From NCBI RefSeq assembly GCF_009649635.1, contig NZ_WJII01000001.1, positions 124,001 to 188,000 of the forward strand: a stretch of 64,000 nt of DNA, given 5' to 3'. The position numbers and the translations under genes were made by a program. Below the pieces are notes generated by a model. That model did not search any database and had not been told where the DNA came from. It saw only the letters and a program-made list of their open reading frames with translations. This document shows, piece after piece, positions 1-64,000 of the stretch. The DNA is from Microbacterium sp. SYP-A9085. Its GTDB lineage: Bacteria; Actinomycetota; Actinomycetes; Actinomycetales; Microbacteriaceae. The stretch's first letter is position 1. Each line of letters opens with the position of its first letter.

Positions 1-415
1 ATTCGCCGATCACTCGGCGGTGGCCCTGTGCGCGATGGCCGCGGATGAGGGCGCGCAGCCGTGCGAGGAGCTCGTCGAAGTCGAACGGTTTCACGAGATA
101 GTCATTGGCACCGGCATCCAGCCCATCCACCCGGTCTGCCACCGTACCCAGCGCGGTCAGCATCAGCACGGGTGTGGTGATCCGCGCGGTGCGGATCGCG
201 TCCACAAGCTCGGCGCCGCTCAGCCCGGGAAGGCGCCGATCGATCACGAACACGTCGAAGCGGTCGCCGAGCGCCCGCTGGAGCGCGGTACGGCCGTCGA
301 CGACATGTTCGACGTCGTAGATCTCGGACAGCACCGCGACGGTCATCTCCGCGATCGTACGGTCGTCCTCGACATAGAGCAGCCGTGGCCGCCGCCCTGT
401 CCGCTCACCCGACAC
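1..415 (-). CDS. Response regulator, OmpR/PhoB type (partial, C-terminus outside window)
   Basis: This is the N-terminal receiver domain of a two-component response regulator; the DNA-binding half lies beyond the left edge. The acidic pocket appears as VEDD near residue 16, the phospho-acceptor Asp lies in VIDRRLPG, the Thr in LMLTALG, and the conserved Lys in VKPFDFDELLARLRALIR, which is typical of the OmpR/PhoB family. The GTG start at 415 is preceded by GGGGAGG at good spacing. The cognate kinase is probably just outside the window. Family assignment is firm; the stimulus is unknown. Confidence 0.85.
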   Translation of the reverse strand, partial: MSGERTGRRPRLLYVEDDRTIAEMTVAVLSEIYDVEHVVDGRTALQRALGDRFDVFVIDRRLPGLSGAELVDAIRTARITTPVLMLTALGTVADRVDGLDAGANDYLVKPFDFDELLARLRALIRGHRAQGHRRVIGE

Positions 416-463
416 TGCGCCTCCCCGTTCCGGTGATTCAAGCAGACGCGCGCCACGATGTCG

Positions 464-1504
464 TCACGAGGCGACGGGCGTTCCCGCCAGCATGTCCTTC
501 ACCATGGGGACGACCTTCTCGCCGTACAACGTGATCGACCGCAGCTGGTCGGCGTGCTGCACGGGCTGGTCGTACTTGAGGTCGAACCTGTCGACCTTCA
601 GGGTGCGCAGGGTGCGGGCGAGCTTGGCGGCGACCGTCTCCGGGGAGCCGACGTAGAAGGAGCCTGTGTCGATCTCGCGGTCGAAATCGCCGGGCGAGGG
701 CGTCGGCCACCCGCGTTCGCGGCCCATCCGCTCGCGCATCGCGAACCAACCGTCACGGACGAGCGCGCGCGCCTGCTCGTCGGTGTTGGCCACCAGCCCC
801 GGAGAGTGCACGGCGACCGGCCGGTGCGGTATCCCCAGCTCGTCCCGCGCGCGTTCGAACAGGTCGATGTAGGGGGCGAAGCGCGCCGGCGCGCCGCCGA
901 TGATGGCCAGGAACAGGCCGAATCCGTGGCGGGCCGTGCGCACCACCGATTCGGGGCTGCCGCCGACGCCGACCCAGGCGCGCAGGCCCTTGGATGTCGT
1001 GGGGTAGACCCGCTGGTCGGTCAGCGAGGCACGGGTGGTGCCCTCCCAGGTCACCGGCTCCTCCTTCAGGAGGGCGGCCAGCAGGCCGAGCTTCTCCTCG
1101 AAGAGGATCTCGTAGTCCCGCAGGTCGTAGCCGAACAGCGGGAAGGACTCGATGAACGAGCCGCGCCCGGCGACGATCTCGGCACGCCCGTTCGACACCG
1201 CGTCGAGGGTGGCGAACCGCTCGAACACGCGCACCGGGTCGTCGGAGCTCAGCACCGTCACCGCGGAGCCCAGCCGAATCCGCTCGGTGCGGGATGCTAT
1301 CGCCGCCAGCACCATCTCGGGACTGGAGACGGCGAAGTCCGGCCGATGGTGCTCACCCACGCCGAAGAAGTCCAGCCCGAGCTGGTCGGCCACGACGGCA
1401 TCCTCGACGAGGTCGCGGATGACCTGAGGGTGCGGCAGCGGGCGGCCCTGGACGTCGCTGGTCACTCCGCCGAACGTGTCCAGCCCGAATTCGATCTCGC
1501 TCAC
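464..1504 (-). CDS. LLM class flavin-dependent oxidoreductase
   Basis: This 346-residue protein is a luciferase-like (bacterial luciferase alpha-subunit fold) monooxygenase or reductase using FMN or F420. It has the family pattern of an N-terminal strand (EFGLDTFG), LDFFGVGEHHRPDFAVSSP, and the RTERIRLGSAVTVLSSDDPVRVFERFATLDAVSNGRAEIVAGRGSF block, plus a C-terminal YVGSPETVAAKLARTL segment. The GTG at 1504 (V-S-E-I-E-F-G) aligns with the usual family start; longer versions would run into the upstream gene. The substrate cannot be told from sequence. It lies upstream of, and in the same direction as, the response regulator. Confidence 0.85.
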   Translation of the reverse strand: MSEIEFGLDTFGGVTSDVQGRPLPHPQVIRDLVEDAVVADQLGLDFFGVGEHHRPDFAVSSPEMVLAAIASRTERIRLGSAVTVLSSDDPVRVFERFATLDAVSNGRAEIVAGRGSFIESFPLFGYDLRDYEILFEEKLGLLAALLKEEPVTWEGTTRASLTDQRVYPTTSKGLRAWVGVGGSPESVVRTARHGFGLFLAIIGGAPARFAPYIDLFERARDELGIPHRPVAVHSPGLVANTDEQARALVRDGWFAMRERMGRERGWPTPSPGDFDREIDTGSFYVGSPETVAAKLARTLRTLKVDRFDLKYDQPVQHADQLRSITLYGEKVVPMVKDMLAGTPVAS

Positions 1505-1578
1505 GCCCGCAACAACCCGGACCCAGCCGCCGACATTCCCTGGGACCCCATGGGTGCCTGCCCGACGCGCAACGGACG

Positions 1579-2103
1579 TTACATCGATTGCTGTCGCCCT
1601 TCGGATGCCGACGCGATCCGTGCCGCCCGCCGCCGCCTGTGCAGTCGGTATTCGCGAACCGTGAGGACGACGATGAAGATGTCGAACAGGGTCAGCAGGA
1701 GCAGGCCGACGCTGAACTGGGCGATCAGCACGAAGCCCTGATAGCCGATGAAGGCGACAAGGAATCCGATGAGCCACGGATACGCCCAGAGCTTGCCCCG
1801 CAGGACCGCGACGACGAGGACGACCTTCACGATTCCATGGGCGAGCAGGTACACCGCCCCGAAGACCGTGGCCGAGACGCCGAGAGAGCTGGTGTAGTCG
1901 ATCAGCCAGTTCGCGATCAGGTCGTGCGGATCCTCGCTGAGTTCATGGCGGGTCAGGGCGCGCACGAGAGCACTGATCTGCGCCGGTGTGATGAGCAGGA
2001 GTGCGATCCCGCCCACCAGTTCCACGACGCCGTCGAGGCCCTTCAAGATCAGGCCGATGAAGAAGGTCCGGTCCAGGAGCTTGTGCGCACCGTCGATCCT
2101 CAT
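1579..2103 (-). CDS. DUF2127 family membrane protein
   Basis: A 174-residue integral membrane protein beginning MRIDGAHKLLDRTFFIGLILKG, the typical start of DUF2127 proteins. It has about four hydrophobic helices (GLILKGLDGVVELVGGIALLL, VFGAVYLLAHGIVKVVLVVAVL, YPWLIGFLVAFIGYQG, GLLLLTLFDIFIVVLTV) and an Arg-rich tail. No biochemical function is known for the family. Its ATG is 7 nt after a TAACCT -10 box, so the mRNA is probably leaderless. Confidence 0.8.
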   Translation of the reverse strand: MRIDGAHKLLDRTFFIGLILKGLDGVVELVGGIALLLITPAQISALVRALTRHELSEDPHDLIANWLIDYTSSLGVSATVFGAVYLLAHGIVKVVLVVAVLRGKLWAYPWLIGFLVAFIGYQGFVLIAQFSVGLLLLTLFDIFIVVLTVREYRLHRRRRAARIASASEGRQQSM

Positions 2104-2444
2104 GTGACGGAGGTTACACACGGTGGGGCGGCGAGTGGGAAGACGGGTGCCCGGCAGCCGGCAACCCTCCATTTTTTGTGCGGCGTCACGAACGCACCGA
2201 CATCCTTGAGAACAGCGGAATATCGGGACTCAAACAATTGCGGTTCCGGTGGGATTTGGACTATTCAGGTCTGTTCGAGAACCCGTCTTTGGTCTCGCAG
2301 CAGTAGAACTTGCTCTCCTCGTGCGGCACTCCATGCCGATCTCGCCGTAGAGTCAGTGCTTGAACCAATCAACATACTCGGCGGCGGTGATCAGCAATGT
2401 CATTGCCCCGGCTCCCTTTACCATCCCTCCAGAAAGGCATTCAC
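2104..2444. other. Low-GC intergenic region ahead of the sortase operon
   Basis: This stretch has no convincing gene on either strand. Bases 2221-2400 are 96/180 G or C (53%, counted by hand), far below the roughly 70% of the surroundings, and contain A/T runs such as CATTTTTTG. It probably carries the promoter of the surface-protein/sortase/LCP operon, but I could not identify a convincing -35/-10 pair. The base composition suggests acquired DNA. No copy of the nearby tRNA-Tyr 3' end is visible here. Confidence 0.5.
2111..2116 (-). promoter_or_regulatory. -10 box of DUF2127 gene
   Basis: TAACCT on the minus strand ends 7 nt before the ATG at 2103, which fits a leaderless transcript. Confidence 0.5.
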
Positions 2445-3323
2445 GTGCGCAAATCCCTCGTAGGCAGCTTCGCCACGGTTCTCGCGGCCGGCGCCCTCGC
2501 GCTCGGCGCGGCCCTCCCTGCTCAGGCGGCGTCGCCAGGAGAGATGACTGTCTCCACTGCCAAGGTCGCTTCGGGCGGAAGCATCACCGTCAGTGGGACC
2601 GGCTGTGTGGCGAATGGTAAGCCTGCGTCAGTCGACGTGGGAGTCTCCGGCGGGCAGTGGGGCGATTACCTCGCGACAGCCACACCCAAGGCCGACGGAA
2701 CGTGGAGCACTACGGCGAGCCTGAGCAAGTACGATGACGGCCCGCTGGCGATCGTCGCGACGTGCGACGTGTACACGAGCAGTTTCCGCTACGACGCGAA
2801 GAGCATCTTCCTCGGCGACTCTTCGAAGTGGTACGACACAAAGTCGGTATTCTCCAAGGCGCAGCTCGACGCGTTCTTCGCCAAGGCGAAGAGCGACGCT
2901 GGCCTCGCTCTGAGCACCTCGACGGTGAAGCCCGGCGAATCTCTGACCGTGAGTGTGCCGGATGACGCCGGTTATTTCGGTGGCGAGTCGGTTGAAGTGT
3001 GGGCTCACTCGACCCCTGTTCTGCTCGGCACCCTGACGGCGGCAGCCAACGGTTCTGTCTCGGGCACCGTCGCAATCCCCTCGACGCTTCCGGCCGGAAG
3101 CCACACTGTTTATCTCATCGGCGTGATGAGCGGCACGAGCACGTCTGTCCCGCTCGCCGTGAGCGGAAGCGTGCCTGGTGCCGCGACTGATCTCGTCGCG
3201 GAAGCATCGCCCAACAGTGGGCTGTTCATCGCCGGTATCGCAGCGGGCGTTGCAGGCCTCGGCCTGCTCGCAGCAGCCGGCGTGCAGTTTGCCCGTCGTC
3301 GCCGTGAGCAGCCCAGCCTCTAA
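2445..3323 (+). CDS. Secreted surface protein with non-canonical sorting signal
   Basis: A 292-residue protein starting at GTG 2445, with AGAAAGG at 2431-2437 as ribosome binding site. It has a signal peptide (VRKSLVGSFATVLAAGALAL, cleavage likely after PAQA), then two beta-rich Ig-like modules (about residues 30-85 and 150-245; GSITVSGTG and GESLTVSV mark them), and a C-terminal cell-wall-sorting-like signal: S-P-N-S-G at residues 255-259, a hydrophobic segment 260-282, then RRRR. SPNSG matches LPNTG at P, N and G with L to S and T to S changes. Its stop overlaps the sortase gene, so it is probably that enzyme's dedicated substrate. No homologue is recognised by name. Confidence 0.8.
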   Translation: MRKSLVGSFATVLAAGALALGAALPAQAASPGEMTVSTAKVASGGSITVSGTGCVANGKPASVDVGVSGGQWGDYLATATPKADGTWSTTASLSKYDDGPLAIVATCDVYTSSFRYDAKSIFLGDSSKWYDTKSVFSKAQLDAFFAKAKSDAGLALSTSTVKPGESLTVSVPDDAGYFGGESVEVWAHSTPVLLGTLTAAANGSVSGTVAIPSTLPAGSHTVYLIGVMSGTSTSVPLAVSGSVPGAATDLVAEASPNSGLFIAGIAAGVAGLGLLAAAGVQFARRRREQPSL

Positions 3324-4029
3324 AGGGCTCGTCGCCGGGGGCGTCGCGCTCGTCCTCGTCTCGGCAGTTCTCTTCGGCCTCGCCGCCCTCACCCAGGGCG
3401 GTGAGGCCGAAGCCGCGCCGCCCGTGATGCCGACGACGACCCCAACCCTTCCCCCGACCGAGCCGACCCCGCGTGACGTGCCCGCCGCCGCTCCCACTCG
3501 ACTGACGATTCCGTCGATCGGCGTCGATGCCCCCGTGAGTTTGTACACCGTCGCACAGGCGGAGGCCGGCAGCGATGGAGTGACGGGGCGAAGCTGCATC
3601 GACGGCGGCGTCATCACGTGTATCGATCCACCCGATGGCACCACGGTTTCGTGGCAGAAGGCCGCTGTCGGCGGCATAGCCTTTGGTGCAGAGCCGGGCA
3701 CCGATTCTGACGGAACGGTCTACCTCTTCGGGCACAGCTCGGCTGCGCCGGGCACCGTTTTTGATTCCCTCTACAAGCTAAAAACCGGCGCCTCGGCGCT
3801 CGTCACGACATCCGCGGGAGTGCTCACGTACGACGTCGAGCGCGTCGTGAAGCCGGAGAAGGGCGACTACACGTCGACGCCCGAGGCGATCGACCAGGTT
3901 CCGGGCCGTCTTCTACTGATCAGCTGCTACCACGGCCCCGGAGCCAAGACAGTGAACGGTGGCTACTCAACTCAGAACGTCGTGGCAGTGCTGCAGTTGC
4001 GAGGCGGGACACCGAACACCGGGCAGTGA
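3304..4029 (+). CDS. Sortase (class E/F-like)
   Basis: A 241-residue membrane-anchored transpeptidase with an N-terminal helix (LVAGGVALVLVSAVLFGLAA), a Pro/Thr-rich linker, and a sortase barrel. RLTIPSIGVDAPV opens the domain, VYLFGHSS supplies the catalytic His (H144) and LLLISCYHG the catalytic Cys (C208). The usual Arg in the Y-R-D-N-V-V strand is not seen; this region reads YSTQNVVAV, with Thr at the expected place. The extreme C-terminus ends TPNTGQ, itself resembling a sorting motif. The GTG start at 3304 lies 20 bp inside the upstream gene, implying translational coupling. Class (E or F) is uncertain; sortase identity is firm. Confidence 0.85.
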   Translation: MSSPASKGLVAGGVALVLVSAVLFGLAALTQGGEAEAAPPVMPTTTPTLPPTEPTPRDVPAAAPTRLTIPSIGVDAPVSLYTVAQAEAGSDGVTGRSCIDGGVITCIDPPDGTTVSWQKAAVGGIAFGAEPGTDSDGTVYLFGHSSAAPGTVFDSLYKLKTGASALVTTSAGVLTYDVERVVKPEKGDYTSTPEAIDQVPGRLLLISCYHGPGAKTVNGGYSTQNVVAVLQLRGGTPNTGQ

Positions 4030-5000
4030 TGACCAACACCGCAATCGTGGGCCGGCGCGGCCGAAGGCGTAAGGCCCTCGCCAGTGCCGGGTGCGCAGTT
4101 CTCGCCTTATTCCTCGCAGTATGCGTCGCGATTCCAGTCGACTACTTTGTCCTCAATTCCCGCATCAACCGTATGGACTTCCCGCTGTCCGACGGGCCGG
4201 GCGAGACGTGGGTCATCATCGGATCCGACTCCCGCGACGATCTTCCTGATGGCCGCAACGTCTATGGCACAACCGCTGATACCCCTGGGCAACGAGCCGA
4301 CGTCATTCTCGTCGTTCACAAGCAGGCCGGAAAGACCAGCGTGCTCTCCCTCCCCCGCGACCTCGTCACCTACAACGCTGACACCCACGGGCTGGAGCGG
4401 CTCGCTCTGAGCTGGCACAACGGGCCAGCCGAGTTCGGGAGCAGCCTCTGCGACTCGCTCGGCGTGAACGTGTCACATCTGGTCGTCGTTTCGATGGCGG
4501 GTTTCGCATCGATCGTCGACGCCGTCGGAGGGGTTGAGGTAACCACCCAGCATCCCGTCATAGACCTCAAGGCCGGTCTCGCACTTCCCCACGCAGGCCG
4601 CCAGCTGCTCGACGGAGAGACAGCCCTCGCGCTCGTTCGATCGCGCCACCCGGTTCAGAAGATCAACGGGACCTGGAGAGAGTCATCCATCAACGCCGGG
4701 GCGTCCGACCGGACCGAGTGGGCCGGAAGGATCTTCGCCGCGACGATGCGCAAGGCCAAGTCGCAGATCGTCAATCCACTCGCCACCCAGAGACTCGCGC
4801 TGGCAGTCACCGACCACATCACGACGGACCGCGACACCTCGCTGGCAGACCTGATCCGGGCTTGGCCGGATTCCGCGACTGTTGTCGATGTTCCCGCTCA
4901 GTCGACCTCTGGCGTGCTTCCGGTGCAGATCAATCAGGAGACCGTGGAGACTCTGGAAACTGCCGGGTTCAAGCGGGGACAGTGCCAGCGAAATCGCTGA
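4029..5000 (+). CDS. LytR-CpsA-Psr (LCP) family ligase
   Basis: A 323-residue membrane-anchored LCP protein. A helix at residues 14-38 is followed by the LCP domain: TWVIIGSDSRDD, GQRADVILVVHKQ, TSVLSLPRDLVTY, VVSMAGFASIVDAVGGVEV and LLDGETALALVRSRH carry the polyprenyl-phosphate and Arg/Asp signature residues. LCP enzymes transfer glycopolymers from undecaprenyl phosphate to peptidoglycan or, in Actinomyces oris (LcpA), to a sortase-anchored protein. It starts on the last base of the sortase stop (GTGATGA; a GTG at 4026 is the alternative). The context suggests it modifies the operon's surface protein. Confidence 0.9.
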   Translation: MTNTAIVGRRGRRRKALASAGCAVLALFLAVCVAIPVDYFVLNSRINRMDFPLSDGPGETWVIIGSDSRDDLPDGRNVYGTTADTPGQRADVILVVHKQAGKTSVLSLPRDLVTYNADTHGLERLALSWHNGPAEFGSSLCDSLGVNVSHLVVVSMAGFASIVDAVGGVEVTTQHPVIDLKAGLALPHAGRQLLDGETALALVRSRHPVQKINGTWRESSINAGASDRTEWAGRIFAATMRKAKSQIVNPLATQRLALAVTDHITTDRDTSLADLIRAWPDSATVVDVPAQSTSGVLPVQINQETVETLETAGFKRGQCQRNR

Positions 5001-5138
5001 GACTCGCGCCCGTCACCCAGTAGCATCCTCGGCAGCTCACGGCAGAACAAGCAGCTGGTGGGTGGCTTCGAGACCACGGCGGGTTCTGACACCGTCCCTG
5101 AGCATGCTCCCGAGCACAGACACCCTATCCTGGAACGA

Positions 5139-5173
5139 CGAATCCCCCCGGTTTCCTCGGGGGGATTCGTTTT
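5139..5173 (+). terminator. Rho-independent terminator
   Basis: A perfect 12-bp stem, CGAATCCCCCCG (5139-5150) and CGGGGGGATTCG (5158-5169), with a 7-nt loop, is followed by TTTT. It ends the surface-protein/sortase/LCP operon and may also act on tRNA-Tyr transcripts arriving from the other side, though the T-run on that strand is weak. Confidence 0.85.
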
Positions 5174-5219
5174 CGGGCCATTTCCCTGGATTCCCTTCGC
5201 GAGAACCCTGTACAACCTT

Positions 5220-5304
5220 TGGTGGCGAGTGAGGGATTCGAACCCCCGAAGTCGTAGACAGCTGATTTACAGTCAGATCCCTTTGGCCGCTTGGGTAACT
5301 CGCC
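5220..5304 (-). tRNA. tRNA-Tyr(GTA)
   Basis: The minus strand folds as a class II tRNA. The acceptor arms are GGCGAGT and ACTCGCC with discriminator A and encoded CCA (5220-5222). The anticodon arm is CTGACTGTAAATCAG with anticodon GTA, there is a long variable arm (CTGTCTACGACTTCG region), and the T arm is GGGGGTTCGAATCCC. The length and the long variable arm fit bacterial tRNA-Tyr. Confidence 0.95.
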
Positions 5305-5376
5305 AGGTGCGGCCTCCACCCGGCTTGTGCAGTCGATCGGAGGCGCGATCAACAATGTTACCCGGTCGGCGGCCGT

Positions 5377-5394
5377 GCCACGTACGTACGTGGC
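5377..5394. repeat. 18-bp perfect palindrome
   Basis: GCCACGTACGTACGTGGC is its own reverse complement. It lies 73 bp upstream of tRNA-Tyr (minus strand) and may be a regulator site or cruciform. No function is known. Confidence 0.5.
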
Positions 5395-5470
5395 GAGCGC
5401 AGTGGTCGGGATTCCACGGGATGCCGCCATGCGGCGTGAAATCACGTCCACTCCGTGGGCGATGTCGCGC

Positions 5471-5513
5471 CGTCTCGTCGCGGCGCTCCTCGCTGAGCGG
5501 GCTGGTCGAGACG
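5471..5513 (-). terminator. Hairpin downstream of pfkB-type kinase
   Basis: CGTCTCG (5471-5477) and CGAGACG (5507-5513) form an inverted repeat around a GC-rich centre (GCTGAGCGGGC). It sits just after the stop of the minus-strand kinase gene, so a transcription-terminating hairpin is likely. There is no T-run. Confidence 0.4.
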
Positions 5514-5525
5514 CCGACGGTGGCG

Positions 5526-6446
5526 TCACGTGCCGAGGCGGTCCAGCTCCATCGCCTCGAGGCTCTCGGGCAGCCGTAGCAGTGCGCCCTCGAACCGCAC
5601 CGTGGCCGCGGCGACCCGCATGGCGCGCTCCAGCGCGTCCTCCCACGCCGCCGCATCCGCGGGACCATCCTGCACGATCGAGGCCACGATCGACGCGAGC
5701 ACGGCGTCCCCCGCTCCCATCGTGTCCACGACATCGCCCGGCAACGACACCACCGGCATTGTGACCTGAACGCCGTCGGCATCCAGCACCACCCCGGCGG
5801 CACCGGCGGTCGCCAGCACGGTCTCCGCACCTGCGGCGACCAGCTGCCCCCGCAGCGTGTCGACGGACGTCGAATACAGCAGCCGCGCGTCGTCCTCCCC
5901 CACCTTCACGAGCCGACAGCGCGGCACGAGCGACCGGAAGCCCCGGACGAACTCGGCACGGTCGCGCAGCATCCCGGCGCGCGGATTCGGGTCGATCGCG
6001 AGCGGGCCCCCGCCCACCGCGTCGGCGAGGGCCTGCACCTGAGCGGGGTCGTCGAACGGGAAGCAACTGACCACCGTGAGCGGCGCGGCGGTGATCGCGG
6101 CGCGCTCGGCGTCGCCGAAGACGATGTGACGTGCACGCGCGGCCTCGTTGAACTCATACACCGGCTCGCCGCCGGTGCGCGTCGACACCGCACGAGAGGA
6201 GCCCCGCGGCGACGTGGTCTGCAACAGCTCGACGCCGTAGTCGTGCAGGTACGCGCGGATGTGGTCCCCGGCCTCGTCATCGCCGACCATCGCGATCAGC
6301 GTCGCAGGCACGCCGAGCCGCACGAGCCCCACCGCGACGTTCAGCGCCGCACCGCCTACGAGTTCCTTGACGGAGGCGCCGTCGTGCAGCTCGTCGATCA
6401 GCGCGTCGCCGATCACGACCACACGGGGCTCGGCATCCAGTTCCAT
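5526..6446 (-). CDS. PfkB family carbohydrate kinase
   Basis: A 306-residue ribokinase-fold sugar kinase. VVVIGDALIDELHDG is the first PfkB signature region, GGAALNVAVGLVRLGVPATLIAMVGDDEAG the Gly-rich sugar-binding segment, and DVVDTMGAGDAVLASI the second signature with the GAGD anion hole and catalytic Asp. The length matches fructo-/ribokinases. The substrate is not predictable. The ATG at 6446 is 7 nt after TAGACT. It is divergent from yajQ. Confidence 0.88.
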   Translation of the reverse strand: MELDAEPRVVVIGDALIDELHDGASVKELVGGAALNVAVGLVRLGVPATLIAMVGDDEAGDHIRAYLHDYGVELLQTTSPRGSSRAVSTRTGGEPVYEFNEAARARHIVFGDAERAAITAAPLTVVSCFPFDDPAQVQALADAVGGGPLAIDPNPRAGMLRDRAEFVRGFRSLVPRCRLVKVGEDDARLLYSTSVDTLRGQLVAAGAETVLATAGAAGVVLDADGVQVTMPVVSLPGDVVDTMGAGDAVLASIVASIVQDGPADAAAWEDALERAMRVAAATVRFEGALLRLPESLEAMELDRLGT

Positions 6447-6453
6447 GCCGGTC

Positions 6454-6459
6454 AGTCTA
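6454..6459 (-). promoter_or_regulatory. -10 box of pfkB-type gene
   Basis: TAGACT (minus strand) ends 7 nt before ATG 6446, the leaderless arrangement. Confidence 0.55.
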
Positions 6460-6517
6460 GAGAGCGCCTCGGACGGGATGTCGCGACGTCGCCGATACGC
6501 CGTGAACGCGGGCTGGA

Positions 6518-6523
6518 TAGACT
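6518..6523 (+). promoter_or_regulatory. -10 box of yajQ
   Basis: TAGACT ends 6 nt before ATG 6530, predicting a leaderless mRNA. Confidence 0.6.
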
Positions 6524-6529
6524 CGGGGT

Positions 6530-7018
6530 ATGGCCGACTCATCCTTCGACATCGTCTCCAAGGTGGATCATCAGGAGGCGGACAACGCCCTGAACCAGGC
6601 ACGCAAAGAGGTCGAGCAGCGCTACGACTTCAAGGGCACCGGCGCGTCGATCGAGTGGAGCGGCGAGCAGATCCTGATCAAGGCGAGCACCGAGGAGCGT
6701 GCGAAGGCCGTCCTGGATGTCTTCCAGTCGAAGCTGATCAAGCGCGGCATCTCGCTGAAGAGCCTGGAGACCGGCGATCCGGTGCCCAGCGGCAAGGAGT
6801 GCCGCATCTCCGCGAGCCTGAAGGACGGCATCTCGCAGGAGAACGCGAAGAAGATCAGCAAGCTGATCCGCGACGAAGCGCCGCGCTCGGTGAAGTCGCA
6901 GATCCAGGGCGACGAACTGCGCGTGCAGTCCAAGAGCCGCGACGACCTGCAGGAGGTCATCCGCCTACTCAAGGCCGCCGACCTCGACGTGGACCTGCAG
7001 TTCATCAACTACCGGTAA
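6530..7018 (+). CDS. yajQ: YajQ family nucleotide-binding protein (DUF520)
   Basis: A 162-residue protein with the full YajQ pattern: [20 protein letters not shown] at the N-terminus, [13 protein letters not shown], a central [17 protein letters not shown] and the closing [12 protein letters not shown]. YajQ proteins have two RNP-like folds that bind RNA and, in Xanthomonas, cyclic di-GMP; the role in actinobacteria is unproven. The stop overlaps the 3' end of the convergent DUF7882 gene by 14 bp. Confidence 0.93.
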
Positions 7019-7352
7019 GGCGGCTGGATGACCCGGGGACCGCGTCGACCTCTGCAGGGGCCGGCTCACGGATGAGGCGGAGACCGCCGGGCGAGTTCGC
7101 CGTGTAGGCCAGAGCTTCCAGCCACGCCCGATTCAGGGCGATCGACCAGGTCCCTTGGTACGTGAACGCGATCGCCGCAGCCGGATTCATCCACACCGTG
7201 GTGCGTCCGCCCTCCCGTCTGGGATCGTTCGACCACGTGAACAGGAAGGCCTCCCGCCGCCGGAGCTTGTCGGAGATGACGACCTGCACATGCATCAGCA
7301 GGCGATCCTCGATGTCGGCCTTGACGGTTCCTTCGTACGTGAATTGGCCCAA
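7005..7352 (-). CDS. DUF7882-type small protein, copy 1
   Basis: A 115-residue protein of the actinobacterial family that starts M-G-x-F-T-Y-E-G-(T/S)-V-K-A and carries [44 protein letters not shown] and [19 protein letters not shown]. Such proteins are sometimes annotated as ATP-dependent DNA ligase, which I think is a naming artefact because no KxDG motif is present. The invariant Trp/Arg residues suggest a real but unknown function. A paralogue is at 9415-9804. Confidence 0.8.
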
Positions 7353-7486
7353 GGTGGAGCCTCCTCGAGACTCCCGCTCTGGTCGGCGTCGAATGCGGTC
7401 GAGAAGCGGAGGTGGTTGCTCGTACCGCTGACGTCAGGATTCATATCCCATGGCCACGCTACTGCATGGCCATTCCCCGCGACGTG

Positions 7487-8131
7487 TCACGCAAGCAGCG
7501 CGGATCGCAGGAACCGGTAGAGGAGGTCGGCGTAGTCCTGCGGCATCCAGCCGGCGCGGTCGACGAACGCCGGGTAGAGCTCGGCGGTCGCGAACATGAG
7601 GATGTCGCGCGCCTGCTCTGCAGAAAGGCCCGGGCGCAGGTGACCGCCGTCGACGAGATACGCAGCGTTGTGGGTCATCCGCGCGGCGCGTGCGGCCTCG
7701 ATCCGCTCGAGGAGCCGGGCCGCCGGCGGGTCGGTGACTGCCGCCGTGCGCACGAGCTGGTGCACCGGGGCAGCGAGCGCGGCTACCTCGACGGCCATCC
7801 GGCTCCAGTGGCGCAGGATGTCCTCGGGGCTCGCGGCATCCCTCGCCCCCTCGTCGGACCGCGACTCGGCCGGGCGATCTCCCTCCCCCGCGAGCGCAGC
7901 ATTCCAGATGGCTTCGACAAGGCCTGCGCGACTGCCGAACGCCTTATAGATGGTCGCCGGGGCGACGCCGGCGTCCGCGGCGATCTCGGCGATGGTCGTC
8001 GCGTGGTAACCCTCTGCGAGGAACCGCATCCGCGCCGCGTCGATGATGCGGGTGCGCCGGTCCTCGGCGGCCGCCCGACGCCCGCTCGCGTCATATCGTC
8101 GCTTGACTTCCCGCGTCGTCACGCGCACCAT
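7487..8131 (-). CDS. TetR family transcriptional regulator
   Basis: A 214-residue repressor. An N-terminal three-helix DNA-binding domain reads RRTRIIDAARMRFLAEGYHATTIAEIAADAGVAPATIYKAFGSRAGLVEAIW, the textbook TetR helix-turn-helix; the rest is an all-helical ligand/dimer domain. It is divergent from the SnoaL/NmrA pair, and the 42-bp gap holds a GTATC-C-AATAC site that is probably its operator. The ligand is unknown. Confidence 0.92.
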   Translation of the reverse strand: MVRVTTREVKRRYDASGRRAAAEDRRTRIIDAARMRFLAEGYHATTIAEIAADAGVAPATIYKAFGSRAGLVEAIWNAALAGEGDRPAESRSDEGARDAASPEDILRHWSRMAVEVAALAAPVHQLVRTAAVTDPPAARLLERIEAARAARMTHNAAYLVDGGHLRPGLSAEQARDILMFATAELYPAFVDRAGWMPQDYADLLYRFLRSALLA

Positions 8132-8140
8132 CGTAATCAA

Positions 8141-8162
8141 TATAGATTCCTGTATCCAATAC
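8141..8162. promoter_or_regulatory. Probable TetR operator
   Basis: The half-sites TATAG (8141), GTATC (8152) and AATAC (8158) have 11 and 6 bp between starts. The 11-bp core GTATCCAATAC also occurs, inverted, in the operator array at 28960-29009. Confidence 0.6.
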
Positions 8163-8173
8163 GGGAGGTCGCG

Positions 8174-8584
8174 ATGGACGATGTCATCGACCGGATCTGC
8201 GCGGCGACGAACGCGCACGATCTGGATGCGCTCGTGGACTGCTTCGCCGACGACTACCGCCTCCGGATGCCCGTGCACCCTGGCCGCGATTTCCGCGGCA
8301 GTACGCAGGTGCGCACGAACTGGGCGCAGATCTTCGCCGGGGTGCCCGACGTCCGCGCCGAGGTCGTCTCACGAGCAAGCGACGGCCCGATGCGGTGGAC
8401 CGAATGGCGGATGTGGGGCACCCGCCGCGATGGGGCGTCGCACGACATGCGGGGCGTGGCGATCTTCGAGGTCGCGCACGTCGACGGCCGCGAGCGGGCG
8501 CGGGCATGCCGCTTCTACCTCGAGCAGGTCGACGACGGCCGCGACACCGTCGACGAAGACATCCGCCGCCGGGTCGGGCCGTGA
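8174..8584 (+). CDS. SnoaL-like / NTF2-superfamily protein
   Basis: A 136-residue single-domain cone-fold protein. It starts MDDVIDRICAATNAHDLDALVDCFADDYRLR, the classic SnoaL/NTF2-like opening, and continues through WAQIFAGVPDVRAEV and WTEWRMWGTRRDG. Proteins of this class may be polyketide cyclases, isomerases or non-catalytic. The ATG at 8174 is preceded by GGGAGG. It overlaps the next gene (GTGA), so the two are co-translated and are probably repressed by the divergent TetR. Confidence 0.85.
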   Translation: MDDVIDRICAATNAHDLDALVDCFADDYRLRMPVHPGRDFRGSTQVRTNWAQIFAGVPDVRAEVVSRASDGPMRWTEWRMWGTRRDGASHDMRGVAIFEVAHVDGRERARACRFYLEQVDDGRDTVDEDIRRRVGP

Positions 8585-9426
8585 TCACCGTCGTCGGCGG
8601 GACCGGGCGGCTGGGGCGGCTGGTCGCCGCGCAGCTCATGGACCTGGGCAACGAGGTCCGGATCGTCGCGCGTCATGCCGGTGACCTGCCCGCGGGGGCG
8701 GAGTTCGTCGCCGCGGACATGCGGGATGCGTCGACCATCGCGCCGGCGCTGCGCGGTTCGGCCACGGTGATCTCCGCGATCAACGGACTCGATCCGGCCG
8801 GCGGCCAGTCTCCCGCCGAGGTCGATCGCGATGGGAACCTCCGCCTCATCGCCGCCGCGCGCGACACCGGCGCACACGTCGTGCTCATGTCGATCATCGG
8901 CGCCCGCACGGACAGTCCCATCGAGATAGCGCGAATGAAGGCAGTCGCCGAGCAGGCGCTCCGCGACGCGCACGGGCTCGAGTGGACGATCGTCCGCGCG
9001 GCGCTATTCGCCGAGCTCTGGCGTGACCTCCTGCGTCAGACCGCGGGACGCTCGGGACGGCCGATCGTGTTCGGTCGCGGCGAGAACCCCATCAACGTCG
9101 TCTCGGTCGCGGATGTCGCGCAGGCCGTCGCCCGGGCAGCCGTCGATCCCTCCCTCCGCGGTCGGGTCATCGACGTGGGCGGGCCGCGGAACGTCACGAT
9201 GAACGAGCTCGCGGCATGGGCGACGGGCTCCGCCAAGCCGCGGCACGTTTCGCGCGGGATGCTACGGGTCGGCGCCGTCGCGGCGACGCCGGTGCGACCC
9301 GCGATCGCCCGGCTCATGCGGCAGGCGCTCGCCATGGATACGGCAGACCTGACGTTCGATCCCTCCTTCGCGCACACCGAGTATCCATGGCTCGCCAGCC
9401 GCGACATCGTCGGCTCACCCGGCTGA
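8581..9426 (+). CDS. NmrA-like NAD(P)-binding protein
   Basis: A 281-residue atypical short-chain dehydrogenase. VITVVGGTGRLGRLVAAQLM is the NmrA/Rossmann dinucleotide motif (GGTGxxG), followed by VVLMSIIGA, EWTIVRAALFAELW and a C-terminal substrate lobe. NmrA-like proteins act as reductases, quinone oxidoreductases or redox sensors. The GTG start overlaps the stop of the SnoaL gene. Its last 12 bp overlap the convergent DUF7882 gene. Confidence 0.88.
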   Translation: MITVVGGTGRLGRLVAAQLMDLGNEVRIVARHAGDLPAGAEFVAADMRDASTIAPALRGSATVISAINGLDPAGGQSPAEVDRDGNLRLIAAARDTGAHVVLMSIIGARTDSPIEIARMKAVAEQALRDAHGLEWTIVRAALFAELWRDLLRQTAGRSGRPIVFGRGENPINVVSVADVAQAVARAAVDPSLRGRVIDVGGPRNVTMNELAAWATGSAKPRHVSRGMLRVGAVAATPVRPAIARLMRQALAMDTADLTFDPSFAHTEYPWLASRDIVGSPG

Positions 9427-9804
9427 CGGCGGAGTGGTGGTGTCGGACGTCGCCGATCTGCCGGCGGCGTGCGACAGCTCATGGCGCTCGCCTGCGCTCA
9501 CCGTCGGCTCCTCCGGCTCGGGAACGAGGTGCAGTCCCATCGGCGAGTTCGCCGCATAGGCCAGCGCCTCCAGCCAGCGGCGGTTCAGCACAGCCGGCCG
9601 CATCGTGGTGTACGTGAATGCGATGGACGCGCCCGGATGCATCCAGACGGCGATCCGTCCGCCGCCGATGTCGGCATCCTCCCGCCACGTGAAGAGGAAG
9701 CACTCGTGTCGGCGCAGCTTGCCCGCGATCACCGTCTGCAGATGCAGCAGGATCCGGTCCTCGAACTCCGCCTTGACGCTTCCCTCGTAGGTGAATCTCC
9801 CCAT
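9415..9804 (-). CDS. DUF7882-type small protein, copy 2
   Basis: A 129-residue paralogue of 7005-7352, sharing MGxFTYEGxVKA, EDR(I/L)L.H.Q.VI..KLRR.E.FLFTW, GGR..VWM.P.A.IAFTY and the L-N-R-x-WLEALAY-ANSP block. It has a longer, low-complexity Thr/Pro/Ser tail. The two copies have the same orientation and bracket the TetR/SnoaL/NmrA cassette. Function is unknown. Confidence 0.8.
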   Translation of the reverse strand: MGRFTYEGSVKAEFEDRILLHLQTVIAGKLRRHECFLFTWREDADIGGGRIAVWMHPGASIAFTYTTMRPAVLNRRWLEALAYAANSPMGLHLVPEPEEPTVSAGERHELSHAAGRSATSDTTTPPSAG

Positions 9805-9883
9805 GATGGGGCTCCCCAGTACTCCCGCCCGACCGACGCAACCTCAGTCCGGAGGCGGGGGCCCAAGCCCGCACAGCTGGACC

Positions 9884-10042
9884 CTACTGCGACCGACTCT
9901 GGACCCCGCTCCGCTCCCCAGGATCCGCCTCTTCTCGTCGATGCGCAAGACCGTGGCGCACCCACGCCGAGGGTGTATCGGGACGACGCAGGATGAGGCA
10001 CCCGTCGTCGAATTCACTGAATATCTGTTTTCTGTCCCCCAT
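9884..10042 (-). CDS. Possible 52-residue protein (doubtful)
   Basis: The frame reads MGDRKQIFSEFDDGCLILRR, continues PDTPSAWVRHGLAHRREEAD, and ends GERSGVQSRSQ. It has a peptide-like composition and a clean ATG, with an in-frame stop just upstream. I see no ribosome binding site, and about a third of its codons end in A or T, unlike flanking genes. It is either a foreign small gene or chance. Confidence 0.3.
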   Translation of the reverse strand: MGDRKQIFSEFDDGCLILRRPDTPSAWVRHGLAHRREEADPGERSGVQSRSQ

Positions 10043-10193
10043 ACGGTGGACAAAACGGCGCTATGCCCGGTAGCGTAGGTGCCACTCGAAGCACTGGGGC
10101 GAGCATCACACGGGGTCTTGATATCGACCGACGACTGGGGAATCGGATCCGAGCAGACACCGGTGGTTGTGATGCGCGAGAGCAGAAAGGGAG

Positions 10194-10239
10194 GGGTGCC
10201 GCGAGCAATCGTCTTGGGGATCGAAGACTCGCGGCACCC
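10194..10239. repeat. Inverted repeat, 12-bp arms
   Basis: GGGTGCCGCGAG (10194-10205) and CTCGCGGCACCC (10228-10239) pair perfectly. Inside, GTCTT and AAGAC can extend the structure. There is no T-run on either side, so its role as terminator or small RNA is open. Confidence 0.6.
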
Positions 10240-10408
10240 ACAGCGGTTGTCTCACCGAACGGCAGTCCCGTCTGGGGAACGGGCACACCGCCGAGCTGGG
10301 GACTCAACGTGCCGTCGACTCGAGCAACCGCTTCAACCGTAGTTGGCCGACGTGGCCGTGTCGAGGCGCATGCCCGGCGCGTCGGACCGTGCCGCCCGCG
10401 GCATCCCG

Positions 10409-11770
10409 CTACTCGCCGCGGGAAACCCGCACCATCACGTCGCGCGGGACGACCTTGATGCGGGCGCGCTCGTGGGGCTCGCCCAGCGCAATCTCGTGCG
10501 CATCGAGCCGGTGCCAGCCGTCCAGGTCGGTCCACTGCACGCCGCGCGCGGCCAGCAGCGCCGGGATCGCGGCGTCCTCGGGGTGGGAGGGATGCCACCA
10601 GGAGGCCTGGTCGTTGATCAGGTGCCGCACCGTTTCCATCGCGTCGGACTTGGTGTGGCCGATCAGGCCGACCGGCCCGCGCTTGACCCAGCCGGTCGTG
10701 TAGACCCCGGCCACCCGGTCGTTCGAGTTCTTCTGCAGAACCTGGCCCTCCCGGTTCGGGAGGATGCCGTGCCGCTTGTCGAACGGGATGCCCGGAAGCG
10801 GCGTGCCGAAGTAGCCGATAGCGCGGTACAGGCCCTGGATCGGCACCTCGCGCAGTTCGCCGGTGCCCACCACGCCCCCCTGGCCGTCGGGCCGGGTCCG
10901 CTCGTACACGAATCCGCTGATGCGGCCCGCGGCATCCCGTTTCACCTCGACGGGCTTCGCGTAGAAGTGCAGGTGCAGGCGGCGGGATGCCGCTCCCACC
11001 CCGTCGCGCTTGCGCCACGACTGCAGGATGCGGTCGATCACCATGACCTGCTTGTTGCTGGCCACCGCCTGCTTCGACGCCTCGTCGTAGTCGAAGTCCT
11101 CGTCGTACAGCACCATGTCCACGTCGCGCAGCTCGCCGAGCTCGCGCAGTTCGAGCGGGGTGAACTTCACCTGCGCAGGGCCGCGGCGGCCGAAGATGTG
11201 CACGTCGGTGACCTGCGACGCAGCCAGCCCGTCGTGCACGTTCGGCGGGATTTCGGTGGGCACCAGATCCTCGACGTGCTTGGCGAGCATGCGGGCGACA
11301 TCCAGCGCCACGTTGCCGTTGCCGACGACGGCGACCGACGGCGTGTCCAGGGGCCACTGGCGGGGAACGTCGGGGTGCCCGTCGTACCAGCTGACGTACT
11401 CGGCCGCGCCGTACGAGCCGGGCCCGTCGATGCCGGGGATCTCCAGGGGCGCGTCGCGGACGGCGCCGGTGGCGAAGATGGCGGCGTTGTAGTGCTCGCG
11501 CAGATCGTCGAGTGTGATGTCGGTGCCGTATTCGACATTGCCGAACAGGCGGATGTCGCCGCGGTCGAGCACGTCGCGCAGGGCCGTGATGATGCCCTTG
11601 ATGCGCGGGTGGTCGGGTGCCACGCCGTAGCGGACGAGCCCATACGGCGCCGGCAGCTTCTCGAACAGGTCGATCGAGACGTCGAACTTGCGCTCCGCCT
11701 TCAGCAGGTTGTCGGCGGCGTAGATGCCGGCTGGGCCGGCGCCGATGATGGCAAGCCTGAGCTTGGTCAT
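10409..11770 (-). CDS. Ferredoxin-NADP+ reductase (FprA/adrenodoxin-reductase type)
   Basis: A 453-residue FAD/NADP flavoprotein. LRLAIIGAGPAGIYAADNLL is the FAD Rossmann motif; APYGLVRYGVAPDHPRIKG is the adrenodoxin-reductase-type signature; VAVVGNGNVALDVARML (around residue 150) binds NADP; FGRRGPAQVKFTPLELREL and TTGWVKRGPVGLIGHTKSDA complete the family. It moves electrons between NADPH and ferredoxin. It is 24 bp downstream of the polyprenyl synthase gene in the same direction, with GAAGGA as ribosome binding site. Confidence 0.92.
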   Translation of the reverse strand: MTKLRLAIIGAGPAGIYAADNLLKAERKFDVSIDLFEKLPAPYGLVRYGVAPDHPRIKGIITALRDVLDRGDIRLFGNVEYGTDITLDDLREHYNAAIFATGAVRDAPLEIPGIDGPGSYGAAEYVSWYDGHPDVPRQWPLDTPSVAVVGNGNVALDVARMLAKHVEDLVPTEIPPNVHDGLAASQVTDVHIFGRRGPAQVKFTPLELRELGELRDVDMVLYDEDFDYDEASKQAVASNKQVMVIDRILQSWRKRDGVGAASRRLHLHFYAKPVEVKRDAAGRISGFVYERTRPDGQGGVVGTGELREVPIQGLYRAIGYFGTPLPGIPFDKRHGILPNREGQVLQKNSNDRVAGVYTTGWVKRGPVGLIGHTKSDAMETVRHLINDQASWWHPSHPEDAAIPALLAARGVQWTDLDGWHRLDAHEIALGEPHERARIKVVPRDVMVRVSRGE

Positions 11771-11794
11771 ATGGTCCTTCGGGTTGGGGAGCGG

Positions 11795-12856
11795 TCAGCT
11801 GCTGCGGTCGGCGACCGCGACCGCGAAGCGGGTGAGCGCCTCGCGCACGTCGCCGGCGGGCAGCGCCTCCAGCGCCGCGATCGCCTCCTGCGACCAGTCG
11901 CGGGCGAGCCGCCGGGTCTGCGCGGTGGCGGGATGGTCGCGCAGCGCGGCGAGAGCGTCGTCGAGGACGGCGGGGTCGGCGCCGGCGGCGATCTCATCGA
12001 CGCCCGCGTCGATGCGCTCGTGGAGGGCGGCGGAGGCGGCATCCTCGCCCCGTCCGAGGAGCAGGTACGGCATCGTCGGCACGCCGGCGCGCAGGTCGGT
12101 GCCCGGGACCTTGCCGGTCTCGCCGGGGTCGTCGGACAGGTCGATGACGTCGTCGAGCAGCTGGAATGCGACGCCGGCCTTCTCGCCGAACACCACGAGC
12201 GGCTGCTCGTACTCTGTCGGCCCGCCGCTGAACAGGCATCCCGCCTGTGCGGCTGCGGCGATCAGCGACCCGGTCTTGTCGGAGAGGACCTGCAGGTAGA
12301 ACGCCACCGGGTCGTCGCCGGACTGCGGGCCGATCGTCTCATGCATCTGGCCGAGGACCAGACGCTCGAACGTGTCGGCCTGCAACTGGATGGCCCGTTC
12401 GCCGTTGCGGGCCATGATCTGGCTGGCGCGCGAGAACAACAGGTCGCCGGCGAGGATCGCTATGTTGTTCCCCCACACCGAGTGCGCCGACGGGACGCCG
12501 CGACGCACGTCCGCGTCATCCATCACGTCGTCGTGGTACAGCGAGCCGAGGTGGGTGAGCTCGAGCGCCATCGCTGCGTCGATCACCGCGTCCGTGACAC
12601 CGTTGCCCAGCTGACTGGTCAGCAGCACGAGCATCGGGCGGACCCGCTTTCCGCCGGCCTCGTACAGGTAGCGGATCGTCGTGTCCACGAGCGGATCGGT
12701 CATCCGCAGCTCGGCCGCGAGGCTCTCTTCGACGCGCGCGAGACCGTCTTCGACGATGCGCGTGAGCTTGCGGGACCTGGCGCCGGCGAAGACCCGTTCG
12801 GTGAGGCCGAGGCGGCGCGCCGCGCGCGAGCCCGGCACGGATGGGCTCGGAGTCAC
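11795..12856 (-). CDS. Long-chain polyprenyl diphosphate synthase
   Basis: A 353-residue trans-isoprenyl diphosphate synthase. The first Asp-rich motif is in YHDDVMDDADVRRG and the second in FQLLDDVIDLSDD; AGGKRVRPML and KTGSLIAAAAQAG are also diagnostic. The residues before the first motif are not bulky, in keeping with a long-chain product. Beside menG it most likely makes the menaquinone side chain (hepta- to decaprenyl). The GTG start is 7 nt after TAGGCT. Confidence 0.93.
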   Translation of the reverse strand: MTPSPSVPGSRAARRLGLTERVFAGARSRKLTRIVEDGLARVEESLAAELRMTDPLVDTTIRYLYEAGGKRVRPMLVLLTSQLGNGVTDAVIDAAMALELTHLGSLYHDDVMDDADVRRGVPSAHSVWGNNIAILAGDLLFSRASQIMARNGERAIQLQADTFERLVLGQMHETIGPQSGDDPVAFYLQVLSDKTGSLIAAAAQAGCLFSGGPTEYEQPLVVFGEKAGVAFQLLDDVIDLSDDPGETGKVPGTDLRAGVPTMPYLLLGRGEDAASAALHERIDAGVDEIAAGADPAVLDDALAALRDHPATAQTRRLARDWSQEAIAALEALPAGDVREALTRFAVAVADRSS

Positions 12857-12863
12857 ATGTTCC

Positions 12864-12869
12864 AGCCTA
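12864..12869 (-). promoter_or_regulatory. -10 box of polyprenyl synthase gene
   Basis: TAGGCT (minus) ends 7 nt before GTG 12856. Confidence 0.55.
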
Positions 12870-12912
12870 CCCGGCCGCGCTCACGCCGCCGCACGCGTGA
12901 CCGAGGGTTGAG

Positions 12913-13641
12913 TCAGGACGCTGCGGGCCGGGGCTTGGTCGCGCGGTGCAGGGCAACGATGCCGAACGAGAGGTCGCGGTGCGCGACCTGGCTCCAGCCG
13001 GCCTCGCGGATCCAGGCGGCCAGCGTCCGCTGGTCGGGCCAGTCCCGGATCGACTCGTTGAGGTAGTCGTACGCGTCGGCGTTCGTACTGACCAGGCGCG
13101 CTGCCACCGGCAGCACACGGTTGTTGTAGAACGTGTAGAGGCCCCCGAACAGTCGCGAGCGCGGGTGCGAGAACTCGCAGATGACGAGCCGCCCGCCGGG
13201 CTTGGCCACGCGGAGCATCTCGCTCAGCGCCTTCTTCGGATCGTTCACGTTGCGCAGTCCGAACGAGATGGTGACGGCATCGAAAGCGTCATCGGCGAAC
13301 GGCAGGGCCGTGGCATCCGCCTGCTCGAACGTGAGGTTCGCGACATCCGCGTGCCGGCGACGGCCCTCGGCGATCATGCCCTGCGAGAAGTCGGCGGCCA
13401 CGACCTCGGCGCCGCGGCGGGCGAGCGAAACCGAGCTGGCGCCGGTGCCGGCGGCGATGTCGAGGATGCGCTGCCCGGGGCGCGGGGCGACCGCGCGGGT
13501 GACGGCGACGCGCCACAGGCGGTCGTTGCCCAGGCTCAGCACGGCGTTCGTGCGGTCGTAGCCGGCGGCGACCTGGTCGAACATGCCGCTCACGCGCTGC
13601 GGATCCTTGCCGAGGTCGGCGCGGTTGGGCTCGGTGCTCAC
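12913..13641 (-). CDS. menG: Demethylmenaquinone methyltransferase
   Basis: A 242-residue UbiE/MenG-family SAM methyltransferase. V-S-G-M-F-D-x-V-A-x-x-Y-D-R-T-N opens the family, [31 protein letters not shown] is the SAM site (motif I), and [20 protein letters not shown] is the UbiE signature. It methylates demethylmenaquinone, the last step of the pathway. Its start overlaps the DUF402 gene by 4 bp, yet it also has its own TAGACT box 6 nt before the GTG. Confidence 0.95.
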
Positions 13642-14255
13642 TTCTCGAGTCTAGGCCGCACGCTCTGTGCGGCGAGGCGGCCGAGCCAGCGCTGGGCGGT
13701 CTCGTCGTCGAACGGCGGGGTGGATGCCGTCACCCGGCGCTTCAGGTCCGCGGCGAGTCGCTCGAGCTGGTCGACGACCTCGGCGGGGTAGCCGTACTGT
13801 GCGCGGTGCTGCGCCCATTCGTCCTCGTCGTCGATGTAGATGCCGCGCTCGTCGTCGCAGCGGACGACATCCAGGTCCATGTCGATCGCCGTCGGCTCGG
13901 CGCCGGTCCAGGACAGCTCCCACGCCACGTCGATGTAGATGCGCACGTGACGCGGATGCGCGTCGCCATAGCACGTCGCGGCCCAGGTCCCGGCCGGCGG
14001 GAGCAGCGTGACGTTGGGCGACTCCGCGACGAACTCGCGGCCGGGACGGCGGCTGCGCCATCCCGTGGGCTGGCCGACCCAGTCGCCCCACGCGTCGGCG
14101 CCGAGGTACACGCAGTCGTGCGCCCAGTGCGCGCCGCCGTCCCACTTGCGCCAGCGGAAGACGAGCGGCGTGCCCGGGGCGGGCCGCGGAGCGTGGTGCG
14201 GATGCGGGGCGTCGTGCGGATGCGGGGCGTCGTGCGGATGCGGGGCGTCGCTCAC
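13638..14255 (-). CDS. DUF402 domain protein with His-rich N-terminus
   Basis: A 205-residue protein whose core ([20 protein letters not shown] through [36 protein letters not shown]) matches DUF402, the fold of FomD-like nucleoside phosphate hydrolases; the acidic IDMDLDVV and IYIDDEDEW segments fit metal binding. The first 24 residues are three perfect repeats of A-P-H-P-H-D/H encoded by an 18-bp tandem repeat. The GTG is 6 nt after a TAGACT box. Confidence 0.8.
13648..13653 (-). promoter_or_regulatory. -10 box of menG
   Basis: TAGACT (minus) lies inside the DUF402 gene end and stops 6 nt before GTG 13641. Confidence 0.5.
14196..14249. repeat. 18-bp tandem repeat, three copies
   Basis: GTGCGGATGCGGGGCGTC is repeated perfectly at 14196, 14214 and 14232. 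It encodes the His/Pro-rich repeats at the DUF402 protein N-terminus and is a likely site of slippage. Confidence 0.9.
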
Positions 14256-14261
14256 GGGGCG

Positions 14262-14267
14262 AGTCTA
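14262..14267 (-). promoter_or_regulatory. -10 box of DUF402 gene
   Basis: TAGACT (minus) ends 6 nt before GTG 14255. Confidence 0.55.
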
Positions 14268-14341
14268 GGCCTGGCCGGCCCCGCGGAGGGGGTGCCGGGC
14301 CGTTGGCATGGGGGTCGCGGCGGCGGCCGCGCCGGGCGCCG

Positions 14342-14347
14342 TAGGCT
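14342..14347 (+). promoter_or_regulatory. -10 box of menF
   Basis: TAGGCT ends 6 nt before GTG 14354. Confidence 0.55.
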
Positions 14348-14353
14348 GGGATC

Positions 14354-15613
14354 GTGACCGGTTCCGCTCCCCTGCGTCTGCTCGTGCGCACCAGCGAGAT
14401 CGATCCGTCGGGCGACCTCGTCCAGCACGCGGATCCGCACCGTCCACTGGTATGGCTGCGCCGTGGCGAGGGCATGGTGGGTGCCGGCGAGGTGGCGCGG
14501 CTGGACGTGAACGCGTCGGCGCACGAGCCGCGCGCGCTCGCGCTGTCGCGCGCGTGGGCGCAGTTGTGCGCGGATGCGACGGTGGAGGATGCCGTGGGAC
14601 TGCCCGGCACCGGGATGATCGGCTTCGGCGCGCTGACGTTCGACGAGCGCTCCGCCGCCTCGAGCTCGATAGTCGTGCCCGCCCGCGTGATCGGCCGCCG
14701 CGACGGGCGCGCCTGGCTCACCAGCATCCGGCTCCACGATGGCGACGAGCACCGTCCCGACCCCGTGCCGTTCGGGCCGTTCTGGTCGGCGACGGTCGGT
14801 CCGGGGGCGCTGGATGCCGACGGGTACCAGGCCGCGGTGCGCGGGGCGCTCGCGGCGATCCGGGACGGCGAGGTCGGCAAGGTGGTCGTGGCCCGTGACC
14901 TCGTGGGAACGGTTCCGGAGGGCGCCGATCTGCGGCGGCTCGTGCACGCGCTCGCCGGCGGCTACCCCGACACCTGGACGTATGCCGTCGACGGCATCGT
15001 GGGTGCGAGCCCGGAGACGCTCGTCACCGTGAGCCGCGGCCGCGTCACGGCCCGGGTGCTGGCCGGCACTCGTCCCCGCGGCGCGGACGCCGTCGAGGAT
15101 GCCGCTGCGGCGAGCGCGCTCGCGGCGAGCGCGAAGGACCTCGACGAGCACGGGTATGCGGTCCACAGCGTGACATCCGCGCTGGGCCCGCACGTGTCGC
15201 ACCTGACCGCCGACGCGCATCCGTTCACGCTCGAGCTGCCGAACGTGTGGCATCTCGCGACAGATGTCGCCGGGACGCTGACGGACGGCTCCACCTCGCT
15301 GGACCTGATCCGCGCGCTGCATCCGACGGCGGCGGTCGCGGGCACGCCGACGGATGCCGCGATCGAGGTGATCCGCCGGCTCGAGCCGTTCGACCGCGGC
15401 CGGTACGCGGGTCCCGTCGGCTGGATCGACGCCCATGGCGACGGCGAATGGGCGATAGCGCTGCGCGGCGCGCAGTTCGGCGCGCACGCGGTCGGCGGCC
15501 TGATCCCGGTGACAGCGCATGCGGGCGCCGGCATCGTCGCCGGCAGCGACCCGGAGTCGGAGCTGCTGGAGACCCGCGTCAAATTCCGCCCCATCGTCGA
15601 CGCGCTGGCCTGA
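14354..15613 (+). CDS. menF: Isochorismate synthase
   Basis: A 419-residue chorismate-utilising enzyme converting chorismate to isochorismate, the first committed step of menaquinone synthesis. GEVGKVVVARDLVG carries the catalytic Lys region, DGIVGASPETLVTVSRGRVTARVLAGTRPRGAD the central signature, FTLELPNVWHLATDVAGTL and LHPTAAVAGTP the chorismate-binding segments, and PVGWIDAHGDGEWAIALRGAQ the C-terminal strands. It is divergent from the DUF402/menG operon. Confidence 0.93.
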   Translation: MTGSAPLRLLVRTSEIDPSGDLVQHADPHRPLVWLRRGEGMVGAGEVARLDVNASAHEPRALALSRAWAQLCADATVEDAVGLPGTGMIGFGALTFDERSAASSSIVVPARVIGRRDGRAWLTSIRLHDGDEHRPDPVPFGPFWSATVGPGALDADGYQAAVRGALAAIRDGEVGKVVVARDLVGTVPEGADLRRLVHALAGGYPDTWTYAVDGIVGASPETLVTVSRGRVTARVLAGTRPRGADAVEDAAAASALAASAKDLDEHGYAVHSVTSALGPHVSHLTADAHPFTLELPNVWHLATDVAGTLTDGSTSLDLIRALHPTAAVAGTPTDAAIEVIRRLEPFDRGRYAGPVGWIDAHGDGEWAIALRGAQFGAHAVGGLIPVTAHAGAGIVAGSDPESELLETRVKFRPIVDALA

Positions 15614-15722
15614 CGCGCCGCGGGCCGTCCGGAGCGCTGCGGCCCGCCGTCCGGAGCGCTGCGGGCCCGCCGGCCGCGGCATCCCGCCCGCCAGCGGCAT
15701 CCCGCCTCCGCCGCGTCTCTGT

Positions 15723-15795
15723 CCGCGAGAGTACAACTGACGGCCGAGGGTGCGGGAAAAACCCATACCCTCGTCCACCAGCTGCACTTTCGCGG
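15723..15795. repeat. Dispersed palindromic element, copy 1
   Basis: A 30-odd-bp imperfect stem, with left arm starting CCGCGAGAGTACAACTGACG and right arm ending CAGCTGCACTTTCGCGG, closes over a short AAAAACC loop. A clearly related element lies at 17714-17782. It lies between menF and the ArsR-type gene and may terminate menF. Confidence 0.75.
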
Positions 15796-15840
15796 GAAGA
15801 GGTTCGCACAAGGTTCGTTGTGCAATGAGTCTTGCGGGGT

Positions 15841-15846
15841 TAGAAT
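15841..15846 (+). promoter_or_regulatory. -10 box of ArsR-type regulator
   Basis: TAGAAT ends 6 nt before ATG 15853; a leaderless transcript is predicted. Confidence 0.6.
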
Positions 15847-15852
15847 CCGGGT

Positions 15853-16422
15853 ATGGACGAGACGCGCGGGATCCACGTCGCCGATCCCTCCGCGCTGCGG
15901 GCGCTGGCCAATCCGCTGCGGCTGCAGATCCTCGGATCGCTGCGCACCGAAGGCGCCCAGTCCGTCGGAGCGCTCGGCGGCAGACTCGGCGCCGCACCGG
16001 GCTCGATCAGCTACCACCTGGGCACGCTCGCGCGGCACGGCTTCGTCGAGGAGGCGCCGGAGTTGGCCCGCGACGGCCGAGAGCGGTGGTGGCGCGCGAC
16101 GGCCGACACCACGACGTTCACCCCGGCCGAACTGCAGCACGACCCTGCGCAGCGCGACGCCGCGCACGCGATGCGGCAGACGTTCGTCCAGCTGTACGCC
16201 GCCGATCAGCTCGCGTACCTCGAGACCGAGTCGACCCTGGATGACGACTGGATCGCGGCCGCGACGATGGGCGACGACATGCCGTGGCTGACCGCGTCGG
16301 AACTGCGCGAGCTCAGCGACGAACTCGTGGCGCTCGCGGCTCGCTGGCACGCCCGCAGCGACCGCGACCGGCCGGATGCCGCGCCCGTGCGCGTCATCTA
16401 CTCCGCGTTCCGACGGCCATGA
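15853..16422 (+). CDS. Winged-helix regulator (ArsR/HTH_20 type)
   Basis: A 189-residue protein. The DNA-binding domain is DPSALRALANPLRLQILGSLRTEGAQSVGALGGRLGAAPGSISYHLGTLARHGFVEEA, the winged helix of the ArsR/HTH_20 group, with a C-terminal helical domain of unknown ligand. It overlaps the MFS transporter gene by ATGA, so it probably controls that exporter. Confidence 0.88.
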   Translation: MDETRGIHVADPSALRALANPLRLQILGSLRTEGAQSVGALGGRLGAAPGSISYHLGTLARHGFVEEAPELARDGRERWWRATADTTTFTPAELQHDPAQRDAAHAMRQTFVQLYAADQLAYLETESTLDDDWIAAATMGDDMPWLTASELRELSDELVALAARWHARSDRDRPDAAPVRVIYSAFRRP

Positions 16423-17654
16423 CCACCCCGAGTACCGCCATCCGCCGCCGCGTTCCGCTCTCGGCGCTGCTCGCCGCCGACGGCGTCTCCCGCGCCGGCA
16501 ATGCGATCACGACGGTGGCGGTGCCGCTGATTGCACTGCAGCTGGCCGGCACGCCGCTCGCGACGGCAGCCGCGGGGATCGCCGCCACGCTTCCGCTGGT
16601 GATCGGCGGGGTGCTGGGCGGCGCGGCCGTCGACCTGCTGGGTTTCCGCCGGGCCAGCATCATCGCGGATGCCGCCAGCGGCATTACGGTTCTCGCGATC
16701 CCGGTCCTCGCGGCCGTCGGAGCCCTGCCGCTCTGGGCCCTCCTCGCGCTCGTGTTCGCGTCGAACCTGCTGGACGCCCCCGGCTCGGCCGCCCGGATGA
16801 GCCAGATCCCCGAGCTGGCCGAGCTCGCCGGCATCCCCCTCCCCCGTGCTGCGGCGGCGCAGGCCACGGTGTCGCGCACGGCGACGATGCTCGGGGCGGC
16901 CGCCGCCGGCCTCCTCGTCGCGCTGGCCGGCCCCGCGCCGGCGATGCTCGTCAACGCGGCGGCCTTCGCCGTCGCGATAGCGCTCACCGTCGCGTTCGTG
17001 CCGGTGATGCGGCTGACCGAGGGCCAGTGGCACGACGACGAGCCTCGGGATGCCGCGGGCTGGCGGGGGCTGACCGCCGGCATCCGGTTCGTGCTGCGCA
17101 CCCCGCTGGTGCGCGCAGTCGTGGCGATGGTGGTGATCACGAACGCCATCGACACCGCCGGGCTCACGGTGCTCAAGCCGCTGTATGCGACCGAGCTCGG
17201 TCACGGCGGCGCGGAGCTCGGCGTGATGATCGCGTGCTTCGCGGGGGGCGCGCTCGCGGGCGCGGCGCTGTACGGCATCATCGGCGACCGGGTCCCGCGG
17301 CACGCGCTGTACGTGATCCTGTTCCTGCTCGCCGGCGTGCCGCCGTATCTGACGCTGGCGCTCGCACCGCCCTTCCCCGTCGTCGCGGTGGTGCTGGCGC
17401 TGGCCGGCGTCGCGGCGGGGCCGTTGAACCCGCTGATCGACTCGGCGCTGTACCGGCTGATCCCCGCCGGGGTCCGCGCCCGAGTGCTCGGCGGGATCAC
17501 GGCGGGCGTGACCGCCGCGATGCCGCTCGGGAGCCTCGTCGCCGGCCTCGGGGTCGACGCGTTCGGCCTCACGGCGACGCTCATCGCCGCCGCCGCGCTC
17601 TACCTCGTGACGATCCTGGCGACCGGGTTCGGCCGCCGCTGGCGCGGGTTCTGA
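16419..17654 (+). CDS. MFS transporter (exporter type)
   Basis: A 411-residue major facilitator protein with about 12 hydrophobic helices. LSALLAADGVSRAGNAITTVAVPLIALQL is the typical MFS_1/MFS_3 exporter start, followed by the motif-A-like loop GGAAVDLLGFRRASIIAD. Its ATG overlaps the regulator stop by 4 bp. The substrate is unknown; a drug or metabolite exporter controlled by the preceding regulator is the best guess. Confidence 0.88.
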   Translation: MTTPSTAIRRRVPLSALLAADGVSRAGNAITTVAVPLIALQLAGTPLATAAAGIAATLPLVIGGVLGGAAVDLLGFRRASIIADAASGITVLAIPVLAAVGALPLWALLALVFASNLLDAPGSAARMSQIPELAELAGIPLPRAAAAQATVSRTATMLGAAAAGLLVALAGPAPAMLVNAAAFAVAIALTVAFVPVMRLTEGQWHDDEPRDAAGWRGLTAGIRFVLRTPLVRAVVAMVVITNAIDTAGLTVLKPLYATELGHGGAELGVMIACFAGGALAGAALYGIIGDRVPRHALYVILFLLAGVPPYLTLALAPPFPVVAVVLALAGVAAGPLNPLIDSALYRLIPAGVRARVLGGITAGVTAAMPLGSLVAGLGVDAFGLTATLIAAAALYLVTILATGFGRRWRGF

Positions 17655-17713
17655 CGCACGAGCGCCGCCCGACGCCCCCGCGTCGGCGCCCGCTCGACCC
17701 GGTGCCTTCATCG

Positions 17714-17782
17714 GCGAAAGTGCTTCTGACGGACGAGGATGCGGTAACTTACCGCTCCTTCGTCCGTCAGATGCACTCTCGC
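17714..17782. repeat. Dispersed palindromic element, copy 2
   Basis: A near-perfect 34-bp stem runs from GCGAAAGTGCTTCTGACGGA to TCCGTCAGATGCACTCTCGC around GCGGTAACTTACCGC. The arms match those of the element at 15723-15795. It lies between two convergent genes, so it can serve as a two-way terminator. Confidence 0.8.
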
Positions 17783-17819
17783 GGTCCTGGGGCCTTGCGC
17801 GCGGGGCGCGCAGGGCGCG

Positions 17820-18683
17820 TCAGGTCGCGAGGAGGCGGGCGCGCTCGGCGGGGACGTCGAACGTCGCGGCGGGCCACTGCGGGTCGATGTCGGCCAGCGC
17901 GCCCAGCAGCAGCGCCTGTACGGCCAGCCGCGCGTACCACTTGCGGTTCGCGGGCACGACGTACCAGGGCGCGGCATCCGTCGAGGTCCGCTCGAACACG
18001 GTCTGGTACGCGTCCATGTACGCGGACCACCGCATCCGCTCGTCGATGTCGCCAGGATTGAACTTCCAGTGCTTGTCGGGCCGGTCCAGCCGCTCCACGA
18101 GCCGGTCGCGCTGCTCCTGCGCGGAGATGTGCAGCATCACCTTGACGAGCCGGATGCCGCGGCCGACCAGCTCCGACTCGAACGCGTTGATCGCCCCGTA
18201 CCGGCGCTCGATCTCGTCCGGCGGCGCGAGCTCCCGCACGCGGCCGATCAGAACGTCTTCGTAATGCGAGCGATCGAAAACGCCGATCACGCCGGGATCC
18301 GGAACGCGCGCGCGGATCCGCCACAGGAAGTCATGTGCGAGCTCCTTGTCGGTCGGCTTCTTGAACGCCGCGAGGTCGACCCCCTGCGGGTCCACCGACC
18401 CCACGACGTGCCGGATGATCCCGCCCTTGCCCGCGGTGTCCATCGCCTGCAAGACCAGCAGCACCGCGGCATCCGTCGCCTGCGCGCGACTGGCCGCGTA
18501 CAGGCGCTCCTGCAGGTCGCTCAACTCGTCCGCGCCGGCCACGAGGTTGTCGATGGAATCCTTCTTGCGGCGCCGGTACCCGGGGGTCTCCTCCGCGTCG
18601 ACGCGGTCCAGACGGAACCCGGGACCGACCCGCAGCAGCGTCGCGACGTCCCCGGTCCAGTGCTTCTGACGCTTCGAGGCCAT
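17820..18683 (-). CDS. ppk2: Polyphosphate kinase 2 family protein
   Basis: A 287-residue PPK2. VLQAMDTAGKGGIIRHVVGSVDPQG holds the Walker A region, FDRSHYEDVLIGRV the Walker B/lid region, and HWKFNPGDIDERMRWSAYMDAYQ plus PWYVVPANRKWYARLAV are PPK2 signatures. It uses polyphosphate to phosphorylate nucleotides; the single-domain length fits class I or III enzymes. The ATG is 6 nt after CAGGAT. Confidence 0.93.
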   Translation of the reverse strand: MASKRQKHWTGDVATLLRVGPGFRLDRVDAEETPGYRRRKKDSIDNLVAGADELSDLQERLYAASRAQATDAAVLLVLQAMDTAGKGGIIRHVVGSVDPQGVDLAAFKKPTDKELAHDFLWRIRARVPDPGVIGVFDRSHYEDVLIGRVRELAPPDEIERRYGAINAFESELVGRGIRLVKVMLHISAQEQRDRLVERLDRPDKHWKFNPGDIDERMRWSAYMDAYQTVFERTSTDAAPWYVVPANRKWYARLAVQALLLGALADIDPQWPAATFDVPAERARLLAT

Positions 18684-18689
18684 GCGTCC

Positions 18690-18695
18690 ATCCTG
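18690..18695 (-). promoter_or_regulatory. -10-like box of ppk2
   Basis: CAGGAT (minus) ends 6 nt before ATG 18683; this is weaker than TANNNT. Confidence 0.4.
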
Positions 18696-18707
18696 GTGGC
18701 AGGGCCC

Positions 18708-20591
18708 TCAGCGGTCCAGGGGCACCTCGATGATCCGCCGGGGTGCGCCGCCCGCGGTGAGGGCCTGATCCAGGGCGGCGCGGGTGCTGACGCGCTGATG
18801 CTCCCACCCGTACGCGTCGGCGAGCTCGCCGATCCGCACCGCGTGCGGCGTGTACAGCACTCGCCGCATCGCCGTCTCGTCGGCGATGGATGCCACTTCC
18901 AGCCCATCGAAGATGGTGCCGCCGCCGTCGTTGCCGACGATGATCTGCATGCGCGGGGTGGGCTCGTCGTCCGGCAGCAGCAGCGCGCCGACGTCGTGCA
19001 GCAGCGCGAGGTCGCCCAGCAGCACCCGGGTCACCCCGGCGGTGCCCCCGGCCTGGCTGGCGACGGCGATGCCGGTCGCGGTGGCGACAGTGCCGTCGAT
19101 GCCGGCCAGTCCGCGGTTCGCGTGCACCGGCACCTTCTTGCCGTGCACGATGGCATCGGCGACCCGCACCAGGCGCGACGATCCGAACACCAGCCGGTCG
19201 TGCGGCCACGTCGCGCGCCACACGGCATCCACGAGCACCTCGCGCGTGACGGGGGCGCGCAGCGCGCGCACCTCAGCGGCGAGGGCGCCCAGGTGCTCGC
19301 GCGGGACGGCGGAGGCAAGCCCGGCCGCGTCCGGTGCCGGCGGGGCGACGTCCACGGCGTGCGGCTGGGACGCGCGCATCCATGCCGCGAGCCACTCGTG
19401 GTCGGGGGCGTCGCCGTCGACGGCGACGGATGCCACGGGCGCGGTGGCGCCGTTCAGGTTCAGCCGCTCCCCCGGTCCGTCCACGGCGATGATCTGCAGG
19501 TCGCGGCGCGACAGCAGCGCGACGACCTCGCGGGACAGGGTGGGATGTCCGAACACGACCGCGCGCTGGACGCGCCCGCCGAGGTCCGCGTCGCGCAGCA
19601 GGGCGCGGTAGCCGTGCACGAGCCGGCGGCCGAAGCGGGCGCCGCTGACGACCTCGGCCACGAGCGGCCAGCCGCCGTCGTGCGCGAGCTGCTCGGCGTC
19701 CGGGCCCGCATCCGCGCCGGCGACGACGATGGTGCGCGGGCCGCGGGGCAGGACGGCGTGCGGCGCTCCCCTCCCGATCGCGGCACCCATCGTCCCGGTC
19801 GCACCGCTCCTGGTCTCGTCGCGCTCGCCCAGCGACCGGCGGTCGCGGGGTCCGTGCAGGCGTGCCGTCTCGCTCACAGAACGGCCGTCGTCGTCGCGGG
19901 CAGCGGCCGCGCTCCGAGCCCTGTCGAGGTCGTCGGCCACGGCCGCCTCGCGCAGGGACCGGGGATCGAGCGGGCCGGACAGGGGCTCGCGGTACGGCAG
20001 GTTCAGGTGCACCGGGCCGCACGGTCCGGCGGCGCCGAGCGCGGCATCCATCGCCGCGTCCGCCACCGTCCGCACCGCGGCCGACGCAGCGCCGGTGCCG
20101 TCGGGATCGAGCGCATCCGGGACGGGGAGGTCGCACTGCCAGCGCACATGGTCCCCGAACATCCCGGGCTGGCGGGTGGCCTGATTCGCACCGACACCCC
20201 GGAGCTCGGGCGGGCGGTCGGCGGTCAGCAGCAGCAGCGGCACGCCGGCGTGGTCGGCCTCCAGAGCCGCGGGCAGGAGGTTCGCAGTGGCGGTGCCGGA
20301 CGTGCAGACCACGGCGGCGGGCATCCGCGTCTCGCGCCCGATGCCGAGGGCGGTGAACCCGGCGACGCGTTCGTCGATGCGCACGTGCAGCGCGACAAGA
20401 CCCTGCCGCTCCAGCTCGGCGGCCACGAGGGCGAGCGCCTGCGAGCGCGATCCGGGACTCACGACGATGTGGCGAACGCCGCGGGCGACGAACCGGGCGA
20501 GGAGGGCGGCCGCGGCATCCGTGGCGGCCGACCCCGGGAGCGCGTTCGTGTGCGCGGGATGGCCGTCGCCAGAGGTGTCCTCAGTGGCCAC
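18708..20591 (-). CDS. menD: SEPHCHC synthase
   Basis: A 627-residue thiamine diphosphate enzyme that joins 2-oxoglutarate-derived succinic semialdehyde to isochorismate. ARGVRHIVVSPGSRSQALALVA is the MenD signature, HVRIDERVAGFTALGIG carries the catalytic Glu, VVCTSGTATANLLPAALEADHAGVPLLLLTADRPPELRGVGANQ the pyrimidine-binding domain, and LGDLALLHDVGALLL the ThDP/Mg segment. A low-similarity stretch around residues 195-260 is an insertion in the linker. Its start overlaps the PLDc_N gene by 11 bp, so they are co-transcribed. Confidence 0.95.
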   Translation of the reverse strand: MATEDTSGDGHPAHTNALPGSAATDAAAALLARFVARGVRHIVVSPGSRSQALALVAAELERQGLVALHVRIDERVAGFTALGIGRETRMPAAVVCTSGTATANLLPAALEADHAGVPLLLLTADRPPELRGVGANQATRQPGMFGDHVRWQCDLPVPDALDPDGTGAASAAVRTVADAAMDAALGAAGPCGPVHLNLPYREPLSGPLDPRSLREAAVADDLDRARSAAAARDDDGRSVSETARLHGPRDRRSLGERDETRSGATGTMGAAIGRGAPHAVLPRGPRTIVVAGADAGPDAEQLAHDGGWPLVAEVVSGARFGRRLVHGYRALLRDADLGGRVQRAVVFGHPTLSREVVALLSRRDLQIIAVDGPGERLNLNGATAPVASVAVDGDAPDHEWLAAWMRASQPHAVDVAPPAPDAAGLASAVPREHLGALAAEVRALRAPVTREVLVDAVWRATWPHDRLVFGSSRLVRVADAIVHGKKVPVHANRGLAGIDGTVATATGIAVASQAGGTAGVTRVLLGDLALLHDVGALLLPDDEPTPRMQIIVGNDGGGTIFDGLEVASIADETAMRRVLYTPHAVRIGELADAYGWEHQRVSTRAALDQALTAGGAPRRIIEVPLDR

Positions 20592-20958
20592 GACGCGGGC
20601 CGGAGGGCGGATCGTCGTCGTCGTCGAGCTTGGCCAGCTCCTGCTCCAGCTGCCGGATCCGCTCGTCCTGATCGGCGCGCGAACGGTGATCGGGGCGCGA
20701 CGACCGGTGCGGCGTGCCGATCCGGCGCAGGAACTCGGGGTCGTCGTCGGGGGCCACGACGCGGTCAGCGCGCCCGCTGATGCGCCCGACGGTGAACCAG
20801 AGGATGCCGCCGAGGACCGGGAACACGATGACGATGGCGACCCACATGCCCTTGCTCACGCCACGGTGCCGGCCGAGTGGCTGCACCGCGCAGTCCACCA
20901 CACTGAAGACCCAGAAGACCACCGCCACCAGGGCGAGGATCAGGAGCAGCCGAGCCAT
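20581..20958 (-). CDS. PLDc_N-type small membrane protein
   Basis: A 125-residue protein with two transmembrane helices (LLLILALVAVVFWVFSVVDCAV and GMWVAIVIVFPVLGGILWFTVGRI) matching the phospholipase D nuclease N-terminal domain family, then a charged tail ending in an acidic coiled segment (QDERIRQLEQELAKLDDDDD). No catalytic domain is present. It is first gene of the menD operon and starts 6 nt after TAGGAT. Confidence 0.82.
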   Translation of the reverse strand: MARLLLILALVAVVFWVFSVVDCAVQPLGRHRGVSKGMWVAIVIVFPVLGGILWFTVGRISGRADRVVAPDDDPEFLRRIGTPHRSSRPDHRSRADQDERIRQLEQELAKLDDDDDPPSGPRRGH

Positions 20959-20964
20959 GCTCTC

Positions 20965-20970
20965 ATCCTA
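20965..20970 (-). promoter_or_regulatory. -10 box of PLDc_N-menD operon
   Basis: TAGGAT (minus) ends 6 nt before ATG 20958. Confidence 0.55.
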
Positions 20971-21018
20971 AGCCGGAAGGCCTGAGCGGGAGCCGAGCCT
21001 TCGTCCAGGCGTCCTGCG

Positions 21019-21024
21019 TAGGAT
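21019..21024 (+). promoter_or_regulatory. -10 box of DUF4229 gene
   Basis: TAGGAT ends 6 nt before GTG 21031. Confidence 0.55.
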
Positions 21025-21030
21025 GGCGGG

Positions 21031-21348
21031 GTGAAGACCCGCTCCGTCGTCGTGTACTCGGTGCTGCGCCTGCTGGCGTTCCTGGTGCCGCTGGGAATCA
21101 TGATGCTGTTCCCGATCTTCCGCGAGATGTACTGGCTCGCGCTGATCTTCGCGACCCTGATCGGGCTGTCCCTGTCGATCATCTTCCTGCGTCGCCCGCT
21201 GGACGATGTCGCCCAGGGGCTGGCCGTGCGTCGCGCCGCACGGACCGTCCCGACAGCCGCGGAGAAGGACGCCGACATCGAGGATGCCGCGAACGCGGCA
21301 CTGCGCCACGAGGAGCGGCCTCGCCCGGACGCGCCCTCCCCGCTCTGA
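21031..21348 (+). CDS. DUF4229 membrane protein
   Basis: A 105-residue protein with two helices (VVYSVLRLLAFLVPLGIMMLF and MYWLALIFATLIGLSLSIIFL) followed by RRPLDDVAQGLAVRRAAR and a charged tail, the DUF4229 arrangement. This family is regularly found beside men genes in actinobacteria. Function is unknown. It converges on menA with no gap. Confidence 0.85.
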   Translation: MKTRSVVVYSVLRLLAFLVPLGIMMLFPIFREMYWLALIFATLIGLSLSIIFLRRPLDDVAQGLAVRRAARTVPTAAEKDADIEDAANAALRHEERPRPDAPSPL

Positions 21349-22308
21349 TCAGCCGACGTACGCCCACATCAGCAGCGCCCCGTACGCGACCGCCGTCAGC
21401 GACGTCACGCCGAGTGCGACGACGAGCTCGCGCGGGTCGCCGTACAGCCACACGATGAGCAGGGCCGGGATGCCGCCCAGCAGCGCCAGCAGCACCAGCC
21501 ACGCGATCGGGTAGAACACGGCGATCAGGGCGGCCAGAGCGAATGCGAGCAGAAGGCAGATCGTGAAAAGGATCTGGGACACGCGTCGGCCGATCAGCAC
21601 GGACAGCGTCTTCTTGCCTGCCGTACGATCCTGCTCGATGTCGCGGAGGTTGTTGGCCACGAGCACCGCGACCGCGAGCAGCCCGGCGCCGACGCCGCCC
21701 AGCCACGCCTCCTGCGGGGCCGACTGCACCTGGATCCAGGTCGTGCCGACGGTGGCGACGAGCCCGAAGAACACGAACACGAACAGCTCGCCGAGCGCGT
21801 GGTAGCCGTACGGGCGCCTGCCGCCGGTGTAGAACCACGCCGCGAGGATGCAGGCGGCGCCGACCGCCAGCATCCACCACTGCTGCGTGCGGATCACGAG
21901 CGCGAGGCCCACGAGCCCGGCGAGCGCGAAGAACGCGAGCGCGACCACGAGCACCGTGCGCGCCTTGACCCTGCGGGAGGCCGTCAGCCGCGCGGGACCG
22001 TGCCGCACGTCGTCGGTGCCCCGCACGCCGTCCGAGTAGTCGTTCGCGTAGTTCACGCCGATCTGCAGGAGCACGGCCACCAGCAGGCATCCGAGCGCCA
22101 GCACCCAGTGGAACCGGATGTCGATGACGTGCGCGGCGCCGGTGCCGATGAGCACGGGCGCTATCGCCAGCGGCAGCGTGCGCAGGCGCGCGGCGCCGAT
22201 CCAGTCGCGGGCGGTCGGCTTCGGGATGCGCCGGGCCGGCGTCCGGCCGGGCCTGCCTGCGGGGTTCGACCGGGGCGGGGTGCGCGTCTTGCGTGAGGAG
22301 GCTGCCAC
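21349..22308 (-). CDS. menA: 1,4-dihydroxy-2-naphthoate polyprenyltransferase
   Basis: A 319-residue UbiA-family membrane enzyme that prenylates DHNA. ARDWIGAARLRTLPLAIAPVLIGTGAA is the MenA opening, GVNYANDYSDGVRGTDD the first Asp-rich motif, and NNLRDIEQDRTAGKKTLSVLIGRR the second. About eight to nine hydrophobic helices are present. The GTG at 22308 follows a TACAAT box by 6 nt; it lies 34 bp after menE on the same strand. Confidence 0.94.
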   Translation of the reverse strand: MAASSRKTRTPPRSNPAGRPGRTPARRIPKPTARDWIGAARLRTLPLAIAPVLIGTGAAHVIDIRFHWVLALGCLLVAVLLQIGVNYANDYSDGVRGTDDVRHGPARLTASRRVKARTVLVVALAFFALAGLVGLALVIRTQQWWMLAVGAACILAAWFYTGGRRPYGYHALGELFVFVFFGLVATVGTTWIQVQSAPQEAWLGGVGAGLLAVAVLVANNLRDIEQDRTAGKKTLSVLIGRRVSQILFTICLLLAFALAALIAVFYPIAWLVLLALLGGIPALLIVWLYGDPRELVVALGVTSLTAVAYGALLMWAYVG

Positions 22309-22314
22309 GACTGC

Positions 22315-22320
22315 ATTGTA
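22315..22320 (-). promoter_or_regulatory. -10 box of menA
   Basis: TACAAT (minus) ends 6 nt before GTG 22308. Confidence 0.55.
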
Positions 22321-22342
22321 GGGGTGCCCCACCGGCACCCGG

Positions 22343-23491
22343 TCAGCGCTGTGCGAGCACGGCGCGCCGGATCCCGGCGCGGTCGGGCTTGCCGCTGCGC
22401 AGGGTCGGCAGCTGCTCGACGAGCACGAGCCGCGCCGGTCGCGCGTGCGGTCCGAGCCGGGCGGCGACGGCCTGCCGAGCGGCCTGGAGTTGTGGAGCGT
22501 CCGCCGCGCTCGACGGCGCGGATTCGGCGGCGCCTGTCCGGGCGACCACGATGACGGATGCCTCGCCCCAGCGCTCGTCGGGAACCGCGACCACGACCGC
22601 GCCGGCCAGACCCGGGACATCCCGCACTATCCGCTCCACCCGGTCCAGCGAGATGTTGACGCCGCCGGAGACGATGACGTTGTCGATGCGGCCGTGAATG
22701 CGCAGGATGCCGTCCTCGATCGTGCCGGCGTCGCCGGTGCGATACCAGCGGACGCCGTCGGCGTCGCGCACGAACGTCCGCTCGGTGAGGGCGGCGTCGT
22801 CCAGATACCCGTCGGCGAGCACGGGGCCGGCGAGCCGGACCTCGCCGTCCACGACGCGCATCCGGACGCCCTCCAGCGGCGCGCCGTCGTACACGCAGCC
22901 CCCGCACGTCTCGGTGGCGCCGTACGTGCGCACGATGCGGGCGCCGGCATCCTCCGCCCGCTGTCGCACGGTCGCCGGCAGCGCCTGCCCGCCGACGAGG
23001 ATCGCCGCGAAGCCGCGCAGCGCGTCGCCCACCGCCCGGTCGCCGCCGTCGGCGGCGTCCAGCAGCCGGGCCAGCTGTGCGGGCACGAGCGATGTGTACG
23101 AGCCGGGCGGCATGGCGCGCGCGGCGGCGGCGAAAGCGGCCGGGTCGAAGTGCCCCTCCAGCAGCACGGGCTCGTGGCCGGCCAGGAGCGAGCGGCTGAG
23201 CACCTGCAGACCCGCGACGTATCCGGCCGGCAGCGTGAGCAGCCACGGGCCGTGGCCCACCCGGGCCGCGGTCGCGGCAGCGCTGGCAAGCAGCGCGGCG
23301 CGGCCGAGCACGACGGCCTTCGGGATGCCCGTGGAGCCGGACGTCGTGATCACGGCGGCGGTGCCGTCGGGGACCGCGCGCGGCGCGGCATCCGTCATCC
23401 CGAGCCCGAGCGCGGGACCGGTGCCGTCCAGAATCCCGCGCAGCGCGCGCAGCACCGCCGCGCCCTCGGCGGGGACAGGGGCGAGCCGCAT
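22343..23491 (-). CDS. menE: o-succinylbenzoate-CoA ligase
   Basis: A 382-residue adenylate-forming enzyme that activates OSB with CoA. AVITTSGSTGIPKAVVLGRAAL is the AMP-binding motif, RTYGATETCGG the second, WYRTGDAGTIEDGILRIHGRIDNVIVSGGVNISLDRVE the hinge and C-terminal domain, and LPTLRSGKPDRAGIRR the catalytic Lys. It is shorter than canonical acyl-CoA ligases, as usual for actinobacterial MenE. Its start overlaps the menB stop. Confidence 0.94.
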   Translation of the reverse strand: MRLAPVPAEGAAVLRALRGILDGTGPALGLGMTDAAPRAVPDGTAAVITTSGSTGIPKAVVLGRAALLASAAATAARVGHGPWLLTLPAGYVAGLQVLSRSLLAGHEPVLLEGHFDPAAFAAAARAMPPGSYTSLVPAQLARLLDAADGGDRAVGDALRGFAAILVGGQALPATVRQRAEDAGARIVRTYGATETCGGCVYDGAPLEGVRMRVVDGEVRLAGPVLADGYLDDAALTERTFVRDADGVRWYRTGDAGTIEDGILRIHGRIDNVIVSGGVNISLDRVERIVRDVPGLAGAVVVAVPDERWGEASVIVVARTGAAESAPSSAADAPQLQAARQAVAARLGPHARPARLVLVEQLPTLRSGKPDRAGIRRAVLAQR

Positions 23492-24405
23492 CAGAACTGC
23501 CAGGGGTACGGCGACCAGTCCGGATCGCGCTTGGCCAGGAACGCGTCGCGTCCCTCGACGGCCTCGTCGGTGCCGTACGCGAGGCGGGTCGCCTCGCCGG
23601 CGAACACCTGCTGGCCGACCATCCCGTCGTCGACGGCGTTGAACGCGAACTTCAGCATCCGGATCGCGGTCGGCGACTTCGTGAGGATCGTGCGGGCCAT
23701 CGCAATCGCCTCGCGCTCGAGGTCGGCGTGCGCGACGACGCGGTTGACGGCGCCCATCTCGTACGCGCGCTGCGCGGAGTACTCCTCGGCGAGGAAGAAC
23801 ACCTCACGGGCGAACTTCTGCCCGATCTGCCGCGCGAAGTACGCCGAGCCGTAGCCGGCATCGAACGAGCCGACGTCGGCGTCGGTCTGCTTGAACCGGC
23901 CGTGCTCGCGGCTGGCAATTGTGAGGTCGCACACCACATGCAGGGAGTGCCCGCCGCCGGCCGCCCATCCGGGGACCACGGCGATGACGACCTTCGGCAT
24001 GAACCGGATCAGGCGCTGCACCTCGAGGATGTGCAGGCGCCCGGCGCGCGCGGGGTCGTGCACGGCCGCCTCGTCGTCGGAGTACTTGTACCCGTCGCGC
24101 CCGCGGATGCGCTGGTCGCCGCCCGAGCAGAACGCCCAGCCGCCGTCCTTCGGGCTCGGCCCGTTGCCGGTGAGCAGCACGACGCCGATCCGCGGATCCT
24201 GCCGGGCTATGTCCAGGGCCGTGTACAGCTCGTCGACGGTGCGTGGGCGGAACGCGTTGCGCACCTCGGGCCGGTCGAACGCTATCCGGGCGATGCGGCC
24301 GTCGCGGGAGACGTGCGCCGTGATGTCGGTGTAGGCGGCGGCGCCGCCGTCGGGGCCGGGCGCCGGCATCCACTGTGCGGGGTCGAACAGCTCGGAAACG
24401 CTCAC
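23491..24405 (-). CDS. menB: 1,4-dihydroxy-2-naphthoyl-CoA synthase
   Basis: A 304-residue crotonase-fold enzyme closing the naphthoate ring. RIAFDRPEVRNAFRPRTVDEL is typical; WAFCSGGDQRIRGRDGYKY is the MenB oxyanion/active-site block; VVPGWAAGGGHSLHVVCDLTIAS and DVGSFDAGYGSAYFARQIG hold the catalytic Asp and Tyr. The GTG at 24405 is 6 nt after TACGCT. It forms an operon with menE. Confidence 0.95.
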   Translation of the reverse strand: MSVSELFDPAQWMPAPGPDGGAAAYTDITAHVSRDGRIARIAFDRPEVRNAFRPRTVDELYTALDIARQDPRIGVVLLTGNGPSPKDGGWAFCSGGDQRIRGRDGYKYSDDEAAVHDPARAGRLHILEVQRLIRFMPKVVIAVVPGWAAGGGHSLHVVCDLTIASREHGRFKQTDADVGSFDAGYGSAYFARQIGQKFAREVFFLAEEYSAQRAYEMGAVNRVVAHADLEREAIAMARTILTKSPTAIRMLKFAFNAVDDGMVGQQVFAGEATRLAYGTDEAVEGRDAFLAKRDPDWSPYPWQF

Positions 24406-24411
24406 GGCACC

Positions 24412-24417
24412 AGCGTA
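24412..24417 (-). promoter_or_regulatory. -10 box of menB-menE operon
   Basis: TACGCT (minus) ends 6 nt before GTG 24405. Confidence 0.5.
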
Positions 24418-24493
24418 CGCGGGGACGCGGCGTCGCCCATCGATGCGAGACTGGAAGAGGATGCCGCCGACCGGCGACATCCGGAAGGCAGGC

Positions 24494-24904
24494 ATGAGGA
24501 TCACCCGGTCGTCGGACTGGCGCAGCGCGCTCCCCTTCGAGACGCCGATGATCGCCGATTCCGTGATGCCGGGCGATCCGGCGCGCTGCACCACGTGCGG
24601 TGTCGGCGCCGATCCGCTGCCGCGCACCGCGCTGTGGGCGGTGAAGCACCGTCATCCGCACGACCCGGCCGGCACGGTGCGCCTGTACTGCGCGGAGCAC
24701 ACGCCGCGCACCGCGGCTCCCGCGCCGGTGGCGAGCCCGTCCCGCACGGCGGGCGCGACGCGCGCGCCGCGGCCGCAGGCCGAGCGTCCCGTCCGTCAGC
24801 CGGCGCGCAAGGTCGTCGAGAGGCCCGCGCTGATCTGCCCGGACTGCTTCGTCGAGGTGCCTGCGACGGGGGTCTGCGGCATGTGCGGGCAGCGCGTGGC
24901 CTGA
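24494..24904 (+). CDS. Small zinc-ribbon protein, unknown function
   Basis: A 136-residue protein with two Cys-rich ends: CTTC plus YCAEH after residue 30, and a C-terminal CPDC...CGMCG ribbon. The middle is a Pro/Ala/Arg-rich linker. The Cys spacing fits two zinc-binding elements. I do not recognise a named family beyond that. The ATG at 24494 has GGAAGG at 24483; a longer start at 24443 lacks one. It converges on the LLM gene. Confidence 0.65.
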   Translation: MRITRSSDWRSALPFETPMIADSVMPGDPARCTTCGVGADPLPRTALWAVKHRHPHDPAGTVRLYCAEHTPRTAAPAPVASPSRTAGATRAPRPQAERPVRQPARKVVERPALICPDCFVEVPATGVCGMCGQRVA

Positions 24905-24907
24905 CGC

Positions 24908-25690
24908 CTAGCGGTTCTTCGCGTCGCGCCAGGCCAGCCAGCGCGTGACGACGTCATAGTCGTAGTCGGGACCCGCCATCGCCAGGGTGAAAAGGCGCAC
25001 GCCCGCGGCGTGCAGGGCGTCGGCATCCCGCTCGTCCCGTCGGTGCAGCTCGTTCGAGACCACGAGGTCCGCGACATCCCGCCCCTCCTTCTGCGCCCAC
25101 CGCTCGATCACGTCGAGCTTGTGCGCGAGCCCGTCGGCGGGGACGAAGCTGTGCCATATGTCGGCGTGCCGGGCGACCAGGCGCAGCGTCTTCTGCTCGC
25201 CCTTGCCGCCGATCATGACCGGGATGCGACGGGTCGGCGGCGGGTTCAGCTTCGCCCACCGCGCCTCGATGCGCCGCAGTCCCTCAGCGAGCGCGTCCAG
25301 CCGGGTGCCCGGCGTGCCGAACTCGTACCCGTACTCGTCGTAGTCGCGCTCGAACCAGCCGGCGCCGGTGCCGAAGATGAACCGGCCGCCGGAGATGTGG
25401 TCGAGGGTCCGCGCCATGTCGGCCTGCAGGTCGGCATTGCGGTATCCGTTGCAGTTGACGAGCGTGCCGAACTCGACGCGGGATGTCTGCTCGGCCCACG
25501 CGCCGAGCATCGTCCAGGCCTCGAAGTGGGTGCCGTCGGGGTCGCCGTACAGCGGGAAGAAGTGGTCCCAGTTGAACAGGATGTCCACGCCCGCATCTTC
25601 GAGGCGGCGCACGGCACCGCGCAGATCGGCGTAGCGGACGTGTTCGGGGCGGAGCTGGACGCCCAGCCGCACGGGAGTGTCGAGGAGCAT
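24908..25690 (-). CDS. LLM class F420-dependent oxidoreductase
   Basis: A 260-residue luciferase-like protein: RLGVQLRPEHVRYADLRGAVRRLEDAGVDILFNWDHFFPL, then RVEFGTLVNCNGYRNADLQADMARTLDHISGGRFIFGTGAGWFERDYDEYG and IPVMIGGKGEQKTLRLVARHADIWHSF. The N-terminal WDHFFPLYGDP pattern is characteristic of the TIGR03854-like F420-binding subgroup in Actinobacteria. The substrate is unknown. A TAGGCT box lies 6 nt before the ATG. Confidence 0.88.
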   Translation of the reverse strand: MLLDTPVRLGVQLRPEHVRYADLRGAVRRLEDAGVDILFNWDHFFPLYGDPDGTHFEAWTMLGAWAEQTSRVEFGTLVNCNGYRNADLQADMARTLDHISGGRFIFGTGAGWFERDYDEYGYEFGTPGTRLDALAEGLRRIEARWAKLNPPPTRRIPVMIGGKGEQKTLRLVARHADIWHSFVPADGLAHKLDVIERWAQKEGRDVADLVVSNELHRRDERDADALHAAGVRLFTLAMAGPDYDYDVVTRWLAWRDAKNR

Positions 25691-25696
25691 CGTCTC

Positions 25697-25702
25697 AGCC
25701 TA
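25697..25702 (-). promoter_or_regulatory. -10 box of LLM gene
   Basis: TAGGCT (minus) ends 6 nt before ATG 25690. Confidence 0.5.
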
Positions 25703-25716
25703 CGAGGGTGTTCGCC

Positions 25717-26658
25717 TCACCCGCGGGCGCGGTGCGCCTTGAGGAACGCGTCGATGATGCTCCACAGCGCGATGCCGGCGATGAAGAACCAGCACAGGAT
25801 CGTGAGGATGCGGTGCACTCCTGCCGGGTCGTCGTCGATCACGGCCTCGAAGAACGCCGGGTTCAGCAGGTGCCCGCTGTTGTACGCCAACGTGCCGACG
25901 GCCAGCAGTGCGAAGACCGTGTTCGCGATCGCGGTGCGCATCGTCCAGCGGCCCTGCACGTGCACGACGACCGACAGCATGGCGACCAGGGCCATGATCG
26001 CGAACAGGATGACGACGGCCGTGGGCCACAGCGCCGGATTCACCAGCGACACGCGATGCTCCGGCACGAAGCCGAGCCACAGGTCCCACAGCACGGCACC
26101 GGCCAGCACCCCCATCATGACGATGCTCGCGACCATGTCCGCGAACGTCGCGCCGCTCGCCTTGGGCTCGGGGAGCTTGTCGGGCGTCCACGGTTCGCTC
26201 GTCATCGTCTCGCGGCCCGAGCGCTCCAGGATCACGAACACCAGCGTGGTCCAGAACGCCACATGCAGGCCCGCAGTCATCATCGTGACGCAGACCGAGC
26301 CGATGATCGATCCGGCCGGCGCGCCGGCGATGATCTGCGCCAGGGCCACACCGGCGCCCGCGAACGGGATCACGATCCACAGCAGCACCTTGAGCAGCCG
26401 CCACCAATCGAGGTAGTAGCGCGGGCCGATCAGGTGCAGGTCGCGGCCCGTGTAGCCGGCGGCAAGCTTCTCGGGGTCGCCGAGTCCGGTGAGCACGGCA
26501 CGGCCGGCGGCGTCGGGCTTCTCGCCCGCGTCGACACGCGCGTCGATCTGATCGGCGATCGATGTGCGCAGCTCGGCGGATAGGTCTGCGCGCTGCTTTT
26601 CGGGCACGGTGCGCATCGCGGCGTCGACGTAGCGGTCGGTGAGGGTTGCGGCATCCAT
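25717..26658 (-). CDS. Permease prefix domain 1 membrane protein
   Basis: A 313-residue protein. Residues 1-75 (TLTDRYVDAAMRTVPEKQRADLSAELRTSIADQIDARV...AVLTGLGDPEKLAAGYTGR) match the permease-prefix/DUF1700-like helical domain, and six or so transmembrane helices follow. Such proteins are usually paired with PadR regulators, as here (1-bp gap). The transported molecule, if any, is unknown. Confidence 0.82.
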   Translation of the reverse strand: MDAATLTDRYVDAAMRTVPEKQRADLSAELRTSIADQIDARVDAGEKPDAAGRAVLTGLGDPEKLAAGYTGRDLHLIGPRYYLDWWRLLKVLLWIVIPFAGAGVALAQIIAGAPAGSIIGSVCVTMMTAGLHVAFWTTLVFVILERSGRETMTSEPWTPDKLPEPKASGATFADMVASIVMMGVLAGAVLWDLWLGFVPEHRVSLVNPALWPTAVVILFAIMALVAMLSVVVHVQGRWTMRTAIANTVFALLAVGTLAYNSGHLLNPAFFEAVIDDDPAGVHRILTILCWFFIAGIALWSIIDAFLKAHRARG

Positions 26659-26659
26659 G

Positions 26660-26995
26660 TCAGTTCTCCTCGGGGAGTGCGGCGATCGCATGTGCGATCG
26701 CACGGAAGTCGGTCGTGAGCGTGGCGGCGAGCGCGGTTCCGGCAGCGCTCGTGCGATAGAACTTGCGCGGCCGGGTCTCGTCGGTGTTCCACTCGCTGGT
26801 CAGATACCCCTGCTTCTCGAGTCGTCGCAGCAGCGGATACAGCGTGTTGGCGTCGGTCGCGAACCCGCGACGGTCGAGCTCCTCCAGCAGCCCGTACCCG
26901 TAACCGGGTTCGGTCAGCAGCCGCAGGCATGCCAGCACGACCGTGCCGCGCCGCAGCTCCTGAAGATGCGTCTCGAGGATCTCATTCTCACTCAC
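26660..26995 (-). CDS. PadR family transcriptional regulator
   Basis: A 111-residue winged-helix repressor: LQELRRGTVVLACLRLLTEPGYGYGLLEELDRRGFATDANTLYPLLRRLEKQGYLTSEW is the PadR DNA-binding domain. The GTG at 26995 (V-S-E-N-E-I) is chosen because an upstream GTG at 27019 would lie inside the promoter. It is leaderless (7 nt from the -10 box), and a palindrome between -35 and -10 suggests autoregulation. Confidence 0.9.
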   Translation of the reverse strand: MSENEILETHLQELRRGTVVLACLRLLTEPGYGYGLLEELDRRGFATDANTLYPLLRRLEKQGYLTSEWNTDETRPRKFYRTSAAGTALAATLTTDFRAIAHAIAALPEEN

Positions 26996-27002
26996 ATCCC
27001 AC

Positions 27003-27032
27003 ACGGTACTGTGTGACACACACTATTGTCAA
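27003..27032 (-). promoter_or_regulatory. padR promoter with embedded palindrome
   Basis: The minus strand reads TTGACA (27027-27032), an 18-bp spacer, and TACCGT (27003-27008), then GTG 7 nt on. The spacer holds the perfect inverted repeat TGTGTG-A-CACACA (27010-27022), a good candidate PadR operator. Confidence 0.7.
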
Positions 27033-27104
27033 TCGCCTCCTTTGATGTCTCGCTATCTCGATGCAGGCGCCCGCCGCGGTGCGGGCCAAGATGGGAGCGT
27101 GAGG

Positions 27105-28082
27105 ATGCCGGAGCTCGACGAGCTGCTCGCGCAGGCTCGGGTCGTCGCCCTGCCGATGGTCACGCGGTTCCGTGGGGTCACGGTGCGCGAGGCCGTGCTG
27201 CTGCGCGGGTCCGAGGGGTGGACGGAGTTCTCCCCGTTCCCCGAGTACGGCGACGCCGAGGCCGCCACGTGGCTCGCCGCGGCGATCGACTTCGGGTGGA
27301 ACGAGCAGCCGCCCCCCGTGCGCGACGCCATCCCGGTCAATGCCACCGTCCCGGCGGTCGCCGTCGGCGCCGTGCCCGCCGTGCTGGCCCGCTACGACGG
27401 ATGCCGCACAGCGAAGGTCAAGGTCGCCGAGCGCGGCCAGAGTCTGGCCGAGGACGTCGCGCGCGTGCAGGCGGTGCGTGCCGCGATGGGACCGGAGGGC
27501 CGCGTGCGCATCGACGCGAACGGCGGCTGGAACGTCGACGAGGCCGAGCGCGCCATCCACGCCCTCGCCGACGCCGACCTGGAGTACGTCGAGCAGCCGT
27601 GCGCGACCGTCGACGAGCTCGCCGAGCTGCGGGCGCGCATCCGCCGCTGGGACGTCCCGATCGCCGCCGACGAGAGCGTGCGCAAGGCCACGGACCCGCT
27701 GGCCGTGGCCCGCGCGGGCGCGGCCGACATCCTGATCGTCAAGGCGCAGCCGCTGGGCGGAGCGCGCCGCGCGCTCGAGATCGTCGCGCAGGCGGGCCTG
27801 CCCGCGGTCGTCTCCAGCGCCCTGGACACCTCGATCGGCCTCGGCATGGGCGTGACCCTCGCCGCCGCGCTGCCCATGCTCGACCACGACTGCGGCCTGG
27901 GCACGGCATCCCTGTTCACGGCGGATGTCACGACCCCTCCGCTGCGTCCCGCCGGCGGGATGCTGCCGGTGGGCCGGGTCGCACCGGACCCCGCACGGCT
28001 CGACGAGCTCGCCGCCGCCCCCGACCGCACCGCGTGGTGGCTCGCGCGGCTCGCGCGCTGCTACGCACTGCTGCCCGGCTGA
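27105..28082 (+). CDS. menC: o-succinylbenzoate synthase
   Basis: A 325-residue enolase-superfamily dehydratase. VKVAERGQSLAEDVARVQAVR carries the KxK-like catalytic Lys, VRIDANGGWNVDEA the first metal Asp, LEYVEQPCATVDELAEL the Glu, PIAADESVRKATD the Asp, and ILIVKAQPLGG the second Lys. The ATG at 27105 has GGGAG 7 nt upstream, making it preferable to GTG 27099. With menF, D, E and B it covers OSB and DHNA-CoA synthesis. Confidence 0.93.
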   Translation: MPELDELLAQARVVALPMVTRFRGVTVREAVLLRGSEGWTEFSPFPEYGDAEAATWLAAAIDFGWNEQPPPVRDAIPVNATVPAVAVGAVPAVLARYDGCRTAKVKVAERGQSLAEDVARVQAVRAAMGPEGRVRIDANGGWNVDEAERAIHALADADLEYVEQPCATVDELAELRARIRRWDVPIAADESVRKATDPLAVARAGAADILIVKAQPLGGARRALEIVAQAGLPAVVSSALDTSIGLGMGVTLAAALPMLDHDCGLGTASLFTADVTTPPLRPAGGMLPVGRVAPDPARLDELAAAPDRTAWWLARLARCYALLPG

Positions 28083-28202
28083 GCCGCGGCGTCCTCGGCC
28101 CGCCATCCTCGGCCCGCGATCGGCCCATCATCCTCGGCCCAGGCGAGGGGATCGGCCGACGCGAGGGCTCTTTCGCGCGGATCCGTCCTCGCCTCGGCCA
28201 TT
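28083..28202. repeat. Short-repeat-rich spacer after menC
   Basis: Three copies of TCCTCGGCCC occur in the first 50 bp, followed by an imperfect inverted repeat (AGGCGAGG ... CCTCGCCT). It separates menC from the convergent TetR gene. Confidence 0.55.
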
Positions 28203-28257
28203 CTCCTCGGCTCGGCCGAGGGCAGGCGCCGCGTCGACCCTCGGCCGAGCCGAGGAG
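28203..28257. terminator. Perfect 20-bp hairpin next to TetR stop
   Basis: CTCCTCGGCTCGGCCGAGGG (28203-28222) and its exact complement (28238-28257) flank a 15-nt loop. The hairpin abuts the stop codon of the minus-strand TetR gene, so it probably terminates that transcript and blocks menC read-through. There is no T-run. Confidence 0.7.
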
Positions 28258-28905
28258 TCAGCGACCTGCGGCCGGGCCGGTGAAGCCCTCGACCACGGCG
28301 GCCGCGAGCTCCTGCGTGCGCGTGCTGATGAGGTCGCGGGCCGCGGCGTCGTCCAGGCCCGCGATGACCGCCGCCACCGACGTGTTCTCCCACAGCTCGA
28401 GCATCGTCTGCGCGAAACCTAACGCCGGCATCCGCAGCGTCAGCCCGTAGCTGGACACCAGGTCGTTCACGAGGTCCGCGACGCGTCGCGTCATCCCCTC
28501 GCCCCACTGGCGGTACGCCGCCGCCATCCGCTCGTCGCGCATGGCGCGGATGCGGATCTCGCTCATCAGCAGCACGCCCTGTCGCGTGTCCAGTGACGCG
28601 TCCACCAGGTTCTGCACGACCTCGGCGGGCGTCGCCGGCTCCCCCTCGCCCCCCGTGACGCGCTTGACGCGCTCCGTGATCGTGGCGAGTTTGCGGTCGG
28701 ACACCGTCGTCATCAGCTCGAGGAACAGCTCGTCCTTCGACTCGAAGTTCGAGTAGAAGGCGCCGCGCGTGAACCCTGCGCGCTCGCAGACGGCCTCGAC
28801 GGATGCCGCGTCCAGGCCCACATCGGCAAAGACGTCGAATGCGGCGTCGAGCAGGCGCACCCGCGTGTTCTCGCGGCTGCGGGTCCCACTGGCGGCGTCG
28901 GTCAC
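28258..28905 (-). CDS. TetR family regulator of the MMPL operon
   Basis: A 215-residue regulator with the TetR DNA-binding domain TRVRLLDAAFDVFADVGLDAASVEAVCERAGFTRGAFYSNFESKDELFLELM and a helical ligand domain. The GTG at 28905 is preceded by GAGGGA. It is divergent from the MMPL/YhgE pair; the intergenic region holds three tandem GATAC-N6-GTATC palindromes. Confidence 0.92.
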   Translation of the reverse strand: MTDAASGTRSRENTRVRLLDAAFDVFADVGLDAASVEAVCERAGFTRGAFYSNFESKDELFLELMTTVSDRKLATITERVKRVTGGEGEPATPAEVVQNLVDASLDTRQGVLLMSEIRIRAMRDERMAAAYRQWGEGMTRRVADLVNDLVSSYGLTLRMPALGFAQTMLELWENTSVAAVIAGLDDAAARDLISTRTQELAAAVVEGFTGPAAGR

Positions 28906-28959
28906 GGCATCCCTCGATTCACATTCAGTATCCAGCCTCGGCGTTCGCGTCGGGATTAC

Positions 28960-29009
28960 GATACACGAACGTATCCGATACACTCCTGTATTGGATACGA
29001 AGACGTATC
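28960..29009. promoter_or_regulatory. Triple TetR operator array
   Basis: Three GATAC-N6-GTATC/T palindromes start at 28960, 28977 and 28994, exactly 17 bp apart with one base between them. The array lies between the divergent TetR and MMPL starts. The third arm of the second copy is GTATT, giving the GTATTGGATAC core shared with the operator at 8152-8162. Confidence 0.8.
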
Positions 29010-29040
29010 GGAATCCCGTCGCATCACTTCCGGAGGCCTC

Positions 29041-31833
29041 GTGTCCACTCTCCTCGCCGCGTTGGGCCGCTGGTCGTACCGCCACCCGTGGCGGGTGCTC
29101 GTCAGCTGGCTCCTCCTGCTGGCTCTCGCCGGCGGCGGCGTTGCGCTGTTCGCGCAGGGCACGGACAACTCGTTCTCGATCTCCGGCACCGAATCGCAGG
29201 CGGGCCTGGAGCAGCTTTCACGCACGTTCCCGCAGGTCTCCGGCACCAGCGCGCAGGCGGTGGTCGTCGCCCCGGACGGGCAGAAGGTGGATGCCGCTCC
29301 CTTCACGCAGAAGATCCACACCACGATCGCCGAGATCGAGAAGCTGCCGGGCGTGCTGGGCGTGAGCGACCCGTTCTCGACGCAGATCGACGGCCTGATC
29401 TCCGACGACGGATCCGCCGCGATCATCCGGATGCAGTTCTCCGGGCAGGTCACCGACGTCAGCGCCGACACGAAGGCGAGCCTCGAGCACGTCGTCGACG
29501 GGCTGCGCACCGCGCTGCCCGCCGGCTCGCAGGTTGACCTCGGCGGCGACCTGTTCGCCACGTCGCTGCCGGCGCTCTCCCCGATCGAGGCCGTGGGTCT
29601 CGTGATAGCGCTGCTGGTGCTGATCGTCACGTTCCGGTCGTTCCTCGTGGCCGGGATGCCGCTGCTGACCGCGCTGCTGGGCGTCGGCCTGTCGATGGCC
29701 CTGATCTTCGTGGCCACCGCTTTCGCGTCGATCTCGTCGACGACCCCACTGCTGGCGCTCATGCTGGGGCTCGCGGTCGGCATCGACTACGCGCTGTTCA
29801 TCATCTCCCGGCATCAGGACCAGGTCAGATCGGGCATGGACCCCGAGGAGTCGACCGCGCGCGCGACCGGGACGGCGGGATCCGCCGTGGTGTTCGCCGG
29901 CGTCACCGTGCTGATCGCGCTGATCGGGCTCGGATTCGCGAACATCCCGTTCCTGACGACGATGGGCATCGCCGCCGCCGTCGCGGTCGCCATCGCGGTG
30001 ATGGTCGCGCTCACGCTGACGCCCGCGTTCCTCGGCTTCACGAAGGGCCGCGTGGCCGGGTGGGCGCGCCGCTCCCGCAAGGCCCAGGCCGAGCGGGGCG
30101 AAGGGCGCGCCCGGCGGGGCCTCGCCGGCCGGTGGGTCGGCCTGGTCACGACGCATCCGATCGTCACCACCGTCGCGGTGGTGCTGGGCCTGGGCATGCT
30201 TGCGATCCCCGCGACGAGCCTCGCGCTCGCCCTCCCCAACGCCGGGATGCTGCCGAAGGACAGCGACGCGCGCCAGTCGTACGACCTCGTGAGCGAGCAC
30301 TTCGGCCCCGGGTTCAACGGACCGCTCATCATGACCGGGACGATAGTGACCAGCAACGACCCGCTGACCCTGATGAAGGACATCGGCGCCGACATCGAAA
30401 AGCTCCCGGGCGTGCAGAGCGTGGCCCTGGCCACCCCCAACGGAGCCGCGGACACCGGCATCGTCCAGGTCATCCCCACCACGGCCCCCGACGACCCCGC
30501 GACCGCGGACCTGGTGCGCGAACTGCGCGCGCAGCACGACCGCATCCTCGACGAGTACGGCGTCGACCTGAAGGTCACCGGCTTCACGGCCGTCGCCATC
30601 GACATCTCCGACCGGCTCGGCGGGGCGCTGCTGCCGTTCGGGGTCTTCGTGGTCGGGCTCTCGCTCGTCCTCCTGACGATAGTGTTCCGCTCGATCTGGG
30701 TGCCCCTGAAGGCCACCGCCGGATACCTGCTGTCGGTCGCGGCGGCGTTCGGCGTCGTCTCGCTCGTGTTCGTGCACGGCGTCGGCGCCGACCTGCTGAA
30801 CGTCACGAAGGTCGGCCCGATCATCAGCTTCATGCCGATCGTGCTGATGGGCGTGCTGTTCGGCCTCGCCATGGACTATGAGGTGTTCCTCGTGTCGCGC
30901 ATGCGCGAGGACTACGTGCACGGCCGCCGGCGCCGCGCCGGCAGCCGCGATCGGCAGCTCGCCGTCGACGCCGTCCGCACCGGGTACATCGCCTCCGCGC
31001 GCGTGGTCACCGCCGCCGCCGTCATCATGTTCGCCGTGTTCGCCGCGTTCGTTCCCGAGGGCGACTCGAGCCTGAAGCCGATAGCGCTGGGCCTGGCCGC
31101 CGGCATCGCCATCGACGCGTTCGTGGTGCGGATGACGCTGGTGCCCGCCGTGATGGCCCTTCTCGGCGCGAAGGCATGGTGGATGCCGCGATGGCTCGAC
31201 CGGGTGCTCCCGCACTTCGACATCGAGGGTGAGGCGGTCGAGCGCGAGATCTCGCTCGCCGACTGGCCCGAGCCGCGCACGACCGCGGCGGCCGTCGCCG
31301 ACGGGCTGAGCCTGGCCGACCACGACGGCATCACCCTCTACCAGGACGTCGTGTTCCGTGTCGAGCCGGGCGGGTCGCTGCTGCTGGCCGGCGCGGATCC
31401 GCGCGCGACGCGCGCCCTCGCACTGACCGTGGCGGGTCGCGTCGCCCCCACGTCCGGGCGCCTGAAGGTCGGCGGCCACCTGCTGCCGGAGCGCGCGCTG
31501 TGGGTGCGCGCGCACGCGGGCGTGGCGCTCCTCGGCGGCAGCGCCGACGCCGCGGCCGACGTGCGGAGTGCGCTGCGGCGCCGCACGCGCCTTCTGGTGG
31601 TCGACGGGCTGGATGCCGCGACCACCCCGGGTGCACGCGACCAGCTGACCGCGGCCCTGCGGGACGCGGCATCCGTCACCCCGGACCTCGTGGTCGTCGC
31701 CACCGCCGCCGACCCGGCCCGCGCGCGCCGCATCCTCGCCGAGGCCGGACGCGCCGGCGTCGACGTCATCGATCTCGCCGCCCCACGGCGCGCCCCCGTT
31801 CTTCCCGCTTCGTCCTCCGAGGTGACAGCATGA
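29041..31833 (+). CDS. MMPL/RND transporter fused to ABC-ATPase-like domain
   Basis: A 930-residue protein. Residues 1-710 are an MMPL transporter: two blocks of transmembrane helices each preceded by an extracellular domain, with LMLGLAVGIDYALFIISRHQDQV and GVLFGLAMDYEVFLVSRMRED as the paired Asp-Tyr proton-relay helices. Residues 755-925 resemble an ABC nucleotide-binding domain: FRVEPGGSLLLAGADPRATR where a Walker A should be (no Lys-Ser/Thr; G784), RVAPTSGRLKVGG, and LLVVDGLDAATTPGARDQL (851-870) in place of Walker B. The added domain looks catalytically dead. GTG start with CGGAGG upstream. An envelope lipid or drug exporter is plausible. Confidence 0.88.
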   Translation: MSTLLAALGRWSYRHPWRVLVSWLLLLALAGGGVALFAQGTDNSFSISGTESQAGLEQLSRTFPQVSGTSAQAVVVAPDGQKVDAAPFTQKIHTTIAEIEKLPGVLGVSDPFSTQIDGLISDDGSAAIIRMQFSGQVTDVSADTKASLEHVVDGLRTALPAGSQVDLGGDLFATSLPALSPIEAVGLVIALLVLIVTFRSFLVAGMPLLTALLGVGLSMALIFVATAFASISSTTPLLALMLGLAVGIDYALFIISRHQDQVRSGMDPEESTARATGTAGSAVVFAGVTVLIALIGLGFANIPFLTTMGIAAAVAVAIAVMVALTLTPAFLGFTKGRVAGWARRSRKAQAERGEGRARRGLAGRWVGLVTTHPIVTTVAVVLGLGMLAIPATSLALALPNAGMLPKDSDARQSYDLVSEHFGPGFNGPLIMTGTIVTSNDPLTLMKDIGADIEKLPGVQSVALATPNGAADTGIVQVIPTTAPDDPATADLVRELRAQHDRILDEYGVDLKVTGFTAVAIDISDRLGGALLPFGVFVVGLSLVLLTIVFRSIWVPLKATAGYLLSVAAAFGVVSLVFVHGVGADLLNVTKVGPIISFMPIVLMGVLFGLAMDYEVFLVSRMREDYVHGRRRRAGSRDRQLAVDAVRTGYIASARVVTAAAVIMFAVFAAFVPEGDSSLKPIALGLAAGIAIDAFVVRMTLVPAVMALLGAKAWWMPRWLDRVLPHFDIEGEAVEREISLADWPEPRTTAAAVADGLSLADHDGITLYQDVVFRVEPGGSLLLAGADPRATRALALTVAGRVAPTSGRLKVGGHLLPERALWVRAHAGVALLGGSADAAADVRSALRRRTRLLVVDGLDAATTPGARDQLTAALRDAASVTPDLVVVATAADPARARRILAEAGRAGVDVIDLAAPRRAPVLPASSSEVTA

Positions 31834-33944
31834 GAATGCCCATCGAACGCGCCCGTTCCCGCCGCCCGATCACGTGGGCGACCCTGGCCGGCGTCGTGCT
31901 GCTGCCGGTGCTCATCGGCGGCATCCTCACCGCCGCGCTCTACAACCCCGCCGAGCGGCTCGACGCCATGAGCGCCGCCATCGTCAACGCCGACCAGCCG
32001 GTCACCGTCGACGGCCGGACGGTGCCGCTGGGGCGTCAGCTGACCGCCGGTCTCGTGAAGGGCTCGGATGCCGTGCCCAGCAATCTGGACTGGACGATCT
32101 CGAACGCCCGGGACGCCAAGGCGGGCCTGGCCGATGGGACGTACCAGGCGGTCGTGACGATCCCGGAGGGCTTCTCCGCCGCGGCCGTCTCTCCCGGAAA
32201 GGAGCTTGCCGGGACCGATGTGCCCGCGCAGCAGGCGACGATCCACGTTCAGACGGCGCCGGATGCGCGGGTCATCGACGACGCCATCACCGCGCAGGTG
32301 ACGCAGGCGGCGGCATCCGTCCTCGGCTCCTCGCTGTCGTCGACGACGCTGCAGAACGTGTTCGTGAGCTTCACGACGCTCGGCGACCAGCTCGGCACCG
32401 CCGCGGACGGCGCGGCGACGTGGGCCGACGGCGCCCGCACCACGGCCGACGGTGCCCGCAGCCTCGCCGACGGGGTGCGGCAGCTGTCCACCGGGGCGGG
32501 GAGCCTCGCCGAGGGCGCCGACGGCATCGCGTCCGGTGTCACGACACTGTCCGCCGGAGCGTCGGGATGGGCCGCGGGCGCGCACAAGGCCGCCGAGGGC
32601 CTCGGCACCTGGGCCGACGGCGCCCGCACCCTGGCGGGGACCACGACGCAGCTGGCCGGCAGCCTCTCGACGATCGCCGACGGCCTGTCCCAGACCCCGC
32701 AGATCCCGCAGCAGGTGGTGGATGCCGCGCACCGGCTGGCCGCGAACAAGGACACGGTGAGCGCGTCCATGACCGACCTGACTCAGAAGCTGGCCGCCGC
32801 GGCCGCCGACTGCAGCACCCAGGGCGGGTCGGCCCAGCTGTGCGCGACGCTCACCCAGCTCTCGACCGGCGCGCAGACCTCGCTGCCACAGGTGACCGCG
32901 GTCGTCGACAACGCGGATGTCATGGCGCAGGCGGTGGACGGACTGAGCCGGCTGCCGCAGGCGGCGCGCGGGCTGTCGCAGATCTCCGGCGGCATGACGC
33001 AGGTGGCCGGCGGCATGACCGGCCTTGCCGGCGGGGCGACGGATGCCGCGGCCGGCGTCGCGAGGCTCGCCGGCGGCGCGTCATCGCTGTCCGGCGGCGC
33101 CGCGCGGGCCGCGGCGGGCGCCTCGCAGTGGGCGGGCGGCGCGCGCGCGTGGGCGGACGGCGCGGCAGCGTCCGCGGACGGCACCGGGACGCTCGCCGGC
33201 GGCACCGGCACACTCGCCGACGGCGCGGACGATATAGCGTCGGGGTTGCGCACCGCCTCTGACGCCCTGCCGTCGTTCACCGACCAGCAGGCGAAGAGCC
33301 TCGCCTCGGTTGTCGCCGACCCGGTGGCGGCGACGGGCCTCGGCGACAGCATGTTCGGTGCCGCGGCGATTCCGCTGCTGGCGATGCTCGCGCTGTGGTT
33401 CGGGGGGCTCGGATCGTTCGTGGCGCTGCAGGCGGTGTCCCGCCGGGCCCTGACATCCCGCCGCCCGTCGGCCCTGCTGGCCCTGCGCGCGCTCGCGCCG
33501 GCGGCCGCGATCGGCGCCGTCCAGGGACTGCTCGTGGCCGGCGTCGTGCAGCTCGCGGCATCCTACGACTGGGGCACCTGGGCCGTGTTCGCTGCCGTGT
33601 GCGCGGTCGCCGGCGTCGCTTTCGCGGCCGTGAACCAGGCGCTCGTGGCCGTGTTCGGCGGTGCCGGGCGATGGCTGGCGGCCGTCGTGGGCGTGCTCGC
33701 GGTCGCCACCGGGGTGGTCTCCACGGTGCCCGCGGCCCTCGTCGCCGTCGCCGCGGTGCTGCCGACCGCACCGGGACTGACCGCGGGCCTTGCCGTGCTG
33801 ACCGGCTCCGCGGGCCTCGGCGCCGGGATCGCAGGGCTCGTGATCTGGGCGTTGCTCGCGTTCGCCGCGACGGTCGTGGCGGTCGTGCGACGGCGGACGA
33901 CGAGCGTGAAGGCGCTGCTGCAGGACCTGCCGGCCGCGGCGTAG
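31830..33944 (+). CDS. YhgE/Pip family membrane protein
   Basis: A 704-residue protein. An N-terminal helix (ITWATLAGVVLLPVLIGGILTAAL) is followed by an extracellular region with YNPAERLDAMSAAIVNADQPV and long Ala/Gly-rich coiled repeats of the type L-A-D-G-A-x-x-L (about 195-310 and 390-490), then about six C-terminal helices. This is the YhgE/Pip layout (phage infection protein relatives, also linked to type VII-like and lipid export loci). The ATG overlaps the MMPL stop (ATGA), so the two probably form one export complex. Confidence 0.88.
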   Translation: MRMPIERARSRRPITWATLAGVVLLPVLIGGILTAALYNPAERLDAMSAAIVNADQPVTVDGRTVPLGRQLTAGLVKGSDAVPSNLDWTISNARDAKAGLADGTYQAVVTIPEGFSAAAVSPGKELAGTDVPAQQATIHVQTAPDARVIDDAITAQVTQAAASVLGSSLSSTTLQNVFVSFTTLGDQLGTAADGAATWADGARTTADGARSLADGVRQLSTGAGSLAEGADGIASGVTTLSAGASGWAAGAHKAAEGLGTWADGARTLAGTTTQLAGSLSTIADGLSQTPQIPQQVVDAAHRLAANKDTVSASMTDLTQKLAAAAADCSTQGGSAQLCATLTQLSTGAQTSLPQVTAVVDNADVMAQAVDGLSRLPQAARGLSQISGGMTQVAGGMTGLAGGATDAAAGVARLAGGASSLSGGAARAAAGASQWAGGARAWADGAAASADGTGTLAGGTGTLADGADDIASGLRTASDALPSFTDQQAKSLASVVADPVAATGLGDSMFGAAAIPLLAMLALWFGGLGSFVALQAVSRRALTSRRPSALLALRALAPAAAIGAVQGLLVAGVVQLAASYDWGTWAVFAAVCAVAGVAFAAVNQALVAVFGGAGRWLAAVVGVLAVATGVVSTVPAALVAVAAVLPTAPGLTAGLAVLTGSAGLGAGIAGLVIWALLAFAATVVAVVRRRTTSVKALLQDLPAAA

Positions 33945-33947
33945 TCG

Positions 33948-34094
33948 TCAGTGGCGGGCGCGAGCGTGCCCGGGTGCGCCGGCCACGCGGCTCCAGTCGG
34001 TCGGGACCGGCCGGTAGCCGTCGCGGCGGAGCTCGACGACGGTCGCCACGATCCCCCAGATCGCGAGGGCTCCCAGAACGATGACGATGATCAT
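33948..34094 (-). CDS. 48-residue single-span membrane protein
   Basis: A small ORF: MIIVIVLGALAIWGIVATVV, then ELRRDGYRPVPTDWSRVAGA and PGHARARH. One N-terminal membrane helix and a basic tail are clear, and the codon bias matches neighbours. Similar tiny proteins are common in Microbacteriaceae and are often missed by length cut-offs. The function is unknown. Confidence 0.7.
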   Translation of the reverse strand: MIIVIVLGALAIWGIVATVVELRRDGYRPVPTDWSRVAGAPGHARARH

Positions 34095-34166
34095 GGCAGA
34101 AACACTACGATCGATGTAAACTAGCCACGAGTGGCAGAATGGACACTGTTCGATCGAATTCTGCCA
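34094..34166. promoter_or_regulatory. GlxA-type regulator operator region
   Basis: TGGCAGAAT (34132-34140) and ATTCTGCCA (34158-34166) form a perfect 9-bp inverted repeat, and TGGCAGAA recurs at 34094. These lie just upstream of the AraC-type gene and are likely its autoregulatory sites. Confidence 0.6.
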
Positions 34167-34187
34167 ATCCATGGAGAGGGAGCCGGG

Positions 34188-35153
34188 ATGAAGACGGTCG
34201 CCTGCGTGATCGATGAGGGATTCGCGCCGTTCGAGTTCGGCGTCGTGTGCGAGGTGTTCGGCCTGGATCGCCGCGACGACGGCATCCCGGGCTTCGATTT
34301 CCATGTCGTCGCCCCCGATCCCGGTGCGGTGCGGTCGAAGCTGGGGTTCTCCGTCAACGTCGACGAGGATCTCTCGTTCGCCTACACCGCGGACCTCGTG
34401 ATCTTCTGCCCACCGCTGCGCGAGTCGTGGGCGCACATCGACCCCCGGCTCGTCGACCTGGCACGGGATGTCGTCGCCCGCGGCGCCTGGACCATGAGCG
34501 TGTGCACCGGGGCGTTCATCCTGGCCGCCGCCGGGGTGCTGGACGGTCGCCGCGCGACGACGCACTGGATGTACGCGCGGGACCTCGCCGCGATGTATCC
34601 CCTGATCGACGTCGACCCGGACGTGCTGTTCGTGCAGGACGGCCGGATCATCACGAGCGCCGGCACGGCGGCCGGGATCGACGCGTGCCTGCACCTGTTG
34701 CGCATCGAGCTGGGTGCCGAGCTGACGAACCGCATCGCGAAGCGCATGGTGGTGCCGCCGCAGCGCGACGGCGGGCAGGCGCAGTACATCGATCGCCCGC
34801 TGCCGGACACCGGGGGCGACGCGCTCACCGAGGTCGCGGCCTGGGCACTGGACAACCTAGGCGACGAACTGCCCGTCGACGATCTCGCGCGGCGCGCGCA
34901 CATGTCGCCGCGCACTTTCGCGCGGCGGTTCCGTGCCGAGTTCGGCGCGTCGCCGGCATCCTGGCTCACCCGTCAGCGCGTGATACAGGCGCAGCGGATG
35001 CTGGAGACCACCGACCTGGGCCTGGAGCGGATCGCGGCGGAGTGCGGGTTCGGCTCCGCCGCGGTGCTGCGGCAGAACTTCGCGCGGGTCCTCGACACGA
35101 CGCCGACCGCGTATCGCGCGCGGTTCACGTGCCGGGTGCCCGTGACGGCGTGA
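34188..35153 (+). CDS. GlxA family transcriptional regulator (PfpI + AraC)
   Basis: A 321-residue two-domain protein. Residues 1-180 form a DJ-1/PfpI-like domain with MSVCTGAFILAAAGVLDGRRATTHWMY (the nucleophile-elbow Cys in VCTG is retained). Residues 215-321 carry two AraC helix-turn-helices: PVDDLARRAHMSPRTFARRFRAEFGASPASWL and GLERIAAECGFGSAAVLRQNFARVLDTTPTAYR. AGAGGGAG precedes the ATG. The target gene is unknown; probable operators lie directly upstream. Confidence 0.92.
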   Translation: MKTVACVIDEGFAPFEFGVVCEVFGLDRRDDGIPGFDFHVVAPDPGAVRSKLGFSVNVDEDLSFAYTADLVIFCPPLRESWAHIDPRLVDLARDVVARGAWTMSVCTGAFILAAAGVLDGRRATTHWMYARDLAAMYPLIDVDPDVLFVQDGRIITSAGTAAGIDACLHLLRIELGAELTNRIAKRMVVPPQRDGGQAQYIDRPLPDTGGDALTEVAAWALDNLGDELPVDDLARRAHMSPRTFARRFRAEFGASPASWLTRQRVIQAQRMLETTDLGLERIAAECGFGSAAVLRQNFARVLDTTPTAYRARFTCRVPVTA

Positions 35154-35272
35154 CGGCACGCCGCCCCGATTCTGGGCCGCATTCCTGCACGAACGCCCGC
35201 ACAGATCCGCCCCGACCGCAGACATCCGCCCCAAACGCGCGAAGGGGACGGCCCGGGGAGAAGGGCGACGCG

Positions 35273-36283
35273 TCAGTTGGTCAGGCCGCTGTACGCGTGC
35301 AGGCCCTTGAAGAACACGTTGACGACGGCGAAGTTGAACAGCACCGCGGTGAAGCCGATGATCGACAGCCACGCCGACCGGGTGCCGCGCCAGCCGCGCG
35401 TCGCGCGGGCATGGATGTACCCGGCGTACAGCACCCAAATCACGAACGTCCAGACTTCCTTCGTGTCGAAGCCCCAGAACCGGCCCCACGCGTCGTTCGC
35501 CCAGATGGATCCGGCGATCAGCGTGAACGTCCAGAAGATGAATCCGACGATCGCGAACCGGTAGGCCAGCGACTCGAGCGTGTCCGAGCTCGGCAGCGTG
35601 CGCAGGAATCCCCAGCCCCGCACCGGCGCACCGTCGGCCGTGAGCACCTTCCGCTCATGCCGCGACTGCAGCAGCTGCAGCAGGGACAGCCCGAACGTCA
35701 GCGCGAAGAACGCCGTCGCGAGCGAGGCGACGAACACGTGGATGACGAGCCACGGCGACTTCAGCGGGTCGGCCAGCGGCGCCACCTGCACGTAGAACGC
35801 GAAGATGGAACCGCCCAGCAGCAGCACCACGAGCCCCGTGATCAGGGCGCCGAGGAACCGCAGATCGTACCGGAACAGCACCGCGAGGAACACGGCGACC
35901 ACGAGCATGGTGCCGGTCAGCGCGAACTCGTACATGTTCGCCCACGGCACCCGCCCGGCCGCGACGCCGCGCAGCACGTCGGCGCCGATGTGGAAAAGGA
36001 ACGCCAGCCAGGTCAGCGACGTCCCGATGCGCGCGAACACCGGCCGCACGCGCTGCGACGGCGCGACCACGAGCGACGCGGAGCCTCCCGCGCGCACGCC
36101 GGCCACGGCGTCGCCCCCGCCCGCGGCCACGAGTTCGCGATCGCGCACGGCGGCGGCATCCTTCGCGTCCAGCGCTTGAGAGGAGCGGCGCGCGAGGTCG
36201 ATCGTGTAGAAGATGAACGCGAGCGCGTAGATGGCCACGGCCGTCCAGACGAGCAGCACGGAGACCTGGTCGAGCGAAGGCAT
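35273..36283 (-). CDS. ccsB: Cytochrome c biogenesis protein CcsB (ResC)
   Basis: A 336-residue haem-handling membrane protein of System II. About eight helices; SPWLVIHVFVASLATAFFALTFGLSLLQLL carries one of the conserved His residues, and GSIWANDAWGRFWGFDTKEVWTFVIWVLYAGYIHARATRGWRG is the WWD-type haem-binding loop. It pairs with ResB to attach haem to apocytochromes c. It has its own TAGACT box in the end of resB. Confidence 0.94.
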   Translation of the reverse strand: MPSLDQVSVLLVWTAVAIYALAFIFYTIDLARRSSQALDAKDAAAVRDRELVAAGGGDAVAGVRAGGSASLVVAPSQRVRPVFARIGTSLTWLAFLFHIGADVLRGVAAGRVPWANMYEFALTGTMLVVAVFLAVLFRYDLRFLGALITGLVVLLLGGSIFAFYVQVAPLADPLKSPWLVIHVFVASLATAFFALTFGLSLLQLLQSRHERKVLTADGAPVRGWGFLRTLPSSDTLESLAYRFAIVGFIFWTFTLIAGSIWANDAWGRFWGFDTKEVWTFVIWVLYAGYIHARATRGWRGTRSAWLSIIGFTAVLFNFAVVNVFFKGLHAYSGLTN

Positions 36284-36287
36284 GGGG

Positions 36288-38021
36288 TCAGTCTACGCTC
36301 GGGCTCGTCACGGCCGGCTGGACGCCGGACGAGGCCTCGAGGGCGTCGCCGTGCTTCTGCGCGAGGGCGTCGACGGCCCCGCCGAGGGTTGGGTCCTCGC
36401 CGCGGGCCAGCCCCGCGTACTCGAGCGTCAGCACCGTGCCGTCGGCGCGCGCCTTCACCCACATCCGGCGGCGCGGGACGAACAGGGCCAGCATCAGGCT
36501 CACCAGCGCCAGCGCCGCAAATCCCAGCACCCACGGGCCGGACGCGTCGTGGTGGATCGACAGCGAGACGAACCGCTTCACGGACTGCGAGGAGTCCTTG
36601 GCCGGCTGCGGCGACGCGTCGTCGAACGTGATGCTGCCCAGGTGCGCCGGGAGGTCGGCGGTCTGCCCGGGCGCCAGCTCGATCGACGCGGTTCCCGTGG
36701 TCCTGCCGGTCAGCTGCGTCATCCCGGACGTGTCCAGCGCGTACACCGAGCGCGGGATGCCGTCGTTGATGCCGAGATCGCCCTCGTACACGTCGAGGGT
36801 CAGCACCGGGTTGACCAGCGCCGGGTAGGCGGACGTGAAGGCGCCGGACCTGTTCTCGAACTGCGTCGGGTAGAAGAACGCGACCATGCCCAGCTGCTTC
36901 GCGAGTCCGTCGGGCACCTTGATCACGCCGAGGGACGTCATGTTGTTGTCCTGCGGCAGGAACGGGATGCTGTCGTGGAACACGACCTGACCTGCGGGGT
37001 TGCGCACCGTGACGGTGGGGGCGTATCCGTTGCCCATCAGGTAGACGCGCTCGCCCGCTATCGACAGCGGGTGGTTCACGAGGATCCTGTCGTCGACGGC
37101 CTTGTGCCCGGGGAGGGTCGTGGTCAGGTGCGCGACGAAGTCGCCGGCCTGACCGGAGGTCTGGTACGTGACGTCGAAGCGGTCCAGCCGCATCGTGTAC
37201 GGGATCAGCGCATCCGGATCGACGAACCGGCCGGGGTTGAACGACGAGTAGTCGGTGCCCACCGAGTTCACGAACGTCGTGCCCTGCACAATCACGCGCT
37301 GGCCCGTGTACGTGAAGCCGCCGCCGACGCCGACGGCGATCAGCACGCCGAGCAGGGCGATGTGGAACAGCAGGTTGCCGGTCTCGCGCAGGTAGCCGCG
37401 CTCGGCGGACACCGAGAACGCACCCCGCCCGTCGTACCGCTGCACGCGGTAACCGCCGGCGCGCAGCTGCGCTGTCGCGACGTCGATGGCACGGGATGCC
37501 GCGGCCTCGCCGTCCGCGCCGGGGGCCAGTTCCACGAGCGACGAGCGGTGGTCGGCGAGACGGGACAGCCGGGCCGGGGTGCGCGGCGGTCGGGCGCGCA
37601 GCGCCTTCAGGTGGTGCTTGACGCGCGGGATCACGCAGCCGATCAGGGAGATGAACAGGAGGATGTAGATCGCCGAGAACCACGCGGACGTGTACACGTC
37701 GAACAGCTGCAGCTTGTCCAGCACCGGCGCCATGGACGGGTTGTCCTGGAAGTACTTCGTGACACCGTTGGGGTCGGCCGAGCGCTGCGGCACTATCGAG
37801 CCGGGGACGGCGGCGATGGCCAGCAGCAGCAGCAGCACGAGCGCCGTGCGCATACTCGTCAGCTGGCGCCAGCCCCAGCGCAGCCAGCCGACGACCCCGA
37901 GCCGGGGCGAGACGATCTCGGCCGTGCCGTCGACGTGGTCGCTCGGGCGCAGCGGGTCGGCCGCGGCATCCGCCGCCTCGTCCGTCACCTCGTCCGTCGA
38001 GTCAGAGCGCGGGCGTGACAC
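36288..38021 (-). CDS. resB: Cytochrome c biogenesis protein ResB (Ccs1)
   Basis: A 577-residue System II protein. The N-terminal cluster of helices includes RWGWRQLTSMRTALVLLLLLAIAAVPGSIVPQR, the ResB signature; ETGNLLFHIALLGVLIAVGVGG holds a conserved His; a large extracytoplasmic beta domain and a final helix (GPWVLGFAALALVSLMLALFVPRRRMWV) follow. It acts with CcsB. It overlaps the ccdA stop by 20 bp. Confidence 0.94.
   Translation of the reverse strand: MSRPRSDSTDEVTDEAADAAADPLRPSDHVDGTAEIVSPRLGVVGWLRWGWRQLTSMRTALVLLLLLAIAAVPGSIVPQRSADPNGVTKYFQDNPSMAPVLDKLQLFDVYTSAWFSAIYILLFISLIGCVIPRVKHHLKALRARPPRTPARLSRLADHRSSLVELAPGADGEAAASRAIDVATAQLRAGGYRVQRYDGRGAFSVSAERGYLRETGNLLFHIALLGVLIAVGVGGGFTYTGQRVIVQGTTFVNSVGTDYSSFNPGRFVDPDALIPYTMRLDRFDVTYQTSGQAGDFVAHLTTTLPGHKAVDDRILVNHPLSIAGERVYLMGNGYAPTVTVRNPAGQVVFHDSIPFLPQDNNMTSLGVIKVPDGLAKQLGMVAFFYPTQFENRSGAFTSAYPALVNPVLTLDVYEGDLGINDGIPRSVYALDTSGMTQLTGRTTGTASIELAPGQTADLPAHLGSITFDDASPQPAKDSSQSVKRFVSLSIHHDASGPWVLGFAALALVSLMLALFVPRRRMWVKARADGTVLTLEYAGLARGEDPTLGGAVDALAQKHGDALEASSGVQPAVTSPSVD
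36290..36295 (-). promoter_or_regulatory. -10 box of ccsB
   Basis: TAGACT (minus), overlapping the resB stop, ends 6 nt before ATG 36283. Confidence 0.45.
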
Positions 38022-38745
38022 CGGCGATCACCCCCTGCAGCTGGACCATGAGCACTCCCCACACCCCGGTGACCATGAGCACGCCGAGGACGATCAGCAC
38101 GGCGCCGCCGACGAGATTGACGGCGCGGATGTGGCGGCGCAGGAACGCCACCGAACGGGTCGCCCAGCCGAAGCCGAGCGCTATCAGCAGGAACGGGATG
38201 CCGAGGCCCAGCGAGTACGCGAGGCCCAGCACGGCGCCGCGGGACGCGGAGGCGCCGTTCAGGGACATGTTCATGATGACGGCCAGCGTCGGGCCGATGC
38301 AGGGGGCCCAGCCGACCCCGAGCGCGAGGCCCAGCAGCGGTGCGCCGGCAAGGCCCAGTCCGCCGCGGACCTGCGGCTTGAACGTGCGCTGCGCGACGCC
38401 GAACACGCCCACGAAGACGAGGCCGAGGAGGATGATCACGGCGCCCATGATGCGGGTGATCGGGTCCTTGTACCGCAGGAAGAACAGGCCGACCGAGCCG
38501 CTGAGGACGTTCATCGCCATGAACACGACGGTGAACCCGGCGATGAACAGGACCACGCCCAGCACCAGGCGGCCGCGGGCCGGGGCATCCGCGGCATCCC
38601 GACGGGGGGCGACCGCGCCGCCGATGAACCCCAGGTATCCGGGCACGAGCGGGAGCACGCACGGGGACAGGAACGAGACGAGACCGGCCAGCACTGCGAT
38701 CGGGATGGCGACCCACAGCGCCCCGCCGGCGACGAGGTCGATCAC
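38002..38745 (-). CDS. ccdA: Thiol-disulfide transporter CcdA
   Basis: A 247-residue six-helix DsbD-core protein. LAGLVSFLSPCVLPLVPGYLGFIGG and LGVGWAPCIGPTLAVIM hold the two redox Cys residues (SPCVLP, APCIGP). It passes reducing equivalents across the membrane to TlpA/ResA. The GTG overlaps the tlpA stop. Confidence 0.95.
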   Translation of the reverse strand: MIDLVAGGALWVAIPIAVLAGLVSFLSPCVLPLVPGYLGFIGGAVAPRRDAADAPARGRLVLGVVLFIAGFTVVFMAMNVLSGSVGLFFLRYKDPITRIMGAVIILLGLVFVGVFGVAQRTFKPQVRGGLGLAGAPLLGLALGVGWAPCIGPTLAVIMNMSLNGASASRGAVLGLAYSLGLGIPFLLIALGFGWATRSVAFLRRHIRAVNLVGGAVLIVLGVLMVTGVWGVLMVQLQGVIAGVTPAL

Positions 38746-39347
38746 GATTCGCCCAGGGCGGTCTTGATGAGGGATGTCAGGATCGAGGCATCCGGCAGTG
38801 CGCCGACGATCCGGGCGGTGGGCCGGCCGTCCTTGCCGAGCACGACGGTCGAGGGGGTGGCGCTCAACGGCACGATGCTGGCGAACGCGGCGGTCACCGC
38901 CTTCGTGTCGACGTCGATCACGCTCGGGTACGTGACGTCGAACTCCGTCGCGAAGCTGCGCGCCGTGGCCGCCTGGTTGTACGTGTTCACGCCGAGGAAC
39001 GCGACATCCTGCCCCGCGAACTGCTGATACGCCTTCTCCAGCAGCGGCGCCTCCTGGCGGCACGGCGCGCATTCGGCGTACCAGAAGTTGACGACGGTGA
39101 CCTTGCCCGCGTAGTCGGTGCTGGAGACCGCGGCGCCGTCGTCGAGAGTGCCGGAGAAGTCCACCGCCGCCGGCCGGTCGCCGGGCGGGTACTCCTTCCA
39201 CTGGAAGTCGCCCGAGATGTAGCCCTTGTCGTTGCCGGCGCGGTACTGCTGCGCGAGGTCGTCGTTCGCGCCGGAGCACGCGGTGAGCGAGGCGGCGAGG
39301 ATCACGGCGGCGGCGAAGGCCGATGCGACCTTCAGGGCGTTGCGCAT
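38742..39347 (-). CDS. TlpA/ResA-type thioredoxin lipoprotein
   Basis: A 201-residue extracytoplasmic thiol-disulfide protein. A lipobox (SLTACSG) ends the signal peptide; the thioredoxin domain has VTVVNFWYAECAPCRQEAPLLEKAY with the CAPC active site and a cis-Pro in SATPSTVVLG. It keeps apocytochrome haem-binding cysteines reduced. Its start shares one base with the upstream phosphatase stop. Confidence 0.93.
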   Translation of the reverse strand: MRNALKVASAFAAAVILAASLTACSGANDDLAQQYRAGNDKGYISGDFQWKEYPPGDRPAAVDFSGTLDDGAAVSSTDYAGKVTVVNFWYAECAPCRQEAPLLEKAYQQFAGQDVAFLGVNTYNQAATARSFATEFDVTYPSVIDVDTKAVTAAFASIVPLSATPSTVVLGKDGRPTARIVGALPDASILTSLIKTALGES

Positions 39348-39976
39348 TACACGGCTCCCACATCGATGGATCCCGCGGCGGTCGCGGGTTCGGCATATCC
39401 CACTTCGACCCAGCGGTCGCCGTCGCGCTCGAAGCTGGTCACACTGGACAGCGCGCAGCGGCGGCGGCGGGGATCATGGCGGGCGGGCAGCCCGGCGATG
39501 TGCAGGTGGGCGACCCAGATCGGCAGCTGGTGGGAGACGATCACGGCGTCCCCCGCCTCGGTGCGGGTCCAGGCATCCCGCATCGCCGCCTCCATGCGCG
39601 CGATGACCTCGGCGTACGGCTCGCCCCAGCTCGGCAGGGCGGGGCGGCGCAGGTGCCGCCAGTTCAGCGGATTGACCAGGGCGCGCTTCATGCGGCGGCC
39701 CTCGAACACGTTCGTGGGCTCGATGACGCGCTCGTCGATGACCGGTTCGATGCCGAACAGCTCGGCGAACGGCTCTGCGGACTCTCGCGCGCGCTCCAGC
39801 GGTGAGGAGACCACCGCGGCGATGGGGCGGCTCAGGCCGCGGATGTACTCGGCGGCTTCGCGCGCCATCCGTCGACCGGAGGCGCTGAGCCGGTACCCGG
39901 GGAGTCGCCCGTAGAGCACGCGGCGGGGGTTGTGGACCTCCCCATGGCGCACGAGGTGGAGGCGATCGGCGGGCAC
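39347..39976 (-). CDS. Histidine phosphatase family protein
   Basis: A 209-residue phosphoglycerate-mutase-like enzyme. LHLVRHGEVHNPRRVLYGRLPGYRLS is the catalytic RHG motif, SSPLERARESAEP the second, and DAVIVSHQLPIWVAHLHI the second catalytic His. It heads the cytochrome c maturation operon, an arrangement common in actinobacteria, though its role there is not known. The GTG follows TACAAT by 6 nt. Confidence 0.92.
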   Translation of the reverse strand: MPADRLHLVRHGEVHNPRRVLYGRLPGYRLSASGRRMAREAAEYIRGLSRPIAAVVSSPLERARESAEPFAELFGIEPVIDERVIEPTNVFEGRRMKRALVNPLNWRHLRRPALPSWGEPYAEVIARMEAAMRDAWTRTEAGDAVIVSHQLPIWVAHLHIAGLPARHDPRRRRCALSSVTSFERDGDRWVEVGYAEPATAAGSIDVGAV

Positions 39977-39982
39977 CCGCCA

Positions 39983-39988
39983 ATTGTA
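39983..39988 (-). promoter_or_regulatory. -10 box of cytochrome c maturation operon
   Basis: TACAAT (minus) ends 6 nt before GTG 39976. Confidence 0.55.
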
Positions 39989-40045
39989 CGGTGACCCCGC
40001 TTCAGAGGGCGCTGAGAGCGCCCCTCGCTCCCCGAGCCCCTTCCC

Positions 40046-40179
40046 CGCGAGGCATCCCCCAAATCCGCGAGGCATCCCTTAGATCCGCGAGGCATCCCCC
40101 AAATCCGCGAAGTTCGGGGCTGCCTCGCGAAGTTCGGGGCTGCCTCGCGAAGTTCGGGGCTGCCTCGCGAGAGGCGGGG
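40046..40179. repeat. 20-bp repeat array, three copies plus three inverted copies
   Basis: Six consecutive 20-bp units each begin CGCGA. Units 1-3 (40046-40105) are CGCGAGGCATCCCCCAAATC (unit 2 with three changes). Units 4-6 (40106-40165) are CGCGAAGTTCGGGGCTGCCT, perfectly repeated. The second type is close to the reverse complement of the first (about 16 of 20 positions), so the array can fold into one long stem of roughly 60 bp. It follows the stop of the PLP-enzyme gene. Confidence 0.9.
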
Positions 40180-41628
40180 TCAGGGGGCGATTGTGCGGGC
40201 GAGGAGTTCGGTCAGCAGGCGCTCGGCCACGGGATGCGGCAGCGCCTCGATCAGCGCCATCAGCGGCGCCATCGCATCCGGAAGCGCGCCGCCCGCGCCC
40301 AGGCCGATCCCCGCGAGCACGGCGGCCGCGGCATCCGAGTCCAGGCGCTCCGGCAGCTGCGCGGGCAGCGCGCCGAGCGCTTGCGCCGGATCCACCGCCG
40401 GCACACCCCGCACCGCGTCGGCCGCGGCGACGAGCGCGGCCACGAGCTCGTCGAGCACCGTCTCGGTCACCGGCGTCACGGTGAGATGCGTGGTATGCGG
40501 AAGACGGATGCCGTCGGCCTGCGTGAGTCCGGGCTGCTGCTGCAGCACCCACCCGGCGCCGCGCACCCGGTCGGCCCAGTGGTGCGGGTCGACGCGACGC
40601 TCCGGTGGCACGGACTCGTCCGTCGCCACCGCGAGCAGCGGACCGGTCGGCACCCCGACCACCCGCAGCCCCTCGATCCCGGCGACCGCCGCCCGCAGCG
40701 CCGCCGTCGCGCGCGCCGCCCGCGCCGCAAGCTGCGCGAACCCGTCCGCTCCGAGCGCACGGATGATCGCCCACGCCGCGGCCAGCGCTCCGGCCGACTT
40801 CGAGCCCAGCAGCGTCGGATTCACGACCGGGTACCCGGGCCAGTCGGTCGTCGCGAAGTACTGCGCACGGTGCCGGTCCCGCCCGCGGTGCAGCAGCACG
40901 CTCACGCCCTTCGGCGCATAGCCGTACTTGTGCAGATCCGCTGACAGGCTCGTGACGCCCGGCACGGCGAGGTCCCACGCGGGCACCCGGTCCGGCCAGA
41001 ACGGCAGGATCCAGCCGCCGATGCACGCGTCCACATGGCACGCGATGCCCGCGGCCGCGCACGCGACGGCGACATCCGCGACCGGATCCATCGCGGCGAA
41101 CGGGTACGAGGGCGCCGAGACGACCACCAGCGCCACGTCCGGCCCGAGCCGGTCGACGACCGCGGCCGCGTCGAGCGTGCCGGTCGCGGGCGAGACCGGC
41201 ACCGCGTCGAACGCGAGATCGAACAGCTCCGCCGCCTTCCGGAACGCCGCGTGCGCGGTGACCGGGGCCACGATGCGTGCGACACCGGTTCCGCCGCCCG
41301 CGCGCCACAGGTCGCGGGCGGTCTTCACCGCCAGCAGGCACGACTCGGTGCCGCCGCTGGTGACCGAGCCCGCGACATCCTCATCCCCGCCCAGGATGTC
41401 GCGGGCGAACGCGACGACATCCCGCTCCAGCGCCGCCACCGACGTGAACGTCGTGGGGTCCAGGCCGTTGACCGCCTGCATCCGCCGCGCCGCCTGCGCG
41501 GCGAGCTCGTCGAGCTCGGGCATCCCCGCGTCGTAGACATAGGAGAGCACGCGCCCGCCGTGCGTGGGCGCGTCGCGGGCCCGCAGAGCGTCGAGTTCGC
41601 CGAGGATCGCCGCGTCGTCAAGGTCCAC
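40180..41628 (-). CDS. PLP-dependent decarboxylase/lyase (sphingosine-1-phosphate-lyase-like)
   Basis: A 482-residue fold-type I PLP enzyme. GSVTSGGTESCLLAVKTARD is the phosphate-binding region, CHVDACIGGWILPFW the Asp pairing with the cofactor nitrogen, and TSLSADLHKYGYAPKGVSVLLHR the Schiff-base Lys context typical of Dpl1/S1P-lyase and related group II decarboxylases. A C-terminal 90-residue extension is low-complexity. The natural substrate is unknown; Actinobacteria of this family are not known to make sphingolipids. Confidence 0.85.
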   Translation of the reverse strand: MDLDDAAILGELDALRARDAPTHGGRVLSYVYDAGMPELDELAAQAARRMQAVNGLDPTTFTSVAALERDVVAFARDILGGDEDVAGSVTSGGTESCLLAVKTARDLWRAGGGTGVARIVAPVTAHAAFRKAAELFDLAFDAVPVSPATGTLDAAAVVDRLGPDVALVVVSAPSYPFAAMDPVADVAVACAAAGIACHVDACIGGWILPFWPDRVPAWDLAVPGVTSLSADLHKYGYAPKGVSVLLHRGRDRHRAQYFATTDWPGYPVVNPTLLGSKSAGALAAAWAIIRALGADGFAQLAARAARATAALRAAVAGIEGLRVVGVPTGPLLAVATDESVPPERRVDPHHWADRVRGAGWVLQQQPGLTQADGIRLPHTTHLTVTPVTETVLDELVAALVAAADAVRGVPAVDPAQALGALPAQLPERLDSDAAAAVLAGIGLGAGGALPDAMAPLMALIEALPHPVAERLLTELLARTIAP

Positions 41629-41634
41629 GCGTCC

Positions 41635-41640
41635 ACCCTA
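41635..41640 (-). promoter_or_regulatory. -10 box of PLP-enzyme gene
   Basis: TAGGGT (minus) ends 6 nt before GTG 41628. Confidence 0.45.
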
Positions 41641-41756
41641 TGGGCGGGTCCGCCGCGCTGAGGTGGCACGAATGGCGGGAATCACCACGGGAATTCCGAC
41701 CATTCGCGCCACCTCACCACAGGTGACCGGGAAAAACGCCGGCGGGGGTGGCCCCG

Positions 41757-41762
41757 TAGACT
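41757..41762 (+). promoter_or_regulatory. -10 box of aspS
   Basis: TAGACT ends 8 nt before GTG 41771; there is no ribosome binding site. Confidence 0.5.
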
Positions 41763-41770
41763 TGACCCTC

Positions 41771-43111
41771 GTGACTGAACGCGTCCTCGTGAACCAGCTG
41801 TCCGCCCGTGCCGATGGCCCTGTGTCGGTGTCCGGGTGGGTGGAGACCGTCCGCGACCAGAAGAAGGTGCAGTTCGTCATCCTGCGCGACGAGACCGGCG
41901 CCGTGCAGCTGGTGAACCCGGCGACCCGTCCGGCCGAGGACGGCGGCGAGCAGGATGCCGCGGCCCTGGCGCTCACCGACACCATCTCGAACCTCGCGCA
42001 CGGCTCGTTCCTGACCGTCACCGGCGCGCTCAAGCACGACGAGCGGGTCAAGCTCGGCGGTCTCGAGATAAAGATCGAGGGACTGGATGTCGCCGCCGCC
42101 GCCCTCCCCGAGACGCCGATCGCCACCGACTCGAGCATGGACAAGCGGATGGACTGGCGGTTCCTGGATCTCCGCCAGCGCCGCAACAACCTGATCTTCC
42201 GGGTGTCCACGACCCTCGAGCACGCGATGCGCCAGTATTGGATCGACCGCGACTACATCGAGATCCACACCCCCAAGCTCATGTCGAGCCCGTCCGAGTC
42301 GAACGCGGAGCTGTTCAGCCTCGGCTACTTCGAGGACAAGACGGCCTACCTGGCGCAGAGCCCGCAGCACTACAAGCAGATGGCGCAGGCGGCCGGCTTC
42401 GGCAAGGTGTTCGAGATCGGCGACGTGTTCCGCGCCGACCCGAGCTTCACGAGCCGCCACGCGACCGAGTTCACGAGCGTGGACGCCGAGATCAGCTGGA
42501 TCGATTCGCACGAGGATGTCGCGGCGATGCAGGAGGAGCTGCTGGCCGCCGCGATCCAGGCCGTGAAGGACAAGCACGGCGACGAGATCGCCGAGCTGTT
42601 CGGCATCGACGTGGTGGTCCCGACACTGCCGTTCCCGCGCATCCCGCTGACGGAGGCGCACCGGATCGTCGCCGAGCGCGGCTACGAGATCCCCCGCACG
42701 GACGGCGACCTCGACCCGGAGGGCGAGCGGCAGATCTCGGCTCATGTCGCCGAGGCGTACGGCCACGAGTTCGTGTTCATCACCGATTACCACGCCGAGA
42801 TCCGGCCGTTCTACCACATGATCGACCCGGCCACCGGGCTCACCCGCAGCTATGACCTGCTGTTCAAGGGCGTCGAGATCACGACCGGCGCCCAGCGCGA
42901 GCACCGCATCGACGTGCTCGAGCGGCAGGCGCTTGACAAGGGTCTCAAGCTCGAGGGCCTCGCGCACTACCTGGACTTCTTCCGCTACGGCGTGCCCCCG
43001 CACGGCGGGTTCGGGATGGGCCTTGCCCGCGTGCTGATGCTGCTACTGGGCGAGTCGTCGATCCGCGAAGTCACGTTCCTGTTCCGCGGCCCGACGCGCC
43101 TCGCGCCGTAA
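41771..43111 (+). CDS. aspS: Aspartate-tRNA(Asp/Asn) ligase, archaeal type
   Basis: A 446-residue class IIb synthetase. An N-terminal OB fold (VSVSGWVETVRDQKKVQFVILRDETGAVQLV) binds the anticodon. The catalytic core has motif 2 FEIGDVFRADPSFTSRHATEFTSVDAEISW and motif 3 HGGFGMGLARVLMLLLGESSIREVTFLFRGPTRLAP. The short length and absence of the bacterial GAD insertion mark it as the archaeal/eukaryal type, often non-discriminating. With no ribosome binding site it is probably leaderless. Confidence 0.94.
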   Translation: MTERVLVNQLSARADGPVSVSGWVETVRDQKKVQFVILRDETGAVQLVNPATRPAEDGGEQDAAALALTDTISNLAHGSFLTVTGALKHDERVKLGGLEIKIEGLDVAAAALPETPIATDSSMDKRMDWRFLDLRQRRNNLIFRVSTTLEHAMRQYWIDRDYIEIHTPKLMSSPSESNAELFSLGYFEDKTAYLAQSPQHYKQMAQAAGFGKVFEIGDVFRADPSFTSRHATEFTSVDAEISWIDSHEDVAAMQEELLAAAIQAVKDKHGDEIAELFGIDVVVPTLPFPRIPLTEAHRIVAERGYEIPRTDGDLDPEGERQISAHVAEAYGHEFVFITDYHAEIRPFYHMIDPATGLTRSYDLLFKGVEITTGAQREHRIDVLERQALDKGLKLEGLAHYLDFFRYGVPPHGGFGMGLARVLMLLLGESSIREVTFLFRGPTRLAP

Positions 43112-43123
43112 GGCGCCCCGGCC

Positions 43124-43420
43124 TCAGAGCTGGAAGTCGACGGCGACGCGGTCGGAGACGACGCTGCGCACGTAGGCGACGACGGCCTGATGGTCCGGAT
43201 GCACCGCGTAGGCATCCAGCGCGGCCGCGTCCGCGAAATCGACGACGAGGGCGACATCCCAGTTGCCCTCGATCACGTTCGGTCCGGCGGTCAGCGCGCC
43301 GATCGTGGGCACGACACCCACGAGCGCGTGCAGCCGGTCGGCGATCTCGCGCGCCTGTGCGGCGCGGGTGCCGGCGTCCTCGGCCGCGAGCTTCCACGCG
43401 ACCACGTGCCGCAGCGTCAC
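43124..43420 (-). CDS. Stress-responsive Dabb domain protein
   Basis: A 98-residue dimeric alpha-beta barrel protein: VTLRHVVAWKLAAED, PTIGALTAGPNVIEGNWDVALVVDFADAAALDAYAVHPDHQAVVAYVRSVVSDRVAVDF. Dabb proteins are small stress or polyketide-cyclase-like folds. The GTG overlaps the glutaredoxin stop by 4 bp, so both are co-translated. Confidence 0.88.
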   Translation of the reverse strand: MTLRHVVAWKLAAEDAGTRAAQAREIADRLHALVGVVPTIGALTAGPNVIEGNWDVALVVDFADAAALDAYAVHPDHQAVVAYVRSVVSDRVAVDFQL

Positions 43421-43689
43421 CGGGTCACCGCCGCCGCGTCCAGGAGTGCCTCGTGCAGGCGATCCGGCGCGACCCGCCAGTGCGCGTGCAGGCGGCCGTC
43501 GATGAGGACCACGGGGATCTTCTCCCACCACTGCGCGTACAGCTCCGCGTCGTCGGCGATCGACCGCTCGACGACGTCGACGTGCTCGGCCACCCGCTCC
43601 GGGAGGCCGGCGATGACCTGCTCGACGACGCCGTGGGCGACGTCGCACAGATGGCAGTCGGGCTTGCCGATGAGGGTGAGTGTGGTCAC
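43417..43689 (-). CDS. Glutaredoxin family protein
   Basis: A 90-residue thioredoxin-fold protein: TTLTLIGKPDCHLCDVAHGVVEQV has the CHLC active site, WWEKIPVVLIDGRLHAHWRV the cis-Pro and second strand. The length matches DUF836/YruB-like glutaredoxins. I start it at GTG 43689 because the ATG at 43698 overlaps the TAGGAT -10 box and the GTG sits 7 nt after that box. Confidence 0.88.
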   Translation of the reverse strand: MTTLTLIGKPDCHLCDVAHGVVEQVIAGLPERVAEHVDVVERSIADDAELYAQWWEKIPVVLIDGRLHAHWRVAPDRLHEALLDAAAVTR

Positions 43690-43696
43690 AGAACCC

Positions 43697-43702
43697 ATCC
43701 TA
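43697..43702 (-). promoter_or_regulatory. -10 box of glutaredoxin gene
   Basis: TAGGAT (minus) ends 7 nt before GTG 43689. Confidence 0.45.
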
Positions 43703-43758
43703 CGGGGGCCCGGGATGCCGCCGGCCGGCGCGCGATCACCCAGCGGCAGACCGCTGCG

Positions 43759-44052
43759 TCAGTACTCGATCTTGTATCCGCCCGCGACCCATTCGCCGGT
43801 GCCGCCGTCGACGTTCGTGGCGTCGTAGCCGCGCGCGGTGAGTGCCTCGACCACGCGGGCCGAACGCGCACCGGCGTGGCAGATCACATGGAACGGTTCA
43901 TCGGGGAGGGCATCGAGGTGCTCGCCGAGGGTCGACATCGGCAGGCTCACGGCACCCGGCACATGGCCCGCCGCGTACTCGTCGGGCTCCCGCACGTCGA
44001 TGAGCGGGATGCCGGTGGAGCGGTGCAGCTCGTGGATCGTGATCGACTTCAT
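43759..44052 (-). CDS. Rhodanese-like domain protein
   Basis: A 97-residue single rhodanese domain: PLIDVREPDEYAAGHVPGAVSLPMSTLG is the CH2A region and FHVICHAGARSARVVEALTARGYDATNVDGGTGEWVAGGY the active-site loop with catalytic Cys (CHAGARS). It is a probable sulfur carrier or sulfurtransferase. AAGGGA precedes the ATG. Confidence 0.92.
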   Translation of the reverse strand: MKSITIHELHRSTGIPLIDVREPDEYAAGHVPGAVSLPMSTLGEHLDALPDEPFHVICHAGARSARVVEALTARGYDATNVDGGTGEWVAGGYKIEY

Positions 44053-44066
44053 GCTGTCCCTTCAGT

Positions 44067-44106
44067 GACACGAAGCGCCCGTCCGCACGGACAGGCGCTC
44101 GGTGTC
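44067..44106 (-). terminator. Hairpin after bTHX-like gene
   Basis: GACAC-AAGCGCC-GTCC pairs with GGAC-GGCGCT-GTGTC around a GCAC loop, with small mismatches. It lies 7 bp past the stop of the minus-strand micro-ORF and before the rhodanese gene. Confidence 0.6.
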
Positions 44107-44113
44107 GGGCCGC

Positions 44114-44212
44114 TTACTTCTTGTTGCGGCGCTGGTGGCGAGTCTTGCGAAGCAGCTTACGGTGCTTCTTCTTCGCCATGCGCTTGCGGCGCTTCTTGAT
44201 GACAGAACCCAC
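44114..44212 (-). CDS. AURKAIP1/COX24-like (bTHX-type) ribosomal micro-protein
   Basis: A 32-residue, highly basic peptide beginning VGSVIKKRRKRMAKKKHRKL and ending LRKTRHQRRNKK. This is the actinobacterial AURKAIP1/COX24 family, related to mitochondrial mS38 and seen as a small subunit ribosomal protein in mycobacteria. The GTG start has GAGG 7 nt upstream. It is too short for most ORF calling, but the composition and context leave little doubt. Confidence 0.92.
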   Translation of the reverse strand: MGSVIKKRRKRMAKKKHRKLLRKTRHQRRNKK

Positions 44213-44296
44213 GGAAAACCTCACTATGTCAGGGGTCTGGACGCGGGTGTCCGCGCCCGGGAACGGGCAGATGAAAGGAAAATGCCTCGGATCAGT

Positions 44297-44488
44297 CTAG
44301 CCGACGTCGGCGATCGGCCGATGCATGGCATCGGCCACCGCGGACTCCGGCACACGATAGCTGCGTCCGAACCGCACCGCCGGAAGCTCACCGGCATGCA
44401 CGAGCCGGTACACGGTCATCTTGGAGACGCGCATCAACTCAGCGACCTCCGCGACCGTGAGAAATCGCACGTCGGGCAACTCTGCCAT
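44297..44488 (-). CDS. MerR-like/excisionase-type helix-turn-helix protein
   Basis: A 63-residue DNA-binding protein: VRFLTVAEVAELMRVSKMTVYRLVHAGELPAVRFGRSYRVPESAVADAM, the excisionase/BldC-like winged HTH. BldC relatives in Streptomyces bind direct repeats and control development. The ATG at 44488 has GAGAGGA. It is upstream of the bTHX-like gene in the same direction. Confidence 0.9.
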   Translation of the reverse strand: MAELPDVRFLTVAEVAELMRVSKMTVYRLVHAGELPAVRFGRSYRVPESAVADAMHRPIADVG

Positions 44489-44540
44489 TCCTCTCACCCT
44501 TCCCCAGCATGGTTCTGGTACCCCCAGAATGCTGAGGCAC

Positions 44541-44570
44541 ACTCTATGGTGTCAGAGCGCGTCATGTAAA
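44541..44570 (-). promoter_or_regulatory. Promoter of excisionase-type HTH gene
   Basis: On the minus strand TTTACA (44565-44570), 18 bp, then TAGAGT (44541-44546). The leader to the ATG at 44488 is about 45 nt and carries a ribosome binding site. Confidence 0.65.
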
Positions 44571-44607
44571 CCCATGAGACTCCTGTGACGTATGCTACCG
44601 GTTTTGG

Positions 44608-45786
44608 TCACCGGGCGGCGAGCTCGTCGACCAGCTGCAGCAGCGCCTGCGCGTGCCGCGCCGGCTGCCGCTCCCTGGCATACCCGAGCGCCGCCGCACC
44701 CGCCGTGCGCAGCCGGTCGGGCTCGCGCACGAGCTGGATGAGCGTGGCCGCCAGGCTCACGGCATCCGGCGCCGTGCTGGCCAGCGCCGCCCGGCCGAAC
44801 TCCTCGGCGAGCACCGGGTCGGTCACGATGGCGGGGCGTCCCCGCGTGAAAGCCTCCAGCGCGATCATCGGCTGATTGTCGAAGCCGAGCGACGTGATCA
44901 GCACGGCGTGCGATGCGGCGATCAGCTGGGCGACCCGGTCCCCCGTCACCCGGCCGTGGAAGACGACGTCCTGCTGTGCGCGCCCGGCGCCGCCGGCGAC
45001 ATCCAGGCGGATCCGACCGGGGCCGACCGCGGCGCCCGCTATCCGCACGGCCTCCAGGGCGACCTCCAGTCGCTTCTCCGGCGCGAACCGGGCCGCCCAC
45101 ACGAGCGTGAGCGGCTCCGGCGCCGGCGGCGGGGCGGGCTGCAGCGGCTCGGAGACGTTCGAGAACGGGCGGGCACCGGCCACGCCCGCCTCGCGCAGCG
45201 CCTGCGCTTGATGGACCGAGGGCGAGAGCACCGCATCCGCGCGCAGGGCGACGCGCAGCGTCATCCCGCGCAGGGCGTTGTTGATCGGCGTGCTGCCGCT
45301 GTACCGGGGCGTGGCGGGGATACCGGTCAGCCCCCGGTGGAACCAGCGCACGGCGGGGGCCAGCGGCGACAGCGCGGGCGAGGCGCGCCAGAAGAACGTG
45401 TGCACCACATGCAGCACCGGCAGCCCGCGGTCGGCGCCGGCGGCCAGCGCGGCGGCGGCGAGCGCGAACTCCGAGTGCACGACGAGCGCGGCAACGTGGT
45501 GCGCGTCGATCAGCGCCGTGAGCGTGTCGGCCAGGCGCGCGGCGGACCCGAGGAGCGGCAGCTCCAGGCCCGGCAGGGTGCCATGCACGACGGGCGCGAC
45601 CGGGACGATGTTCGCCGTCCCGGTGAGCACGTCGGCGTCCGGGGCGACGACGACCACGGTCCACCCCTGCGCGGCCAGGCTCCGGGCCTGCCGCAGGAAC
45701 GCGGTCTGCGCACCCCCGAGATAGCGCAGCGAGTAGTCGCACAGCAGCATCACGGCGGGCTCGCCGTGCGAAACGGGATCGGTCAT
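44608..45786 (-). CDS. Glycosyltransferase family 4 protein
   Basis: A 392-residue GT-B enzyme. YSLRYLGGAQTAFLRQARSLAAQGWTVVVVAP is the acceptor-side Gly-rich loop; LTLVWAARFAPEKRLEVALEAVR starts the donor domain; VVFHGRVTGDRVAQLIAASHAVLITSLGFDNQPMIALEAFTRGRPAIVTD is the EX7E-like block, with F-D-N-Q-P-M-I-A-L-E. The acceptor is unknown. It lies 19 bp after the ArsR gene on the same strand. Confidence 0.9.
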   Translation of the reverse strand: MTDPVSHGEPAVMLLCDYSLRYLGGAQTAFLRQARSLAAQGWTVVVVAPDADVLTGTANIVPVAPVVHGTLPGLELPLLGSAARLADTLTALIDAHHVAALVVHSEFALAAAALAAGADRGLPVLHVVHTFFWRASPALSPLAPAVRWFHRGLTGIPATPRYSGSTPINNALRGMTLRVALRADAVLSPSVHQAQALREAGVAGARPFSNVSEPLQPAPPPAPEPLTLVWAARFAPEKRLEVALEAVRIAGAAVGPGRIRLDVAGGAGRAQQDVVFHGRVTGDRVAQLIAASHAVLITSLGFDNQPMIALEAFTRGRPAIVTDPVLAEEFGRAALASTAPDAVSLAATLIQLVREPDRLRTAGAAALGYARERQPARHAQALLQLVDELAAR

Positions 45787-45805
45787 ATCGTCGGGCAGCG
45801 GAGGA

Positions 45806-46204
45806 TCAGCGCCCCGGCAGCTTCCTCAGGGCGCTCTCCAGAGCGTGCTTCGCGGATGCCGCGGCCCGGCCGACCACTTCCGCGGCGTAGGCCGCGGTCT
45901 CCGGCAGCACCACGGCGGCGTCCTCGCCGGCCTGGTCCAGGAACGGCAGGATCCAGTCGTCGACCTCGTCCAGCGGCCCGGTCTGCAGGCGGTAGTACCG
46001 GTGCTGGCCCTCTTCGCGCACGGTGACCAGCCCGGCTTCGCGCAGCACCTTCAGGTGCTTGGAGACGGTGGGCTGGCTGACCCCCAGATCGATCACTATC
46101 TGGGACACGCTGGTGCCGTCGTGACCGGCGGCGGACCGGTCCAGCAGAAGTCGCAGGATGTCGCGACGGGTGCCGTCCGCGATCACGTCGAAGATGTCCG
46201 CCAT
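45806..46204 (-). CDS. ArsR-family winged-helix regulator
   Basis: A 132-residue regulator: FDVIADGTRRDILRLLLDRSAAGHDGTSVSQIVIDLGVSQPTVSKHLKVLREAGLVTVREEGQHRYYRL. No metal-binding Cys pair is present, so it probably responds to something else. It is divergent from ktrB, and co-directional with the glycosyltransferase. Its ATG is 6 nt after TAACCT. Confidence 0.92.
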   Translation of the reverse strand: MADIFDVIADGTRRDILRLLLDRSAAGHDGTSVSQIVIDLGVSQPTVSKHLKVLREAGLVTVREEGQHRYYRLQTGPLDEVDDWILPFLDQAGEDAAVVLPETAAYAAEVVGRAAASAKHALESALRKLPGR

Positions 46205-46210
46205 GCCCTT

Positions 46211-46216
46211 AGGTTA
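46211..46216 (-). promoter_or_regulatory. -10 box of ArsR gene
   Basis: TAACCT (minus) ends 6 nt before ATG 46204. Confidence 0.5.
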
Positions 46217-46238
46217 GCCGGGCCCCCGGCTGAGTACC

Positions 46239-47702
46239 ATGACACAGGTGTCATCACATCCGGACGGCACCCGCCGCTCCACGCCGATCGTGCGCGCACT
46301 GCTCGCCCTTCCCCGTGCCAGCTGGGAGGTTCTGCGCGACCTCACCACGGTGTCCCCCGCCCGGTTCGCGGTCGGCGTCTACCTGGTGCTCATCACGCTG
46401 TTCACCGTCCTGCTCTCGCTGCCGGCGGCATCCGCCACCGGCCAGCGCACACCGTTCGCCGACGCCCTTTTCACGGCGATCTCGACGGTGTGCGTCACGG
46501 GCCTGTCGACCGTGGACATGGGCACGCATTGGTCGGCGTTCGGCCGGATCGTCATCTACGTCGGCGTGAACGTCGGGGCCCTCGGCGTGCTCACGCTGGC
46601 GTCGATCCTGGGCCTGGTGATCTCCAAGCGCCTGGGCCTGCGCGCCAAGCTCATCGCCGCCGGTGACACCAACCCGCTGCGCATGCACGGCGGTCCCGTC
46701 AACGAGGGCCAGACCGTCCGGCTCGGCGAGGTCGGCTCGCTGCTGGCCACGGTGGCGCTGTCCACGCTGATCATCGAGGCCGCCCTCGCGGTGCTGATGT
46801 ACCCGTCGCTGCTGGTGGGCGGCGTGGATCCGCTGCGGGCGCTGTGGGAGGCGCCGTACTACTCGGCGATGGCGTTCACGAACACGGGGTTCGCCCCGAA
46901 CCCGGACGGCCTGGAGCCGTTCCAGCACGACTACTTCTTCCTCACCATGATGATGATCGGAGTGTTCCTCGGCTCGATCGGGTTCCCCGTGATCTACACG
47001 CTTGCGCGTCACCGCTGGCACGTGCGGCAGTGGTCGCTGCACGCGAAGCTGACGATCATCACGACAGTCCTGCTGTTCGTCGTCGGCGCCGCGGTGTTCC
47101 TGGCGCTCGAGTTCGACAACCCGAAGACGTTCGGTGACCGCGACGCGTGGGACACGGTGTACCAGTCGTTCTTCCTGTCCGCGATGACCCGGTCTGGCGG
47201 GTTCTCCACCGTCGACGTCAGCAGCCTGCACGGCTCGTCGCTGATCGTGGGCTCGATGCTGATGTTCGTCGGCGGCGGCTCGGCATCGACCGCCGGAGGC
47301 ATCAAGGTGACGACGCTGGCGGTGCTGGCGCTGGCGGTGTGGAGCGAGGCGCGGGGACGCCCGTCGGTGCAGGCGTTCGGCCGCCGCATCCCCAGCGATG
47401 TGCAGCGGGTGGCGCTGTCGGTCGTCGCGTGGGGGGCCACCCTGGTGGCCGTCTCCACGGTGACGATCGCGCAGATGACGAAGGCGCCGGTGGCCGACGT
47501 GCTGTTTGACGTGATCTCCGCGTTCGCGACCGTCGGCCTGTCCTCGGGGCTCACCGAAGCCATGCCCGATCCGGCCAAGTACGTGATGGCGGGCACGATG
47601 CTGATGGGCCGCGTTGGTACAGTGACACTCGCGGCGGCGGTCGCCGCGACCTCACGCACGCAGCTGTACTCGCTGCCGGTGGAAAGGCCGATCGTTGGTT
47701 GA
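46239..47702 (+). CDS. ktrB: TrkH/KtrB potassium uptake subunit
   Basis: A 487-residue K+ channel-like transporter made of four M1-P-M2 repeats. The selectivity-filter segments are STVCVTGLSTVDMG, AMAFTNTGFAPN, AMTRSGGFSTVDV and ISAFATVGLSSGLTE, each with the key Gly. GSASTAGGIKVTT is typical of KtrB. It works with the adjacent KtrA RCK protein. The ATG is inferred; the N-terminus (about 25 residues) is cytoplasmic. Confidence 0.94.
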   Translation: MTQVSSHPDGTRRSTPIVRALLALPRASWEVLRDLTTVSPARFAVGVYLVLITLFTVLLSLPAASATGQRTPFADALFTAISTVCVTGLSTVDMGTHWSAFGRIVIYVGVNVGALGVLTLASILGLVISKRLGLRAKLIAAGDTNPLRMHGGPVNEGQTVRLGEVGSLLATVALSTLIIEAALAVLMYPSLLVGGVDPLRALWEAPYYSAMAFTNTGFAPNPDGLEPFQHDYFFLTMMMIGVFLGSIGFPVIYTLARHRWHVRQWSLHAKLTIITTVLLFVVGAAVFLALEFDNPKTFGDRDAWDTVYQSFFLSAMTRSGGFSTVDVSSLHGSSLIVGSMLMFVGGGSASTAGGIKVTTLAVLALAVWSEARGRPSVQAFGRRIPSDVQRVALSVVAWGATLVAVSTVTIAQMTKAPVADVLFDVISAFATVGLSSGLTEAMPDPAKYVMAGTMLMGRVGTVTLAAAVAATSRTQLYSLPVERPIVG

Positions 47703-48366
47703 GCAGATCCGAGGCGACGCGCCGGTCCTGGTGATCGGACTCGGCCGGTTCGGCGCCGCGTGCGCCGGCGAACTGGACCGGCTGGACCGGGACGTGCTGG
47801 CGATCGACGAGAACCTCGAGCTCGTCCAGAAGTGGAGCGAGCGCGTCACGCACGCCGTGCAGGCCGACGCCCGCAACCTCGACGCCCTCAAGCAGATCGG
47901 CGCGCAGGACTTCCAGGTCGCAGTTGTGGCCACCGGCTCGTCGATCGAGTCGTCGGTGCTGATCACCGCGAACCTCGTCGACCTGAAGGTGCCGCAGATC
48001 TGGGCGAAGGCGGTGTCGCAGTCGCACGGCAAGATCCTCGCCCGAGTGGGGGCGAACCACGTCGTGTACCCGGAGCGGGAGGCCGGCGAGCGGGTCGCGC
48101 ACCTGGTGAGCGGGCGGATGCTGGATTTCATCCGGTTCGACGACGACTTCGTGCTCGCCAAGATGTACCCGCCGAAGTACATCCGCGGCATCGGCCTGAA
48201 CCAATCCGGGGTGCGCACGAAGTTCAACGTCACTGTGGTGGGGGTGAAGACTCCCGGCAAGCCGTTCCGCTACGCCGAGGCCGACACCGTGGTCACCAAC
48301 CACGACCTCATCATCGTGTCCGGCACGAACTCCGACATCGAGAGGTTCGCGTCGCTGGAACGCTGA
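47695..48366 (+). CDS. ktrA: KtrA/TrkA-type RCK potassium regulator
   Basis: A 223-residue RCK protein. VLVIGLGRFGAACAGELDRLDRDVLAIDENLELVQ is the nucleotide-binding Rossmann motif, HAVQADARNLDALKQIG the second, and residues 140-223 form the RCK_C domain. It gates KtrB in response to ATP/ADP or cyclic di-AMP. The TTG start is supported by GGAAAGG 7 nt upstream and overlaps the ktrB stop by 8 bp. Confidence 0.94.
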   Translation: MVEQIRGDAPVLVIGLGRFGAACAGELDRLDRDVLAIDENLELVQKWSERVTHAVQADARNLDALKQIGAQDFQVAVVATGSSIESSVLITANLVDLKVPQIWAKAVSQSHGKILARVGANHVVYPEREAGERVAHLVSGRMLDFIRFDDDFVLAKMYPPKYIRGIGLNQSGVRTKFNVTVVGVKTPGKPFRYAEADTVVTNHDLIIVSGTNSDIERFASLER

Positions 48367-48403
48367 CGGCGCGGATGTCGCAGGCCCGGTGCAGGCTGGG
48401 CTC

Positions 48404-48793
48404 ATGGATAGCACAGTGGGGCAGGATGCGGCGATCGGCCGCTGGATGGCCGGGTACGAGCGGGCGTGGGCGTCCAGCGACCCGGGCGACATCCGGGCGC
48501 TGTTCACGGACGACGCCGAATACCGCACCGCGCCGTGGCGGGAGCCGTGGCGCGGGGCGGACGCTATCGTGCAGGGCTGGGTGGAGCGCCGCGACGAGCC
48601 GGGCACGTATCGCTTCGAGTGGGAGCTGCTGGATTCCGCGCCGCCGCGGCATTACGTGCGCGGATGGACGACGTACCTGGAGGACGGTGAGCCCGCGCAC
48701 CGGTACAGCAACCTCTGGATCGTCAAATTGACCGACGACGGGCGCGCACGTGCATTCACCGAGTGGTGGATGAACGAGGCGTCGACGTCCTGA
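48404..48793 (+). CDS. SnoaL-like / NTF2-superfamily protein
   Basis: A 129-residue cone-fold protein: IGRWMAGYERAWASSDPGDIRALFTDDAEYRTAPWREPWRGADAIVQGW, then YRFEWELLDSAPPRHYVRGWTTYLEDG and FTEWWMNEA. Catalytic role is unknown. A CAGGCT box 6 nt upstream suggests leaderless expression from ATG 48404. Confidence 0.82.
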   Translation: MDSTVGQDAAIGRWMAGYERAWASSDPGDIRALFTDDAEYRTAPWREPWRGADAIVQGWVERRDEPGTYRFEWELLDSAPPRHYVRGWTTYLEDGEPAHRYSNLWIVKLTDDGRARAFTEWWMNEASTS

Positions 48794-48796
48794 TTC

Positions 48797-49621
48797 TCAG
48801 GCGCCGGCGGCAAGCTCCCGCGCCCGCTCGAGCGCGGCATCCGTTGCCCGGGCGAAAACGTCGTCCAGGTGCGCGGCCTGCAGGACCGCGATCGCGCGCT
48901 CCGTCGTGCCCTTGGGGCTCGTGACGCGTCGGCGCAGCTCGGCGGGGTCCTCGCCGGACGCCGCGAGGAGGGCGGTCGCGCCGATGAACGTCTCCTCGAC
49001 CATCGTCCGCGCCTCGTCGCGAGTGAAGCCCTGGCCGACGGCGGCCGCCGTGAGCTCCTCGATCAGGAGGTAGACGTAGGCGGGCCCCGAGCCGGAGATC
49101 GTCGACAGCGCGTCGATCTTCTCCTCCGGCACGTCGATCACCGTGCCCACGGTCGAGAACAGCTCGCGCACCAGCGCGACATCCGCGTCGGTGGCGGCAC
49201 TGCCGGCGGCGAGCCCGGTCACGCCCTTGCCGACCAGCGCCGGGGTGTTCGGCATCGACCGGATCACCGGGACGCCCGCCCCGAGGATCTGCTCGAACGT
49301 GGCGATCGGCACCCCCGCGGCGATGCTGACCACGATCGTGCCCGGCCGGATCACCGGTGCTATCTCGCGCAGCAGATCCGGGACCATGGCCGGCTTGACG
49401 CCGATCAGGACGATGGATGCCGCGGCCGCGGCATCCGTGTTCCCCGACGGCTCCTCGTCTAGCGACACACTGCGCACGCCGCTGACCTGGCGGAAGGCGG
49501 TGGCCTTCGCCGCCGACCGGTTCGTCACCGCGAGTCCGGTGGCCTTCCCCGAGCCGACCAGGCCGTGCAGGATCGCGCCGCCCATGGAGCCGGCGCCGAG
49601 GATCGCGATGGGAGGGAGCAT
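48797..49621 (-). CDS. proC: Pyrroline-5-carboxylate reductase
   Basis: A 274-residue proline-biosynthetic enzyme. PPIAILGAGSMGGAILHGLV is the NADP-binding Rossmann motif; VIRSMPNTPALVGKGVTGLA and IDALSTISGSGPAYVYLLIEEL are ProC signatures, the latter forming the P5C site; LRRRVTSPKGTTERAIAVLQ ends the family block. ATG 49621 is 7 nt after TAGGAT; ATG 49630 is an alternative overlapping that box. Confidence 0.94.
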   Translation of the reverse strand: MLPPIAILGAGSMGGAILHGLVGSGKATGLAVTNRSAAKATAFRQVSGVRSVSLDEEPSGNTDAAAAASIVLIGVKPAMVPDLLREIAPVIRPGTIVVSIAAGVPIATFEQILGAGVPVIRSMPNTPALVGKGVTGLAAGSAATDADVALVRELFSTVGTVIDVPEEKIDALSTISGSGPAYVYLLIEELTAAAVGQGFTRDEARTMVEETFIGATALLAASGEDPAELRRRVTSPKGTTERAIAVLQAAHLDDVFARATDAALERARELAAGA

Positions 49622-49628
49622 GCGGCTC

Positions 49629-49634
49629 ATCCTA
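49629..49634 (-). promoter_or_regulatory. -10 box of proC
   Basis: TAGGAT (minus) ends 7 nt before ATG 49621. Confidence 0.45.
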
Positions 49635-49649
49635 CGGCGAGCAGGCGCG

Positions 49650-49657
49650 GTTATAGT
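49650..49657. promoter_or_regulatory. Two-way -10 box between proC and hydrolase
   Basis: GTTATAGT contains TATAGT for the plus-strand hydrolase (leader of about 24 nt with GAGGAGG) and TATAAC for the minus strand. A single overlapping box could fire both ways. Confidence 0.5.
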
Positions 49658-49686
49658 CGGAGCAGGAGCGCTGAGGAGGCCGACCC

Positions 49687-50799
49687 ATGACCGTTTTCGA
49701 CGGCATCGTCGCACGCATCGTGGAGACCTCGCGGCTGGCGGTGAACATCCTCGAGCGCAGCGCCGACGACCCGCGCACGCCCGACGAGCGCACCGTGGTG
49801 TTCGTGCACGGCAACGTGTCCTCGGCGCTGTTCTGGCAGGAGATCATGCAGGACCTGCCGGGCGACATCCGCGCCATCGCCGTCGACCTGCGCGGATTCG
49901 GCGACACCGAGAGCCTGCCGGTGGACGCCACGCGCGGACTGCGGGACTTCTCGGACGACCTGCACGCGACCCTCGAGGCGCTGCACCTGGGCGCGGTGCA
50001 CCTGGTGGGCTGGTCGATGGGCGGCGGCGTCGTGATGCAGTACGCGCTGGACCATCCGGTGCGCAGCCTCACCCTGCAGGCCCCGGTCTCCCCGTACGGC
50101 TTCGGCGGGACGCGACGGGACGGGTCCCGGCTCACCGAGGACGACGCCGGCTGCGGCGGAGGCGGGGCCAACCCCGACTTCGTGGAGCGCCTGACCGCCC
50201 ACGACACCAGCGACGAGGCGCCCACGTCGCCGCGCAGCGTGTTCCGCTCGTCGTATGTCTCGGGCGACTACGTCACCGCGCAGGAGGACGTCTGGGTCGA
50301 GTCCATGCTGAGCACCTCCACCGCGGAGGGCAACTACCCGGGCGACAGCGTCGACAGCGAGAACTGGCCGGGATTCGCCGCCGGGAGATCCGGCGTGCTG
50401 AACACGATGGCGCCGCGGCACTTCTCGGTCGCCGGCATCGTCGACCTCGCCGTCAAGCCGCCGATCCTCTGGGTGCACGGCACCGCTGACGCGATAGTGT
50501 CGGACGCGTCGTTCTTCGACCTGAACCAGCTCGGCACGGCCGGGATCATCCCCGGCTGGCCCGGAGAGGATGTCGCGCCCGCGCAGCCGATGGTCAGCCA
50601 GACCCGCGACGTGCTGGACGCGTACCGTGCCGCCGGCGGCGAGGTCACCGAGCTCGAACTGGACGGCGTGGGGCACGCGCCACACCTGGAGCGCCCGGGC
50701 GTGTTCCGCCATGCTCTGCTGCAGGCCATCGGCTACATCGCTCCGCAGCACGATCCCGCCCCGCCCACCGAGACGATCATCCTGAAGTCCGAGGACTGA
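49687..50799 (+). CDS. Alpha/beta hydrolase
   Basis: A 370-residue hydrolase. VVFVHGNVSSALFWQEIM is the HG oxyanion loop, AVDLRGFGDTESLPVDATRGLRDFSDDL the next strand, and VHLVGWSMGGGVVMQYAL the nucleophile elbow GWSMGG. PILWVHGTADAIVSD gives the Asp and LDGVGHAPHLERP the His of the triad. An insertion of about 100 residues forms the lid. The last 15 residues (DPAPPTETIILKSED) recur at the end of the next protein. The substrate is unknown. Confidence 0.9.
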   Translation: MTVFDGIVARIVETSRLAVNILERSADDPRTPDERTVVFVHGNVSSALFWQEIMQDLPGDIRAIAVDLRGFGDTESLPVDATRGLRDFSDDLHATLEALHLGAVHLVGWSMGGGVVMQYALDHPVRSLTLQAPVSPYGFGGTRRDGSRLTEDDAGCGGGGANPDFVERLTAHDTSDEAPTSPRSVFRSSYVSGDYVTAQEDVWVESMLSTSTAEGNYPGDSVDSENWPGFAAGRSGVLNTMAPRHFSVAGIVDLAVKPPILWVHGTADAIVSDASFFDLNQLGTAGIIPGWPGEDVAPAQPMVSQTRDVLDAYRAAGGEVTELELDGVGHAPHLERPGVFRHALLQAIGYIAPQHDPAPPTETIILKSED

Positions 50800-50844
50800 C
50801 GCCGCGGCGCGGCATCCCGCGTCCGGTTCTCGTCGGTCCGTCCC

Positions 50845-50850
50845 TAGACT
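50845..50850 (+). promoter_or_regulatory. -10 box of CDF transporter gene
   Basis: TAGACT ends 7 nt before ATG 50858. Confidence 0.55.
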
Positions 50851-50857
50851 CGAGCCC

Positions 50858-51823
50858 ATGAGTGCTACCGGCGGCGGCAAGGCGATCCTCGCGGCGTTCC
50901 TCGCGAACCTGGGCATCGCGGTGGCCAAGTTCGTCGCGTGGTTCTTCTCCGGCTCGGCGTCGATGCTGGCCGAAGGCATCCACTCGGTCGCCGACAGCGG
51001 CAACCAACTGCTGCTGATGCTCGGCGGGCGCCGCGCGCGCCGAGAGGCCGACCACGAGCATCCGTTCGGGTACGGCCGCGAACGGTACGTGTACGCGTTC
51101 GTCGTCGCGATCATCCTCTTCTCGGTGGGTGGGCTGTTCTCCCTCTTCGAGGGGATCGGGAAGATCACCGACCCGCACGAGCTGAACAACGTGTGGCTGG
51201 CCGTGCTCGTGCTCGTGATAGCGATCGTCCTCGAGTCGTTCTCGCTGCGCACCGCGGTCCGCGAGTCCAGGCCGCACAAGCAGAAGGACGAATCGTGGTT
51301 CGCGTTCATCCGCCATGCGAAGGCGCCGGAGCTGCCGGTCGTGCTGCTGGAGGATGTCGCGGCCCTGACCGGTCTCGTGTTCGCCCTGCTCGGGGTCGGC
51401 CTGGCGTGGTTGACGGGGAATCCGCTGTTCGACGCGATCGGCACGCTCATGATCGGGACGCTGCTGATCCTCGTCGCGATCACGCTCGGCGTGGAGACGA
51501 AGAGCCTGCTGGTGGGCGAGGGCGCGAAGCCGGCCGACCTGAGGCGCATCGTCGACGCGGTCGAAGCCGGCCCCGACGTGGAGCGGGTCATCCACCTGCG
51601 CACCCTGTACCTCGGGCCGGACGAGCTGCTGGTGGCCGCCAAGCTCGCGTTCCGGGCCGACAGGCCGCTGTCGACGGTGGCCGCGGACATCGACGTCGTC
51701 GAGCGCAGCATCCGCGCCGCGGTGCCGATCGCGCGCGTCATCTACCTGGAGCCGGACGTCTACCGGCCGGCCGCCGATCCCGCCCCGCCCACCGAGGCGT
51801 TCATTCTGAAGTCGGAGGACTGA
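50858..51823 (+). CDS. Cation diffusion facilitator (CDF) transporter
   Basis: A 321-residue metal-ion/H+ antiporter. FLANLGIAVAKFVAWFFSGSASMLAEGIHSVADSGNQLLLMLG is the family signature, with metal-site residues in ...SMLAEGIHSVADS and ...LLEDVAALTGL. Five to six helices precede a cytoplasmic ferredoxin-like domain (LVGEGAKPADLRRIVDAVEAGPDVERVIHLRTLYLGPDELLV). Zinc, manganese or iron is likely. The tail ends DPAPPTEAFILKSED, matching the upstream hydrolase. Confidence 0.93.
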   Translation: MSATGGGKAILAAFLANLGIAVAKFVAWFFSGSASMLAEGIHSVADSGNQLLLMLGGRRARREADHEHPFGYGRERYVYAFVVAIILFSVGGLFSLFEGIGKITDPHELNNVWLAVLVLVIAIVLESFSLRTAVRESRPHKQKDESWFAFIRHAKAPELPVVLLEDVAALTGLVFALLGVGLAWLTGNPLFDAIGTLMIGTLLILVAITLGVETKSLLVGEGAKPADLRRIVDAVEAGPDVERVIHLRTLYLGPDELLVAAKLAFRADRPLSTVAADIDVVERSIRAAVPIARVIYLEPDVYRPAADPAPPTEAFILKSED

Positions 51824-52749
51824 TGGAGTTCTGCGCGTTCACCGAGCCGCAGCAGGGGTTCGCGTACGACGACCAGCGCGCACACGCGGTGGCAGCGGAG
51901 CGGCTCGGCTTCGACGCCTGGTTCCGCAGCGACCACTACATGCGCATGGGCAAGGGCGATCCGCTGCCCGGGCCCACCGACGCATGGACCACGCTGGCGG
52001 GACTCGCCGTGCAGACCTCGCGCATCCGGCTGGGCACGCTCGTCTCGTCGGCGACGCACCGTCATCCCGGCATCCTGGCGATCCAGGTCGCGCAGGTTGA
52101 TGCCATGAGCGGCGGCCGTGTCGAATTCGGCCTCGGCACGGGGTGGTTCGCGGCGGAGCACCGGGCGTACGGCATCCCGTTCCCGGCGAAGCGGTTCGGG
52201 ATGCTGGAGGAGCAGCTCGAGGTCATCACCGGCCTGTGGGCCGCGGACGGGCCGTACTCGTTCGCGGGCGCGCACTACACGCTCGTGGACGCCCCTGCGC
52301 TGCCCAAGCCCGTGCAGGATCGCGTGCCGGTCATCGTCGGCGGGGGCGGCCCCCGGCGCACACCCGCCATAGCGGCCCGGTTCGCGACCGAGTTCAACAT
52401 AGGGTTTCAGCCCGAGGACGTCATCGCGGAGAAGTTCGCCGGCGTGCGGAGTGCGTGCGAGCGGGCCGGCCGCGATCCGGGGACGCTGAAGCTCTCCGTC
52501 GCGCTGCCGACGCTGGTCGGCGCCGACGAGGCCGAGCTGTCGCGCCGGGCGGCCGCGATCGGCCGGAACCCCGCCGCCGTTCGCGGCGACGACGTGATCG
52601 CCGGCCTGCCGGACGAGATCGTCGAGAAGGTGGTGCGGTTGCGGGACCTCGGCGCACAGCGCGTCTACTTCCAGCTCATGGATCTGCGCGACCTCGACCA
52701 CCTGGAGCTGCTGGGTGGGGTCGTGCTTCCGCGGCTGCGGGCCCTGTAG
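51823..52749 (+). CDS. LLM class F420-dependent oxidoreductase
   Basis: A 308-residue luciferase-like enzyme: RAHAVAAERLGFDAWFRSDHYMRMGKGDPLPGPTDAWTTLAGLAVQTSRIRLGTLVSSATHRHPG, then GGRVEFGLGTGWFAAEHRAYGIPFPAKRFGMLEEQLEVITGLW, the F420-linked subgroup pattern. Its ATG overlaps the CDF stop by one base (TGATG), so the two genes are coupled. The substrate is unknown. Confidence 0.9.
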   Translation: MEFCAFTEPQQGFAYDDQRAHAVAAERLGFDAWFRSDHYMRMGKGDPLPGPTDAWTTLAGLAVQTSRIRLGTLVSSATHRHPGILAIQVAQVDAMSGGRVEFGLGTGWFAAEHRAYGIPFPAKRFGMLEEQLEVITGLWAADGPYSFAGAHYTLVDAPALPKPVQDRVPVIVGGGGPRRTPAIAARFATEFNIGFQPEDVIAEKFAGVRSACERAGRDPGTLKLSVALPTLVGADEAELSRRAAAIGRNPAAVRGDDVIAGLPDEIVEKVVRLRDLGAQRVYFQLMDLRDLDHLELLGGVVLPRLRAL

Positions 52750-52795
52750 TCGCGGTGGCCCCCGCGCGCGCAGCGCAGCGCCTACCGACGCGCGT

Positions 52796-53245
52796 CTACC
52801 GGCGAGCGTCGAAGAACGCCCGCAGCAGCGCTGACGCCTCGTCCGCGCGCACGCCGCCGACGACCTCGGCGCGATACGGCAGCCGGCGGTCGCGGAGAAC
52901 GTCGTACATCGACCCGGCCGCGCCGGCCTTGTCATCCCACGCCCCGAACACGACGCGCGCTATGCGCGCCTGCAGAATCGCGCCCGCGCACATCACGCAC
53001 GGCTCGAGCGTGACCACGAGCGTGTGCCCCTCGAGGTTCCAGGTGCCGAGGGATGCCGCGGCCTGACGCAGCGCGACGATCTCGGCGTGCGCGGTGGGGT
53101 CGCCGGTCTCCTCGCGGAGATTGCGGCCCTCGCCCACCGGCCGGCCGGCGGCATCCAGCACCACCGCTCCCACGGGGACGTCGGCGCCCCGAGCCGCCTG
53201 TGCGGCCAGGGCGAGGGCGCGGTCCATCGCAGCGTCGACGTGCAC
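52796..53245 (-). CDS. tadA: tRNA-specific adenosine deaminase
   Basis: A 149-residue zinc deaminase making inosine at A34 of tRNA-Arg(ACG). TAHAEIVALRQAA has the catalytic Glu and zinc His; TLEPCVMCAGAILQARIARVVFGAWDDKAGAAGS has the two zinc Cys and the TadA-specific tail. The GTG at 53245 follows TACCCT by 6 nt; an ATG at 53227 is also possible. It is divergent from upp. Confidence 0.93.
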   Translation of the reverse strand: MHVDAAMDRALALAAQAARGADVPVGAVVLDAAGRPVGEGRNLREETGDPTAHAEIVALRQAAASLGTWNLEGHTLVVTLEPCVMCAGAILQARIARVVFGAWDDKAGAAGSMYDVLRDRRLPYRAEVVGGVRADEASALLRAFFDARR

Positions 53246-53251
53246 ATCTCG

Positions 53252-53257
53252 AGGGTA
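53252..53257 (-). promoter_or_regulatory. -10 box of tadA
   Basis: TACCCT (minus) ends 6 nt before GTG 53245. Confidence 0.45.
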
Positions 53258-53270
53258 CGGGCCCGCCCGG

Positions 53271-53276
53271 TAATCT
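53271..53276 (+). promoter_or_regulatory. -10 box of upp
   Basis: TAATCT ends 6 nt before ATG 53283. Confidence 0.55.
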
Positions 53277-53282
53277 GGGACC

Positions 53283-53915
53283 ATGCGCGTGCACATCGCC
53301 GACCATCCCCTGATCACCCACAAACTCACGGTGCTGCGCGACGAGCGCACCCCGTCGCCGGTGTTCCGCCAGCTCACCGAGGAGCTCGTCACGCTCCTCG
53401 CGTACGAGGCCACGCGCGGCGTCCGGGTCGCCCCGGTCCAGATCCAGACCCCGGTGGCCGCAGCGACCGGCGTCCGCATCGAGGAGCCGCGGCCCCTCGT
53501 GGTGCCGATCCTGCGGGCCGGGCTCGGGATGCTGGAGGGAATGGTCAAGCTGCTGCCGACCGCCGAAGTCGGCTTCCTCGGCATGGTGCGCGACGAGCAG
53601 ACGCTGCTGCCGACCACGTATGCGGAACGCCTGCCCACCGACCTCAGCGACCGGCAGTGCTTCGTGCTCGACCCGATGCTCGCCACCGGCGGATCACTGG
53701 GCGCGGCGATCGACTTCCTGTTCCAGCGCGGCGCGCAGGACATCACCGCCATCTGCCTGCTGGGCACCCCCGAGGGCATCGCCCGGATCGACCAGCAGGT
53801 CGGCGACCGGGACGTCACCCTGGTCCTGGGCGCGCGCGACGAGCGGCTCAACGAGCGCGGCTACATCGTGCCGGGGCTCGGCGACGCCGGCGACCGGCTC
53901 TACGGGACGGTCTGA
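53283..53915 (+). CDS. upp: Uracil phosphoribosyltransferase
   Basis: A 210-residue salvage enzyme making UMP from uracil and PRPP. The full family pattern is present: [29 protein letters not shown]-like [13 protein letters not shown], the PRPP loop [18 protein letters not shown], and [17 protein letters not shown] at the C-terminus for uracil specificity. Confidence 0.96.
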
Positions 53916-53938
53916 CCGGGTCTGCAGGCTCGGGCGGC

Positions 53939-54241
53939 TCAGGACGGCGAACGGCGGCCGGTCTCCTGCTCCCAGAACTCCAGCTGCTGGGTGAGCGCCT
54001 TGGCGAGCTCGAACACCTGCTCGGGAGGGATCCGGATGCGGCTGACGACGCGGGCCGGGACCACGGCCACGCGCTCGCCGGTGTCGGCGTTCGTGTCCTC
54101 CCGTGGAGGCTGCGCGAGCGTCACGAAATCCATCACGAAGACCGTCGGCGTGTGCCAGACGTTCGCGAAGTCGGCGTAGCTTCCGGCGATGTTCTCGGGC
54201 GGCAGATCGATCTCGAACTGCTGCGGCAGGTCCTCGGCCAT
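53939..54241 (-). CDS. DUF3467 domain protein
   Basis: A 100-residue protein: LPPENIAGSYADFANVWHTPTVFVMDFVTLAQPP, then VPARVVSRIRIPPEQVFELAKALTQQLEFWEQETG. This matches DUF3467, small proteins of unknown function found widely and linked in some species to cell-envelope or gene-transfer-associated loci. The ATG is 6 nt after TAGACT. The upstream sequence is the 63-bp repeat array. Confidence 0.88.
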   Translation of the reverse strand: MAEDLPQQFEIDLPPENIAGSYADFANVWHTPTVFVMDFVTLAQPPREDTNADTGERVAVVPARVVSRIRIPPEQVFELAKALTQQLEFWEQETGRRSPS

Positions 54242-54247
54242 GCGACG

Positions 54248-54253
54248 AGTCTA
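54248..54253 (-). promoter_or_regulatory. -10 box of DUF3467 gene
   Basis: TAGACT (minus) ends 6 nt before ATG 54241. Confidence 0.55.
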
Positions 54254-54329
54254 GGTGGCGGATTCGCGGCACACACCGGAGGTGACGGCACGGCCCACGG
54301 GCGCCGGGTCTGCGACGCCCCGCGCGGTG

Positions 54330-54985
54330 TGTGGCAGAACACGCGGCTTTGCGAGGCGACATCCCGCACCTTGTGCGACGCGGTCTTCGGCGGGTCGCAG
54401 AACATGCGGCGTGAGGGCCCGGCACCCCGCACCGTGTGCGACGCCTTGGCGGTGCGTCTCCGAACATGCGGCTTCGCGGCGCTGCATCCCGCACCGTGTT
54501 TGACACGTTCGGCAGCGGCGCCGGCGCGTGTGTTCTGCGACACGCTCCCCAGCCGGTCTCAGAAGATGCGGCCTGACGTGGCCACATCCAGCAGGTTGTA
54601 GGACGCGTAGGGCGGGATGTCGCAGAAGGTGCGGCTACGCGGCCGGACATCCCACATCTTCTGCGACACGTTCCAGCAGAGCGCCGTCGCGCCACTGTAC
54701 GACGCCATCGATGGTGTGTCTCCGAACCTGCGGCTTTCAGCGGTGACATCCCCACAACAAGAGCGACACGCTCCCGAGTCGGTCCCAGAAAATGCGCCTT
54801 TAAGGCGTAGCATCCCGCACCTTATGCGACACGGTCTTCAGCGGGTCGCAGAACATGCGATCTGAGGGCACGGCATCCCGCACCTTGTGCGACACGGTCT
54901 TCAGCGGGCCGCAGAACATGCGGCGTGAGGACCCGGCACCCCGCACCTTGTGCGACACATGGCAGCCCAGACGCCGCCGCGTGGG
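54330..54985. repeat. 63-bp hairpin repeat array (about nine units)
   Basis: Units beginning CATCCCGCAC or variants start at 54360, 54423, 54485, 54585, 54648, 54747, 54811, 54874 and 54937: mostly 63 bp apart, with two 100-bp steps where about 37 bp is inserted. Intact units (first, seventh, eighth) encode a nested hairpin: CCGCA-CC-TTGTGCGAC, a 14-nt loop, GTCGCAGAA-CA-TGCGG. Others are decayed. Because 63 is a multiple of three, spurious open frames cross both strands. There is no unique spacer, so it is not CRISPR. Units 7 and 8 are almost identical. Confidence 0.92.
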
Positions 54986-57900
54986 TTACTCCACGCCGAC
55001 CAGACGGGCGAACGCGCTCAGGCGCGCGACGCCGTCCGGCGTTCGCGGGAGGTCATCGAGCAGGCCGGGGGCATAGACGAGGAATGCGGCCACCTTCGCC
55101 CGCGAGATGGCGACGTTCAGCCGGTTCTGCAGCAGCAGGAACTCGAGGCCGCGCGGCGCATCCTTCCCGCTGGACGCCGCGAGCGAGACGATCGACACGA
55201 CCGCCTCCTGCCCCTGGAACCGGTCCACGGTGCCGACCGGAATATCTGCGAACCCCGCCTCGGCGAGCGCCTGCTCGACCATGACCTGCTGCGCGTTGTA
55301 CGGCGTCACGACGATGATGTCGGCCTGCGTCAAGGGCCGCGGCTGACGCGCCTGCTCGCCGTCGGCGTCCACCCAGGCGCGGCCCAGCAGATCGCGGACG
55401 ATCCGCACCACCTCGGCCGCCTCCTCGGGCGACTGCGTCGCGTTGCCGTGATGCCGGACCGCCACGGGATGCACGCCGGGCGCGACCCCGTCGAGCCGGC
55501 GCAGCGCGGCACACGGATGCGACGCCAGCTCCCCGTCGTAGGACAGCAGCGAGACCGCCCGGGCGACGTCGGGATGCATGCGCCACGACCGGTCGAGGAA
55601 GTGCCCGAGCTCAGGCGGAATGACGGATGCTCCGTCCATGACCCAGCCGAGGGCGGAGGCATCCACCGGCTCCGGATGGATGCCCTGGCTCACCTGTGGC
55701 AGCTGCTGCGGATCGCCCAGCAGCAGCAGACGATCGGATGCCGTTGCCACCGCTATCGTCGAGGCCAGCGAGAACTGACCGGCCTCGTCGATCACGAGCA
55801 GGTCCAGCGACCGGCGCGGCACCCGCCCCGGATGGCTGAAGTCCCACGCCGTGCCGCCCACGACGAACCCGGTCTCGGCGTGCTCTTCCGTGTACCGGGC
55901 GAGCCCGTTCTTCGGGAACACCGTGAAGGACACGTCACCGTCCGCTCCGGCCTTGCGCGCCTTGCCGACCTGCGCCGCGGGGACCCCGGCATCCACGACC
56001 TGATCGAGCATGTGCTCGACGACAGCGTGCGACTGCGCGACCACCCCGACCTTCCAGTGATGCTCGCGCACGAGGGCCGCGATCACGTGCGAGCCGATGT
56101 AGGTCTTGCCGGTGCCCGGCGGGCCCTGGACGGATAGGTGGCTGCGATCCAGGTCGAGGAGTGCAGCGGTGATGGCGCCGATGTGGTCCTCGGCGCGTCC
56201 CCCGGGCAGCGCACCGGATCGGGTGCGGGGCGGACGTCGGCGCAGGATGTCGGTGGCCGGGTCTGCCGGAAGGGCCGGCGCCGCTGCGATCAGCGCGTCC
56301 GCCCATTCCTCGATCGCTGTCTGCTGGTTTCCCGCGCGCGGTGGCGCCGCGGGCGCCAGGGCGACGGGCAGTTCCGACCACGTCTGGCCGTCCATGGCCG
56401 TCTCGGCGACCACCGCGCCGTCGTCGAGGACCTCGAGGACCTCGACCTCCCGCGCCACGTGCACCCATCGCGTCATCGACGGGACCGAGAACGGTGCCGG
56501 CGTCTCGTAGAGGGCGAACGGGCGGGATCCCTCGGTCAGCCGGGTGCCCGGCGCCACCTCGCCGCGCAGTCGCACGATGCGGCGGATCGAGCGCGGACCT
56601 GGCTCCCACTGCTCGACCACGCCGCTGCCCGCGGCATCCACCACCACCACGTCGCGGGTGTCTTCCCACACCGACAGCGGCTCCCGCAGCCGCAGGAAGT
56701 GCATGGCCCAGAACGCCTTCGCCTCGCGCGGATAGTAGTCGATGGCCGCCGCGCCCAGGCGCAGCGCCTCGACATCCGCCTCGGTTCCCCCGGCCGCCTC
56801 GGCCGCGTCGGCGAGGGCACGCAGCTGCTCCGCCTGGGGCTTGGCCTCGTACGCGACCTCGACGGACTCGATGTCCCGCGAGGGCCGCAGCCCGCTCTCC
56901 CGGGCACGCTCGACGAGCCAGTCGCGCAGCCGGCGGGTGGAGACGCAGTCGTAGCGGTTGTAGTCGGCCAGATCGTCGAGCACGGTCTGGGCCGCGACTT
57001 CCCGACCCTCGGCGGCGAGGGCCCGCGCCTCCACATACTTGACGATGGAGTCGTCGCCGCGCTGTACGTCGCTCGTGCGGACCTCGGCGCCCATGTATAG
57101 AGGCTCGAGCTTCTTGATCGAGTACGAGCGAGACCCCACCTTCAGCGCCCGCCGCACGATCGGGTACAGATCCACGAACACGCCGTCGCGCAGCAGCGCG
57201 TCGACCTCGGCCTCGCGCACGCCGTGCCGCGCGGCCATCGCGAGCAGGTGCGTGGGCTCGTACGGCGCGTAATGGTAGATGTGCATGTCGGGATGCTCTC
57301 GCCGCACCGCCTGCACGATGTCGAGGAAGCGCTCCAGCGCCACCTTCTCCTCCGCGAAACTGTGCGCCCACAGGGCGGAATACTCCTCGCGGATGTCGAC
57401 CCACCCGAACAGGTAGTCGATACCCCAGTCGCGGGCAAGCCCCTCGGTGTACAGCGGGTCACCCTCGAAGTCGAAGAACAGGTCGCCCAGGTCGGGGCGC
57501 GGAAGTGCGCCCAGCCCCTTGGGGAAGACGACCTGATACACCGGAACGGCAGGGGATGCCGACGGTTCGTGAAGTCCGGGGATGCCGGCGGGGCTCTCCA
57601 GCTGCAGGCGCGCCTGTGTCCGCAGCATCCCGAACGTCTCGCCGCTCATCCGCGCGGGCGGGGTGGATGCTGCTGCCAGGGCGTCGATCGTGAGGATGCC
57701 GGCATCCCGCAATCGCTCGCGCTGGACCGGGCGCATCCCGGCCACCAGCAGCAGGTCGCGGAACGCGACGACCTCCTGATCGCACGTGGCGCAGCGCCCG
57801 CAGGCGACCACGCCCAGTTCGCCGCGCCCGTCGCCCCAGGCGATCGCGGGGTGGGTGGAACCCTGCGCAAGGTCGCGGTCGGCGACGAGCGCACGGAGGC

Positions 57901-58489
57901 GATCGCGACGCAGCCGGAACACGGGCATCAGGTCGTCCACGGCGTGCGTGCTCATTGTGCCGTCGCCGAGGAGCAGCTCCACCCGATCCGCCCGCGGAAT
58001 GCCGAGCCGATCGAGCTGGTCGGCGTATGCCGCCAGCTGCATGAGTGCGGTGACGCGCGCGTGGCGGGCGAGCTTGGAGTCCTGCACGACCCACCGACCG
58101 TCATCGTCGCGCAGCAGGAAGTCGGCGAATCCGACGAACTCCTCGGTCGCGAACGCGGCCTGGTAGACGACGCGGGTGGCGGGATCGCGCAGCGCGCGTT
58201 CCGTGTCGCGGACAGCATCCGCCAACCCGGCGGCGTCGGAGGACCGCGTCTCGGCGATCTCGATGACGCCGTCGCCGAGGTGGTTTCGGTAGGCATCCAG
58301 CACCCGGCGCTCATGCGCGGTGCCGAGGCGTCCGGCGCGCTCGAGTGTCGCATCCTCGGGATCGGCGACGGCCGGAACGCGGCCGGCCTTCGCGTCGATC
58401 GCCCGCAGCCAGGCGAACTCGCACTCGGCTGCCGCCTTCAGGTCGCTCGCGCTCCAGACGATCCGGCCCTCGTCTTCGATATACCGCAC
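54986..58489 (-). CDS. TM0106-type RecB-like nuclease fused to SF1 helicase
   Basis: A 1167-residue multidomain DNA enzyme. Residues 1-160 hold a RecB/Cas4-like nuclease (FADFLLRDDDGRWVVQDSKLARHARVTALMQLAAYADQL). A Cys cluster CGRCATCDQE near 230 is followed by a small helix-hairpin-helix segment. DLFFDFEGDP near 335 opens an RNase H-like (DEDD) domain. The last 450 residues are a Dna2/UPF1-like SF1 helicase: GPPGTGKT (about 790), LLVIDEAGQFSLAST, LLLGDPQQLPQVSQG, IIVVTPYNAQQ and TVDRFQGQEAVVSIVSL. The GTG at 58489 has AGGGAGAGG; the ATG at 58513 lacks one. The biological role is uncertain. Confidence 0.9.
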   Translation of the reverse strand: MRYIEDEGRIVWSASDLKAAAECEFAWLRAIDAKAGRVPAVADPEDATLERAGRLGTAHERRVLDAYRNHLGDGVIEIAETRSSDAAGLADAVRDTERALRDPATRVVYQAAFATEEFVGFADFLLRDDDGRWVVQDSKLARHARVTALMQLAAYADQLDRLGIPRADRVELLLGDGTMSTHAVDDLMPVFRLRRDRLRALVADRDLAQGSTHPAIAWGDGRGELGVVACGRCATCDQEVVAFRDLLLVAGMRPVQRERLRDAGILTIDALAAASTPPARMSGETFGMLRTQARLQLESPAGIPGLHEPSASPAVPVYQVVFPKGLGALPRPDLGDLFFDFEGDPLYTEGLARDWGIDYLFGWVDIREEYSALWAHSFAEEKVALERFLDIVQAVRREHPDMHIYHYAPYEPTHLLAMAARHGVREAEVDALLRDGVFVDLYPIVRRALKVGSRSYSIKKLEPLYMGAEVRTSDVQRGDDSIVKYVEARALAAEGREVAAQTVLDDLADYNRYDCVSTRRLRDWLVERARESGLRPSRDIESVEVAYEAKPQAEQLRALADAAEAAGGTEADVEALRLGAAAIDYYPREAKAFWAMHFLRLREPLSVWEDTRDVVVVDAAGSGVVEQWEPGPRSIRRIVRLRGEVAPGTRLTEGSRPFALYETPAPFSVPSMTRWVHVAREVEVLEVLDDGAVVAETAMDGQTWSELPVALAPAAPPRAGNQQTAIEEWADALIAAAPALPADPATDILRRRPPRTRSGALPGGRAEDHIGAITAALLDLDRSHLSVQGPPGTGKTYIGSHVIAALVREHHWKVGVVAQSHAVVEHMLDQVVDAGVPAAQVGKARKAGADGDVSFTVFPKNGLARYTEEHAETGFVVGGTAWDFSHPGRVPRRSLDLLVIDEAGQFSLASTIAVATASDRLLLLGDPQQLPQVSQGIHPEPVDASALGWVMDGASVIPPELGHFLDRSWRMHPDVARAVSLLSYDGELASHPCAALRRLDGVAPGVHPVAVRHHGNATQSPEEAAEVVRIVRDLLGRAWVDADGEQARQPRPLTQADIIVVTPYNAQQVMVEQALAEAGFADIPVGTVDRFQGQEAVVSIVSLAASSGKDAPRGLEFLLLQNRLNVAISRAKVAAFLVYAPGLLDDLPRTPDGVARLSAFARLVGVE

Positions 58490-58852
58490 GCCTCTCCCTT
58501 CCGCCTCGACCATACCGACGGCATCCGACAGCCCCGAGCCGGGACCGCCCGCGGACGGCAGCGCGGGGCATCCGACATCCCGTCACGCGCATGCCAGTGC
58601 CGTTCGCGCTGCACCGTTCCGCGTTCGCGCCACGCAATCGCTGGCGCGGATGCCGAAAAGTGCAGCGCGTGCGCAACGACGAGCGCAGCGCGAGCAGAAC
58701 GACGACGCAGCGCACGCTGCCGCACGACGAGCGCAGCGCGAGCAGAACGACGAGCACAGCGCGCGCTACAGCACGAGGAACGCCGCGCGCACCCAATGCG
58801 GAGCCGAGCGCCACGCACCACGACCGCGCACGCCGGGTGCCAGACTGGCACC
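58490..58852. other. Intergenic region with 48-bp tandem duplication
   Basis: The gap between two divergent genes has no supported ORF. Two copies of a 48-49-bp unit that begins ACGACGAGCGCAGCGCGAGC start at 58676 and 58724, sharing their first 29 bases exactly. A 17-bp palindrome abuts the nadE start. The long frames here come from the CAG/CGA-rich repeats. Confidence 0.7.
58836..58852. promoter_or_regulatory. Palindrome overlapping the nadE -10 box
   Basis: GGTGCCAG-A-CTGGCACC is a perfect 17-bp palindrome that touches ATG 58853. The CAGACT box (58841-58846) lies in it, 6 nt from the ATG. A repressor bound here would block a leaderless promoter. Confidence 0.6.
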
Positions 58853-60916
58853 ATGAGCCTGCCCTTCGACAGCGCGTACCGGCACGGGTTCGCGCGCATC
58901 GCGGCCTGCACGATCCCCATCGCCCTGGCCGACCCGCAGACCAACGTCGACGCGATCCTGGCCACCGCCCGCGAGTGCCACGACGACGCGGTGGCGGTGG
59001 CGGTGTTCCCCGAGCTGTGCCTGTCCGGCTACTCGATCGAGGACCTCGTGATGCAGGACGCGGTCCTGGATGCTGTGGAGCACGAGCTCGAGCGCCTGGC
59101 CGCGGCATCCTCCGACCTTTTCCCGATCCTCGTCGTCGGCGCCCCGCTGCGCCATGGCAGCCGGCTGTACAACTGCGCTGTCGTCATCCACGGCGGCGAC
59201 ATCATCGGCGTCGCCCCCAAGGCGCATCTGCCCACCTACCGCGAGTTCTACGAGCGCCGGTGGTTCGCGCCGGGCCGGCCGTGGTCGGGCGACCCGATCC
59301 GGATCGGCGGGCACACCGTCGCGTTCGGCACCGACCTGCTGTTCGAGGTGCAGGACGTGCCCGGGCTCGTGCTGCACGCGGAAGTGTGCGAGGACGTATG
59401 GGTTCCCGTCCCGCCGTCGTCGCACGCGGCGCTGGCGGGCGCCACGGTGCTCGTGAATCTCTCCGGAAGCCCCATCACGGTCGCCCGCGCCGAGGACCGC
59501 AAGACGCTGTGCCGCTCACAGTCGCTGCGCTGCCTCGCCGCGTACGCGTACGCCGCCGCCGGCCCCGGCGAGTCCACGAACGATGTGTCGTGGGACGGGC
59601 AGACCCTGATCTTCGAGGCCGGCGATCTGCTGGCGCAGACGGAGCGGTTCCCCGACGGCCCGCGCCGCTCGACCGCCGACGTCGACCTCGACCGGCTGCG
59701 CCAGGACCGGCTGCGCCAGGGCACGTTCGATGACAACCGCGCCACCGCCGGGGGCCCCGAGCCGATGTGCATCCCGGTGGTCCTGAACCCGCCGGCCGCC
59801 GACATCGGCCTGCGGCGCCCGCTGGACCGGTTCCCGTTCGTCCCGGACGATCCGGCCCGGCTCGCCCTGGACTGCTACGAGGCGTTCAACATCCAGGTGT
59901 CCGGCCTGACTCGGCGGATGGATGCCATCGGCCGGCCGAAGCCCGTGATCGGCGTTTCCGGGGGCCTCGACTCCACGCATGCGCTGCTGGTGATCGCCCG
60001 CGCGATGGACCGGATGGATCGGCCGCGCAGCGACATCCTCGCGTTCACGATGCCCGGGTTTGCCACCAGCGACCACACCCGCGGCAATGCCGTCGCCCTC
60101 GCCGAGGCGATCGGCGCGACGATCGAGACGCTCGACATCCGGCCCGCGGCGATGGAGCTGCTCACGAAGATGGGCCACCCGTTCGCCGCCGGCGAGCCGG
60201 TGCACGATGTCACGTTCGAGAACGTGCAGGCGGGGCTGCGCACCGACTACCTGTTCCGGCTGGCGAACCAGCGCGGCGGATTCGTCGTCGGCACGTCCGA
60301 CCTGTCCGAGATAGCGCTGGGCTGGTCGACGTACGGGGTCGGCGACCAGATGAGCCACTACGCGGTGAACGCCGGCGTCCCCAAGACACTGATCCAGCAC
60401 CTGATCCGCTGGGTCATCGCGACCGGCGCAGACGAGGGGTGGGTGGATGCCGCGGCGGCCCGCGTGCTGCAGTCGGTGTTGGACACCGAGATAAGCCCGG
60501 AGCTGGTACCGGCCGGCCAGGACGGCAGGATCCAGTCCACCGAGGACCGGATCGGCCCGTACGCGCTGCACGATTTCGCGCTCTTCCATATCCTGCGCTT
60601 CGGTTTCCGCCCGTCGAAGATCGCGTTCCTCGCACAGCATGCGTGGGAGGACAAGGATGCCGGGGCGTGGCCGCCCGGGTTCCCCGAGCCCGATCGGTAC
60701 GGTTACGACCTGCCGACGATCGCGCGGTGGCTGCAGGTGTTCCTGCAGCGGTTCTTCGGGTTCGCGCAGTTCAAGCGCACGGCGATCCCGAACGGGCCGA
60801 AGGTGTCTCCCGCCGGGTCGCTGTCGCCGCGCGGCGACTGGCGTGCGCCGTCGGACGGGAACGCCCGCGTGTGGCTTGCCGAGCTGACAGCGGCGCTGCC
60901 CGACCTCGTGGAGTGA
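58853..60916 (+). CDS. nadE: Glutamine-dependent NAD+ synthetase
   Basis: A 687-residue bifunctional enzyme. The N-terminal nitrilase (glutaminase) domain has Glu in AVFPELCLSGYS, Lys in GVAPKAHLPTYREFYE and Cys in LHAEVCEDVWVP (about 178). The C-terminal synthetase has the SGGxDS P-loop in PVIGVSGGLDSTHALLV (about 368) and GTSDLSEIALGWSTYGVGDQMSHYAVNAGVPKTL. It amidates NaAD to NAD+ with ATP and Gln. The length matches actinobacterial NadE. Confidence 0.96.
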   Translation: MSLPFDSAYRHGFARIAACTIPIALADPQTNVDAILATARECHDDAVAVAVFPELCLSGYSIEDLVMQDAVLDAVEHELERLAAASSDLFPILVVGAPLRHGSRLYNCAVVIHGGDIIGVAPKAHLPTYREFYERRWFAPGRPWSGDPIRIGGHTVAFGTDLLFEVQDVPGLVLHAEVCEDVWVPVPPSSHAALAGATVLVNLSGSPITVARAEDRKTLCRSQSLRCLAAYAYAAAGPGESTNDVSWDGQTLIFEAGDLLAQTERFPDGPRRSTADVDLDRLRQDRLRQGTFDDNRATAGGPEPMCIPVVLNPPAADIGLRRPLDRFPFVPDDPARLALDCYEAFNIQVSGLTRRMDAIGRPKPVIGVSGGLDSTHALLVIARAMDRMDRPRSDILAFTMPGFATSDHTRGNAVALAEAIGATIETLDIRPAAMELLTKMGHPFAAGEPVHDVTFENVQAGLRTDYLFRLANQRGGFVVGTSDLSEIALGWSTYGVGDQMSHYAVNAGVPKTLIQHLIRWVIATGADEGWVDAAAARVLQSVLDTEISPELVPAGQDGRIQSTEDRIGPYALHDFALFHILRFGFRPSKIAFLAQHAWEDKDAGAWPPGFPEPDRYGYDLPTIARWLQVFLQRFFGFAQFKRTAIPNGPKVSPAGSLSPRGDWRAPSDGNARVWLAELTAALPDLVE

Positions 60917-60922
60917 GTCGAC

Positions 60923-61519
60923 TCAGTCGGTGGCGGGGGTGCCGTACGCCATCGTGACGAGGAAGCCGCCGCGCGACAGGTCGGCGAGCCGGTACTCGGC
61001 TCGGCGCTCCGGTGTCCACGCCTTCGCGAACGGCGGGTCCAGGCGCACTTGCTCCGGGCGGATGCTCACCCCGCGCGGATCGGCCTGGCGCACGGCCTGC
61101 ACGCGGGACCAGTGCAGCACCAGCTGCTCGTTGCTGGCCCGCTCCCACAGGCTGTCGCCCCACAGGTGCGAATGGTCGCGGATCTCGCGCAGGCTCACCT
61201 CGTCGGCCTGGTGGTCGCGGATGTCGAGGCCGACCAGCAGCCCGGGATCGGAGAGCGCCACGACCGACGCCGTGCGGTAACTCGCGGTACGGATGTCGAC
61301 GGGGACGTCGCGTCCGTCGACGACGGCAACGAGCTGCGGGTGGTGGCCGAACTGCTTCGGAACCTCGCGGTCGATGTTCACGAACGCGGCATCGATCTCC
61401 AGGCGCTCGGCGAGCATCTGCTTCGCGAGTTTGCGGATGCGCTCGCCCGGCTCGGACCCCGGCGCCCACCCCAGGCGGGCCTCGATGCCCGTGGGGGTGT
61501 CCAGTCTCGTCGATTCCAT
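60923..61519 (-). CDS. Degenerate 4'-phosphopantetheinyl-transferase-like protein
   Basis: A 198-residue protein. TASVVALSDPGLLVGLDIRDHQ resembles the VG(I/V)D metal-binding motif of Sfp-type PPTases, and about 37 residues later LVLHWSRVQAVRQADPRG occupies the place of W-S-x-K-E-A-x-x-K, with K to V, E to Q and K to Q changes. A final strand pair (EYRLADLSRGGFLVTMAYG) also fits. The catalytic residues are gone, so it may bind but not transfer. The ribosome binding site is GGGAGGG. It converges on nadE. Confidence 0.55.
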   Translation of the reverse strand: MESTRLDTPTGIEARLGWAPGSEPGERIRKLAKQMLAERLEIDAAFVNIDREVPKQFGHHPQLVAVVDGRDVPVDIRTASYRTASVVALSDPGLLVGLDIRDHQADEVSLREIRDHSHLWGDSLWERASNEQLVLHWSRVQAVRQADPRGVSIRPEQVRLDPPFAKAWTPERRAEYRLADLSRGGFLVTMAYGTPATD

Positions 61520-61631
61520 GTCGCCCTCCCGTGCCGATCGATTCCTCCATCATGGCGCGTCGCCGCCAAGCCGTGGGCAGTCACGCCGTCAACCCGCTGT
61601 GTGATTCCCACGAGGATGCGAGGATGGGCTC

Positions 61632-63092
61632 ATGGCGCGACGTGCGACGATCGTCGGGAGCGGGCCGAACGGCCTGGCCGCCGCCGTCACCCTCGCCCGG
61701 GCGGGGTACGCGGTGCGGGTGGTCGAAGCGTCCGACACCGCCGGAGGCGGAATCCGCACGCTCCCCCTGACCGAGCCGGGATACCGGCACGACGTGTGCT
61801 CGGCGGTGCATCCGGCCGCACTCAGCTCGGCGTTCTTCCGCGCGTTCGGGCTCGACCGCATCGACTGGCTGGTGCCGGAGGCGTCTTTCGCCCACCCGCT
61901 GGACGGCGGTCGCGCCGCGATGGCATGGCGCGACCTGGAGCGCACCGCGGCGGAGCTCGGCGACGACGGCAGGGCATGGCGGCGGGTGGTGCGCCCCCTG
62001 AACCGGCACGTCGACGCAGTGGCCGAGGTCATCGGCGACCAGCTGCTGCGGATCCCCCCGCACCCCGTCACGGCAACCCGGTTCGCGCTGCGGATGGCTC
62101 AGCTGGGCACCGTGGCCGGACAGCGGATGCTGCGCACGTTCCGCACCGAAGAAGGCGCCGCCCTGTTCACCGGCGTCGTCGCGCACGCCAACGCCGCCCT
62201 GCCGTCGCTGGCGGCCACGGCGTCCGCGCTCTACCTGCTCGCACACGCGCACTCCACCGGATGGGCGCTGCCGCGCGGCGGTTCCGACGCCATCGCGAGC
62301 GCCCTCATCGCGGACCTCCAGGCGCACGGCGGCGCGGTGGACACCAACCACCGGGTGGCCAACCTGACGACGCTGGACTGGGGGGATGCCGCCGCCGGCG
62401 ATCTGCTGCTGCTGGACGCCTCTCCGCGACTCGCGCTGACGCTGCCGGACGTGCCGGACCGCTACGCCCGGGCGATCCGCCGGTATCGCTACGGGCCGGC
62501 GGCCGCGAAGGTCGATTTCGCGCTGGACGGCCCGGTGCCGTGGACCCACCCCGAGGTGGCAGCAGCGCCCACGGTGCATGTGGGCGGTGCGCGTGCGGAG
62601 ATCGAGGCGTCGGAGAACGCCGTGGCGGCCGGCCGGATCGTCGACCGACCGTACGTGCTCGTGGTCCAGCCCGGCGTCCTGGACGACTCCCGGGCACCGA
62701 TCGGGCACCAGACGCTGTGGGCGTATATCCACGTCCCGTCCGGATCGGACCTGGATCCCACCGAGACGGTCACCCGCCAGGTGGAGCGCTTCGCGCCCGG
62801 GTTCCGGGACCGGATCGTGGCATCCCGCGCCATGACCGCCGCACAGCGGCAGGCCTTCAATCCCGCGGATGTCGGCGGGGACATCCTGGGCGGATCGTTC
62901 ACTCTCGCGCAGGCGCTGCGGCGTCCGGTGCTATCGCGGACGCCGTGGCGCACCCCCCTGCGGGGCGTGTACCTCGCGTCCGCGTCGACCCCGCCCGGCC
63001 CCGGCGTGCACGGCATGCCGGGCTGGCTCGCGGCGCAGCAGGCGCTGCGCGACGCGGGCACCCCGGTCGAACTGGGCGACCTGTTCGAGTGA
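61632..63092 (+). CDS. FAD-dependent phytoene-desaturase-like oxidoreductase
   Basis: A 486-residue flavoprotein: RRATIVGSGPNGLAAAVTLARAGYAVRVVEASDTAGGGIRT is the FAD Rossmann motif, with YRHDVCSAVHP and WALPRGGSDAIASALIADLQAHGG typical of the CrtI/CrtN-related family, and VYLASASTPPGPGVHGMPGWLAAQQAL at the C-terminus. Such proteins in Actinobacteria (PYROXD2-like) are often not carotenoid enzymes; no other carotenoid gene is nearby. A GAGGAT box lies 6 nt before the ATG. Confidence 0.88.
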   Translation: MARRATIVGSGPNGLAAAVTLARAGYAVRVVEASDTAGGGIRTLPLTEPGYRHDVCSAVHPAALSSAFFRAFGLDRIDWLVPEASFAHPLDGGRAAMAWRDLERTAAELGDDGRAWRRVVRPLNRHVDAVAEVIGDQLLRIPPHPVTATRFALRMAQLGTVAGQRMLRTFRTEEGAALFTGVVAHANAALPSLAATASALYLLAHAHSTGWALPRGGSDAIASALIADLQAHGGAVDTNHRVANLTTLDWGDAAAGDLLLLDASPRLALTLPDVPDRYARAIRRYRYGPAAAKVDFALDGPVPWTHPEVAAAPTVHVGGARAEIEASENAVAAGRIVDRPYVLVVQPGVLDDSRAPIGHQTLWAYIHVPSGSDLDPTETVTRQVERFAPGFRDRIVASRAMTAAQRQAFNPADVGGDILGGSFTLAQALRRPVLSRTPWRTPLRGVYLASASTPPGPGVHGMPGWLAAQQALRDAGTPVELGDLFE

Positions 63093-63096
63093 TCAC

Positions 63097-64000
63097 ATGG
63101 ACGGCTTCGCCGCAGTGGATTTCGGCTTCGCCCGGGAGGTGTTGCAGAGGGGCATCGCCCTCCTGTACGTGGTGGCGTTCGTCTCCACGCTGAACCAGTT
63201 CCCCGCGCTGCTGGGCGAGCGCGGACTGCTGCCCGCACCACGGCTGCTGGCCTGGGCGCGCTCCTCGAAGCGGGCGTCGCGAGTGCTGCGCCCGACGCTG
63301 TTCCGACGGGTGCGCTACACCGACACGCGCCTGCGCGTGCTGTGCGGGGCCGGCATCCTCGTCGGCGCGGCCCTCGCGATCGGCGTGCCGCAGCTCGGGC
63401 CGCCGTGGGTGCCGATGCTGTGCTTCCTCGCCCTGTGGCTGGGCTACATGTCGGTCGTGTCGATCGGACAGACGTTCTACGGCTTCGGCTGGGAGATGCT
63501 GCTGCTGGAGGCGGGGTTCCTCGCGGCGTTCCTCGGATCGCGGGACCAGCCGACCGCGACCGTGGTGATCGTCCTGTTCTGGTGGCTGGTGTTCCGCCTC
63601 GAGTTCGGCGCCGGGATGATCAAGATCCGCGGCGGGCGGGAGTGGCGCGACCTCACCGCGCTGATGTACCACCACGAGACGCAGCCGATGCCGGGGCCGC
63701 TCAGCCGGCAGGCGCATCTGCTGCCGGCGTGGTTTCACCGGCTCGAGGTGCTCGGCAACCACTTCTCGCAGCTGGTCGTGCCGTGGTTCCTGTTCGCCCC
63801 GGTCCTCGGGCTCTGGATCGACTCGCCGGTGCCCGCGATAGTGGGCGCGGTCGCGGCATCCGTCATCATCGCGACGCAGCTCTGGCTCGTGGCCACCGGG
63901 AACTTCGCGTGGCTCAACTGGGCGACGATAGTGCTGGCGTTCTCGGGGTTCGGCATCCCCGCCGCCGCGATGGGTGTGCCGGCCGAGCTTCCCGCGTACT
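63097..64000 (+). CDS. Lipase maturation factor family protein (partial)
   Basis: The first 301 residues of a multi-span membrane protein cut by the window edge. IALLYVVAFVSTLNQFPALLGERGLLP opens it, and LLLEAGFLAAFLGS, FRLEFGAGMIKIRGGREWRDLTALMYHHETQPMPGPLSRQAHLLPAWFHRLEVLGNHFSQLVVPW is the LMF1 signature. The eukaryotic homologue aids lipase folding; the bacterial role is unknown. It starts 4 bp after the oxidoreductase stop, so the pair is an operon. Confidence 0.9.
   Translation, partial: MDGFAAVDFGFAREVLQRGIALLYVVAFVSTLNQFPALLGERGLLPAPRLLAWARSSKRASRVLRPTLFRRVRYTDTRLRVLCGAGILVGAALAIGVPQLGPPWVPMLCFLALWLGYMSVVSIGQTFYGFGWEMLLLEAGFLAAFLGSRDQPTATVVIVLFWWLVFRLEFGAGMIKIRGGREWRDLTALMYHHETQPMPGPLSRQAHLLPAWFHRLEVLGNHFSQLVVPWFLFAPVLGLWIDSPVPAIVGAVAASVIIATQLWLVATGNFAWLNWATIVLAFSGFGIPAAAMGVPAELPAY

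Follow-up and report, generated by a model that had tools for sequence, protein, structure and literature searches.

Dispersed palindromic arrays in Microbacterium and their association with a Vsr-like nuclease gene: a candidate REP-type system

Background

REP and BIME elements usually exceed 100 copies per genome, and the copying of GTAG REPs into new extragenic sites is held to be the work of RAYT. Two papers on REP/BIME elements with RAYT describe extragenic imperfect palindromes of species-specific sequence which occur as inverted pairs and as alternating head-to-tail clusters and which also flank their cognate gene (PMC2817692, PMC6006769). The CGTC REPs, in which CGTC varies to TGTC, form mostly inverted dimers, and no dedicated transposase is assigned to them in PMC3733652. 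According to that paper, such an element comprises the tag, an 8–9 bp stem opening with A-T pairs, a 4–5 nt loop and a CCA-like tail, and the five phyla listed as carriers do not include Actinobacteria. The only dedicated REP enzymes named in the sections of these papers considered here are HUH tyrosine transposases (RAYT and its kin).

DUF559 is a Vsr-like PD-(D/E)XK domain according to PMC12907096, where VsrA of Caulobacter, a DUF559 Vsr-like protein, is suggested to repair T:G mismatches in connection with a cytosine methyltransferase; palindromes are unmentioned in the main text of that paper. In the literature searched, whose coverage excludes most subscription papers and preprints, nothing evident links DUF559 or Vsr to palindromes or REP. 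The same literature yielded no REPIN/RAYT in Actinobacteria and, by title, no REP-type elements in Microbacterium.

The locus compared here with these systems is located in a stretch of 64,000 nucleotides from Microbacterium sp. SYP-A9085 (contig NZ_WJII01000001.1, positions 124,001 to 188,000, forward strand), termed the window; the genome of this strain is designated G000, and other G numbers denote relatives. The array in this window is probably (rough probability 0.6) a REP/BIME-like palindrome cluster, deposited by a system that a Vsr-like nuclease would maintain or spread.

Results and discussion

Layout of the array

The array of palindromic elements (54324..54957, no strand assigned) has a 63-bp period and alternating arm orientation, with intact ends and a decayed middle. 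Its six legible two-arm elements are located at 54330..54380 (element 1, 35-bp spacing), 54393..54443 (2), 54618..54668 (3), 54781..54831 (4), 54844..54894 (5) and 54907..54957 (6, the final unit ahead of the helicase stop). An initial annotation, made from the letters of the window, had recognized a 63-bp tandem array growing by duplication at one edge. The period of 63 was recovered by Tandem Repeats Finder at 54311-54499 and 54810-54958 of the window, and a direct-repeat search detected 8 copies of 70 nt at 54324-54970, spaced by 62–63 except for wider steps where the middle is decayed. According to Tandem Repeats Finder, similarity among the terminal 2.4 units is 90 %, which fits array growth by duplication at that end.

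The array fills, as initially described, the gap of 744 nt between the start of a DUF3467 gene (53939..54241, minus strand; profile match) and the stop of a nuclease-helicase gene (54986..58513, minus strand; matches to AAA_12 and RNase_H_2 and a weak one to PDDEXK_1), both of which are regarded as neighbours only. To be added to that description is the common minus-strand orientation of the two genes, the array being faced by the helicase 3' end and the DUF3467 5' end.

An arm approximates CGCANNTTSTGNGACA, and arms follow each other in the order minus, then plus 35 bp on, then minus 28 bp on. Among 158 arms with at most 2 mismatches, taken from 22 G000 sequences, spacings of 35 (58 times), 28 (32 times) and 63 (34 and 33 times) prevail; the arm centres are calculated to lie 32 and 31 bp apart, near three helical turns. 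The unit is an imperfect palindrome of about 49 bp (47–50) with GTC...GAC ends, whose arms alternate at 35/28-bp steps. No Rfam match was obtained at the array. A scan for intrinsic terminators returned 1 site in the array region versus 0.6 expected, and an intrinsic terminator was accordingly rejected.

Further repeats of the window comprise two adjoining 20-bp tandem arrays of unlike units (40045-40170; 3.3 and 3.2 copies) and a 23/48 bp tandem repeat (58662-58789) between the helicase start and an NAD synthetase-like gene (named from its translation). Just upstream of DUF3467, at about 54240-54252 of the window, resides CGAGTCTA (gene strand: TAGACTCG), which recurs at this place in most of 18 congener gaps and may represent the -10 box of a leaderless promoter.

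Folding and arm sequence

Each unit had initially been considered able to fold as a hairpin. Three window elements were folded as single-stranded DNA: the one at 54618-54669 formed a long hairpin (z -5.56), as claimed, and the other two, with z scores of -1.00 and 0.04, displayed no clear gain over shuffles. As minus-strand RNA, the array was no stabler than 20 shuffles (z -0.33), leaving its role as stable RNA unsupported. Single arms formed stems of 4–5 bp where they folded at all. A near-perfect 48-nt hairpin (z -9.70) was found in the palindrome of locus L266 (G204). What had been described as nested hairpins is more aptly regarded as a set of two-arm inverted repeats, of which many have decayed.

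Four free positions were analyzed for covariation in 169 motif-chosen 49-mers: one covaries between the arms (89 paired versus 50.5 expected), one is paired below expectation (71 versus 85.7), and two show nothing. For another palindrome type (40 copies from 4 genomes), the free positions yielded p values of 0.02 to 0.99. The palindrome is an inverted repeat with internal loops and not a finely conserved stem. Its outer ends are TGTC in 78 % and CGTC in 9 % of 274 ends, GTC itself having been demanded by the scan; GTC is followed by C/T/A/G, C and A, in this order. In G000, arm position 9 favours mismatches (53 opposite versus 21 alike); this preference was inconsistent across other genomes and is therefore probably inherited from one master copy.

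Dispersal through genome and genus

By blastn, 36 matches to the array were located within G000, and 19 other genomes yielded none; G000 contains 43 exact copies of the arm and no copy of the reversed pattern. The array is not unique, since the same arms form at least 23 extragenic clusters in G000 (stretches fetched around arm matches). A scan of 361 genus genomes for two-arm matches with at most 3 mismatches revealed 88 in G000, 80 in G203, 50 in G655, 32 in G701 and 29 in G709, together with 2–13 matches in 19 more genomes and one match in 15. With the reversed control, 29 genomes had a single match and no genome had more; therefore, only genomes with at least two matches (24 of 361) were taken as positive. 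Copy number accordingly reaches 88 two-arm matches per genome, with far fewer in many genomes. With a stricter pattern, matches among 398 family genomes were restricted to G000. An exact pattern was detected in Microbacterium fluvii IDR2 alone within a collection of named genomes, which may lack records near the genome of the window.

At least one arm match was present in 99 of 198 genomes, many congeners having a single CGCATGTTCTGCGACA site. As a conserved element this site was set aside, because in G203, the sole genome inspected, it is situated inside a coding gene, which is presumably that of glutamine synthetase.

Genomic position of the elements

Locations were counted with a retrained gene caller. 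The 16 genomes contributed 169 hairpin elements, of which 165 are located outside called genes at a coding density of 0.87; the four intragenic ones are isolated single matches, as compared with 6 matches obtained by block shuffling of these 501 kb. The 75 gaps with elements comprise 29 convergent, 40 tandem and 6 divergent ones, versus 45, 247 and 58, respectively, for gaps without elements (convergent versus divergent, p 6e-5). Elements lie mostly just past stop codons, and in tandem gaps they are closer to the upstream stop in 34 of 40 cases. This distribution equals that of REPs in PMC3733652. The initial suggestion of a selfish REP-like element is supported by the alternating orientation, the fixed spacing, the extragenic place and the 3'-end bias.

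At a second locus, clusters occupy the gap of one gene pair shared by G000, G203 and G655. From this locus and the helicase gap it follows that certain elements have been kept by inheritance, whereas other loci have gained or lost theirs. The latter gap bears on the earlier proposal that the array functionally belongs to the adjoining helicase-nuclease, as its substrate or RNA partner. Besides adjacency in G000, this proposal could draw on a two-arm element in the same gap of G203, the genome with the closest DUF3467 (96 % over 100 aa). However, 18 congeners, the best-matching ones in which the two genes share a locus and all of them scorable, have no array in this gap: the helicase-DUF3467 distance is 24–98 nt in 17, and the eighteenth (G706) has an ordinary called gene there and no palindrome. 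Moreover, 22 other G000 clusters lie elsewhere. Arrays at many unrelated loci had been named beforehand as refuting a tie to the helicase, and the 23 clusters of G000 lie beside various genes. The link is thus refuted by distribution, and the probability of such a partnership is negligible.

The Vsr-like nuclease

A comparison across species of the genes next to arrays pointed to a single protein family, encoded there in G000, G655, G701 and M. fluvii, in all four with arms on both gene sides; the G000 gene is located on another contig than the window array. The full-length protein has about 300–330 aa. Profile matches at E <=0.01 were obtained with MTES_1575 for 35 and with DUF559 for 15 of 37 homologues. 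MTES_1575 was taken as Vsr-like PD-(D/E)XK from its Pfam name. The member from M. fluvii scored 35.8 with MTES_1575, below the cut-off of 38.2, and 23.5 with DUF559, above the cut-off of 20.6. The alignment (A1) contains 37 of 60 homologues, the others being excluded because they had internal stops or uncertain starts, were too short or showed low identity. Invariant among these 37 are E225, D258, E269, H275, D285 and D287, and nearly so D271; these conserved residues likely constitute the active site.

The front part is weakly AbiEi-like (best E 9e-5, in one of three proteins). NCBIfam contained no model matching any of three members, the PDB yielded no sequence match to the alignment, and a single-sequence structure model attained a mean pLDDT of 35. 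RAYT (PF01797) was detected in none of 28 genomes, that of the window included, and the same profile matched 5 of 14 control genomes. The elements are short and dispersed and have inverted ends, as would a MITE mobilized by the transposase of an ordinary insertion sequence, the nuclease being a passenger. Against such an origin, which is considered very improbable, stands the identity of the bracketed gene, which is the Vsr-like one; the transposase search covered the Y1/RAYT family.

Association of nuclease gene and palindromes in Microbacterium

The G000 protein was searched in 196 + 64 congeners, and the 60 best-scoring loci were kept, which hence are not a random sample. Scores were assigned to 57 loci, L201 and L237 having no usable start and L212 being truncated. 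The flank scan accepted every GTC...GAC palindrome of suitable length, irrespective of its sequence. In 58 loci, 122 palindromes were counted in the 69.6 kb within 600 nt of the nuclease match, versus 2 in the gene bodies (42.8 kb) and 9 in more distant sequence (104.5 kb); all flanks of 57 loci together contained 135 palindromes versus 2.2 from block shuffles. Palindromes on both sides of the gene were observed for 38 of 52 homologues with at least 47 % identity and on at least one side for 50 of 52. The respective figures are 14 and 19 of 20 for homologues with at least 60 % identity, 24 and 31 of 32 at 47–59 %, and 1 and 3 of 5 below 47 %.

The palindromes differ less between the two sides of one gene (distance 0.21) than between genes (0.52), and arm distance tracks protein distance (Mantel 0.61, p 0.0005, n=53). 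The nuclease gene itself is mostly stationary: 40 of 58 loci belong to one shared-neighbour chain, the others to groups of 7, 4 and 2 or to five single loci. Six genomes without window-type matches carry the type of their own nuclease sides in 13, 13, 9, 12, 17 and 16 copies (gene-flanking ones included; control 0); G204 with its L266 hairpin is one of the six.

Paralogues of the DUF559 type are widespread, 183 of 196 genomes having some match at 1e-10, so that only closer homologues are informative. At least two window-type elements were found in 8 of 13 genomes with a homologue of at least 60 % identity versus 5 of 183 others (p 3e-8). This Fisher test uses the draw of 196 genomes only; the set of 64, composed of positives from the two-arm scan and 50 others, is non-random. 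Four element-rich genomes, namely G203 (80), G709 (29; 76 % complete), G118 (12) and G148 (11), yielded no homologue of at least 60 %, for which a lost gene, an incomplete assembly or a different driver would be the available explanations. The dispersed window type differs from the palindromes at the nuclease sides in G110 and G089. At L226 (G664), four palindromes reside on each side within 500 nt of the nuclease, in exact 63-nt steps and with arms unlike the window type; the 63-bp period is therefore not peculiar to G000.

AbiEi binds inverted repeats, and the main rival interpretation regards the palindromes as operators: the AbiEi-like front part would bind inverted repeats at its own promoter, the dispersed copies would constitute a regulon or decoys, and the nuclease domain would serve another purpose. 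It could account for the upstream palindrome about 63–163 nt before the start codon at most loci having one, and it accords with the weak AbiEi similarity. It is nevertheless unlikely, because palindromes also follow the nuclease stop codon in 43 of the 52 homologues with at least 47 % identity, and because the dispersed copies shun divergent gaps (6/75) and favour the upstream stop (34/40 tandem gaps).

The same 3'-end and convergent bias, together with the layout known for REPs from PMC3733652, would be expected of an ordinary REP-like repeat kept for 3'-end roles (termination, mRNA stability, supercoiling), with the nuclease gene as a favoured landing place. Against such an explanation stand the likeness of the palindromes on the two gene sides and their divergence with the protein, the agreement of genome copies with the type of the local nuclease in 6 of 6 genomes tested, and the terminator scan of the array with its 1 site versus 0.6 expected; it is judged rather improbable.

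DUF559 loci outside the genus

A DUF559 probe led to 47 plasmid records, from which 22 loci of Proteobacteria, Cyanobacteria and Deinococcota were chosen for spread; they include close kin (two of A. brasilense, three plasmids of one Sphingomonas strain and three Deinococcus hpa loci). A repeat common to both flanks (score at least 18) was found at 11 of 22 loci versus 3 of 132 control windows, all three from Photobacterium (Mann-Whitney 4e-6, kin included), and a flank hairpin (score at least 15) at 12 of 22 loci versus 0 of 132 controls (Mann-Whitney 3e-8, kin included). An extreme case is pSymB of Sinorhizobium meliloti (L308, about 1816-2560), in which inverted 114-nt copies with few differences bracket the DUF559 gene. 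On several plasmids, short DUF559 genes are embedded amid suf, pnt, hpa and paa clusters as if inserted (L322, L325, L312, L316, L318 and L321).

The consensus of CGTC REPs is CGTCATTGCGAG. With this consensus, no repeats of its type were detected closer than 500 nt to the gene at any of 12 plasmid loci, and they were dismissed as the plasmid DUF559 partner; four loci have one two-mismatch match each, farther off than 500 nt. DUF559/Vsr-like nucleases might, tentatively and with the odds somewhat against it, be general partners of RAYT-less REP-type palindromes across bacteria, that is, a second, independently evolved class of enzymes copying or maintaining dispersed palindromes, each with its own family.

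Proposed mechanism

In the proposed nuclease-driven system, the putative nuclease would recognize its cognate palindrome, possibly after extrusion of a hairpin or cruciform, and would nick or cut it. Repair or replication could then carry copies to further extragenic positions, and arrays could lengthen in tandem at their edge by slippage or unequal repair; the window array would be one such deposit. By position, architecture and co-divergence, it is inferred that the Vsr-like protein occupies the place that RAYT has in REPtrons (PMC2817692, PMC6006769), although its catalytic fold would be unrelated.

Comparison with known systems

With REP/BIME elements the Microbacterium palindromes share the extragenic location, the alternating orientation and a regular spacing, here 35/28/63. 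As in REPtrons, one gene family is bracketed by the repeat, which here is the Vsr-like gene instead of a tyrosine transposase. From the GTAG REP/RAYT systems they differ in their TGTC-like ends, which are not GT[AG]G, and in their PD-(D/E)XK Vsr-like partner, no Y1 transposase having been found in 28 genomes. The frequent TGTC (78 %) and CGTC (9 %) ends resemble those of the CGTC REPs, from which the arms are distinguished by having no 8–9 bp stem that starts in A-T pairs. The nuclease shares with VsrA the DUF559/PD-(D/E)XK type and an equal D-13-D-4-H spacing, residues having been mapped in the present analysis onto VsrA as given in PMC12907096; unlike VsrA, the Microbacterium protein possesses a long front part.

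Each nuclease carries a predicted DNA substrate of its own on both gene sides. Taken together, palindromes and nuclease suggest a second, unrelated bacterial route to keep and spread palindromes. If a Vsr-type nuclease holds the role of RAYT, the REP lifestyle arose at least twice, and the widespread family DUF559 would gain a function. Should the partnership be general for DUF559, it would offer a possible answer to the seeming want of a transposase for the CGTC REPs.
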